Positions 1-64,000 of a stretch of DNA of 64,000 nucleotides are shown one piece after another. The stretch lies in NCBI RefSeq assembly GCF_000189635.1, contig NW_002476278.1, positions 62,001 to 126,000 of the forward strand, given 5' to 3'. Origin of the DNA: Tetrahymena thermophila SB210. Taxonomy: Eukaryota > Ciliophora > Oligohymenophorea > Hymenostomatida > Tetrahymenidae. Made by a program: the position numbers and the translations under genes. Numbering within the stretch: position 1 is the first letter of the stretch; each line of letters begins with the position of its first letter. The notes under the pieces were generated by a model, which was not told where the DNA came from, searched no databases, and saw nothing but the letters and a program-made list of their open reading frames with translations.

Positions 1-98
1 TGTTTCTAAACTTTATACTTATTTTCCAACTTTTAATTTACAAGTTTTTGCTTTTTTAAAATTTTTAGACACTTTTTTTTATTTTTAAAAAAAATTAT

Positions 99-305
99 AT
101 GAAATATTTTAAAAGAGGGAATATGATTCATCCATTAGGAGCAAAAAACTTAGGTTCTGCTTTAATAAAATGCACTAAGCTCTCTAATTTAAAACTAAAC
201 CTTAGGTATATATAATTTAGATTAGTCAATTTTTTATACTTTATAAAACTTTTATAAATTAAAAAAGTAAAATAATATGCATCATTTTATTATATTTTTA
301 CTTGA
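99..305 (+). pseudogene. Relic of a Tetrahymena-type leucine-rich repeat gene
   Basis: In the ciliate code an ATG at 99 opens a 68-residue frame ending in TGA at 303-305. Residues encoded by about 123-206 read LGAKNLGSALIKCTKLSNLK and then LNL. That is one unit of the very abundant ciliate LRR family in which 'LGSAL..CT.LS.L.L.L' repeats many times, usually behind kinase-like domains. Only a single unit remains. It is followed at once by AT-rich sequence coding Phe/Tyr/Ile runs, as intergenic DNA does. I read it as a decayed fragment rather than a working gene. It could instead be an exon of a gene lying to the left, but no splice donor or neighbouring repeat unit is visible. Confidence 0.5.
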
Positions 306-1380
306 TTTCTTTAAAAATAATATATATTTTTTTTTAAATTATTTGTCTATTTGTTTTTTTACTTTTCAAATCAATTATCAATCCATATTTTCCGATTTAC
401 CCAAAAAACACTCCCACACATTTTTGTTTTGTAAATTACTTATATCAAAAACAAATTTATCTTAAATATATTAATAGAGACAATAAAATAGGTGATTAAG
501 GTTTATTAGATTTATTTTCTGGTTTATTAAAGTGCTTTCACCTTAAAATTATGACACTCGATCTTAGTGGGTAATAATAGTTTGTTATAAACTTAATTCA
601 TTCAATTGTTTATTTAGAAAGAAAGAGAAATGCAAGAAAATATTATAAATTTACATAAAAACACATATTATTTTTAACATATAAATATTTTTAAAAACTA
701 TTAAAAGAGAAAATAAACTTACTTATATGGTCTTATCAAAATAATTAAAATCAAGAATAAAGATTCTTAAGATAATGAGATTAGTTAGCTTTAAAATTTA
801 TTTATTAATTTCAGATACTTATTGAGTAGACTTAATATTTAAAAAAGGAATTCTTTAAATTTATAATTGAGAATTTACATAATGAAAGGTGGACTAAGAT
901 AGAAATATAAAATACAAATTAATTATAAATTATTTAGTAAAAAAAGTATATATATATCTTTGATGAGAATGTTTTTAAAAATTAGTTTGAAAAAAATATT
1001 TCAAATTTAATGTTTTAAAATTTTGAAAAATGAGTGTCAAAAATACCCCTATGGGCTAGACTTCTTATTTTACCATATATAATAAAAAATAAAATTATAA
1101 TTTATTATTAATAATAAAATTATTAGAAATTGATGATATGTTTATCCAAATATTTTCATCGAATCAATACTTTATTGTCTTATTAATTTTTTAAACAAAA
1201 GGACATATTATATTAAATATTTATGAAGTAGTAAAAGTGAATAAAATTTAAAAAAGAAAAGAAATTTGATTGATTATTTAGATTAGAATTTTTAGTTTGT
1301 TACTTTTGTATTCAAATTCATATGCTACTAAAAGATGTATTTATTTATTATAAAATATTGTAAAAAAGTCCTGGATAAGT

Positions 1381-1399
1381 AAATAAATAAATAAATAAA
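1381..1399. repeat. (AAAT)n simple repeat
   Basis: Five tandem copies of a tetranucleotide, intergenic. Tracts like this recur throughout the window, for example (ATTT)n at about 35922-35945 and (ATT)7 at about 49573-49593. Confidence 0.8.
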
Positions 1400-1679
1400 G
1401 ATTTATTTAATTGTTAGGCTTTATATTTTTTAATAATTCAGCTGTTAAAACTATTTATTAATTATACAAATTTTAAATAATCTAATAGTTAAATACATCA
1501 ATTAAACAACTTGACAAATGATTGGATAAAAAGTTGCTTCTTAAAAGTATTCTGCATTGAGCCCTTCTCAAGACATGTAAAGATTAAACTAAAAATAAAA
1601 TAGTAACTAGGGTATATAAAAGATTAATTCTAAGGTATAAGAGATAGATTAAAAGCTAAACAGTAGAATTAAAGTACTT

Positions 1680-2570
1680 ATGAGTCAAATTTCATCATCT
1701 CATTCATCATCATCTTCTTCATAATCTGCCAAGTCTTCATTAGACTCAGATATAGATAAAGGGTTAAAGAACTTTATTTAGTAGGGTAGATCTAATAATT
1801 TCAATGAGAAAAATTAATATACTTCCTCACATAGCAAAAAAATAAAATATAGAAGTTCTTCTGCAAGTGATCGATCATCTTCAATATCTTCAAATTCGTC
1901 TTCTTCGTCAACAGAATCAAAGGAAGTAGCTTCAAAAAAATAGAAAAAGTTAGTGAGAGAAGAGAAAAAAGACAAAGAACATAGGAAAAATATAAGCAAG
2001 AAAATTAAAAATAGAAAAGATAGTATTTCATCGTCATAGCAATCTTCAATTTCGTCATCTTCATCTTTAGATAATGATAATAGCTCGTCATCATCAACTG
2101 GCAGCTTAGATTTTAGAAAAAAATATTATAAAGATACTCTTAAAATTTAAAATGAATTCAGCTATTTAGATACTTTAAAAAATAAACCTTTGAGTGACCT
2201 TACTCACACAAACGAAAACATAAAAAAAGCTGAAAAGAAAGTAAAAAAATGCTTTGATGAAATGAATAAAGTGTTTGACGAAGATAAGAAGAAGAAATTA
2301 AAAGAATCAAAAGATATAGTAAAATAATTAAATCTTATAGAGAAAGAGAAAATGAAAGACATTAATAAGAAATATAACATATCATCACTCTCCTCATCAA
2401 ATTCTTCTTCTTTGTCATCTGATGTATCTTCTTCCTCATCATGTTCTAGTTCTTCAGAATCCAGAAAGCCTGAAAAAAAGAGCAAAGACAATAAATAGAA
2501 AAAGCATCATAAGGATTAAGAAAATAAAAACCCAACTAAGTTCACATACAAAAAAACAAATTATATTTGA
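1680..2570 (+). CDS. Ser/Lys-rich hypothetical protein
   Basis: Uninterrupted frame of 296 residues in the ciliate code, ending at TGA 2568-2570. I do not recognise the family. It starts MSQISSSHSSSSSSQ and alternates poly-Ser blocks with Lys/Glu-rich stretches such as KKLVREEKKDKEH. A central part (about residues 145-240) is less repetitive and probably helical. A second Ser run follows, then a basic tail. This composition is typical of intrinsically disordered nuclear or RNA-associated proteins, but nothing specific can be assigned. An in-frame ATG also exists at 1575. I prefer 1680 because the sequence between the two is much lower in coding character. The reverse complement carries acidic/Ser false frames at 1814-1999 and 2204-2491. 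Confidence 0.7.
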
Positions 2571-3053
2571 ATTAACTAATTAATACTAAAAACAAACTTT
2601 TATGAAATATATATTATTAAAATTCCATTTTAGAAGAATAAATTTTTCATTTAAAATATTTCTCAATTCACAATAACAAAAAATTAATTTTATTTATTTA
2701 TTTACTTTAAAGTTCAATTAATGAAGATAATTAAGAAATGTATAAATCGCATTAAACACTTCATATATACTAACTAATAAAAATTACTATCAATCCTATC
2801 CATTTTATCTATCATTCATCAAAAATATGAATTAGATAGATAGATAGCTAGTTAGTTTGCTATTAAACTTTGAATATGTATGTATGTATGCACTATTTAT
2901 TTTTATTAAGAAATAATTTATTAATGCCAAAGAAAAAATTTAATTGTAATTCAAGATAGATTCTATTAATAAAAAATAAATAGTTATCAATATCTATATT
3001 TATTAGATAAAAACAAAGAAAAAAGAAGAAAATAATTAAATTATTTAGGAAGA
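2571..3053. other. Intergenic spacer with GATA and GTAT microsatellites
   Basis: No gene seen. It contains (GATA)n near 2833-2847 and (GTAT)n near 2876-2890, then A-rich sequence leading into the ATG at 3054. It probably holds the 3' end of the upstream gene and the promoter of the complex I subunit gene. Confidence 0.6.
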
Positions 3054-3572
3054 ATGAATCATTATTGGGGCTCCAGCAACACTATCCCTGCTTCATCAAC
3101 ATAAAATAACAATTACTTCTCTGGTGGTGGTAACAACGTTACTATCAGAGGTAATGAAATCATGGAAAGATTACCTTCCCAAACTCCTTCCTAAAATATG
3201 GTCTAAGCTTCTATGAAAACCTTACGTTTTTACAGGAAATTCTGCAGATTAATTCCTTTCATTTTGAGAATTCACAATATTGGAACTAAATTCACTGCTC
3301 AATAAGCTATGATTAATTTTGGAAATTATATTCGTGAAAGAAACCACTATAGAGACCCTGGTTTGATTGATCATAGAATTTAACTAGGATACGAATTACT
3401 CTACGAAGCTGAAATGCATTTCTCACAACATACTATCTTAATGTAATACTTATCCCCTTACAATACCCCTCTTAGCGATAGAGGTTATTCTTATCTCGAA
3501 AAAGTTAAATACGGTAATAAATCTAAATTCCTTTAAGGTTTCTACAAGGGAAATAAGCCCACAGAATTCTGA
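3054..3572 (+). CDS. NDUFA6: NDUFA6-like LYR-motif subunit of mitochondrial complex I
   Basis: Intronless, 172 residues, stop TGA 3570-3572. After a Gly/Asn/Ser-rich leader the conserved core begins with MKTLRFYRKFCRLIPFIL, a LYR-type tripeptide (L-x-x-x-R) followed by the Arg/Pro pattern of the family. Next comes RERNHYRDPGLIDHRIQLGY, matching the 'R..R.v.D..vID.....g..EL.E' block of NDUFA6 (B14/LYRM6). In known complexes this subunit sits at the matrix arm and binds the mitochondrial acyl carrier protein, stabilising complex I. The C-terminal extension (YLSPYNTPLSDRGYSYLEK) goes beyond the animal protein and is probably lineage-specific. Codon use is more biased than in neighbours (many GGT, TCT, CTC), which suggests high expression. 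Family assignment is by recall; the function is inferred from it. Confidence 0.78.
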
Positions 3573-4832
3573 TAGCCTTACTAACATAGCAATAAGTTAA
3601 AGCATAAATTTCATACAAGTTTATTTATTTATCTGTAGCATTATAGGTCTAAGATTAGTTGAATAAATAGGTGCAATGCTTTCAAAATACATCAAGCTAT
3701 AATTAGTAGAAAAATGCAAAAATAAATATATCCCACCCAGTATGAAATGATTTTATGAAGTCTTTGTTTATGTTACTTTAATAACTTAATAGTTTAACAT
3801 TTCATTAATTTCATTCTTACTTATATTTCAAAATTTATAAAGAAATTAGATGTTATTATAAAAAAAGGATTAAAAATTAGCCTATTAATTTGCATACTTA
3901 ATATCTATTTTATTTAGATATTTTTTTCATTTATTTTGATAAGGCTCAATATCAATCAATAAATAAATATGAGTTATTGATATTTCACAAGAGGTTAGAT
4001 TGAAAATATTGAATGAGTTTATATTAGATTATTTTTATTTAACTATGCTTTTATTAAAAATCTCTTTAAAAGTTAAAATAAATATTTTCAAGTGATATTT
4101 TAAAACATCTTCTTTCTTCCAAACATTCCATTATAATAAGCAGTAAATAAAAATTTAAAATAATTTGATCATAATTTTAAATTAGAAAGAATATCATATT
4201 ATTAAATAAAATATGCTTCAAGTATTTTCATTTTTAAATGTTATTATAAATAAAACAATTTTTAATTAAAAATGATCGATAAATAAATATCCATGATTAA
4301 TTTTATTTGAGATTATTGAAAATTATGAACTAAAATAATAAATTAATATCATTATTATTAAATTTAAAAAGTAACAAAATTAAAATACTCACTACTTAGC
4401 TTATTATGGATTTAAATAAAACATTATTGTTTTTGAATATTTTTAAAAAAATTTATATTTTATTTATGCTCAATTTAGATTTGATAAATTAAAAATATTG
4501 CAATATTTATTAGTTATTATAGTTACTAAGATAGGATTATATATATTATTTTAATTCCATTATGCTAAGCTTTTATAATTTAAAAAGATATTAGATTTAC
4601 ATACAGTAAAAATTAGTGAGTTTAAATGGGTTAATTATTTCGCAAGTAAAAAATTCATTATAGTTATGAATAACATTTAACTATGCAATTATGAAAATCT
4701 TTATTATTTACCAACGTATTTATTTATTATCAAATTGAAAAACTATTTGTTAAAAATTCAAACGATTATTTTGATATTTCAAAGAGAATAAGAAGTAATT
4801 TAATTAGTTGTTTTAGCTAAAACTTTAAAGCC
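3573..4832. other. Intergenic region
   Basis: About 1.26 kb of AT-rich DNA with no frame that looks coding under the ciliate code. A short inverted repeat built on AATATCAAT/ATTGATATT lies near 3950-3990. Nothing else recognised. Confidence 0.6.
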
Positions 4833-7800
4833 ATGAATTTGAGTAATTCTTTTTAACAGAAGTTCAACTAGTCATCTATTACAAGCACAATTCCTCCTCC
4901 GTAACTACCTTAATAACCTTCAATTAAGTTATTAGGATCTTAGCCTGTAAATTTAGATATTAAATAATAATATTAGTTACCATAAAATCAATTACTTATT
5001 TTGAAGTAAGGTTATAACTAGCCAGCTTAGATCCAGTAAACTTAAGTTATAAATAATTAGCCTTATATGTAAAATAATGGTTCTATATAAAATATTGAGG
5101 TAAAGTAAAGCTCTAGAGTAATGCAAACTAATGCCAGTAGTAGCAGTATAAGTAGCAACAGCAAATTTCCTTACAAAGTTAAAAGCATTATCTAAGAAAT
5201 TAATTTCTAAAATTAAAACAATAACATTCCTTAAGTTCGCAATAGATTTTTAAATAATTTACCAGAAATATAGCAAAACAATGCTTTAAATAGCTAGATT
5301 TAATATCAAATAGAAAATGGAAGAAGCCTAAGTAGTAATATAATAATTCCTACTAACGGTAGTTAAATAATCTAAAATAGCAATAGTAATAATAATTTTA
5401 TTCAAGCAAGAAGAAATTCTAATTGTAGCACTTAACATAATTCCTCTATATAATAAAATAACAGCGTTAATAATCCTATAATCCAATCAGGGTCTTATGG
5501 ATTGCCATAAGTTCCTTAATAAATATCATCTTTTAACAAGAAAGTAGATCATATAAACGAAAAAATCTTAAACCATGAAAACAAACTAAAAGAATTCCTT
5601 CAAGCAACAAATGCATAGAATTAAAATCAACAAAATCAAAGCTAGTTTGAAATTTTGAGTGGAAGTAAACATGCACAATCTTTAGAAAACTCCTTAAAGA
5701 GTTAAAATGTTTATATTGTCAACAATAAAATCAAATTATCGCCAGAAAAAAATGTCATTAAAACTGTTATAACTTATGTTAATTAACCTCAGCAAATAAA
5801 TTATTCTCAAATGCAATCAAATCTCAATAAGTCTTCTCTTGATAGCAAATCAAATATTTATAATATAGCTAATCCAATTTAACCTAATATGGATAAGTAA
5901 GATAATTCATCAAAATATAATATTAATTAATTACTTGACAACTCAAATTTTAAGTAATCAAGTAACATTTCTCCCTCTTCAGTGGCTAATTAATCACCAA
6001 CAATCTTAAGAGCATACTAGCCATTTGATTTAAATAAGAGCTAAACTCAATCTGTTATATCTCCTGTATCATAAGGATAGAATTTATTTACTATTTAAAA
6101 TATTCCTTAATATATTGATTAGAAGCCTAATAAAGAAACTTAAAAAATTGCTAGCTAAAATTCAACCTAAGGAGAAAAATAAAGGTAATCCCCAGCTCTC
6201 ACTTTTGCATAAATTCCGAATGGCTCAATATCTAGAAATTCTAGTTTATCAGATTTTTAACTAAATAAGTAAGGTAGTGTAGGTTCATAATCACAATCAC
6301 CATTATCAAAATCACCTATTTCATCTGGAGCATAACAACTAATTAGCAAATTACCCTTAACTATATCTTCTCCTTAAAACCAAAAAACTGACATAAAGGA
6401 TCAAGAGAAAGGAGACCAATCTGGAACAGCTAGTAACAAAAACGATAATCTATCTGTGACTTAAAATTATCTTTACAAACTTAAAGATTCATACTTTACA
6501 CCTTAGAATTTAGATCAATCAAGCACAAAAAGCGAAATAAACTTAATTGCTTTATCAAATAATAACATTTCAAAGACGCCTTCACTAAATTAGACAGATC
6601 TAACACCTAAAAATGCTCCTTTAATTAATGTCTAATAAACATCTTCTTTAAGTCCTTCAATTTAGCCACCTATACAAGCTGTTAACTCAGGTAATTAATA
6701 ATAAAATTAACAATAATAAGAAGATGACAAAGAAAAATAAATTTTTATTTATTAGCTGAATAATCTTTAAAGTATAAATTAATAAAACACTTAAAGTTAA
6801 TTAAAAGAAGAATAAATTAACAGCTAATAGCTTTAAAAATTTAAATCAGCATAAATTTCATAAATTAATTAATTATCGCCTATTTCAAACAAGGCTACTA
6901 ACAGATTAAGTGAAACTATCTAAAATGATGCAAATCAAATACCTATAACTAATCTTGATATGCATTTTTAATAGAATTAATAGACTTCGATCCATAAGAA
7001 TATTTTAGATTCTAATATTTAAACCTCAGTTGACTAAAGTAAACCTTTGATTTAAAATAACATAATTGAAAGCTAGAAGTAAGATTAAGCATAATCATAA
7101 CTTAATTCACAATTTTCTTAATAGTCTGTTCAGGGGATTCCTCCTTACACTCCACTTTTATATCCTGCCTATAAAGGTATTTAGAATCCTCTTGAAAACT
7201 TGAGCTTAATATAAAAAAGAACATTTCTAAGCAGATAACCTTCATAAGAGAAAATTTAATATACCTCTCATTCGCCTGCTAGATCTGTTTAATCAGATAT
7301 CTAAAGATCTAACTACCTTTAAAGTCCTTTTTCAGTTGTTGAAAAGTAAATAAACTTGTTAAAAAGCAGACCTAATTCATTAGAAAACAATTATAACAGC
7401 CTTTCACAATCTCCTAAACCTTAAATCTAAGATGTAGTTTAACAAATTTCACGTTCTCAAAATCCTCAAACAAGGGGTTTAACATTTCAGCAAAATTATT
7501 AATCACACTCTCCAACAATAACGGCTCCAATAATTAAAAGCATTATCACTTCATCACCAGAAGGAATTAAAAGTTAAAAGATTTCAGTTTCCCATAGCGC
7601 TTAAATTCCAATAGCTGAGGGAGTTTCAATAAATGCTCAAGTTACTACAGAGCATGAAATTAAAGACTATTAAAATTACTTGAGAAGCAGTCCTTCTAAT
7701 AATGTAAAAATTATAGAGAACATAATTATTGATAATCAATAAATTTAAGACTCAATAGATTTTAAATAGAATAGAGCTTTTACATTTTAAACTATATCAA

Positions 7801-10800
7801 GTCCTTTCCCTTCAGCAAATTAGAATATCCAATATAATCAACCAAGTATAAAGAAGGAAGGTGTAGATATAAATTAATTTGCAAATAGTCCTCTTAGAAT
7901 TTAGAGTGAATTAAATAATAACTCAAGTTACTTTTAGAATAAAGAGGTATAAAGAGTTATTGGCTAAGACTCTGAAGGTAAATAGTATTAAGATATTCTC
8001 AGATAAATCGATTAAAAAACCAAAAATGAAAACTAAACAGAAAATAGATTATTTACTTTAGAGGAACCAACTACATAACCTTTATTTTCAAATGTGTCTT
8101 AGCAGATTGAAAAAGTTCAAAATTTAAATTAAAACTTAGAGTTTAATCAAGCAATAAAGAATAATAATTTTGATTCAGAAACATAATAAATCTCTGAGCA
8201 GGTAAATTTTAATTTATCATTTATTAATTTAATTTAAATTATATTTAAATAAAGAATAATCTAGAGAATGAAGAGAGAAGAAAAAGACAATTTTCTTTTT
8301 AGGAAAACAAAAGTAAATAAACATAATTAATTTCTTTATTATATATTAATAAATTATATTTATCATTAGATGCAAAAGAAATTCTTAATGATAAGAAATA
8401 AGATAAAATAATTGAAGAGAATATAGATAAATTGATAGGGAATATATTCAAAGAGGCTATGAACAATGTTAATTAAACTATCAACAAAAAAAGAGATCAA
8501 TTAAACTAACAATTTTAAACTGCAACAGAACAAAAGAAAGAAGAAAAAATCTCAATTTTTGAAAAAATTAATTCTCAATAATCGAATTAGCAAGATTCAT
8601 AAATCAATTAACAAAATATGAGCTAAATAAATAATTAAATGTAAAATTAAGAATAAAATGTAAATATTAAATTAGATTAAAATGATAAAAATGAGGAAAT
8701 GTATAACGTAAATGATTAAGATGAATCAACAAAGAGATCAAAATAAAAAAATTAATAAAGTGAAGAATCATAAAATTAAGAAATTATATAAGAAAATTAG
8801 AAAATTGAAAAGTAATTAAAACAATAACCTAGCTATTTAGCAAAAAATTTAAATACTATTAATGAGCTAGATGGCGATGCTTTATCAGTTTTTAAGAAAA
8901 TAGAGAATGGTAATACGTTCCACCTACCTTTGGATGATAATAAGAAAAAAGAGCTTGCTCAAAGCTGGTAAAAACCAGATTATATCTAATCATTAATTTT
9001 AGGATAACTAGATAAAGATAAGAAATAAATTAAATAAACTAATTCTAAATAAAATTTGAAAAATTCCTTAACATAATTTTCAAAGCCGATTGAAAGAAGC
9101 AGTGGAAATAGCTAGAGCTCTATTAAATAATCAGATTCACTTTCAAAATCGTTAAAATAAAATAATAGCGAAATTAAAAATTATAAGGAAGAACCAATCA
9201 TTTCAAATCTAAGTAAAACTAAAGGATTTTTGTTTAAAAATAAAAAAGAAAAATCTGAATAACAATTTTCATAGCCTCCAAATATCGAATAATAGTTTTA
9301 GAATAGCTCTCTTCAAACAAATGAAATAGAAAATAAAATGGAGGCACCATAAGAATAGGTAAAAAAAACTCAAAATTAATAGCCTCCACAAGAAAAAGTA
9401 TTTCCCTTTTTTTAATCTTAGTAGAATCATTATTAAAAAAATAAAAATTCATCTCTTCAAAATTCTTAGTCTAACTCTAGATAAAACAGTATAGATAAAT
9501 AAAGAAGCATCCTTGATAAAATTGAAAACACCTTTGAAGAAGCTTAAGTAATTGGGTCTTTTGGTTTGCAGTAGAATAATACAGTAACTTAGTTAGAAGT
9601 TAAAAATGTAAAAAATCAAAGGTCAGTAGCTTAATTCTAGTAGCCATATCCTTCTCATTAATAATAAATATAGACTAACAGTAAATAAAATTCTCCATAA
9701 TCTTCAAAGCTAAAGAATTTCCCTCCTAACCAAGATGTTGAGAAAGATGAGCTTTAATATTTAGATAAAGCACCTATAGAATATCCGTAAAATGTTTTAG
9801 AGAATACTTCTTAAGACATATTTCTTACACCTTAATATGAGGAATCAGAAAGTAATTTTTTTAGCAATTTTAAATAGTGTTTTGAAATATTAAAAATGTA
9901 TTATTTAAAAACTTGATAGAAGACAAAAAATATCGCAATTTTCTATTAAAAATGTTGAATAATTATTAAGAAAAAAGGTAATTTATATAATATTATTTAT
10001 TATTTAATAATTTAACTTATATAAAGAGAGGAGATACTTAAAAAAATAGACAAACTTAATAAAAAATAGCAAGTTGAACAATTTTAGAGTTAGTCTTTCA
10101 ATGCTAATTAGATGTAAAAAAATAATTCTAGTTTCGTAGAACCTTAAAAATTGATTTACAAGCCATAGAAAATAAATAATGATAATGATTAAATTAAACA
10201 AATGAGTCCCAAATAAACTAAATATGATTTGAATAATAGCCAAAATAAGAAAAATTTTGATATTAACAAGCACATCAATAATGCTTATTAAGAGAATGAA
10301 ATGCAAGAATAAATTCAGTAATATGAAATGCTTATTCATAATGATGCTTAGTCTCCAGCAAACTAAAGAAGAAATAAAGATTCCTATTTAAATAGCTTAA
10401 TCAGTAGTCCTGATTAAACTCATGAGTAAAAATAACTTTATACTATACGAAACTATAACTAATCTCCTGGTTTACATGATAACGAAGAGTAAAATTGTAG
10501 TAACTCATAATTTAAAGGTAGAAAACTTAGACCTTGTGAGTTGAAAAATATTTTACAAAGTCAGAAAGATGGAGATTTATATGAAAAAACTACATTTAAG
10601 AATGATTATTATAAAAATGCTAAATTTAAAGAGTCACCAAAAAAATCTAAAAGTCCTTAAACGCTCTAATAAAACGAAAAATCACCATAACTTTGCAGAA
10701 AAATGATTGATAAATAGAATAAACAAATATCTTCAGAATTAGATAAATATAAAATTAATAGGATAACTGACGATAGAAGTAATCTAAGTGAAATAGATTA

Positions 10801-12165
10801 TAATTATGAAGTAAATAATAATAATAATAAAAGTTAGAGTAAGAACTTATCTACTTCAAAATCACCTAACAGATCTACCAAAAGTCCTTATTAAAAATAG
10901 CCATTAATAGACTCTAAAAGATAGAAATAAAAAAATTAATAAATAAATCAAATCTAAATAAATACAAAAATCTAAAAACCTGAAATTAATAAAAAAAAAC
11001 TGGATATTAAGAATTAAAATAAGAAATATTAAGATCAAAGTCATTTAAAGGACAAAAACAAAGTTCAAGATATACAAATGGGTATTAAAAATACATAAAA
11101 CAAGAAAGGTAATTAATTTTTGAAAAACAAATATTTCAATTAATTAGAAGATTAAAACTCAGATTTTAATAACTCATAAAACTTAGAAAATATGTATCCA
11201 GCTTATGGATAACCTAATAAAAATTACCAACAATTTAACATTTAATTATAAAATACGTTTGAATCTTAAAATTAAAACTCAAAAGAAGATTTTTAGGTAG
11301 AAGTTAATTAAAATTATTCAGATTATTCTAACAAACAAAGTAATAAAAAAAATGCTAAGAATACATAAAAAATAGGGCAAAAATAATTACTAAATAATTA
11401 ATATCCAATGAATATTTAAAGTCATTTAACAAAAGGTGATAAAAACTATTTGAATTCAAATAAAGGAGAAAAAATATAACCACATCAAAATATCATTTAG
11501 AATATAAATGATATGCAGAAATATTCTGAATATATGATTGAAAATAATCAAAGTAAACTTAATAATTTTAATTATTTTTATTTTTTTTTATATCTTTCTA
11601 TTTTTTAAAAAGATTTACTAAAAGATCTTGACTAGAGTATTGAGAGAGCAAGCAGAAACAGTAGTTAGCACAATAGGTCTAGGAACAATAGCAATTCTGC
11701 TGGAAGAAGCATTATTAAAGAAATAGGATCATTTTTCAAATTCTAAAAGGAATAAGAAATTTCACCTTTGTTACGTCCAAAATCTGAATCAGCATAAAGA
11801 GGATAACAATATATCGATTCTCGCTAATCACTTAGCAGTCCAGATAGAATTTAAGACTCATAAAACGATTAGGAATTTTAGCATAACTCTTCAAATCCTA
11901 TTAATAATAAGCTATATGTTTAAATTAGAAAAACTATTCATTCAATATCTCCTCCTCATTCATAAGAGTAATAAAAAGGAAACTACTTCAATTTACCTTA
12001 GTATTACTCAAACAATCCTTAATGTAATTTTTTTTTAATATTAAAATTTATAAAGCTAATTTGTTTAAAAATAACTAGTTGAATTATAGAGACAGCATGA
12101 TAAATAGTATGAGAATAGGTTCGAAGAAGATTAATAATTATAAAAATAAAATTAGTAAAAAATGA
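4833..12165 (+). CDS. Giant Gln/Asn/Ser-rich low-complexity protein
   Basis: About 2,356 residues, not recognised. The product is dominated by Q, N, S and K, with scattered SP/SPxx motifs and very few aromatic or hydrophobic clusters, so it is probably almost wholly disordered and may be phase-separating or a kinase substrate. Most glutamines are TAA/TAG. Introns inferred at 8202-8254, 9852-9919, 9978-10026 and 11553-11612, all starting GTAA. The second and third are required to keep the frame. The last inferred intron, 12024-12055, is only 32 nt. Without it the protein would end at TGA 12080-12082 with a hydrophobic tail; with it the frame continues to TGA 12163-12165 with a basic tail resembling the rest of the protein. 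Both models give whole codon numbers. A patch near 11640-11750 is more Arg/Ser-rich. Exact borders are the weak point, not its existence. Confidence 0.72.
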
Positions 12166-12848
12166 ATTTATAATAAATATAAAAAATTATTCAAAAAAAT
12201 AATAATAAGTTAAAAAAAAATGTTGTATTATGAAAGAAATTTTTGTTTATTGATTTTAGTAATCATTTTATAAATTTGAAAGAATTAAAGATAAATTAAA
12301 TTAACTATAATTTAAATATATTTATTATTTTTATAAAAAGAATTGTATTATCAAAAATATTTTTATTAAGTAAATTAGTTGAGAGTAATCAAAATAATTA
12401 ACTTTTTAAGTATTTATTTTTTAATTAATTTTTAAGTTTCCTTTTTAAAAATATTTCAAAATAAATTATTAAATTTAATTAAAAATAAATAAAACTAATT
12501 TAAATTAATAACTTTTATTTATGATATTTTGTAGTATAGGTTAGTTAAGTGAAGTTATAATTTAAATTCATTGTTTATATTTAGTAAACGTTTTAAAATC
12601 TTCGCGGATTTAAAGATTTAAATATATGATTCATTTAATGATAAAAGTAATAAATATATGATGATTTTATTTTAAAAAAATAATAATAATAACAATTTTC
12701 TATTAAATGATACATTCATTTCTTAAAAGTTGTAAAAAATATTTAAAATTAACAATCTAATTAATTAATTAATCAATTCATATTTTTTTGAAATTAGATC
12801 AAAGCAAGTAAAAAGTTACCATAGTTATTTTGTAAAAGCTAGGATATC
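12166..12848. other. Intergenic region upstream of the EML gene
   Basis: AT-rich, no gene. It holds one CGCG-containing motif at about 12600-12610, listed separately. The remainder is A/T homopolymer-like sequence expected to include the promoter of the gene starting at 12849. Confidence 0.6.
12600..12610. promoter_or_regulatory. Possible E2F-like site (CTTCGCGGATT)
   Basis: A CGCG core in a stretch with almost no G/C, 239-249 bases upstream of the EML-like gene start. It resembles only loosely the E2F/DP consensus TTTSSCGC. It is listed because three similar motifs occur upstream of other genes here. Weak on its own. Confidence 0.2.
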
Positions 12849-15800
12849 ATGGGTAATGTAATTAAGCAATTAGGTAATACCTCTGGAGATTCTAATGTCA
12901 AGACTAAGAATAGTATTTTAATGGGTTAAGCCTTAAGTAAGCTTAGAGAATACCATGGGTCTTTTAAAAGTGTTTGTGATACATTTGCAATTGAATAAAA
13001 TGAATTCGACTAGATATTAGGTCAACCAGATAAAAGTTAGGAGCTCTTTTAATTATGGGATAGAGATAAAAATGGTTTAATTGATGCTTTAGAATTATTT
13101 TCTGGTTTGATTTTATTTTCTGAAGCAAAATTTGAAGATAAATTGCGTTTCTTGTTTGACATATTTGATTTTAATGAATTAAATAGTTTAAGCATTATTG
13201 ATTTAGAATTTATGATGATATCTTGTTGCAACGCAACATTCAAAATGCTAGATATTTCAGAGTCTGAAGTTAATGAAGAAGATATTACAGAGTTTTTAGG
13301 TAAAAATTTTAATGATGATTCACGTGTTAATATTTCATAAATGTTGAAGTGGTGTGCAAAAACTCCAGAAATTCGTGAGTTTATGCTTAAGATAAAAAAA
13401 CTTCCTCCTGAAAGTAAGAATCAAAAAAATTAGCACACAAATAATCTTTTACTAGACTCTGAAAGAGTGAGTACCTTTTAGGAAACTAAATCTCTTGGTG
13501 CAATAATAAATTCCAAGAAATATTAACAAAAATTAGATTGGCTAAGTACATTTTCGAAAAAGCTTTAATATTTAAATTAATCAAATAGTAAAACCAGTCA
13601 AAAAGATGCTTACTGTAAAATAAATTGGGTATATGGATTCCGCTCTCAAAATGTTAATCATCCACTAGAATACATAGCTCCAAGCAGCTCTGCTGAATCA
13701 GAGAGAATACTTTACTTTACTGCTTGTATAGTAGTTATTTTCTATCCTTAAGTAAATAAATTATTTTATTCATATAAACTGTTATATAAATATATCAATT
13801 ATTCTACTTTATTAAATAAGATAACATATAAGAATAATATTTTAATAATCGATTAGATTATCATTTTATCAACTAACGAAAATATTGTATTATTATAATA
13901 GATTAAAATATAAAGGCATTATATTGAGCATGACAAAGAGGTTAATTGTTTAGCAGTTGCAAAAAAGAAACATCTTGTAGCAAGTGGAGAATTAGGTGAT
14001 AAGCCTCATTTGCATATTTGGGATCCAAATACACTTTAAAATTTAGGAGTTATTAAAGGAATTCATTAAAGGGGTATTATTTTAATAACATTCTTTCGTG
14101 ATGATGAGTTCATAGCAAGTTGTGGTTCTCGTTTGAACTCTCCGATTCTTATCCATAGTCTGAAGGATTATTCATTAGTTTTGAGTACCTTTGTCGATGA
14201 GCCAGTTATTGAATTATTGACAATAAGAAATTATATTGGGTAATTCTCGTTGAATCACTCAAATAAAAAGTACAACCCTTAATTTAAGCCTGTCTTTTCA
14301 AGTAAAAATATTTATCTAAAAACTATTTAATTAATAAACATTTTACAAAAAAAGCATCAAAGAATGCATAAAATAAAAAGGATATTAGAGCATACTTAGT
14401 AAAATAAGAAAATTAGCTTAGCATATATGAAAGTATGATTGAAGATTTCTAAAATTCATTTATAGTTTGCACATCAAGGAAAATTCTAATGCTTCACTAT
14501 TAAAATGGGCATTTTTAAAAAGCTGAAATTAACTTAAATAAAGGAGAAGAAAATTAATAAATTAGTGATATAACTTGTGCTGCAGCTTTACGTTTAAATG
14601 ATGAATAGCCTTACTTGAAAGCCTTTTAAAAAGAAGAAGACTCTTGCATCGTGATAATAACAGGACACTCAGATGGTCAAATTTACATGTGGAGAAATAT
14701 GGATGAATCTGAAAATGAGAAAATTAACATTGAAGAAGAAACAAGAGAAAAATCTTAAGCAGGTCAAAATTCAATAGTTTGCATTGTCACATATTAATAC
14801 GGTATTATTGTTGCTACTGGAGCTTCTATGATTTATTTATTTGATCTTAAAATGAAATAACCTCCTATTCAAAAGATTGAGCTAACCACTTTTCCCTTTA
14901 AGCTCTTTAATTACGATATTGCTGATATTTTAGTTGCTGTTGATAAGTTACTCATCTCTACAATTTATGGTGATATTATTGAAATAAAGCTTAACTAAAA
15001 GTAAGAATGGTAATCAAATAAATTTATTATGAAAACTCATGCAAATAGACTCAATTACATTACAAAACTAAATGGTAATTTAAATGCTATGTGTATTCTT
15101 GAAAGACCTGAAAATGATGATAAAATTCTTTTTGTTGCAGGCTAATCGTCAGTTGTGTATGGTTTTTCATTAGAAACGCATGAAATAGTAGATATTTGGA
15201 CGATTGGTTAAGAAAAGCCAATCACTGCTATGGATTGTGTCAATTTTGAGGATGGTGGCACAGTATTTGCTATTGGATGTGATAATGGTCAAATATATAT
15301 GCGTATTGATTGGTAAAAATTATTTGCTTTTTTAAATATATAGTTTTTGTTTTATGTTTTCATCAAATTTTAAAAATAAAAATAATTTAAAATAGGGAAG
15401 AATCTCCTAAGTCATATGATTGTAAGAAAATGATCTTAGATTTAAAATTTTCAAGTGATACCTTTTATTTGATAGCTGCTTGCTCTGATAATTAAGTTTA
15501 TTTATTTAGTTTGAGTAATAATAGTTACTTCTAAGTAAATCCAAAAAAGCTAAGCTTAGAAGAAGTTCCTATATACATTCACTTTTTAGATGATAATAAG
15601 AGTTTTATCATTGGTACTAATCAAAGACAGCAGTACAAAGTTGAAATTCCAGATTTAAAAAGTAAGAACATATAATAAGAGAATGAAAAACTTAATTGTA
15701 CAATTTGGAATTTAAGATATCCCCTCCATACTAAAAATTATGTTGATTCTATGCTCCCAATAATTATTGGTGCTGATATTAAAGTATTTTTGATATATTT

Positions 15801-18800
15801 AAATAGAACTAAATAAGCAATTAATAATATTTATTAGGTTTTTTTAGCAGCTGGAGAATCAGGGTATCTTTACTATTGGAGAGATTAAGAATAACTAGAG
15901 TCTAACTGTGGAGGTTTTTTGAAGGGTCACTCATCTTAAATCTCAAGACTGTTAATGACTAAAAGTTAAGATCTATTTTTCTCATTAGGTTCAAAAGATA
16001 ACTCCATAATAGAATGGAAAGTTGATTTTATCAATGATTACAATGATTTCTCAAAGCCATTCAAAGAAGACAACAATAGTGCTTTATCTAATTTAGAAAT
16101 CGTTTCAAAAGTAGCATAGTTAAAAGATGATATTTTAGTCAGAGAATTATCTTATAGCTACATAGGAAAGAATAACTTTATATCAGACACATTTAGAGAC
16201 ACCTTTGTGCTCTTTAAGTAAATATATTTTTTATATAATTTTGAATCAGATAAATTTTTTAAAAATAAAAAAAAATAGAGGAACAGAGCAAAAAATATTA
16301 TAAAATTTGAATATTTAAGAAGAATTTGAAAAGAAATATGATTTATAAATGAAAAGACCTCCTCCTTTAAGCTTAGAACTCGATTTTGTGTATGGCTTTT
16401 AGGCATTTGATAAAAGAAAAACTCTTCACTATGCGCACATTTACTATGATAAAGAATTTCAATTTGGTGTTGATGAAAATGGAAATCCTATTAGAAAGAG
16501 CAAATATAGTTATAAATACGATATCTTGAAGAATTTAAGTAGACATCGTAACATATTAGGTTTCTAAAAGCATAAAAACACAAGTATTACTCAATAGCCT
16601 CTAAACAATACTCTATAATTATCTTACGACCAGCCTCATGAAAATTGCTAAAGATTATTTGTTTACTTTTGTTCAAGAATAGGTATTGTGTATGATCCAG
16701 TAAGAAATAAATAAATCTTTTATGAAGGTCATAAGTCTAAAATTTCTTGTTTAGTGGTCCATCCACTCAAGTATTTAGTTGCTACTGGAGAAGCCTCTTC
16801 CAAGCCTACTATTCATGTTTGGAATGTTCTTAATTGCGAACCTTTTAAGATTCTATCTACATTCCACAAAAATGGTATTTCAAACTTAAATTAATTATGA
16901 CATATTTAAACTATAATTACTTAATCTAGGTATTATTAATATGGCATTTTCCAATTAATCTAGCTTAATTGTTTCTGTTGGTATGGATATTAACTTCTCT
17001 TTACAAGTTACTAACTGGAAGACTGAAGAAATAATAGCTCTTAGAAACAGTGGACAATATCATATTTTTGATGTCTGCTTTAATCCTTATAACAGATATG
17101 AATTCGTTACTTGTGGAACTCAAAATATAACAGTTTGGGAGATGAATGGTAGAAATATCCTAAGAAAATTAGTTGTTAATGCTGCGAGTGAAAGTGATTA
17201 TGGTGCTAATTGTTGTATTACTTGTGTTGATTATATATCTTATTATATAAATGAAAGTATTGATTATGATATCATAGCTGGTAATAACTTCGGAGACCTT
17301 ATTTTAATTACATGCAATAAATATGTTGTTGCCAGAAATAAAGCTCATTTAAAAATGATTAATTGCATAAAAATATTTAAGGTAATCTTTTTTTTATTAA
17401 TAAAAGAAATTAAATTAATTTAATGTTAGTATTAGTTTTATTTTTGTTTACTAAATTTATATTTAAATAGGCTTTCGAAGAACATATATTGATTATCACT
17501 GCTGGAGAAGATGAGCTTATAAAGATTTGGGATACAAAATTTAATTTGATAAATGAAATAAAAATAAAATAGATACCTGAATTCAGCTATTTATCAACCA
17601 GCTAAACTAATACAAAAGATTTAAAAAATTTATCAGCATAATCAATTGATATTTACTTCTGTGGTATGCACCAGCAATTAATAGAATAAAAGCTTAAGAG
17701 CCAAAATTCTAAGCTATAAAATACACAACAAAGTAATAAAAAGAAGGAGGAATAAACAGAAAAATAATGGCCCATTATTTTATTTGGAACCCGTAACGGA
17801 GCAATTATGGAGGCCACCTTCTAATTAGATGAAGCAAGTTTAAAAATAAACAACAATGATGAATTTAGGAATAATTTAAGTACAGTAGTGAGGTAATATA
17901 TTTTAATTTAAAAAAAAATAAATTTAATAAAATAATTAATAGGAGAGACTAGAAATAAGAAGAAAGTGATGAATCTGAAGATGAATAGGAGAATAATAAG
18001 ATATAGTTATACGGATAAGCTAAATATTTCAAAAATTTCAGATTTTCTGAGTTTTTATAGTTCCATAGCAACTAAACTCATCATAGTCAAACAAAATAAA
18101 ATTTATATGAAAATATCTTTAACAAAAAGGTAAATTTTGTTTGTTCATTTTAAAATTTAATATTAAATTAATATTTATAAAAAATAACTTAAAAGGTTTA
18201 TTTTGCTCTCCATCCATAGGATTAAATTATGGTTACTGTTGGTGAAGATGGTTTATTATGTATGTTTGATTTAACAAATGATAAACCTTTGCTCATTAAG
18301 CATTTGTAAAATACTCCTTCGTGTGTTAAATTCTGTCCTTTTGATGGAAATATACTAGTTATTGGATTCACTAATGGATGTATTCGTTTCTTCAGCTCTA
18401 TTATTAACAAAAGTAAATTTGGTAAAAAGCATGAAAGATACGAAGCACCCTAACTTGATGTTAGATAAATAGTCGATGATGGCAAAACAGCAGTTCTTAA
18501 CATCGAGTTTTCTGATGATGGTCAGTATATGGCTGCTTCATATGATAACTCGAGATAATCCAAAGAACAAGAAAGTAAATTTGAAAAAGAAGGGTCTTTT
18601 ATATAAATATTCAAAAGCAAGCAAAGACTAGGAGGAATAGCCTCTAACAAAAAAGATAATGCAAATTACTAAAAATATATTGAGATTAAATGTCCTAGTG
18701 TTTATGAGAGTTATAGAACAGACTCTAATGCTTATGGTAATTTGTATATATTTTGTTCTAATTATTATAATTAAATTTTAAAACAAAAGGTTGTGCTGTT

Positions 18801-21800
18801 TATTTCATGACTTTCTCAATAAATGATGACTTTTTACTTATCTACTATTAACTAGTAGATAACTATTTAGTTAGAATTAATCATGATTAATAAGGTCATT
18901 ATATGATTTGGGATATTAAAAATAATTAAGCTGTTAAGTTATGGGAAAATATTTAATCTATTAAGTGGCAAAAGTTAAATTTTCCTAATTCTTTGAAAGC
19001 TTAGTATTAATATTATCCACAGCTGCTCATTGCTGATGAAATAAGTAAAGACTCCACTTTAAGCTAGAACATTGGTCCTTTAGGTTCAAATGTTAACTAA
19101 TAGCTAAATACAGCATAAGGTGCATAAATAGTTGGTAATAATGCCCAAGTACCTTATATTTCTGTTATGCTTGACTTAAAAGTAATTTGATTTAAAAATT
19201 TTTAAGTTTAAAACCATGATTTTTATTAATAAAATAGCCTTATTTGATTTGTGGTAGCATAAAAGGTGATTTACATCTTGTTAAGCAAACTTGCTTAATG
19301 AAAGATAAAGATGGAAAAGAGGGAATTAGCTAAAATATAGTTGTAAGGCCAGATTAAATGTGCTTAGCTAAAAGTTATTCCTCTCATGTCTCATTTATAA
19401 ATTAGTGTGAAAGGACTATAATTAATGGAAATAAGACTTACTTATTTACATCAGGAATAACAGATGAATCCATATTCAAATGGAAGTTGAAGGAAGAAGA
19501 TCAGTATTGGGATTTAGATAATTTAACCTATAAACTGGACTAACCTGATATTTTTGCTGAGTTAGTTACAAAAGACAAATTCAGTAACTTATAAAATGAA
19601 GTATTACCCTAAAGACAGGAAACTGCAGAAACTTGCAGTTAAATTGAAGATACTAAAGAGAGCCCTGTAGAACTTAAGCTCTCTAATATTATTGGAAGAA
19701 AGTCTTTTAACAGGTATGTTTACTAATTACATTTATCCTTATTCAATTAATAATAAATTCTTTTTTCTAAAGATATAATAATTTGTTTTATGACTACGAT
19801 GAAAATATTCTCTATTTGGCAGGTTGTAATTTAGTTATTTTGAAGAGTGACCAGTTCGATGAATAAAACTCAGCTACAAATCAAAATTTAGATGAAAAGC
19901 AATCATTTTTGTGTAAGTATATTTTTATATGTTTATGAAAAAATAAATTTTCTATTTAATATAAATTAAAAAAGAATTAAAATAAGAGTTTGTTAAACTG
20001 GATGCTTCTATTAATAGTAGTTTCCCATAGTTGTCATGCTTTAGTTTATCAGAAGATAAGAAGTTTTTAGTCGCTGGAACTATAGAGACTTAAGCTAAGT
20101 TAATAATTTGGGATATATGTAGTAGAACTTGTATTAAGACTCTCCGTATAACAAACAGTCCTATGATTCTAAAAGCTAAATTTGCACACGATAATAAACA
20201 TATTGGGCTTGTAGCACTTACAAATGACTATACAATGTGCGTTTATTTGATAGATTCATAATCTGGATAAGTTTTGGGATGTGCTAATTTCCCTTATTCA
20301 TTACCTTACAAAATAAAAGATTTAGCCTTCTTACCGAATTCTATTTATTAATTCATAACATGTGGAATTCAAAATATGTCTCACTGGAAATTTAATGGTA
20401 AAAATTAATTTAAATTAATTCATATTATCTTATATTGATGGTATTATTATTATATAGGATCAATACTCTCTTATCATCAAATGGAAATAGAGAATCCTCC
20501 TCCAGAAAAGGATCTGAAAAAGAATAATGATGATGTAGCAAAAGATGATGCAAATAGAGAAGATTATGAAAAAGAAGAAGAGGCTAATGAAGAGGAAGAA
20601 GAACCTACAAAATTAAAAGTTTCTTTCCTTTGTATTATTTTTGTTCAAGACGTTATTATTACTTCTGGTGAAGATGGATATTTGTATGTATGGGAAGAAA
20701 ACAAGATAAAAAAGAAACATCCTGCTCACAAATTAACAATTGGAACATTATTTGCAAAAAGAGAAAGCAATTTGTTTGTATCAGGTAGTTTAGATGGCAG
20801 AGTGTGTTTGTGGGAGATTTTCCCTTCAAATTATAATTATGAAATAATCAAAATCCAAGAATACAGCATCACAAATTTACAACCAGAACTAGTGTTGAAG
20901 AAGCCAGAGTTTTAGATTTAATCAATATGTATAGGATCAAAGTAATAAAATTAGCAATATTTTAATTTTAAATTAATTAATTAATTTTACTATTAACATA
21001 CAGATATATTTTAGCAGGAACTAAGAGCGGTGACATTTATGAACTTCTTTTACCACAATATACTGAAGAAGATTTTTATAGAGATTCTAATAATCCAGTA
21101 AATAAATGAAACAAATAATTTTTTTTAAAATATATCTTTTTATTTACTTAAATAAAAAAAGAATGTTGTAAGCAATTAAGCCCTTGCATATTCGAAAGAA
21201 GAAGGCGAGGATTAAGATGAATAGCAGGTTTAATTGATGTCTCAACCAAAAAATAGTAGATAAAATTAAATCAACTTGAGACTCAGCTGTCACGACCAGG
21301 AAATACCACTATCTTTAGTAAATATATCGATTATAAATAAAATAAATTAAACTATATTATTTATTTTTTAGGGGTTTTCAGATGATTCTAAGTACCTTTA
21401 TTCTATTACTTAGAAGGGATTTTTCTGTGTTTGGGATATTCAAACTTTAAAAAGAATATTTTTTAAGTTTTTCAATAAAGATACCTAAGGTTTAATTGTT
21501 TGCAAACAATCATCTAAAATATATATTGCGTTTGATAATGAAATATAAATTCTTAAAAATGATATTTATGCTAGAAAATCATAGAATAGTAATACAGGTT
21601 TAGCAGCAACTAATTAGAATTTAGGCAGTTATAATAATATGTTAAGACCTCAAATGTTTAGTAATAATAATTTTGAGAAGCTAACACCATTTTCTTTCGA
21701 ATCTTTGAAATCTTAGCCTTTAGATAGCACTATTTCAGATATGAAATTGAGTAAAGGAGAGAAATTGTTAGCTGTTGCTATTTAAAATAAAATTAACATA

Positions 21801-22436
21801 TATTCTCCTGTAGGTGATGAAACTTCTCCTAATCTCAAGCTACTTTGTACTATTTCTAACCTTGCTTCTCCAGTTGAGTACATAGATTTCACTGAAGATG
21901 ATAATTTCTTACTATACAAGGACACCTTAGAGGAAGTTTCTATTATTGACTTATCAAATTAGAAAAAGATTAATACTATATTTATAGAACATGATATTGA
22001 GTGGTGCTCTGATGGTATCAAAATTGGTGAAAAAACTAAGGGAGTTCATAGTCACTATTCTGATGAGAATAAAATACTAAAAATTACTCCTATTACTACT
22101 AATTGTATAGCTGTTACTGACGAAATGGGTAAATAAATTTATATTTTTTATTTTTATTCTAATTAAAAAATGTATATTTTATATATAGGCACTATCAGAC
22201 TATTTAACTATCCTTGCGATAGTGGCACAGGTAATGGGTATATGAGATGCTATCCAGATCACTTAAATAATGTAAACTAGTGTGTACTCTCGCCTGATAA
22301 AAGATTCCTTGTAACATCAAGTGAAAGAGATAGGTGTATATTTATTTGGACAGTTATTGAAATAAGTAATTAAGATAACGAATATGATGGCTAAAATGAT
22401 TAAGATGAAAATGGAGACGATGAAGATCGTAACTGA
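12849..22436 (+). CDS. EF-hand plus multi-module EML-type WD40 protein
   Basis: 2,798 residues from 19 exons. N-terminal calcium-binding region: canonical EF loop DRDKNGLIDALE at residues 71-82, with a degenerate partner after it. Then a HELP-like element (INWVYGFRSQNVNHP) running into WD40 blades (HDKEVNCLAVAKKKHLVASG). A second HELP/WD40 module is encoded at about 16370-16860 (LDFVYGFQAF, then GHKSKISCLVVHPLKYLVAT). A third, degenerate one begins around 19690. This is the layout of the echinoderm microtubule-associated protein-like family, whose tandem beta-propellers bind tubulin; long EMLs carry three modules. A cytoskeletal or ciliary role is therefore inferred. Introns: 13752-13901, 14302-14354, 15313-15395, 15784-15837, 16218-16278, 16875-16929, 17382-17470, 17893-17942, 18130-18195, 18737-18789, 19182-19237, 19714-19772, 19913-19974, 20398-20457, 20942-21003, 21098-21161, 21318-21371, 22129-22188. 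An acidic Glu/Asp insert lies at about 20500-20610. The product starts MGN, so N-myristoylation is possible but not supported further. Confidence 0.85.
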
Positions 22437-22605
22437 TCAATAATTATTAAGAGTTATAAAATACTATTAAATTTAGTATAATAAGATTTAAATTATAAAA
22501 ACCACAAAATAAAAAAATATATTACAAGTAAATTTAATTCATATAATTAATTTGTTAAATTTTGAATGAATATGATTAGATTTGTGTTATCTTATTTAAT
22601 ATTTA

Positions 22606-23505
22606 TCATTACTATTCATTTTGACTTTAACTTAAGTGCTTCTCATAGAGATATATGTTTTTGCTTATACCTGATGCAGCTAAAAAAATTAAAAGTAAAT
22701 TATTAAATAAATTAGTTTTTTTAAATATGAACTTACATTATATGCAGAAAAAATTAGCAATATCTGCATAAGAAGAAAAATATTTACTGTGATACATTAA
22801 ATATAGCTACTGTTGCTCTATCAGTGTCAATTTATATTATCTCGTTGAATGTTGGCTATATAAGTTATAATACTCTTCTTTTTTAAAGAAATTTGGTACA
22901 ATTAAACCAGATAATTCTTCAAATTTAGAAAACTCTTCAAGCTTGAATCTTCTAAATTCATTAATTTAATCTTTTGGAACAAATTTCAAATAAATCCAAT
23001 TATTGTAAGGCTTTGAGTATCCAAGAATTTTTCTATAAAAGTAATCATAAGGATACCTATAGCATCCAAACACATTTTTAACAAGCTATTTTGTAGCAAA
23101 AAGAGGTATTTAAGTTTATGCTATATCCTCTTGTTTGATAATTATCAAACTTTAATCTGAAATTTCAATTTGGTTATTGTAGCTGCTATTTAAATTACCA
23201 GAATTTTATTAAGATAAATTTTTGTTGGGTTATGAGATTAAATTTTAGTTAGATTTTTGATTTGAAAAAGTATTTTTCAAAAGAGAGTGAAGATTTTATA
23301 TAATTTTTGCGCAATCACTATTAATTTCTTATGCATATTAACAGCTATCTATTAAATCTTCTAAAAAACTTAACTCTTTGAGGTCTTTACCAGTCAACTA
23401 CTCACAAATTAAAATACTCCTTTATAATAATTTTAATTACTATTAGAGCATTTAATTTATACTATCTTTTAGATTAAAAAACTATGCTGATGTTTCACTA
23501 CTCAT
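22606..23505 (-). CDS. Hypothetical protein
   Basis: Frame from ATG 23505 to TGA 22606-22608. With a probable 57-nt intron (22680-22736, GTAAGT...TTTTTTAG) the product is 280 residues. Not recognised. The N-terminal half looks helical (LLQRSILICEQLTGKDLKEL) followed by a Ser/Asn/Gln linker. The C-terminal half is a compact, aromatic-rich domain: GCYRYPYDYFYRKILGYSKP, then NNWIYLKFVPKDQINEFRRF. That domain is the part most worth a profile search. The gene converges on the EML gene, with 170 bases between their stops. Confidence 0.65.
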
Positions 23506-24134
23506 ATCAAATATATATTTTTTTTATTTTTTTTAATTATAAAGGATTTGTTTTTAAAAAAGTCAGATATTAAAACAGTATCTAGCTGTATACATTATAT
23601 AGTCATTTTATAATTTTACTTATATTATATATAGGATAAGAAGATTGTATTTAAAATTCAATTCAATAAAAAACTAAAATCCATCAAAATAAAATTTTTG
23701 TTTTTACGTAACAAAAACTTAAAAATAAATTTTAATTTTTATAAATACCATGTTTTAAATTACAAAAAGGATTTCAATTAAGCTTAAAGAATATTAATTT
23801 TTTATCATTATAAGAATTTTAATTTTTTCTAATTTCAAAAAAATTTCCCTATTTTAAATTCAAATCTATTACATTCACAGTAGAAACTATTACATTTTTT
23901 TAACTGTTTAAAATAAGTAGAATAATCACTTATTTATTTATAAATAAGATCACTTAAATGATTTAATTTTCATTTCTAAAAATGATTAATTTGTATAATT
24001 TACTTTTAATCATGAAAGTAATGACATTAAAAAAAGTAATTTAAATTATCGTTCAAAAAATTAATTGATTGATTGTTAAAAAACAAATAAATAAATCAAA
24101 TTTCGAATTTAGTTTAAAACTTATTTTTAAAATA
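23506..24134. other. Divergent intergenic region
   Basis: Separates the minus-strand gene starting at 23505 from the kinase starting at 24135, so it should contain both promoters. It is AT-rich with poly-T and poly-A runs. No distinct motif recognised. Confidence 0.55.
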
Positions 24135-27230
<3,096 letters not shown>

Positions 27231-28100
27231 GAGTTTTTGAAGGAAAAAAAAAAATTTACTATCAATTAAAGTGAAATTTTAGAATAAAAAATAAAAAAAG
27301 TAAAGAAAATTTATTTATTCAATTAATTATTTTGATTTGCATAAGAAGGAAATTTCTTTTTAAAAAATAAAAACTAAAATTATTCAAAAATAAATTTTAA
27401 AAGTTAAACAAAAAAACTTAATTTTTTATCTGTAAGTTTATATTATAGCTTTATAATAAATAAATAAAAATAAAGTTAGTAAATCATTATATTATTGGAT
27501 CACTTTACATATTTCAGATTTTACATATTATCTCACAAATAAAAATTACTTTTTAAAAATATCATAAAATTGACTATATTTTATTAAAACTTAATCATTT
27601 AATATAACTTGATGCAATTAAGTGATGATAATTTAAAGCTAATACATTTAAAAATAAATATAAATATTAATTTTCATATTTTTTAATTAAGCAGTAAGCA
27701 TGGTTAAATTTATTTTTTAGGTTTTTGAAGCAGAAAAAAAAGTAATTTGACATGCATTTCGTTTTTTGTGAGTAATTTTTGAGAGTTAGCAACAAAAATA
27801 ATAAAATTAGTAGTGAAATTTTATTTTTTTTTAGGTTAAAAATTTTTTAATTTTATTAGTTTAAAATGAAAGCTACTTCCGTTTAAGTTATTTTTTCCCC
27901 TAAAATTAAACTAATTCAATAATTAATGAGATATTATTATTTTCAATTGAAATAATTTATTAAACTTTCTTAGTATAATTTAAACTACTATCTTTAATTT
28001 AAAAAAAGATTTCAATAAACAAATAAATTTAATTTCCTAGTTGAGTAATTAGATCTTTTTTATTTAGTAATATCAAAATGTTTTATGAATTTTAATTTTA
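27231..28100. other. Convergent intergenic region
   Basis: Lies between the stops of the MST-like kinase (+) and the Q-rich gene (-). AT-rich with no coding signal; presumably two 3' untranslated regions. No terminator structure could be recognised. Confidence 0.55.
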
Positions 28101-29234
28101 TCACTGTTATAAATATTTTTATCTTATTTACATCTTATAATCTAAATTATTATCATAATCTTAATCATTATCATCATCAATACAAGATAATAATGTAATC
28201 AATTTTTAATTATTAGATGTTTTTAGATTTTACAATATATTAATTATTTAGCTTTCCAGCTTTTTTCTAGTTTATTTTTACTATTCGCTTTATTAATAAG
28301 TCTACGTAATATGTCCATTTAAGATGAATTATTTAATCTCTTCATTTTAAATTTAATCTTAAACATTTACATCAATATTTTTATCAGAAAAATTAAAAAC
28401 TTATCTTTGATCATTTTTTGGACTCTCATCATCAAAAAGTTATACCAAATAGTCTTCTATAAATATAATAGTTAATTAATGTTTTTAAAATGATAAAAAA
28501 ATAAAATATTTGTAACCTTGTTGTTCTCCAACATTCTAAAATTTTTTAAGCATAGAAGGGTTTAATTTATTTTTTAAAGCTACTTTAGATAAACCTACAT
28601 TAACAACTTAATAAGGATTAGAATTCATAATATTATTCCCTAAAATTTAATTATTTTTGCTAACATCTATTTCTTTTTAACTAACACTTGTTTTTTTAAA
28701 CAAAAAAGATTTATCCTAGCTTAAAAACTATGAGCTTGTAAGTTTCTAATTTATTAAACTCTCGTTCATTTATTTACTTACTTATTTTAAATCATTTCTT
28801 ATTTGACACTTTTTTTCAAAATCTGATCCACTGATGTTATCGCTAATTTTATCATTATCGAATGATTTTTAACTTTGTATATTTTAAACCATTTTTGAAT
28901 AGTCACCATTGAGGCTATCTTCAAAATTTTAAAGAAATGATTAAATCTGATTATTTTACCTACCTTATTTATCCTTTTAGATAATCTATGAATTTATTTG
29001 ATTTTATTTATTGTTATTCAATTAGTCTTGTTAAAGTTGATCATTACAAACTTAATTCATAATATCTTATTTTTGGTATATATTTTCTAATTTGCAATCA
29101 GTAGCTTGAGTTATATTAGGATCTGTTTATTTTTAAGTTAGAAACCTGCTTTATTCTTATTTTTACTTCTAAAATTCTATGTCATTTATATTATTTTACA
29201 TATTATTATAGATATTATGGATAGTTTAGTTCAT
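28101..29234 (-). CDS. Gln/Asn-rich hypothetical protein
   Basis: Open in the ciliate code from ATG 29234 (an in-frame TGA lies two codons upstream, which fixes the start) to TGA 28101-28103. A probable 60-nt intron at 28457-28516 (GTTAC...TTTATAG) removes a hydrophobic stretch out of character with the rest. The product is 357 residues with the intron spliced or 377 without. Not recognised. The N-terminal half is Q/N/K-rich. A middle section (NIMNSNPYQVVNVGLSKVAL) is more conserved-looking. The C-terminal part is helical (TRKKLESQIINILQNLKTS) and ends in an acidic DDDNDQDYDNN run. A GTAAGT donor-like sequence further upstream could hide another small intron. Confidence 0.62.
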
Positions 29235-29770
29235 TTTTCAAAATTTAATAAGCTTTTAATTACTAAAAATTATAATTCAATCTAAATTTTTTTATTTAGT
29301 TTAGCTTGTAAATATTAACGTATATAATAATGGAATAACAATACCCGCGAAAAATCAAATATTTAGAACACAAAAATATATTTGTTAAATTTTATATTGA
29401 TAAATTATTAAAATAAAGTTGTATACTGGAAAAAATATATAAATTACTTATATTTTTTATATTATTAATTAGTAGGTTTTGTGGATAAAATGCCATTTAT
29501 TTTTTATTAGTAAGATTTGTCTTTTAAAAGTTTTAGATAGTTTTAGTGTGTAAATTTTTTATTAAGTGTTTCAAGTTTTTTAATTGAAATTAATATTATT
29601 AGAATATGATGAGATAAATAGATATATTTATTGATTGATTGATTTTAAATTATTTTTTGTATGCATGCTCTTTTTAACTTTACTGTAATAATAACTTGCA
29701 TTAAAGAATGTATGTTTGATGTATATTGAGACTATCAATATTAAATGAAGACTAATCTAGTTTTAATTAT
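29235..29770. other. Intergenic region with a CCCGCG motif
   Basis: Between two minus-strand genes: the kinase stop at 29771 and the start at 29234. AT-rich, with a single GC cluster at 29341-29354, listed separately. (TTGA)n-like sequence lies near 29630-29645. No gene seen. Confidence 0.55.
29341..29354 (-). promoter_or_regulatory. Possible E2F-like site upstream of the 28101-29234 gene
   Basis: Plus strand ATACCCGCGAAAAA; on the minus strand this reads TTTTTCGCGGGTAT, close to the E2F/DP consensus TTTSSCGC. It lies about 110 bases upstream of the ATG at 29234 in DNA that is otherwise almost free of G and C. The 9-mer ATACCCGCG recurs at 33365. No binding evidence exists here, so this is a motif call only. 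Confidence 0.33.
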
Positions 29771-32498
29771 TCAATTACTATTTTTATAAGGATATTAAAC
29801 TAAATGTTAGTTTCCATAGCTATCCTAATTACTACTATGTGTATTATGATTATGAATATGAGAATGGCTTAAGTTGTTATTACTGTTAACTGAAGTGGCT
29901 ATATGATTATTATTATTTTATCCCCTATTGTTTGGTGTATTGCTTCCAGTACAAAGGTTTTTATAAACTTCAGACAATATTTTTTTAGAGCTTCCATTTT
30001 CCTCTCTTTCCATTTCATCGAAAGCACAGTGTAATTATTAAAGGGCTAAAGTTAAATATTCATGGTTTTGAGAGTTTTTTGAATAACTTATATATTATTC
30101 AAACACTTTATCTAATGCTCCTTTAAAATATATATTATTTTTGCTCATTCCTGTTAAATTTTACAAATATTTTTAATAGCAAAATAAAAAAAATTAGTAA
30201 TTCAATCAATAAAATCTTGAATTAAAATAAATTCTGAAAAATAAAATATTATTTTTTCAAAATCTCTAATTTAAATTTTTTTTTATTTGTCAAAAAAGAC
30301 AAAAAAAATAAATCTGAAAATTTAAAATTAAAACTAAGAGAAAACGTTTTCTCAAATTTTTAAGTTTGATTTATATTTTCTTTGCTATTTCTATCTATTT
30401 TTGCTTAAATCCATATATTTTCAATCAGATTAAAATTAATATTTAAACTTTTTTGATATATAAAAGAAAGAAAAATTTATTATTAAAACATGATTTACCT
30501 TCAAGAATTTTTCTTTTTTCTTGTTCGTTTGTACATTTATTCATTTTTTATATATAATGATTGCTTGGATGATCTGTGTTGCAACTTTATTCTTAAGAAG
30601 AATCACTATCAGTTTGCAAATAATTCATTATATTATCAGAATCGGAGTGCTATTAAGTGATATTCTAATTTGATCCCTTGTTAAAAAATGTTGATTGTGT
30701 AGGTTAGTTGCTTTGCTTATTACTTTAAACTTATTTTTTTTTCTCTTTATCTTGTTTATGTTTATCTCCTCTGTATATATCAATTACAATTTAATCCATA
30801 TTTTTACATTTATCATCTATTGGATTGTTACCACTATTTAAGTAGTTAGAGAACTCTTTTAAATCTTTTTATTCTTCTAAACGTTACTCCATAGTTATTT
30901 GCTTCATAGTACTTTATATTAATAATTCAGAGTCTGCAGTTTTTCCTCCTTGAGGTTTATTGTTTGGAATTAAAATAGCAGATCCAGTAACCATTGAATT
31001 TGCTCTTATCTATTAGTTTGGAGCTCCAGGCTTAAACAAAAAATTTCCTCTTTTTCTATAATTTTAGTTTGAAATAATAGTTATATTCTTAAATTTAAAA
31101 TATAAATGATTAATTTTACAAATCAATGTCAAAAAGATCAATTAAATAAGAAGGCTTTTTGGCTAACTTAATAAAACTGTGACTTAATAATTATTTTGCA
31201 GATTATCTTTATTCTGGATTGTATTTCAAACAGCAATTTACAAAATTTATCAGCATTCTAATTTGAAAAGTTTTTCAAAATTATTTAAATTTTTTTAGAT
31301 GCTTTTTTAAATATTTTACGTAGAAGAGGTCTCTTTTGAAAGTGAAGGTGGCTCTTCAGAAACTATTCTACTCATAGCAATTTCAGGTTTCTTATCATAA
31401 TATGGAGGGTGGCCTGTTGCCATTTCTATTGCAGTTATCCCTTGGAAATAAAAAAATAGTTTTTTTACCACACACCAAAAAAATTTGATTAATTTATTTA
31501 CCTACAGACCATATATCTGCTTTGAAGTCATATTCTGATTTTTAAATAACCTCAGGAGCCATATAGTAAGGAGTTCCAACAAATGTTTATAGTTTTTAAC
31601 TGTTGTTTGTTATTTTAGATGATACTCCAAAATCACAAAGTTTAACTTTTCCATCTTTTTGAATCAATATATTTGCTGATTTAATATCTCTATGAACCAT
31701 TTAATTGCTATGTAAATAACTTAATGCTTGTAGTATTTCTTTTAAAATAATAGTTATATAGGGTTCTTAAAATTATCCTTTCTTTTTTATCTATTAAAAA
31801 TAAAAATACAAATTGATTTAAATTGATTTTTAAGTTCTATTATATATTACTAATTAAGCTAAAGATCCTCCGCCACAATACTCCATGATTATATATATTT
31901 TATTGTCTAAATTGTAAATTATAAGATTTTAAATATTTTATTTAAATTTGTAAAATAAACATTTATGCTGAATAATATAAATGTTTATTAAAAATTCAAT
32001 TATAGAAGACAAAGTAATACCCACAAAAAAATGCTCATAAACTTAAGTAATGTTTGGATGGTTGCACTCTTTAACTAAATCTATTTCCTTTTTAACAAAA
32101 TCATCTACTTTTTCGTTTTCCTATTTTATATTATTAACTTTTAAATCATATTTATCGATAGCTATTTTAATAAATATAATGATTTATAACTAACTAGATT
32201 CAAATATATTTAGCTGTAAATTAAATTACCTGCACTTCAATCACTTTGATCGCAACTATCATATTATTTTCTTTATTAAGCCTAGAGTGTTTAATTTAAA
32301 AATGGTATATAACTTTATAAATAAATAGATCTAATATTCTAAATAAATAAATATTTATAATCTTATATTACGCTCTATAAATTTCAGCATAAGATCCTTT
32401 TCCTATTACTTCATAAAAGACATATTTATCCTATTTAATTATAATATTTATGTTGATCTTTAGCTATTTGAGTAGAAAATGATTTTTTGATTTACCAT
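29771..32498 (-). CDS. GCK-III class STE20 kinase (STK24/25/MST4-like)
   Basis: 584 residues from a ten-plus exon model that sums to exactly 585 codons. Kinase signatures in order: [90 protein letters not shown]. After a Ser/Gln-rich linker a 348-nt intron (30151-30498) joins a last exon encoding ALDKVFEQYISYS, then [20 protein letters not shown] and ILSEVYKNL. This follows the C-terminal pattern of GCK-III kinases that binds CCM3/PDCD10. Introns: 32431-32495, 32282-32371, 32121-32229, 31907-32020, 31791-31850, 31441-31501, 31258-31319, 31056-31119, 30151-30498. The 5' end is uncertain: in this model exon 1 is just ATG (32496-32498). Alternatively a slightly later acceptor would add about a dozen residues, or the true start lies further upstream. 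Confidence 0.82.
30338..30353. repeat. Perfect 16-bp palindrome in a large intron
   Basis: GAGAAAACGTTTTCTC reads identically on both strands. It lies in the 348-nt last intron of the GCK-III kinase gene, the longest intron identified in the window. It could be chance or a site for a dimeric protein. Confidence 0.6.
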
Positions 32499-32805
32499 AT
32501 CCTAGAAATATATTTATTAATGAATGAAAGTATATAAGTATGAATATCAATTTATAGAAACACTTTAGTCAAATAGGATAAGATTTTCTTTTAATAAAAA
32601 GCTTTTTTATTTAATTTAAAGGATTATTTGTTTGTTTTTTAATAAATATTAATATTTATTTAATTTTTCAGTAAAGAGGTTTTTTAAATCAAAGAATTTT
32701 ATTACCTCTTATCAATTATTTCAATTTAATTTTTTAATCTTATTCCTACCTATCAAAAATCTTAAGTATTTATTAAAAATAATTAAATACTAAGAATTAT
32801 AATAC

Positions 32806-32847
32806 TATATTATATTATATTATATTATATTATATTATATTATATTA
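32806..32847. repeat. (TATAT)n pentanucleotide microsatellite
   Basis: About eight perfect tandem copies of a five-base unit, 42 bases in all. It lies about 300 bases upstream of the kinase start. Its length makes it a likely polymorphic locus. Confidence 0.9.
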
Positions 32848-33364
32848 TTGAATCTTCCTAAATATTTGGTATATATGTTTATGTTTGTATATATATCTTT
32901 ATACTTAAAAATTGTTTAAAAAAATCAACAAAGTTAATTTACTTCAATTTCTATTAAAAAAATAAATTAAGAAAATATATTTATTTATAAATTCTTTTTT
33001 GTTGTTTTAAAAATATTCCAAATTATCAGATCAATATTTTTTTTATTTAATTGTTAAAAATATTCAACAATCTCATTAACATTTAATGAAATGTAAATGG
33101 GATTTAAGTTAATATTTTAATTGAAAATATGATTTTAATTTAAATATTATTCAATAAATTAGTTTCAGAAAAAATAAAAAAGTCAGCAAAAAATATTTTT
33201 GATATAAAAGACAATTATTTTTTAAGTAATCTAGCCACATTAAATATAAAGTACTTAAATGAAATTAAATAAGTTTAACAATAATCTGAGTTAGAATAAT
33301 ATATTCCAAAATAGTGTTTATTTGTAGTAATTCATATTAAAGGATAGCAGAAAAAGATATTAAA

Positions 33365-33374
33365 TACCCGCGCC
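33365..33374. promoter_or_regulatory. Possible E2F-like site (ATACCCGCGCC region)
   Basis: A GC cluster about 240 bases upstream of the gene at 33611. It shares the 9-mer ATACCCGCG with the motif at 29341. Such runs are very rare in this AT-rich DNA. The match to E2F/DP sites (TTTSSCGC) is partial. Confidence 0.28.
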
Positions 33375-33610
33375 TATAAAAAGATCAACAGATTTACCAT
33401 TAAACATAAAAATGTAAAGATCTTTTTATAAAAATAAACGAATTATATCATTGATTTAATGAGTAATAATTGTCTTGCTTATTGTAGTTAAGAAAATCTT
33501 GGTTTCACATTGAAATTAATTAAATTTTATAAAAAAAGAAAAGGATCAAATAACTTTAAGATAATATCTAATAAATAATTCAACTATAACTTGTAAAAAA
33601 AAGAAAGAAT

Positions 33611-35758
33611 ATGAGCTTTACAGATTCAGGATATTTTTAAAAGTAAAGTGGTAACAATCAAAATTGCTCATACTATAATTAAAATAGATTCATAAATGAA
33701 AGTAGTTCAAATAATAATCCCAATTATTACCCTTAGATTTAGAAAAATATTTAAAAAGAAAAGCATAGAATTACAAACTATTATGATTCACAGTCTAGGA
33801 GATACCAACATCATAAAATCCATGAAAAATTGACTAAAAGTGTTTAGGAATAGAATAAACCCTCAAACATCAAAATGAATAATTACTAAGATTAATTTAA
33901 ACATGAATAAAATAATATTTAGGATAATAATAAATAAATCATAGCATTTTAAAATCTAAATAGTTAGAAGTAATTACCAAGTGATTAAAAGTACTCCTAT
34001 ATAGAAGATTAGGATAGACAGTAATAATATAATTTTAATAACGAAAAAGAGCATTAATATTAATAGGATTTAAATAATATCAAGGTGAATATTTCAAGGT
34101 TATCTAATTCTAATTATTCAAGCAATTAAAATCAATTAGCTAAATTATGGTAAAGATAGTAAAATGATTAAAGCAGCAGGGAAGAAAATAATTATTAAAG
34201 TAAATTTAGAGGTGTTGAAGAAAGTAAGTTTAAGACTAGGACTGGAAAATTTATGAATAAAATCTTTTTCAAAAACAACCATAAATCATCTAATGATGTG
34301 CATATCTTAGAACAGTATGATCCTAATTAAAATAACAATACTAAAAGCATATTTGATGATATACTTTCTAAAATTTAATAAGAAGATCCTTAACTTTATG
34401 AATAGTATTAACATACAACAGATGTTTAAGTAGAGGATTAAAAAAATTTTAATGAATAAAATTCATTCAATTCAAAAACTGTTTTTGATGAATAATCAGC
34501 AAAAAATCAAAACAATTAAATTAAAACAAATAAATATAATAAAAAAGAAGAAAATCAAAAATATCACAACTAGAGACGTGAGTAAAAACTAGATTAATAA
34601 CATAGCAATGTGTCAAATGAAATAATTTTTATGGAAGATCATGAACAGCATTCTATACTTCCATAAGGTAAACGTGTAGAATGTAATAATTAAATCAATT
34701 AAAATAAAATAACAGACTAACTAAACTCATTAAACTATCAGTTTGGATTAAATTAAAATTGCTTAGAAAAAATAGAAGGAGAATAATAAAAGTAAAATCA
34801 AATACATTCTCCCCTGATACAAAACTAAATCAAATTTATTTAAAATAACGTATTCACTCCAGAAAAAGATAATATGATTAAAGATGAATTTGATGAAATA
34901 AAATAGTGTAATATAATTTAAATAGATGATAATTCCGATTAAAATCAGGTTCTTTCTTTTATTCCACTCCCAACATTAAAAGAAAGAATTGATATTGTAA
35001 TTGTTGATGATGGTAATGAAGATTTGGATGAAAACTTAAACTCTACAAATATAAAAGTTTAAAATGCCATTAACTTATAATAAAACATTACCAATAATCA
35101 ATAAAATTAAATAAACTAAAACATTATAAAAACTAATTAAAATATTATTTAAAATATTAAAAGCAAAAATCAAGCAGTAAATAAAAACGTCATATAAGTA
35201 GAATAAGATAATAATCTTTAGTAAATAAATAATTAAAAATAAAATATTTAATATCAAGTTAAGATTAATTAAAATATGTAAGAATATTCCGTTTATCCAC
35301 AAAACTAAATAAATTTTATTTAAAGTAATAATACTAATACTATGTTAAAAAATTTAAATAATGTTGATGATTATATCAATACCTCAAAAGATAATCAATA
35401 AAATATTATATATTAATAAATCAAATAAAAAGAGTTATTATTGCAACATCAAATGAATTAGTTGTAGTTACAATAAAAGCTTCTTGAACAATAATAATAA
35501 CTAATTTTATAATCTTAAATTTAATTATAATAGCAATAATAATTACCTTAAAAATAATAACAGTAATAGCTTTAAATGTAATAATAGTAACCTAGTGTAT
35601 AATAACAATAATAAATTTAATAAAAACCAACAAAAAAATCTACAGAATTAAAAAAAGTAAATACATTCTTTAGATAAAAGCAATAAATACTTAAAAATTT
35701 AGACTCTTTAACTGAAGAAGAGCTAATTAAGGAATATGAAGTCATTTATAATTTTTGA
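33611..35758 (+). CDS. Gln/Asn-rich protein with C-terminal polyglutamine tract
   Basis: Single exon, 715 residues, stop TGA 35756-35758. Not recognised. The N-terminal third is Q/N/S-rich. A basic patch (KFKTRTGKFMNKIFFKNNHK) near residue 210 stands out. Around residues 450-480 there is a less disordered segment (FIPLPTLKERIDIVIVDDGN). From about 35430 to 35620 the gene encodes dense glutamine runs, almost all TAA or TAG. It ends in a short ordered-looking tail, LDSLTEEELIKEYEVIYNF. Proteins of this composition are common in ciliates and are probably disordered or aggregation-prone. The standard-code antisense frame at 35075-35302 is a shadow. It converges with the KNL1-like gene, with about 220 bases between stops. 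Confidence 0.7.
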
Positions 35759-35976
35759 AAAAATTAATATTAATTTAATTTTTATAAACTCACATTATAA
35801 AATATATAAAAGCAGTAATAATTTGCAATATTAGTTAATAAATTAGATAGTTAGAATTTAATATAAGTTTGTTTATCCATTTGTATTAAATTAAAGTTTT
35901 TAAAATTTATTTTAAGCATGTTATTTATTTATTTATTTATTTATTCCTTTTTATTTTTAATTTTTAACATTCAATA

Positions 35977-37932
35977 TCAATTATCAAATTTTATAATGTC
36001 TCCTTTAAAATATTTTGTTTATGGATTTTCTTAGTAAAAGATAGCAAAATTAATATTAAGTTTATTTAATAATCCTACTAGTTCCTATATAAAAAAGATA
36101 AATAAATAAATAAAATTATTCTAAATAAAAATATCTTACTTTTATTTGTGGGAATGGAATTTCTCCTTTTAACTTTAGATTGTATAACTTATTCGAATTA
36201 TCTATTTAGAAAATCTATTCTAGATTGTTGCATTAAGATTTTTAAATAAATTAATTTTCTTCCATCTCATCTAGCAAGTATGAGTATTATTGTACATCAC
36301 TTGATATTATCTATCCATTAAAATACTCTTTCAAATTACATTTTTAAGAGTGCTCAAAAGCAAAGTTACTAATGATCTCCATTTTCTAAAAACTGCTATG
36401 ACTATCTTAATCTGTTTCTAAATTTTAGTTAATTAAGCAGTTCCACAAGCTTTAAACCTAATAAATAATTTAAAAAATTATTTTTAAAATTTAAACTAAT
36501 AGTTTAATACATATTTCTTTTTGATTAGGAGAACTGTAGATTAATTATCAATTAAAGTTGAAAAGGGCATATTAGATTATGTGTCTTCATTATTTTCATC
36601 TTGCATCAATTTATTTTATTTTTAATTTTAATTGTTTAAGAAGGCTTGATTATAATTTTCCTCCATTTCAGCTATCCTTAAATCTTAATTGAGATTTTTA
36701 TCTCCTTCCAAAATATCTTAGAAGTATTCTAAATTTTCTTATTAAAGTCTTTTCTTTTTTTCTTACAATAAAAAGACTTCTTACTACTTCCTCTACAGCT
36801 CTGAAATATCTGTAAATTCAATGCCTAATTATTTAAAGTAAGTTATTAACAAAAAATATCAATAAAAACATTTATTAATTTAAACAATTAGTAAAATATT
36901 TAATCAAAAAATTACCAGAATTTTCAAGATATTTATCGAAACTCTTTAAAGTTTTGGCCCAAACAACTGCAACAATACGATCCTTATCAGCTTTATGATG
37001 ACTAACTCCCGAGTCTTCATTTTACACATGAATAAAAAGTATAATAAACTATGCATTTATGTAATAATAAAAGTGTTATTTATTTTGTAAGAAATTTTGG
37101 TAGCAATCCCTCATAGTCAAATACACTTCTTAGTTTTTCATGATTGACTTTTCTTTGTTGAATTAAGAATTAAATCCTGAGAGTATACTCTAAGCCTTTT
37201 CGTATTTATATGTAGAAAGTAAATTTCTTATTTATTATTTTATAAGCTGTAAGCTTTCTTTTGATAATTTTGATGTATCATATCCACTTAATTGTTGTGT
37301 TGAAGAGAAAATATCTTTGAACCAATCAAAATTGACAGCTGATATCAACGAAACTTCATTTATTAATTGATAGTTTCCTTTCTGGTCTATTATATATTAT
37401 TTTTGGTCTTTTTTTTATATTTATTAACTTGATTGTTTTTTTTATAGTTCATATATTGTTGTATTATTTTAATAGAATTCTTAGTAGAAGTTGTTGAATT
37501 ATGAATTAAACATCTTCATACTGTTTGAATTCTCCCCTGACATTTATCCTACATTCTATCTTATTATATCATTAGAAGAATTTTCTCCCTTGCCTAAAAT
37601 TTCTTTCACTGTTTTACCACTGCTTTCATTGAAAATAGTTTTTTCTTTAATCAATTCATCTTCTTTTTATATTATTTTAAATATAAATACATTATAAGAA
37701 AATAAATCGAGTACATTCATCTTCCTTATTTGTTTATTAGCTTGATATTATATTTGTATTTGCTAGAGAAAATCCAAGACTCTTCCTCTACTTCTACTAT
37801 TTCTATTAACAAAAAAATATTATAAAATAGTATAAAAAATGTATCTATTTTTTAGCTTACTTTGATTTCCATAGCAGTCAAACGCCTTTTAGGATTTTAA
37901 TTACTCTAATCATTAGAAGCAAATTCAGCCAT
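35977..37932 (-). CDS. Candidate KNL1/Spc7-family kinetochore protein
   Basis: 548 residues. Introns 37803-37860, 37663-37714, 36825-36915, 36458-36510 and 36085-36139; exon lengths sum to 549 codons. Near the N-terminus is KQRKSLGFSLANT, which resembles the basic-x-[VL]-x-F PP1-docking region of KNL1 (RVSFADT-like). Mid-protein, across intron 3, is LKSFDKYLENSGIEFTDISE, reminiscent of the 'isL..FL..tgI.F.d' Spc7 signature. A coiled coil (ELQRKQQEVFLLQEKKKRLQ) follows immediately, as in that family, and then a C-terminal globular region where KNL1 proteins have RWD domains. No clear MELT repeats were seen, and the protein is short. The assignment rests on these short resemblances and could be wrong; the gene model itself is solid. 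An E2F-like site lies upstream. Confidence 0.5.
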
Positions 37933-38492
37933 AGTAACTAATTTTGTAAAGATTGTACAGCTTTATTTAGTAAGATGATATTTTACTCAAAGATGTTAGC
38001 TATTTATAATTCTAATGAAATATTGTATTTATTAATTGAAAGAAATTTTTTTATTAAAAATTGATACTAATGATTTTCAATAGTTTTTTAGCGAATATTA
38101 ATCTGTTTGCAAAACTTTTCAAAAAATTGCGGGAAAAAATGTTAAAATCTGACAAAAAATATGCTTAACTATTTATTTATAACAGTTTAACATTTCATAT
38201 CTTAAAATTTAAAATACAATTCAAAGTTTTTTAATTCAAAAAATTTAGAAAACAATTTTAATTTTATGATTAATTAAGATTGGTTAATAAACTAATTTTA
38301 TCTTTATTATAAATGATAAAATAGACATAAGTATTTTATTATGATTGTTAAAATAAGGAACATTAATTAACTTTTATTTATTTGGTAAACATTAATAAAT
38401 AAATAGAACTTTTTAAGATATAGAATAGTTTTGTAAGCAATTTTTTCTATAGTTTGGTTAATACAATATTTGCAAAGCCTATAAATTTTCAA
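37933..38492. other. Divergent intergenic region
   Basis: Separates the KNL1-like gene (-) from the TTC14-like gene (+) and should carry both promoters. The only GC-rich spot is the TTGCGGGAAAAAA motif at about 38127-38139. No other element recognised. Confidence 0.55.
38128..38139 (-). promoter_or_regulatory. E2F-like site (TTTTTTCCCGCA on minus strand)
   Basis: The minus strand contains TTTCCCGC, a full match to the E2F/DP consensus TTTSSCGC. It lies about 196 bases upstream of the KNL1-like start at 37932. This is the best of the four GC motifs. E2F control would suit a mitotic gene, but the site is predicted only from sequence. Confidence 0.4.
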
Positions 38493-40569
38493 ATGGACTT
38501 GTAGTCAAGTGAAATGAGCCAATCTCATAAATAAGCCTAACTTGATGTTGAAGATCGTATTTAAGGCTTAAAAAACACTTTAGCATTAAAAAAATTTTTT
38601 AGATTCAATTTTAGGAATGATGAAAATCAGGAATTAAATTAATTAGCCATACCATAACTAAATAAACTCAATACTGAATCATCTTAATCAAGCATAAATT
38701 CATAAGTAAGATAATTTTAACATAGTTCTAGAGTTTTTTTTTGAAAAAAATTCTTTTCAAAGTAGGTCTAACGCGTTTTTGCAGATACTAATATTCTATT
38801 GGAAAGGAAACTTATTGATATAACTAAAATTTATGATGTAAACCCTTAAGATTAATAAAGCTAAATGTTTTAATTAAAATATTTAAGATAATTAATACAG
38901 GTTTCGTTTTTGAAGTAATTGTTTTAAGGAAAGATGAAAAATAAAGAGCCCTTATTGTTAGTTTAAATAAATTTCACTCTATTTGTGATTAATGTAATTT
39001 ATAACAAATGAGTGAATAAGATTTTTAGAATTACAGAGAAAAGTAATAATAATTAATAGAGCTTCAGTATGTTTATCTTTACAAAATCTAAGCTATTATC
39101 AAGGAGAGTGATTTGGTAAATTTCAATAAAATATGAAAAATACAGAAAAATTTAATTATTTATTTATTACTCTAATTTAAAATAAATTAGATTGACTACT
39201 TTAGTATTTTTAGCAATGATTTTAACTATGATAAAATCAATGAAGGAGATGAATTGTATGCAGTAATCACAAAAAATTGGCTTTCAAATGTTTCTTAATA
39301 AGAATAATTGAGCACTCTCAACTCAGATTAAAGGTATTAGCTTTTAGAACTAAGCTGCAAAAATGAAGTACTTTAAAATTCTAAATTTCTTTCCATCTAA
39401 AACATTTTGGATCCTCGAACATATGATCCAAGTGATGATTTATTTATCAGACTTGGAAGCAAGCCTGATAATAATATAAAAGCAACATAAGATGATATGC
39501 TATATCTAGAAAAGTATAGTGTTTTTCCATACGACTTATAAATTCGTAGATCTACAACCTTGAAGAATATAGTAAAATAGATATTATTTTTTTTAAGTAA
39601 GATTATTGAACAATAAAACCAACCAGTCAAATAGATAAAACATGATTAAATTCATGTAATTGAAGGAGAACGATTCTTTGAACAATCATTACACCAATAA
39701 AAATCTTATTTAAGAGATTTAAATTGATTATAAAAGGAAATTAAATTCTTGATATATCATCCTTCTTAGAATGAGAAACGAGTAGTTAATATTTTTATCA
39801 ACATAAACAGGATTAGGGAACTTCAAAACATAAGGTGGGCAAAGTAGTCTCTAGATGAAGCAACAAGACTAATCAAAGAGAATAAGCATCCACAGGCATT
39901 ATAATATCTCAGCACAGCACAAGACTTTGATCCTTACATGCCATAAATTTACGTCACAAGAGGATGTGCTTTAGCAAATTTAGTAATATTATCAAATAGT
40001 GTAGATTAAATATTAATAAAATAAAATTCTAGGGAAAATATAAGGAGGGCATAATAGAGCTTAAAAAAGGACTGCAGCTGGACCCAGATGACGAAATTAC
40101 TAAAAAATATTTAGAGAGAGTTTTGAAAAAGTATGAGGAAGAATAGAGATTTTTGTATACAAAATAAGCAAAGCAGCTTTCGTTTGATAAACAAAAACTT
40201 GAAATGAAGAACAATGCCGCTTTGAATTTTAATGGTTAAGATAATACCTATAAGTTTGTTGCAGAAACAGAGCTAGAAAATAAGGAGTAAAGTTCGCTCT
40301 TTTAAAATCAAAATGAGTTAACATTCTTAACATCACAAAACTCTTCAGAACTTACAAATAAGCTTACAAGTTCATAAATGGTTTAATTGATGGCTTTTAA
40401 TTCTAAAAAGCTTTAAGAATAAAATCATAAAAAAGAAGGAAAGAGCCATTAAGATTAACGAAGCTCTTCCTCATCATCCTCAGATCGCAAAAAGAAGAAG
40501 AAGAAAGATAAAAAGATCAAAAAAGAAAAGAAAGAAAAAAAGGACAAAAAAAAGAAAAGTAAATCTTGA
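38493..40569 (+). CDS. TTC14: TTC14-like TPR protein
   Basis: 586 residues in six exons, all introns phase 0: 38706-38765, 38838-38887, 39116-39190, 39656-39736, 39983-40032. The N-terminal region is not clearly recognised but includes EGDELYAVITKNW, possibly an S1-like strand set. The C-terminal half begins RELQNIRWAKQSLDEATRLI, then HPQALQYLSTAQDFDPYMPQ and a second TPR ending LKKGLQLDPDDEITKKYLER. A Ser run then leads into a Lys-rich tail (DRKKKKKKDKKIKKEKK). TPR pair, 'REL....A..S' lead and SR/K tail resemble metazoan TTC14. Without the 81-nt intron 39656-39736 an in-frame TGA at 39725-39727 would stop the protein. That intron has GTAATT and AAAAG borders but covers rather coding-looking sequence, so this junction needs RNA evidence. 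In-frame ATGs occur at 38493 and 38514. Confidence 0.6.
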
Positions 40570-40835
40570 TTCTTACATTCTGATTTAAGATAGATAGGTA
40601 GGTTGGTAAATGAACCTTTATGATTTTCTGGAAATTAAAATAAATAAATAATTATAGATTATTTGTTAATTAATTGTAAAAAAATTCATACATGCATAAA
40701 TGCATGATTGTTTAATTTAGAATATTCTTAGCTAAAATTAAAATTTATTACAGTTTAACATAAATTTATCTATGATATTATTATTGAAAATGAATTTATT
40801 TTATGATAAAATATATACAATTTTTAACTATTGCA

Positions 40836-42203
40836 TCATAGATGTGGTCTATTTTAGAAAAAGTAATTATAGAGCTTTTTAAGCATCTATTCAATAATTG
40901 GAATATACACTTTTTCAAAATTAATTTTTATGATATCAGCATTACTCAGAAGCCTAAATACTTAGTAAACTGTCTATATGAATTTCAATTTATTGTTCAA
41001 AATTTCACCTTTTTTGAATAAGAAGTTTTTCAAAGACCAAAGGTAGTATACAAGTTTTGCACTTTAAATAAATTAGAATTTATCCAATCTCTTTTTTAAA
41101 TTTTACAAATATCCCTATTAAAATATTCTGTTTACTTGGGCTACGGCAATTAATCTAGCAACTACTTTTATTAATGATTCATGGTTACCCTTTTTTGCTT
41201 TTTTAAATGCTTTAGGATACACTGGTATCAAATCTTAACTTTCAATTTTAACTTCTTCTTTTTAATCTTGATATGATTGATTTACTTTTTCTACTTTTAC
41301 TTTCCTTTACTCTTCTTGCAGTATTGACAAATCTTTTTCTGTAGGATATATAATTTTAAATAAATTATTTTCTTTTACTGTTAAGTATTTGAAGTCATCT
41401 GGGCTAAATGCTCCAACAAATGCAAAATTGAGATTATAAATATTTTTTTTTAAGGCATCCATAAATTTATTCGAGCTCTGTGCCAGAGTAAAAATAATTA
41501 GATCTGTACAAATCTTTCTTTTCATCGTTTTTCTATTATTAAATTTAAAATAATAATCATATGTCTTGCTATATTTAAAATCCATTTATTAAAAGGCTAA
41601 AATATGTTAATTACTAGCTATTTTCCTTTCTAATAAATTATGATAATGTCTTTTTTTAAAATTAATAAATAGTATAATGAAAAAAATTTACGCTTTGTCC
41701 AAATTATAAAGCAAGTAGCTTGAACTTGATGACATGTTAAATAAATTTTATATAGTTTTTAAGCCAAATATTCTTATTAACCCCTTGTAGTCATATGATT
41801 AATTCTCAAATGTTTTAAGACGATCTATAAAGTAATTTCTTTCTTAAATATCAAGATTTGGTCTAATTATAAATGGCTCCATCCTGCGCATCAAAAAAAT
41901 ATTTGAAGGAATAATACGAACTTTAGGAGGAGAAATATGCAACACATTTTATTGGTCTAAAAACACAGAAACATGATCATACTCTGAATCCATCATTTTT
42001 CTAAACATACCATAAACATTGCTTGAAGTTTTTGTTAATACTATATCGCCAGGCTATATTTCTTTTTTTAATTCCTCACTTTATATGAACTCCTTCATAG
42101 TATATTGTTTGAAATTTTCTTCATTAAATGCCAAAGAATCAGGTGAAATAAGCTTCACCAAATTTTACATTGACTTATCTACTATATCATTAATCTTAAA
42201 CAT
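40836..42203 (-). CDS. Permuted papain-like (YaeF/YiiX-type, NlpC/P60-related) amidase
   Basis: 441 residues, one 42-nt intron at 41650-41691. N-terminal PGDIVLTKTSSNVYGMF has the Gly-Asp-Ile start of permuted NlpC/P60 enzymes (D53). DSEYDHVSVFLDQQNVLHIS carries the histidine (H77). About 140 residues later KRKICTDLIIFTLAQ supplies the cysteine (C218) in a 'yCs.li' setting. Order D/H before C is the circularly permuted arrangement of the YaeF/YiiX (C92) and LRAT-like group, which act on peptide or lipid amide/ester bonds. The substrate cannot be predicted. After the catalytic part is a Lys/Glu linker and a helical C-terminal domain (YYLWSLKNFLFKKGEIL). No signal peptide, so probably cytosolic. 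The antisense-free frame extends through the intron, but splicing gives the better protein (DKAHYHNLLERKIASNQ). Confidence 0.68.
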
Positions 42204-42498
42204 TTTTGCTACTATTGCTACAATTTTTTGTTTTTGTATTTATTTTTTTTTCTACTTACCTACTTGAAAAATATTACGTATTATTGAATAATAAAATACC
42301 AAAGCTATAAAAGGTGTAAAAAAATAATAATCTTAATAATGTTAGTTTTCAACAATAAAAGAAAATAATAATAAACAATTTAGAAGACCATATTTAGTTT
42401 TAAACTAACTATTTAAGCTTTATTTAATAATATATTTGTAATTAAATATTATCGTTTTTCTATTTAATATTATTGATTTGCAACAGATAGGTTCTTCA

Positions 42499-43058
42499 TC
42501 ATTCAATTGATTTTACTTATTACAAGTCTTTATACTCCTTTACAAACTTACGAAAGTCAGATAACGATACTTTTTCATCACCATCAAAATCCATTTCTTT
42601 ATACACTTCTTTCACCTATGATGGCTAAATGAATTTTAAATTATGTTTCACAATTAACTATTTAAAGTCATCAAAAGTTATATATCCTTTATCATCTTCA
42701 TCAATAATTTAAAAATCAATAGTTGATTTTTTATCTATTAATAAAATAGTAAAAAAATGATTGAAAAGGATTTTTTGATATGGTATTGTTTACCGCATGA
42801 TATTTGTGAATCTAATAAATTGATCAAATATTTAAAATACTTAAATGAAATTCCTTTTGATGCAATACTTTTATCATACAACTAATCATAATCGTTTCTA
42901 GATTACTCAAACTTAAATCTACCTTTCCAAATATTTTTTATTTCATCATAAGGAAATTTATAACCAAATTTATAGATCAAACTGACTTTTAATTCATGTT
43001 TTGTAAGATAAAATTTATTTTATTTATCAAAATATTTAAATATCTCTTCGTCATTCAT
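42499..43058 (-). CDS. EF-hand protein, EFCAB11-like
   Basis: 166 residues, one intron at 42735-42793. Four helix-loop-helix units can be traced. The first (YFDKQNKFYLTKHELK) is degenerate, followed by LIYKFGYKFPYDEIKNIW, the 'LFGYKPSK.E' pattern seen between the first EF-hands of EFCAB11. The third and fourth loops are DEDDKGYITFDD and DFDGDEKVSLSD. The fourth keeps Asp at positions 1, 3, 5 and 12; the third ends in Asp instead of Glu. So two sites may bind calcium. A small soluble calcium sensor with no obvious partner. Lies 296 bases upstream of the amidase on the same strand, with no sign of co-transcription. Confidence 0.7.
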
Positions 43059-44389
43059 TTATTTATTTATTTCTAAAAAAATAGATAAAAACTAAAAATT
43101 GATTAACTCAATAACTTTTAAATTTGAAAATATTAATCTTACAAAAGAGGGTTGATAATAATTAGAGGAAAAAAAACATTCTAAAACACATAGATGTTGA
43201 TTAAAATAAATTAAACTATTTAAAATCTTTAGTTAATATATAATTACTTACCATTTTTATGTTGAAAAGATTTTATATTCTTAAAAAAACAGATTAATCA
43301 CTTCTAGTAACCAAAATAAAATTTTTGATTGATTTCTTTTGAAAGTTAAGCTTTTGAGTTCTAAATACACAAAATTGTTGAATTTATTATATTTTATTAA
43401 AAATATATTTAAGGAAATCAATTACATCTTCCTTTCTTTGGGGAAATATATTTTTTTCTTTTAAAGTACTAGAAAAAATATAAAAATCTGAGTAAACAAA
43501 ATAAGAGAGAATCAATATTTTTTAGATTTTATTTTAATATAGAATTTTATTAAATTAATTTTTAAGGTTAAATTGTAATCATTAATACATATAATCTTTA
43601 TTTGATTTTTCTATTTTATAGCTGAAGGAGTGTTTGAAATTAAAGTCTTATTATTGTTTTTTCAGTTTGTTTAATTTAAAAACTAAAAATTTCTTATTAA
43701 ATATATATATATTTCTTATCTATTTTGAAATAAAAAAGTCGGAAAATGCTAAAATTGATACAAAAAATTAATTTTTAAAAGATTTTTTTGAAATTGTTTA
43801 GATATAAAATTAAGTTTTAAAGTGCTGGTTTTCTTTCTAATTTATATGATTGCTTTTAGGCTTAATTTATTAATTATTTATAGTGTTAGAAAATAAAAGG
43901 AAGTATTATTTTTACGTTAATTCACAAAAGATATTAATTAATTTGCAAATAGATTATTCAAAAAATGAAATTGAAGGCTTTTATGAAAGTTTTACAATGA
44001 ATTGTAAAACATTTAATTATTGGATAAAATAAAATAAAATAATATATTTACTCTTGAATTAGGTATAAATTTTGTCTCTTTTATAAAATATCTTTGATTA
44101 AACATTAAATTTGAGCATAATTCTAAAATATCTAAAATAATCCTTAAAAAATTATCTTTAAAAAAACTTTTCCAATATAAACTATAATATTTTATATTAA
44201 ATTGCTGGTTTTTAGATTTTATTTTTTATTAATAAGTATTAAAGTGTTACATATTAATTTTTCAATTAATTTAATTTATCAGAAATTAAAAGAATAGTAA
44301 TAGAAATTTATCAGCTATAAATTCTATTTTTTTTGCATAAAAATAATAATTATTTAAATATCATAAAATCAAAAAACTTTATAATCAAA
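43059..44389. other. Intergenic region
   Basis: About 1.3 kb, AT-rich, with no frame that looks coding under the ciliate code. It includes the promoters of the EF-hand gene (-) and the secreted-protein gene (+). Confidence 0.55.
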
Positions 44390-44773
44390 ATGAGAAAAAA
44401 CTAATTTACTTTCTTAATTTGCATATGCATGCTTTTCAATCTATCTTATGCTACTGTAAGTTATGACTAATGGAAAGCCTGTTATTAACGCTAGTATGAT
44501 CTATACTGCAATAGCTCACATCCTTCTATCAGTCTTGAAGAATGCCAAGAATCATTAGATGTAATCAATGAGAATGTACATCTTTTACCAGAATGTGCAA
44601 AATTCTTTAATTACGTTGCTAATGATGATTTTAACTAAAATATAAACTATGAAGGCTACTTTAGCTAATGTTTTAATTCGACTACTTTGAGAAATTATGT
44701 AAATGGTACATCTTAAGCCTATTTCTCTAATGTATATTTATACTAATATAATGATTGTTTAATAGATCCTTGA
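44390..44773 (+). CDS. Small secreted Cys-containing protein
   Basis: Single exon, 127 residues, not recognised. The start MRKNQFTFLICICMLFNLSY forms a classic signal peptide (basic n-region, hydrophobic core, probable cleavage after SYA). The mature part is acidic and has six cysteines (KAC, LYC, EEC, PEC, SQC and DCL contexts), an even number that fits three disulfides. There are N-glycosylation sequons NSS, NST and NGT. It contains no transmembrane helix after the signal, so it should be secreted or delivered to a vesicle or phagosome. It stands alone between two long intergenic stretches. Confidence 0.75.
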
Positions 44774-47073
44774 ATTTGTAAATACAAAATCTTAAAGTTA
44801 AAAAAACGAATTAAAATTATTCACGCTATATTATTTCATTTAAAATATTTTAATAACAATGATTGAATTAAATTACAAATCTATAACTTTAAATTGTTAG
44901 TTAAATTTTTATATTTAACTAATCTTAACAAATATTTTTTTAAAGTAATTTTATATGTTTTATATTATTATTGTAAATTCACACTTCAAGAACTTTTATA
45001 ACTAAAGTAATACAGTTATTTGTTTTAATTTATATTTTTGTTTTTTCATCTAACTTTTGATAATATTAACTTAAAGTGTAAAAAAAAAAAAAAATATTAA
45101 AAACAATCTTTTGAATCTTGATTTTATTAAATTAATTATAATTCATTGAAGCATATTTTAAATTTTAATAAATTATATATATAATATTACTTAAAATATA
45201 AATATTTTTGTGTTTTTTCTTATTCCACTAATATTTAAAATAATAATAATATCAAAAAATTAGAAAACAAAAGTAATCTTTATAGAAATTAAATTTATTG
45301 TTAATTAATAGGGGTACATTTGAGTTATAAAAATTTAATTCAATAGTTAAATTTTGCAAATGAGCTAATAAAAGTTTATCTTATATTAGAGGGGGATGGT
45401 ACAATTAATTATTTATATTTAATATGTTTAAAAAATGAAGACTTTTTATTAAGATTAAGTTGATGAAAATATTTTTTAAAATTAATTAACATAAAACAGA
45501 GAAAAAGAAAAGAATAAAATCAGAGATAACTGATAAAGATTTTATGGACCTGCACCTCGTTTCTTTTATTTAATTAAATACTTTTGAAGAAAAAATAATA
45601 GATTATTTTTGAGTAACATCTGATACACTTAAATTATAAAATCATTATTTTTATTATGTAATTCTTTTTTTGTTAAGTACTTTATTAAGAGGCAATATAA
45701 AAATAATATATTTTTCTCAAAAATAACCAATTGATAGATCTTTTTTAATAAAAAATTTAATTCAAAATTATAGTAATATACAAAAGTTTTTATCAAAGCA
45801 TTTGGGTTGTCAAAAGATAATTAAAATATAAATAAAAATATACATTTAAAAATAATATAAAAGATTTAGGAATTTAATTGAAGTAAACGAGAATAAGATA
45901 ATTAATAAGTAAGTAAATTTATTTATTTATTATTTTTAAAAAGTTCAAATAGAATAAATATAATAAATTCAACACAGAAACTCAAAGTCTAAAGAAAATT
46001 TACATTAATTTTTCTATTAAAATAAAAGTATATTGATTCTCAAACTATATAGCCAAACTTAAGTTTCTGATACTTTTCTTTGATATCCTACTATATAATT
46101 TAAGCTTTCACCTTTTTAAATGACTTTATGTAAATAATTTGGTGAAAAACAAAGACTTATTTTAGATTTATCTTAAAAATTAAAATTAAGTATCTATCCA
46201 TTTTAATAATATTGAAAACAATCATATATACTTATATATTATATTCAATGATTGATAAAGAAAATAATAAATGAAGAATCAATAAATATATTTATTATAA
46301 GTTATTGATAAAACTAAACATAAAATGTAATTTTTAAAATATCAACTAAATAAAAATGAAATATAAAAGAAATTTTGTAAAGTAATGAATTTTATTTCAT
46401 ATTTTTGCTATTCAATCAATAAAACTACAATAATAGTAGAATTAATTAGATATTTTTTATTTTTTTATTTGTTTTGGTGGTAAATAATATATATTTGGTT
46501 ATAGCGTCATGGTTTTTTGCAATTAAAAGAATATTAATCTTTTTTACTATTCTTTGTAATTAGATTTTTAAAATTCATCTTTTATTAATTTTTTATTTTA
46601 CCTTACTTCAATTCTCCAGTTTTTTACTCATTCATTAAATAATGATTAATTAATTAACACAATTATAATTACGGTTTAGATTAATTATTTGTAAATAAAT
46701 TAATTAACAAATATTTACAAAAACTTTCCAAATTAAGTTAAGTTTTTTCTTTCTTTTCTTTTCAAAAAAAACTAAAAAAATTGATAAGAAAATTTTTGAT
46801 AAATATCTTAGAAAGAAATTAAAATTAAATTGCCATAAGATCAAATTATTATTTATTTTTTTATTTAAACTAAATGATCTTATCATAGGAACATCAAAAT
46901 TGAGAAGAAATGTTTTATTTTGGTATATTGTATGAAGTAATTTTATTTAACGATTTCGATTAATGGTTAGGAATTTAAAATAAAATTTGATACAAGGTTT
47001 TATTGTTTTTAATGTTATTAATTTTATATTACAATATTGAAGTAATTTTAAAGTTTTTAACAATGATAATTCT
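44774..47073. other. Long intergenic region
   Basis: About 2.3 kb, the largest gene-free stretch. A poly-A run is at about 45079-45093, and there are short GC-richer patches near 45390 (AGAGGGGGATGGTAC) and 45546 (GGACCTGCACCTCG). A C/D-box-like spacing was noticed but rejected. Small frames such as that at 46704-46886 (-) are low complexity and not believed. Confidence 0.5.
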
Positions 47074-48901
47074 TCATAGCTTGTTTTCTATCTAATATTA
47101 ATCTATTTCTTGTTTGTTTTAAGTATCAGTAGTAGATATTTTATAATTATCGGCAAATTCAACGTTATAATTTTGTCCACATTCCTTCGCCTATGTTAAC
47201 ATTAAATTGTTTATGCCATTTTATAATGACTAATCTAAATTATTTTAATTGCTTTTTACTATTTCATTTTATTACTTGTATTACTAAATTGACAGTTTTA
47301 ATTGATTATATTCTTCTATTCTTTATTGAAGTCTTTTCTTCTTTTCTTCTTTAAAAATTTTTTACTTATTAGGATAATCAAATATAAATTTAGACTTTAG
47401 AAAACCATCTTCTAAGAGCCTAAATATTGAAGCATTGTACACAGTTTTTAATTTCCTTTTTTCTATTTCGATTCCTAATAAAACTAAATTATTTTCTTTG
47501 ACTTTTAAGGAATTCTCCATAGTTTGAGTAGTCTTTTTTATAAACGACTACATAAAACCTCCAAGTAATATAGTAGTGAAGAATACTATGAATAAAACAG
47601 TGCTAGTAACCACAGGATTTAGTTAATTTTCGACATTTATAATTAATGCGAATGCAACTGCACCTCTAATTAACCCAGAAAACCAAATTATTAACAATTC
47701 ATATTTATTTAATCCCCATTTTATTTTCATAATTGTTTTTGCAATCAAAGATGTAATATATATACATCCGAAACGGGCAATTAAAGTCATTAAAAAGCCT
47801 AGTAATATAAACGAGTAAGAAATCTTTGATTTATCTCCAATGTAACTCCAAGAAGAAAGTCCCAGATAAATAAATAAAATTGATTCTGTTATAGAAGAGA
47901 TAGTGCTAATTGTCACAGTTGTCGTTTTAAGACTTTCTTCCTCCATATTATGCTTCATGTAATGATTCATAACAATACCAGAACCCAACATTGAAATAAC
48001 ACTTGAAACACCAGCTATTTCTCCTAAACAGTATGACATATAGCCAATAGCTAGCAAAAATATATTTACTTTTACAGGATCTTACATTAAAGGACGATAT
48101 ACTTTTGTTATGTATGTAGCAAATAACCCAACAAAAATTCCTATTAAAATAGATAATACTAAACTCTTGATAAAGTAGAAAATTAAACTCCAAAAAGTTG
48201 TAGATGAAAGCTATGCTTCACCATTAGAATTCACAATTTTACTAATCGACTTTTATTATTTTATGTATTATAAAATATTTAGTATTAATCATATATAAAG
48301 TTAACATATCAAAGATTGTTTTAATGAAAGGAATAATAAAACTTACATTAAATAAAATAAGCGAAACAGCATCGTTAAGCAAGCCTTCACCAACAACTAC
48401 ACTAAAAAGCTTAGGATATGTTTTGCTGCTTATCAAAGCTAGGGCAGCAATAGTGTCAGAAGAACACATAGTAGCACTAAAATATAAAATGTCTTTAGCA
48501 GTGAGGTTGATTGTATTATTATTCAAATCTGTAATCATACCTTAGTTAAGGAATGCTATTGTCAATAACAGGATTACCGCAAAACCTATTAAAGTACCAA
48601 AAATAGCATAGAGAGATATATAACCAAAATTAGAAAAAAAATTCTTATTCTGTAAGGTGTATCCTCCAGAGAATATTATTGGAGGTAACATTATTTAAAA
48701 AAACTCTTGTCCTGAAAATGTTATCTAAAAACCAGAAATTTTTAAAATAAACCCAAGCAAAAACCCTACTAATATACCAAAGCCAGTTTCATGAATTAAA
48801 TGGATTTTTTTATGTTCTATGAGTGCTTGAAAACAAATATAAAATATGAGCAAGCATAGCAATGAGAGAGTTATACCATAAAAGTCATCAAAAAAGCTCA
48901 T
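47074..48901 (-). CDS. Na+/H+ exchanger (CPA1/NHE family), copy 1
   Basis: 576 residues, one 97-nt intron at 48250-48346. A multi-pass antiporter with about 10-12 hydrophobic helices. Family marks: HETGFGILVGFLLG (TM2 region), [15 protein letters not shown], the ion-site helix SATMCSSDTIAALALI with D149, [14 protein letters not shown] (N176, D177), and [11 protein letters not shown] with the conserved Arg. In most CPA1 proteins the ion-site motif is TDPV; here it is SDTI, so the Asp is kept but Pro is lost. A cytosolic tail from about residue 460 is Lys/Glu-rich, coiled and Q-rich. It should exchange Na+ or K+ for H+ across the plasma or an organelle membrane. It is a tandem duplicate of the gene at 49752-51648, with an intron at the same codon (after LFN). 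Confidence 0.88.
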
Positions 48902-49751
48902 TCTTATGTGATATATTTTCTTTAACTTTTTATTTATTTATTTTTTATATTAATTAATTTATTGGATTTCTTAATAATTAAGATTAGCAATTAAATAAAT
49001 TACTGCACTTCTCTTTTATTTTCTCAAATATTTTTATGATTTCAACGATTTCAATCTAGTTATAATTAAAGTTTATTTTTCAATTTAAAATTTTCTTTGT
49101 CTTGAATAATTTTCATTCATTATTTCATCTAAAAGTACATCTGTTTATTTTTTGGAATATTAAATAAGTTATAAGTGTAAAAATGTTATTTGTAATTCCA
49201 ATCTAAATTTTCTTGTTTTTTTGTTAGCCATTAATTCTAATTTTGATTAACTTTTAATAAACAATTGCTAAATCTTCAAAAACATTAATAAATTTTTGTA
49301 AGGTAAAAAGAATATACAGAGAAAAAAAATAATATTAAAAAAATATTGTTACTTTAATTAAATATTTTATAAACACTATTAAATATTTGTAAAAAAAATA
49401 ATATTTGAAAATATTTTTATTTTAAAAAAACATTTAATAAAAAATTATTAGTAATTATTAATTTATAAAAAATAATTGCTTTTAAATTTTCAAAGTAAAA
49501 TTGAATAAATTAAATTTAATAAAAATAATTTTAAAACATAAATTCAAACATTCAGAATATTTAAATACATTAATTATTATTATTATTATTATTCAAATTT
49601 TTTATCGCTTTTTTATTAATAATTTTGATGTAATCAAGCTTTTATAAGCAAAATATAATTAAAAATAGTTAGTTTTTCATTTTTCTAAATAAAAAATTAT
49701 GTAGAGATAATAACTAACATGTGAGGATGCGTGTGTTTGCTCTCTTATTAA
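48902..49751. other. Intergenic spacer between the exchanger paralogues
   Basis: About 850 bases of AT-rich DNA including an (ATT)7 repeat at about 49573-49593. It should hold the promoter of copy 1 and the 3' end of copy 2. No gene seen. Confidence 0.6.
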
Positions 49752-51648
49752 TCACATTTAATCTTATTTTTCAACTCCATCACAGTTTTATTACTAATCT
49801 GACTCTTTATTTTTTAATTCACTTGAATACACAATATTATTATTATATTTTATGATATAATCTTAAGATTAATTATTATATATTAAGTGATTAAGAATAT
49901 TGTTTTGAGTTTGGTTTAGCTCGCTGCTTTAAGATTCATTTCTAGAACTGACATTGCTTTTGGAGCTTTCAAAACTTTGTCTCTTCTCAAACTCGTACAT
50001 TTCCATTTCTTCTAACAACTTTTTCTTTTTTTCTTCTTGAATAGATTTTTTTCTATTTAGATAATCGTAAATTAAGAAAGGTTTTAAGAATCCTTCTTCG
50101 AGATTTTTTAGTTTCGAAACTTTCTTTTTGGATTTTAATTTTTTTTCATTTGCAAGTTCTTAATTTTTCTTGTTTCTTTCTTAAACTTCAGGTGACTTAC
50201 TCATTAATCCTGTAAAATACTTGATAAATGATGACATAAATCCTCCTAAGAACACAGTTGTAAAGAAAACAATAAACAAAATGGTGCTAGTAATTACTGG
50301 ATTAAGTGAATTTTGTATAGTTATAATAAGAGCGAAGGCTACAGCACCTCTAATTAAACCAGCAAACCAAATAATAAAGAGCTCATATTTATTTAAATCC
50401 CATTTTTTCCCCATGAAAAGACAAGCAATAGCTGAAGTAAAGTATATACATCCTAGACGTGCTACAATAGTAATTATAAAACTTAGCCCAATAAATGAAA
50501 AAGAGACTTTTGCTTTGTCACTAATATAAGTCCATGAAGAAATACCTAGATAAATAAATAATATTGATTCTGCTACTTAAGATAAAGTTCCAACAGTAAC
50601 AACAGTAGATTTTAATCCATCTTCTTCGAAATTATACTTCATATAATGGTTCATAACAATACCTGAAGTTAACATTGCAATAACACTTGAAACTTCAGCA
50701 ATTTCACCTATGCAATACGAAGAATATCCAACAATTAATATGAATACATTAATTTTAATAGGATCTTTTACAAGAGGGCGGAATACTTTAGTAAAATATG
50801 TTGCTAATAAACCTACAACTATTCCTATAAATATTGATAGAAAACAATTTTTGAGGAAAAATAAACATAGATTGCCAAAAGTAGAAGCTTCTAAATTGAC
50901 CTCTCCTTATTTGTTAACTATTGTACCTACTGACTTTTAATTTAAAAAAATATAATTTTTGTTTTAATCTTTTATATAAATTATAACACGCAATTTGGAA
51001 AAAACAATAATAATTTCAATATTTAGTAAGTATTTACTTAGGAAAAATTTGGAATTATGATCATTAATATAAATATAAAGGTATAAAATTTACATTGAAT
51101 AATATGATAGCAACTGCATCGTTAAGTAAACCTTCTCCAAATACAACGCTAAATAATTTAGGATATGCTACACTGTTAATTAGAGTTAGAGCGGCAATTG
51201 CATCTGAGGCGCACATTGTAGCACTAAAATATAAAATATCTTAGGTGCTTAAGTTAACAGGATCGTTATTTAGGTCCACAATTAACCCTGCTTTAAGAAA
51301 CCCATCAGTTATGAGCAAAGTGATAATAAAATTTATCAATGTACCTAAAATTGCATAGAGGGATATGTAAAAAATGTTGGAGAAAAACTTCCTTTTCTTT
51401 AAATTGTATCCCGCAGAAAATATGATTGGAGGTAGCATGATTTAAAAGAAATTCTATCCTGAAAATGATATAGAATGACCAAATGCTTTCATTATTAATC
51501 CCAACACGAATCCTACGATAATCCCGAATCCAGTTTCGTGAAGGACATGGATTTTTTTATGCTCTATTATAGATTAAAAACAAATGTAAGTAAACAGCAA
51601 ACCCATTAAAGTTAAGCTTAGTGTGTAGTAATCTTCAAAAAGATTCAT
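49752..51648 (-). CDS. Na+/H+ exchanger (CPA1/NHE family), copy 2
   Basis: 578 residues, one 160-nt intron at 50934-51093, placed exactly as in copy 1 (after LFN). It starts [19 protein letters not shown]. The key elements mirror copy 1: [31 protein letters not shown] (D149, with Ala where Pro is usual), [14 protein letters not shown] and [12 protein letters not shown]. The membrane part aligns residue for residue with copy 1 at the N-terminus. The tails differ: here it is [20 protein letters not shown], then an acidic/Lys segment and a Ser/Asn-rich end, so regulation may have diverged. The stop is TGA 49752-49754. This is a tandem paralogue, not an assembly repeat, because nucleotide identity is moderate and introns differ in length. 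Confidence 0.88.
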
Positions 51649-53266
51649 CTAATATATTATTTTTTTTAACTATCTATCTATTTATCTATCGATCCTGCTT
51701 TTCTTTCCTTTTATACACTTAATTTTTAATTATTTATTAATAGAATTGATAAGACTCGATTTTAATTATTAATAAATTAATTATACTAATAATAATTGGT
51801 TATTTTGATTTTATTTAAAAAATTTTTTGTTTATATTCAAATACAATTATCTTAAATTATTAGATTAATCTTGATTACAAAGAATAAAATTTCCTCACAT
51901 TTATTTATCTGTATAATTAGTTTAAATGCATAGGTTATTTACGTCAATTTTTTCTTAAAATTTTATTGCCTCCTTCTAAATGTGCTCATTAAAATAAAAA
52001 ACAGCCACAGAAATGATTTATTTATAAACTTTGTATACTATACATACAATATTACAAAAAATTTATAAACATAATTACTGTTTGATGCTTATCTGTGAAA
52101 TTTTTCAAAAACTTAAAAATCTAAGGTAGTTGATTAATGTAAGTGGAAATAAATTAAATAAGATAATTTATAACCACTGAACTTGTACTATAAATAATCT
52201 TCTGTAATCAAATTGATTAGGGAGTTAGAAGAAATAAAAAAATACTTAAATATTAAGTGTTTATAAGGAATTTGTATTCTTTTAATTGTGTAATTTAACA
52301 ATATCTTTTTACAATTTAAAAGTAAAATTTTGATGCCTACCAGACTCCTAATATAAAATATTTCAGTTTAAACTTACTTTAATTAATGTACTATTTGCTA
52401 TCTTGGAAAAATAATTCTTTGATTGTATAATTTACATTAAAATAGGCATATATTTATTTATTTTTAAGTAATATCTAGATAAAAAGTTTCTCAAGTTGGG
52501 AGAAAAATATAAATTTTATTCAATTTGTTATTCAAGCTAATATTACAAAATAATAAATGATAATTACATTTTTCAACATTAATTTTCAATATTCTGAGTG
52601 CAAAGTAATTATTTATTTCTAGAGAATATTAATCTTTTATTATAAGAGAAGTTAAGTAAGTAAAAAGAAAAAATAAATAAATAAAAAAAACAAAAATTAT
52701 TCATTAAGATATAAATTAAAAAAATAATTTCGAATAATCAAAATCTTAAATTGAGTTTATAGTAACTTAATTATCTTGAATAAAATATTATTTTAAGTGC
52801 ATAAATTTACTAAATAAATCAAAGAATAAATGAGGGTTGGCTTGAAAATTTATTGAAAATTACCTTTAACATTACTAAATAAATATATAGCTTTTTTTTG
52901 ATTTTGAAATGTAAAGCTAAGGAGAAAGGATATTAATTGTATTTGAACAAAATTATATTATGCATATTTAGCTAAATTTATTAAATTTTATATAATAATA
53001 TACAATAGTTTATAATTTGATATATTTATTTTTAATTTTAATTTGATATAAATGGATAGATAGATAAATATTCATCAATCAATAAGAATTTAGCAATTAT
53101 CCTTTCTTGTTTGTTTTTCTCTTCTAACTAATTATCTAAAAATATTATTTATCTTTCAACTAATTTTTTATCCATAATGCCTTAATTATATTTGTGATAT
53201 GTATTGTATTATTTGTTTTTTTGTTTTTTTTTGGATTTTTTAAATATAAGCTGATCCTTGTTCAAT
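51649..53266. other. Intergenic region
   Basis: About 1.6 kb, AT-rich. (TATC)n lies just upstream of the exchanger start, at about 51672-51690. No coding frame or RNA gene recognised. Confidence 0.55.
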
Positions 53267-53944
53267 TCAGCCACAAGGTTTATATTCTCTAAAGCCAACC
53301 TAGGCTCCACAGAATGGACAAAAGTGCTTTTTATCTTGACAAGAATCTGTGCAAAAAGGAATAAATGAAAGTACACCAAATGTGCAAAAGAATAGACAAC
53401 AACAAGCCATCCATGTTCCAGTTCCAGGCTCTCTAGTCATAGTACTAACACTCTCTTTTTAGCAAAAATTACATCTAAATGCAGTGGGATATTCACAGTT
53501 ATCTAAGTTAGTAAGCATGGGAACTTAAGGGTTTGCGCTTCCTGAACCTTATATCCTATTTACTTGGGCTTCTAATGGAACACCTTAAGCATAACCTGGA
53601 GGTTAGTATAGAGGTTATACATAGGGAGGTTGTTAATAGAATTAATTACTTCCAGATGATGATCCTTAATAAGAACCACCTTATATCCCATTTTGTGCTT
53701 AATAGCCATTATTTTAAGCTTGAGGATAGTAATTATTGCCAGGATATACTCCATTTTATCCATATTAAGGAGGAGGCATCATAGGTTATCCAATTGGCTA
53801 ACTCATTTATTCATATCCCACATTGTTATTTATATTATTGGCATTGCCATTATAATTTTAATACTAATTGTTTGATTTGATATTATTTTAATTTTAATCA
53901 GTATTTGCTAATGGTGTGTAGTATTCTTTTACAGGTTCACTCAT
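53267..53944 (-). CDS. LITAF-domain membrane protein
   Basis: Single exon, 225 residues. The first 130 residues are Pro/Gln/Gly/Tyr/Asn-rich (QPMMPPPQYGQNGVYPGNN), a disordered cytosolic leader. The LITAF domain follows: CEYPTAFRCNFCQKESVST gives the first CxxC knuckle. TWMACCCLFFCTFGVLSFIP is the short hydrophobic, Cys-rich membrane-inserting helix. DKKHFCPFCGAQVGFREYKP gives the second (H-x-CPxCG) knuckle. In LITAF/SIMPLE proteins the two CxxC halves bind one zinc, and the helix anchors the protein to the cytosolic face of late endosomes and lysosomes. A role in endolysosomal trafficking is inferred from family. The antisense strand carries several standard-code false frames (53533-53875). 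Confidence 0.85.
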
Positions 53945-55248
53945 ATTTTTATAAATTAGAGTTTAAGATTTTCAGAATATTTAAAGCTTAAAAAGTGCTT
54001 ATTTTAAATCTGCTTTGTTTTTAAAAAAATATTTTTTGAAAATGAGATTGGTTTGCCTTAAAAATTTCTTTAGAAATTATAATGTTTATTTGTTTTAATT
54101 TTCTCTTTTTTACGCAAGCTATAAAATCAATTATTTTTTGCAAAAATTAAAAATGCTTGAAGTCAATCTTCTTTGTTGTATGTTTGGCTGATAAGAAATC
54201 TTCAATTCTCTGTTTATACTATAATGATCAATCTATTTTTATATATTAACCTGAAGAGTCAAATGACCATATAAAAAATGAATGTATGAAAGGATAAGAA
54301 AGCCTATCTATTTATAACCTAAATGTTATAAATACTTTATTATTCTTTTACATAATCTCACCATATTAAAACATAGATATCTACTTTGATTTACTAAATA
54401 TTTTCTTTCAAATTTTAAAGCTACAAGTACCATTTTTATTTACAAATAATCTTTAAATTTGCAAAAGAAAAAATTAAATATTTTAAAAGTTTTTCTAGTT
54501 TTTTTCTTTTTATATTCTTCTTTTATCAATATCAAATGGAATATATGATGGTATAAAAGATAATGATTAAGAAAAATAAGATTACTTTATTTATAATTTT
54601 GTAATTAAGTTTAAAGAAAATAGATCAATATATTTTTAATACTTTAATATAAACCTATATTTATTTTATATTTTATTTTAATTTTATGTGGATTACTCAT
54701 CTAAATTTAACAAAAATAAATTTTTAGATAGTTTAAAATTTTTATAACTACAATTAATAATTTGAGAAGTGAAAGTAAGTATTAAATAAATTAAATTAAA
54801 ATTTCTTTTTCTATATGATTTAAATGAAAGATTATTTATTTAAATTAACATAAAAATATTAAAGTTTATTTTATTATGTTATTTATTTAATTTTGTTAAT
54901 AGAAGCTATTAACTAAATAATCTATTTTATACTCCTTCTTTGTAAATAATTTTTTACATCTTAAACATGATAGAATTTGATATTTGGTATTCATTATTTC
55001 CTACAATTAAAAATTTTTAGATTAGCTTAGTGAGTTAAAACATGTATTTTTACATTCGATTGTTAGCTACTTAAGTTATATAGAATAAAATTAGTAGCAT
55101 TTACATAAATTCAATATTTTACTTTTTTTTTAAATAATACTATTAGCTATATGCAACTTTATGTAAATTAATATTTTTGATTTCCAAAAATTAATTAAAG
55201 AAATTAAAGAATTTATAAAATCAATTTTGGTTAAATTTTAATTTATTT
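53945..55248. other. Intergenic region
   Basis: About 1.3 kb of AT-rich DNA between two minus-strand genes. It holds the promoter of the LITAF-type gene; no further feature recognised. Confidence 0.55.
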
Positions 55249-58200
55249 TCAAATATTTTATCTTTGTTAAGCATAATTTTTATTAATTTAATCTATTTTC
55301 TCTTCTAAATCTTCTCTTCTCTTTTTAAATCTATCGTTTTAATAAAATTATTTAATTAAAGGCATAAGGTTTTTTTATTGTCAAAAATTATTATTATTTT
55401 TTTAAATATTTAATTTAAAATAAAAATTTATTTTACTCAGATGCCTCTTGATTTAGCTTGGTAATTTTTTATAATTAATTAGCAATTTTTTCTTCTAATG
55501 AGTTTTGAAGATGGTATTTCTCATTAATAACTCTCTGGTTTTCATTTTGCATCATTTTAATCTGTTAGAGATTAATGAAATTTTATGAGAAAAAATTTAA
55601 TATAAATAAGATATTAATTTCAGTTTAACATATGTTTTAATTAAATCTAATAATTAAATAAATTAGAAAATTTACCTCGGCTTATGTCAATTTAATATTT
55701 TATTTTATGAAATTTATTTCGTCTAATAGTAACTTCTCATCTCCATTTTACTCATTTGTTTATTCAGAATCCATGAAGGCCGCTTCTTTTTACAAAGATT
55801 CTATTTTCTTCTTCATTTTAATTATTCTGTAATTATAAAATAATTCTTAAAATAAAAACAATATTTAATCTTTGTTTACTTTGTGTCAGTATTGATATTT
55901 TTTATATAGAGAGTTTCATATTTGTCTGCAACTATTTTATATTCATCATACTTTTTTTTGTATTCATTTTTCATTTCCTCAACACAGTTCTCACAAAAGC
56001 CCCTAAATAATGAATTCGAGATATTAAATTAAATATATAAAATAATGATTTACTTATATTTAGGGCTAGGAGCACCACATTAGCAAATAGATTAAAACAA
56101 AATTTTAGCCTTATTTGCTTCTTCACTAAGTTAAATAGGTGCAGTGGTTCTTTTTGGTTTTTAGGGGTCCATAGCTTTTGCATTAGATCTTTTTTGAATG
56201 TCTTCTAGTTCTTTAATGGCATTTTCTTGCTTTATAATCTCTTTCTAAGTTTTTTATAATTCTGTACTCAATAATTGATTTTCTTTTTACTTATCTTGTA
56301 TCATCTTTTTGATGGTATATAAATCATATTCTTTTTTCTCCTCTTTTAAAACTGATTGATTTGCTGCTTTTGCTCCTCCTTTATTAATGCTTGAGTCTTT
56401 TTTAGATTGTGCAATAGACTATTCTTATTTTAAAAAGACTGATTTTTCAGCTCTTGGAACTCTGTCTTTCATTTTTATAAAAAATTCAAATTTTTTATTA
56501 GAGAATATAATAAAAGTCCATAAATAATCGCTTGAAGGTGGCTGCATTTATTATTTTTAGGTTAACATTTTTTTTTTATTAATTGAAATTTAAGATAAAT
56601 TATTAACTGACTCATTATCTCCTTCTTCTATTTATTGAATTGAATAATCTTCTTGTGATTTACTAGCATCTAATAAAATTAAATCGCTAATTTTAATAAT
56701 TGAAGTCTCCATTAAATCTGTATCTGAAAAAATTTATAAAACTAAGTTGTCCTATTCATGTTAAAATAAAATTTTTTATTTATACTATTTTTTAATAAAT
56801 TTTACCCTGAAATCAAAGGACTCATATGTGTACTCTTGGTCTTAACTTTTTTTCTTGTTGCCAAAACTAATAACATGTTCTTGAGAGTTCTTTTTATACT
56901 TTAATGCTTCTCTACTTAAACTACTTAATTTTAAGGTTAGTGAATAATTAGAATCGATAATATCACTTGTAATCATTTTTTATTCTAGTCCAAAAGGAAT
57001 ACAGATAGTGATTAGTTGTTGGGGATATTCAATAAAATAATTATATTTATAATTAACTTATAGAGTAAGAGAGAGCTTTTAATTAATAGTCTCATCATAA
57101 AAAGAGCAAATAATTTACTCAAACGAGTTCAATTTCAGTTTAATTTTTTCTAATTTAATATCTTTATTATAATTTTCTTAATTTGTAGAGTAGTTAAAAT
57201 TTATATGATATTGCTTTTAAAAAATATATTCGTTATCTTCATCATCTTCCTCTAAATCACCTGAGTACACTTTTTTTATTTTAACTACAAAAAATAGATC
57301 ACCTGATCTGTTGAACTCAAAATTTTTAAAGTAATCAATAGTAAACTTTGGGATAATGCTACTAAAATTTATATTCTTTTCAAACTTTTTGTCAGAATTG
57401 ATTTCATGAATGTTGAGCTAGTACACAAACTATCTAAGCAATTTTTATTTATCTTTTGTTAAATTTTATTATGGTGGTATGTATAAACCTAAAGTGTAAA
57501 GACCAGCTGAATTATCTTAGGGTGTTTAATTGAAATTGTCAACTTCAATAAAGTCAAAGTTAAATTTAAAATAGACTGTATTGTTAAAAAAGTCAAGTTT
57601 TTATGAATTATCTTTTGTATATTTATTATTAGCATATCTTTTATTAATATCGGGAATACTTAAGGGCAATATAATAAACCCTTCTGTATTAAAAAAGTAG
57701 ATATTTTTTATTTATTCTGAGCAAAAGGCTAAGACTTCATCATTCTTAGATATAGTCCTCAACTCTATAATAAGAGACTCTAAACTAGAAGTAATTTAAA
57801 ATATTAGAGAAGAAGAAATATCAGTATCAACACAAATTTAAATCACATAGTCCTCTGTTTTAGAATAAGAATAAAATTTATCGTTTATTCTCTCAAAATA
57901 GCATCTTGAATTTTCTTTTTCTAACTTATACAAAACATCTTATTTTTTGAAACTCTTTTTATCAAACCTATTCACTACTAGACGGATTGTATAGCAAATT
58001 GTTCCTAATTTAACTATTTTCAAATATAAAATTAAAATTTATGAAAATAATGGTATTTATTGTTTTTATTTACTTCTGAGATCAAATTGCTCAGAGAGTG
58101 CACTCTACGGAATAACTTACTCAACTAAATCAATTAAATTCCATATCTCACTTAACGAGAGTCTTAAAACTTACAATTTTTATTATTTGCTAATAACATT

Positions 58201-60548
58201 CTTAATCGAAGTTTTTATTTCTGAAACTAATTAATCAGAGTCTTCTTTATAATTAATAATTTCTTTTACCCAAGTTACACTGTCTTCAATTAAAAATTTG
58301 TTGTATCCAAAATGATCTATCGAAAATTTTATAGTACCTTATTTATAAAGTATATTTAAATGAATATTCTTAATTGTTTATAAATGATAAAATTGTTAGT
58401 TAGTTAGTTTACCTATAATATCATCATTCTTATCATTGTCTAAAATATCTTGTTTATTGCTACTCAGTTTATTTTTTGCTTCAATTTAATTAAAATTACT
58501 CTCCACTCTACCATCTTTATCTAAATAAATATATCCTAAAATTAAATTGTTTTCAGGTACTTTAAAAAAGCTTTCTTCATAAACACCAATCAGGTTATCT
58601 GATTTTCTATGATCTCCACTATATAATTTGATAGAAATGTAGTCGAATGGACAAGAGGTCTTAAAGAAAATATGATTATTTTTTTAGGAAAATTTCAAGT
58701 CTTTATAATCTGCTTTAGAATCTACTAAAATAGGCTCGTAGCTCATTAGGTGCTAGTAATTCTTAATGTAAATCTTAAAATCTTCATCTATTGGGAAGTC
58801 ACCTTCTAATTTCGAGACGCTATTTTAACTTTCATCTTGCTAAGTTATTTCGAAAAGATAATAAATTATAAAATTTCAATAGTTTGTTGTTTATATATAT
58901 GCTTACCAATATTCTTCTAAATAGTTCTTCTGGAATTGCAGCATCTACATTTTCTTCAGCATCTTGAAAATTCTTTTTATAAACTAAATCATGCTGATAG
59001 TCCCATGTCGATATTTTTTATACATTTTAACTATAATGTGCAAACGGTTTTAGCCTCCAGACTTAGTTAATCAACTCATTATCCATGGAGTACAATGAAA
59101 TCTCCATATGTGTTGGCTATTAGGTTTCATTGAATACAGATGTTTCTAATATTTTAATGCTAGTAAAGCCTAGAAATTTATTATGAAATTAGGTTTTTTC
59201 AGGAATCATAGATATCGTAAAGTTTGTTTGTAAAATTTAATCAAATGTTTCATTAAACATTTAATATCCTTTTCCTTTCGAGATTAAATCTTCTATAGAA
59301 ATCTCCACTGGCTTTCCTAAAAGTGATTCTGATTTCAATTTAGTTTCTTTATATGTTATTTATCCATAGCTATCCAATTGAAAAGTTTCATATATTTACT
59401 CGAATAATTGAACTGTTATTTATCCCATGTTTCTTGTATAAAATAAGTACAAATCATCTCTTTCCTATAAATGATGAAAATAAATAGAGTCAATAAATTC
59501 CAAAATTAAAACATAAAATATAATAATGTACTGGATCATCAAGATACACTTAACATTTTTACTTAGCTAATTATATTTGTATCAAATATCTACAAAACCA
59601 GTTAGTTGAAGTTGTTAAAATCATCTAATCTCTGAGACTTTGTTTTCTTTGCTTTACAAATTCGGTATACTTCTCTATATCTTTCAGAGTGAAAGACAAT
59701 AATATTACATTTTTACCAGGCTGCTGTTATTGTATGCCAAGCTTTTTTGCTTACTAATTTTTCTTATCTTTGAATATTTACAAAGTTTACTCATTCTAGT
59801 CTTCTACATAAGAAAGAATTGTTGCATCAAATACAAGAGCAAATTTTATATAAGTAGATTTGTGTTCTCCATCTTTTCTAGAATCAAATTTACATGTAAA
59901 GGTATCGAAAGGTTTTTCTTTCGTTAAATTTAATTCATGCAATTTAAATTTTTATTTAACTTAAACTTCAGCATCCTCATCAATTGTTATCAATTTAAAC
60001 TCAATTTCTTCTTCAGTTTAATTCCTCTCAAACGGAACCTCCAACATAGTTCTCAATTTACCTTCTATCCAGTTTTTATCTCCAAATCTATAGTAAATCA
60101 ATGTTTTGAGTTAGTTTCTATCATTAATTTATCTTGCCCTTTCTTTTTGTTACACAAATTTACCTCCACTAATTTCACGAAGATAAATTAAATAATTATT
60201 TTTTCTATACTCAACTTTTGGCAAAGCTTTATTTGAAACCTATGCCTATAAAATGTCTTATTTACTTTTGTTTTAGCTCTATTTACTAGAAACACTAAGA
60301 TTATCTCTACTTTTTTCAATTTCCTTTTAGCTTTACTATTATTTATCATTTTAATTATCTTCTAAATCGAATTCATCTTAATTGTATTAATCAGCATCAT
60401 CATCTTCATTTTTCTTTTCAGCTTCTTTTTCTTCTTAATGAGACTAATCTTTTTCAAATTCTTCATTATATTAATCATGAGAATCTTCAGGTATTTCTTC
60501 AACACTTGCTTCATTGAACTTAGCTAACGTTTCCTAATTTCTGGACAT
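55249..60548 (-). CDS. Large protein with C2-like segments and coiled-coil tail
   Basis: 1,570 residues from nine exons (introns 59465-59531, 58840-58906, 58338-58412, 56752-56805, 56003-56053, 55827-55879, 55562-55675, 55331-55436). A further in-frame 60-nt intron at 58014-58073 is likely, giving 1,550. Not recognised. After an acidic, Q-rich head come repeated beta-rich stretches (YLIYLREISGGKFVQQ; FTISMIPEKTQFHNKFLGFT) of the kind seen in C2-type domains. The last quarter is a coiled coil (MIQDKQKENQLLSTELQKTQ) interrupted by CQCGAPSPKYKGFCENCVEE, a CxC...CxxC zinc-knuckle-like pair split by an intron. It ends KRREDLEEKIDQINKNY. C2 plus coiled coil suits a scaffold or ciliary protein, but this is only a suggestion. 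Confidence 0.72.
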
Positions 60549-60924
60549 GTCTTTCTTATTTTAATAATTAATTCAAATACTATAAAATATCTAAAAAAGA
60601 ACTATTTAATAATAATCAATAAATAACTGGTTTAGAATTTTAATAATCTTAGCATATCTATCTATTAATTTATTTATATATTATTTAAATTATAAGTTTT
60701 AAAAATCAGAAATAAATTAAAAATTAATTGAGTTTTTGATTAAAATTATATAAAAATAAATTTATTTATTTTATTATTACAAAGAAATAATTTTCTAATA
60801 TAAAAGGCTTAAATTATATTTATATACAAAAAAGTTTATTTAGTAAATTAATTAATTTTATTATTTTAGTAAACTCTAAAATTTTTTTATTTAACGGTAT
60901 TAATTATTCAAATCAATCAAATAT
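60549..60924. other. Intergenic spacer
   Basis: 376 bases between two minus-strand genes. AT-rich; nothing recognised beyond the presumed promoter of the large gene starting at 60548. Confidence 0.55.
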
Positions 60925-63900
60925 TCATTCATTTTTTTGATAAAGTGGTATATGGAATTCCTCTGCATCGCTCTATACTTCAGAGCCTTCTGCTTATTCT
61001 CTTTAAAAGTACTATTATTATAAGCTGAAACTAACTTACTGTTAATCTTGTAACTTATCTATCATTTATTCATCCTAGCTCCAATTAGAGAGTTCGTGTT
61101 TCTCAATTTTTGATTCAGAGTCAGAAATAGGTGTTTCTTCTTAGCATTTCCATGTATTAATCTCATTATTAATATTAAAATTTTGTTATGTAAATAAACT
61201 TTTCTAAGATTTTTATTAGTTCAATTGCTATGGTATTTAAGCATCTTCTCTAAAAGTAGGAAAGTTATGAAGCTTTGATTAAGAAGGCTATTTATTCATA
61301 AATTTTTCTTCTTTCATAGAATTAACTATCTAGAATTATTTGAAGCTTTATTATTTTTAATCAGTATCCTCATTGTTCCTATCTTCTACTAAACTGTTTA
61401 ATCCTAAAGATTTAAGCAATTCATCCTCATTTTAGGAAGCAATACTTTTTTAAACTCTATTTTAAAGTTAATTGATAGTCATCTTTTACTAAGTTATAAT
61501 TCTGTTTCTTTAAATATTTATTAAAAATAAATTAATTACCTTATTTAATTTAAAAATAAAAAAACTAAATTTACAAATTCTCATTTTCTTTTTCAAAAAA
61601 TTGAATATCTTATTCCTTTTAGCCTAAGTCTCTGTTGAATTTTTAAATAGCCTCCTATATCCTCTTTATAAAATAATTTACAAACTAATGCAAATAAAAA
61701 ATTAACTTACATCGTGCAATTTTTTTTCTTATTCTTTTTGGGCTATTTACTTATTTCTCGACTCTAAATGAAGAATTTCAATCTGCTTTCTCAAATCATT
61801 AAACTATTATTCAGTTTATCTTTTATTTTCATCTTCTTTTTCCTTTGCTAAATTTAAGATATTTTACTAATTTCTTACTTAGATTTAAAGCTCTTCATTT
61901 AATTTCTTCAACTTCTTAGTTTCTTCCTCCTTTTATATTAAAGTTTCCTTTAATTAATTATTCTATTGATTTAATATTATTTTAAATATTAAAAACTATT
62001 AAATACTTTTTCTTCAAGCAATTTATCTATTTATTTCCTTGAACTAGCTAGCTGTTCCTTTTAGATTTCATTTTAGAGTTTATTTTAGTAGTTTTAGATC
62101 TCTCCCTCCATTTCTTAAATCTTTTCTTTATATGCTTAGATTTGCTTTTCTGTTAATTTTTGTTAGTTTTCAGAGAAAAATTTGTTTCTTTCACTTTCTA
62201 GGACAACTTTTTTTACTTCTCTATCCTTTTATTTACATAATTAAATCATATTACTAATTATTTTATAGAAAAATTAAACTCTAAAAATCTAATTTTTGTA
62301 TTTACAATTTAAGTTTAGGTGAGCTGTTAGTAATTTTTTTCTAATTCTTCCAATTATACTTTATGACTTTTTTGCTAAGATTAAAGTTGATTCAATAAAT
62401 CATCATTTTATTTTTAAATTTCTGAAATCTTTGTTATCAATCTGTCATAGTCACATCTTTAAGCTTAGAGCTCTTGTTCAAGTTCTTGAAGCCTTGTTTT
62501 TAAACGCAATTATTCAACCTCAGCTGATTAGGTAAATCCAAATTATTTCATTTTTTCTGAACTCTCTTTCTTGCTTATTTAAATTAATTTATCATTCTTC
62601 TCGTTTAAATCTTCTGAAAGTATTTTAATCTATTCTTTAAATTAGCTGATTTAGTCTTTGGTATTGTTTTATTCTTCACATTTTATTTTTAAACTATTCT
62701 TTAATTCTATATTCTTTTAATTTAAATCATCTATTTGCTTTTTTAAATCTTGTAAAACTTATTAATACTCAGAAATTCTCTCTTCATATTTCTATTTTTA
62801 AATTTAATTTTGCTTCTCCCCTTTTTATTAGAGATTTTTCAGCTCTCTGTTTTAATATACTAAATCTTCATTTATCTTTTCTAATTCAATTTATTTCAAC
62901 TCTAAATCTTCTTTTATTTTTTGAATTTCTTCCAATCTTTGTTCATAAACCTAATTTAAAATAATATAAATTCTTAACTTAAAAGCAATTTATTATCTTT
63001 CATAAGAGAAAAATATTTAATTATCATAAAATCTACCTTTTTATTTTTCTCACTATTTTTATTCTATCCATCTAAATCTTATAATTTTTATTATTATGAG
63101 TGAATAATTTAGCTATTTTATCGAATTTGTTCCATAAGCATTTAGTTATTTAATTTTAATTTATCTTTTTCTTTTCCAGTCTCTTCTAGCTAGTTTTAAA
63201 GCTAATTGTTTTATTATTTCAGTTAAAATAATTCATTTTAATCTATTGACACCTACTCTCTAAGAACATTCAATTATTGTTCAACTTTAGAACTTTTAGG
63301 AGAAGATAATTCCTTTCTTTAAATTTAAAATAAGTATTAATTAGTTATAATACATTGATATTATTTACTGCTTTATTTCCTTTAAGTTCATAAATTTTTC
63401 CATCCATTTAGCAATTTAACTTTCTTTGTCTTCAATAATGCTTGTAAGCCTATCACACTCGTTGCTCAATTTTTATTCTATTTCTGTTTTCTCAAATATT
63501 TATTGTAATCTCTTTTCTTACATCTCTAATTGCTACTCTCTTTTTTTTACATCAAATAAATTATTAGGTTAATGAATTTTTATTACTTTTTTAGAATCAT
63601 ATTTTATGAATTGAATAAAACTGCTTCAGTTTACAATGAAATATTTCAAATTGATTTGCTTATTTAACAATTTATCGTGCATGAAAGTTTAGCACTAGAG
63701 TAAATATTAGATTAAATTAATTTGGTCTTTATTAGCTTTCAATAAATTTTGAGTTTAACGGATATGATAAAGTATTATTTCAAAATATTAATTGAAGATT
63801 TATGCTATAAAATTAATTGTAATAATAACGAATAATTAATTACTCTTTCTGTATTTTTATGTATTATGCTATCTCTTTGTTTAGGCTATCGATAGTCTTC

Positions 63901-64000
63901 CTTAAATCTAAATTATCTTTTGACTAAGATTTAAATTAGTCTTGTAGTTTATGGATTGTTGTACGCAAGTTTTTATTATCATATTCTAGGTTTTAATTTT
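60925..64000 (-). CDS. Long coiled-coil protein, N-terminus beyond the window
   Basis: Partial: it enters from the right edge and ends at TGA 60925-60927. Introns are numerous; two placed with confidence are 61508-61574 and one just upstream of RIQEAIQKF (about 61661-61707). Nearly all visible sequence is heptad-rich coiled coil, for example NLDLRKTIDSLNKEIAQYI near the right edge, QQLEMQEKRLQQIFEKTEIE, KNSEKNKK, EERISEYQQVLQDLKKQIDD, and FFEKENENLNRIITQQKMTI. The final ~180 residues leave the coil and are Q/S/N-rich with acidic patches (ETPISDSESKIEKHE; DAEEFHIPLYQKNE). Such proteins are typical of basal bodies, cortex or Golgi tethers, but no family can be named without the N-terminus. Confidence 0.7.

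Follow-up and report, generated by a model that had tools for sequence, protein, structure and literature searches.

An isolated 125-residue frame of Tetrahymena thermophila as the very probable last coding exon of a GCK-III-type kinase with an altered C-terminal pairing domain

In the window analyzed here, a stretch of 64,000 nucleotides of the Tetrahymena thermophila SB210 genome, an open frame of 125 residues on the minus strand very probably represents the last coding exon (exon 10) of a GCK-III-type ciliate kinase, with a tail akin to the dimerisation domains of STK25, MST4 and CCM3. We estimate the probability of this reading at about 0.92. The assignment is based on the open frame and its splice signals, on coding scores and on the relation of the tail, by sequence, to these domains. 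In the transcripts, a 348-nt intron would be spliced out, and the kinase domain with its linker would in this way be joined to the C-terminal pairing domain. That the frame is the last exon of the kinase had been proposed in a sequence-only reading of this DNA, and the proposal is upheld by the best of ten splice pairs, by the coding score and by the presence of a GCK-III-type tail in a Ste20 kinase.

The gene model of the Ste20-family kinase comprises ten exons on the minus strand (window 32498-29771) and, with the ciliate code, encodes 584 residues followed by a TGA, that is, 585 codons. Its frame is open only when TAA and TAG are read as glutamine, and the TGA stop ends at 29771. One frame is kept across the nine GT-AG introns of the model, which measure 65, 90, 109, 114, 60, 61, 62, 64 and 348 nt (introns 1 to 9); the G+C content of the window is 17-27%. 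A spliced total of 585 codons had been anticipated and is exact in the rebuilt coding sequence, which by itself is no evidence. The coding part of exon 1, the least certain exon of the model, is probably the start codon alone (32496..32498, minus strand); it was placed there because without the splice there is no in-frame ATG. A 65-nt intron lies directly after this start codon (start codon and intron together, window 32431-32498, minus strand).

The predicted exons 2 to 8 (31120..32430, minus strand) encode the protein kinase domain (Pfam Pkinase, 6.9e-78, residues 4-256). They are located at 32430-32372, 32281-32230 and 32120-32021 (exons 2, 3 and 4), and at 31906-31851, 31790-31502, 31440-31320 and 31257-31120 (exons 5, 6, 7 and 8). 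The GKGS of the glycine loop and the GTPYYMAPE motif are both present in the protein. Exon 9 (30499..31055, minus strand), which is also favored by its coding score, encodes the linker between the kinase domain and the tail and has GAA G at its 3' end. It is followed by intron 9 (GTAAATCA...TTTAACAG, 348 nt, 30151..30498, minus strand), modeled from splice and coding scores, and by exon 10 (29771..30150, minus strand), which would encode the C-terminal tail, residues 459-584, and the stop.

For the junction between exons 9 and 10, we confirmed on the minus strand that the frame beginning at the ATG at 30148 reads 125 residues from MSK, and that the donor claimed at 30498 (GTAAATCA) and the AG acceptor ending at 30151 are both present, giving the joined codons GAA G/GA ATG in frame. 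The search covered donors between a point 60 nt inside exon 9 and the TGA met by read-through, and acceptors up to 30133. In this range ten GT-AG pairs keep the frame from exon 9 to exon 10, and the pair 30498/30151 ranks first with a splice score of 10.7 bits, the runner-up reaching 6.4 bits; for the donor at 30498, the acceptor at 30151 is the sole usable one in the range searched. It should be noted that these scores were trained on just eight introns, all of them from the kinase gene itself, and that the acceptor of intron 9 (TTTAACAG), with 2.5 bits, is the weakest of the nine (4.6-8.7 bits in the other eight introns). The G+C of intron 9 (0.141) lies within the range of introns 1 to 8 (0.109-0.197).

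With 348 nt, intron 9 is three times as long as any other intron in the gene. We did not hold this length against it, since the mean intron supported by RNA-seq in T. thermophila has been given as 135 bp (PMC3274533) and a class of introns longer than 70 bp is recognised (PMC5014332). The addition of a tail to the gene model fits the known state of the T. thermophila gene models, given that only 48.3% of the splice sites from RNA-seq were reported as exact matches to the 2008 annotation (PMC3274533). As a separate observation, the 348 nt of intron 9 are divisible by three and include an in-frame TGA, so retention of the intron would yield a tail-less kinase of 482 residues. A tail-less form produced through retention could be considered as a side option; in Sordaria, the optional intron 4 of SmKIN24 is described as being retained to give a C-terminally truncated protein (PMC4587736).

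For the coding signal, codon usage was taken from 27 long frames in other parts of the window, and the base composition of introns 1 to 8 served as background. Exon 10 scored 0.28 bits per codon in its own frame, the two alternative frames reaching 0.04 and -0.07, and exon 9 scored 0.44 versus 0.08 and -0.15. Intron 9 was negative in all frames, a result to which the choice of background contributes: with the composition of introns 1 to 8 as reference, introns tend to score around zero or lower. The score is weak for short exons: another frame scores higher in exon 2, and another frame ties in exon 5.

With respect to the tail, the reference pairing domains were those of STK25, MST4 and CCM3, three partly related sequences whose letters were confirmed in PDB chains. 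A putative helix 1 (30092..30130, minus strand) can be aligned with STK25, MST4 and the CCM3 N-terminus, and it is followed by a conserved block of 31 residues (residues 494-524; 29954..30046, minus strand). The ungapped 31-column score of this block against the three references is 30.3, and the maximum of the null, 266,557 windows taken from other open frames, is 21.7. The value was likewise attained by 0 of 20,000 shuffles and by none of 182 segments of 300 residues. The block is also the top-scoring window of the whole kinase protein, the next one reaching 3.0. The null came from open frames with a minimum length of 100 codons, taken in six frames from the window and further loci, including many kinase genes and some non-coding frames; the block was picked once the alignment was known, and the same columns were applied to all null windows.

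Within the block, STK25, MST4 and CCM3 have ten hydrophobic columns in common, and the tail is hydrophobic in nine of them; of the seven columns identical in all three references, three are altered. One of these three is the proline of the ExxxPG motif: E506 and G511 are kept, and N510 occupies the proline position, so that the tail reads ExxxNG. In the MAFFT alignment helix 1 is also in register, and F, A, L, E and G are invariant in all four sequences. Taken together, the alignments support the interpretation of the tail as a recognisable but altered form of the GCK-III pairing domain. The C-terminal residues indicated in the sequence-only reading are found in the tail at other spacings, and the pattern as quoted there does not match the frame literally.

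Searches with other tools gave more modest results. In local alignments, the tail scored 42 against CCM3, as an ungapped block (4 of 2,000 shuffles as good), 37 against STK25 (10 of 2,000) and 20 against MST4, which is the level of chance (686 of 2,000). A profile HMM built from the three sequences placed the tail frame fourth among 4,603 frames (6.3 bits, E 2.9; 4 of 5,000 shuffles higher), a weaker result than that of the ungapped block. No Pfam domain was recognised in the tail, which says little, since the STK25 tail also falls below the Pfam cut-off (18.9 versus 19.8 bits). The comparison of the tail with the PDB sequences yielded only two matches, both to unrelated proteins and neither of them significant (E 0.12 and 5.9); against the whole genome it matched itself alone, with no close paralogue, and against plasmid DNA there was no match. 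To look for stray ciliate DNA, the tail was also run against viral contigs, in which nine stretches fitted a pattern, none of them being a relative.

We considered three other explanations, whose probabilities overlap in part with that of the exon assignment because one of them, discussed below, is compatible with it. The frame could be a separate small gene starting at the ATG at 30148, with the kinase ending at the TGA within the intron after 482 residues. The frame does have its own ATG and its own stop, and reading past the donor at 30498 reaches a TGA after 24 codons (the TGA starts at 30427). However, these 24 codons score -0.28 bits per codon and the 19 that precede the ATG score -0.17, so both flanks look non-coding, and the ATG lies almost directly after the splice acceptor (AACAG/GAATG). 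Furthermore, the relatives of the frame are C-terminal tails of the very type of kinase that is encoded just upstream, and the gap between the two genes would be of 276 bases only (30424-30149). We rejected this candidate on the non-coding flanks and the adjoining acceptor, and consider it highly improbable. A different objection accepts the exon as part of the kinase and attributes its likeness to GCK-III and CCM3 to a chance pair of amphipathic helices. This would agree with the absence of a Pfam match in the tail, with the weak three-sequence HMM, with the lack of excess over shuffles against MST4 alone and with the use of only three, partly related, reference sequences. It is at odds with the block score, unmatched in all null windows and shuffles, and with the position of the domain within the protein and the alignment of helix 1, which also fit the pairing domain. 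A chance likeness was therefore rejected on the null windows, and it seems to us very improbable.

The remaining explanation concerns the type of kinase, which could be MST1/2 (Hippo) instead of GCK-III. When the whole protein was compared with the PDB sequences, STK25 chains scored 250.1-253.7 bits, STK24 248.9-251.5 and MST4 243.5-246.9, followed by MST1/2 with 226.6-230.9 and also by SLK, PAK and MAP4K, all among the best 60 of 2,793 matches; judged from sequence, the kinase domain is nearest to STK25/STK24/MST4 among solved structures within those best 60. Direct alignment of the kinase domain gave 47% identity and a raw score of 622 with STK25 versus 45% and 568 with MST2. At 104 positions the residue common to STK25 and STK24 is not the one found in MST2; of these, the window kinase has the GCK-III residue at 27 and the MST2 residue at 20. 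In a search of the genome (101 Mb, 445 contigs), the exon at 31497-31787 matched STK25 at 58%, the top identity among the matches listed and the tenth by E-value, and it was absent among the matches listed for MST2 at an equal cut-off. The MST1/2 alternative gains from the phylogenies, since a five-row kinase-domain tree grouped the protein with STK24/25 at 87/87, below the threshold for firm support, with alternative groupings not rejected (p-AU 0.09 and 0.24), and an eight-row tree did not settle its placement between GCK-III and MST1/2. It also gains from a short extension of the C-lobe, found in this gene alone by a motif search of 51 loci and the window, which scores 31 bits with MST2 and 25-28 bits with GCK-III; this extension is not usable as proof of GCK-III, because MST2 scores slightly higher. 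The kinase domain as a whole, however, favors GCK-III in the PDB and direct-alignment scores, and the tail fits GCK-III and has no SARAH match in Pfam (its pairwise score against the MST2 SARAH letters is 23). Moreover, a neighbouring kinase is a better candidate for MST1/2. Overall, the kinase domain appears to lean to GCK-III with support that is not firm, so the tail must carry the rest of the assignment; an MST1/2 identity strikes us as quite unlikely.

This neighbour is a second germinal-centre kinase, on the plus strand (window 24111-27227), with kinase exons at about 24276-24731 and 24830-25189 and a leaning to MST2. At about 26448-26549 it contains a SARAH-like stretch that scores 59 against the letters of the MST2 SARAH (0 of 1,000 shuffles as good) and has no match in Pfam. 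In Tetrahymena, the Hippo kinase CdaI has been described as an MST1/2 homologue (PMC6813674). If the tail of the neighbour is real, two kinases leaning to different GCK subfamilies would lie a few kilobases apart, each one with its own type of tail.

Another aspect to consider is the partner of the tail. According to a review, the pairing of CCM3 is driven by the hydrophobic residues L44, A47, I66 and L67, mutations that abolish CCM3 dimerisation also inhibit the binding of GCK-III kinases, and these kinases are activated by homodimerisation under the control of CCM3 (PMC6663315). The window tail has the same residues at the positions of L44 and A47, V in place of I66 and Y in place of L67. 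The tail would fold as helices and would pair with its own second copy or with another protein of similar fold. Such pairing would gather copies of the kinase or position them in a complex and, judging from GCK-III kinases generally, would most likely favor trans-autophosphorylation. It may in this way govern both trans-autophosphorylation and which substrates, for example NDR-type kinases, can be reached; NDR kinases can be activated by GckIII kinases, according to a review (PMC7096357).

The sequence-only reading had suggested a search for a CCM3 homologue, and none was found in the genome by six-frame searches, of doubtful sensitivity, with PDCD10_N, PDC10_C or human PDCD10. As a control, Mob1 was found by the family search, but a like search did not find Mo25, and it also misses the SARAH-like stretch of the neighbouring kinase, which Pfam fails to recognise too. 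Because of these misses nothing is concluded about an absence of CCM3. Binding of CCM3 by this tail is not supported by these results, and for the tail CCM3, a second copy of itself or another protein would be equally possible partners. GCK-III kinases without CCM3 have precedent. A rather doubtful extension of this idea is that the GCK-III tail predates CCM3: the ciliate tail would then work without CCM3, pairing with itself or with another protein, and CCM3 would have arisen afterwards as a copy of such a tail lacking the kinase.

Ciliates represent another major branch of eukaryotes. A ciliate member would extend the GCK-III subfamily to that branch and would agree with the view of this subfamily as ancient (PMC4237420). 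Among the titles and abstracts listed for the open-licence literature on GCK-III, Hippo, the Ste20 kinome and STRIPAK in ciliates or Tetrahymena, we found none on such a kinase, and a review of 2020 considered it worth learning whether ciliates possess STRIPAK complexes (PMC7096357). The model with the restored tail offers a handle on this question, since the product ending at the intron TGA would be devoid of the part that, by analogy, docks the kinase. The outcome is a useful annotation, a gene model of a GCK-III-type kinase that deviates from the reported motif at one position (ExxxNG).

A conserved motif at the C-terminus has been described for GCK-III kinases of animals, yeast, slime mould and plants (PMC4237420). 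The window kinase shares with human STK25, STK24 and MST4 a kinase domain of Ste20 type at the N-terminus (47% identical to that of STK25 over 259 residues), a linker and a C-terminal pairing domain, the last in equal register with STK25 and MST4. It differs from STK25 and MST4 in a loop between helix 1 and helix 2 that is three residues longer, and from all three in having ExxxNG where they have ExxxPG and in the 60 residues, with an Asn/His/Ser-rich stretch, added after the domain at the end of the protein (window 29774-29953, minus strand). The identity of the tail is weak, 22% to STK25 and 12% to MST4. The N-terminal dimerisation domain of CCM3/PDCD10 (Pfam PDCD10_N) shares with it the ungapped block mentioned above, and its four named pairing residues are kept or swapped for another hydrophobic residue in the window tail; however, the domain is N-terminal in CCM3, before the FAT-H domain (PMC6663315), whereas here it is a kinase tail, which the PDCD10_N model does not recognise. 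Yeast Sps1 and the plant GCK-III kinases, compared here through their published description, are likewise divergent and are recognised by the kinase domain together with the conserved C-terminal motif; in them ExxxPG is reported as invariant (PMC4237420), whereas the window kinase lacks the proline.
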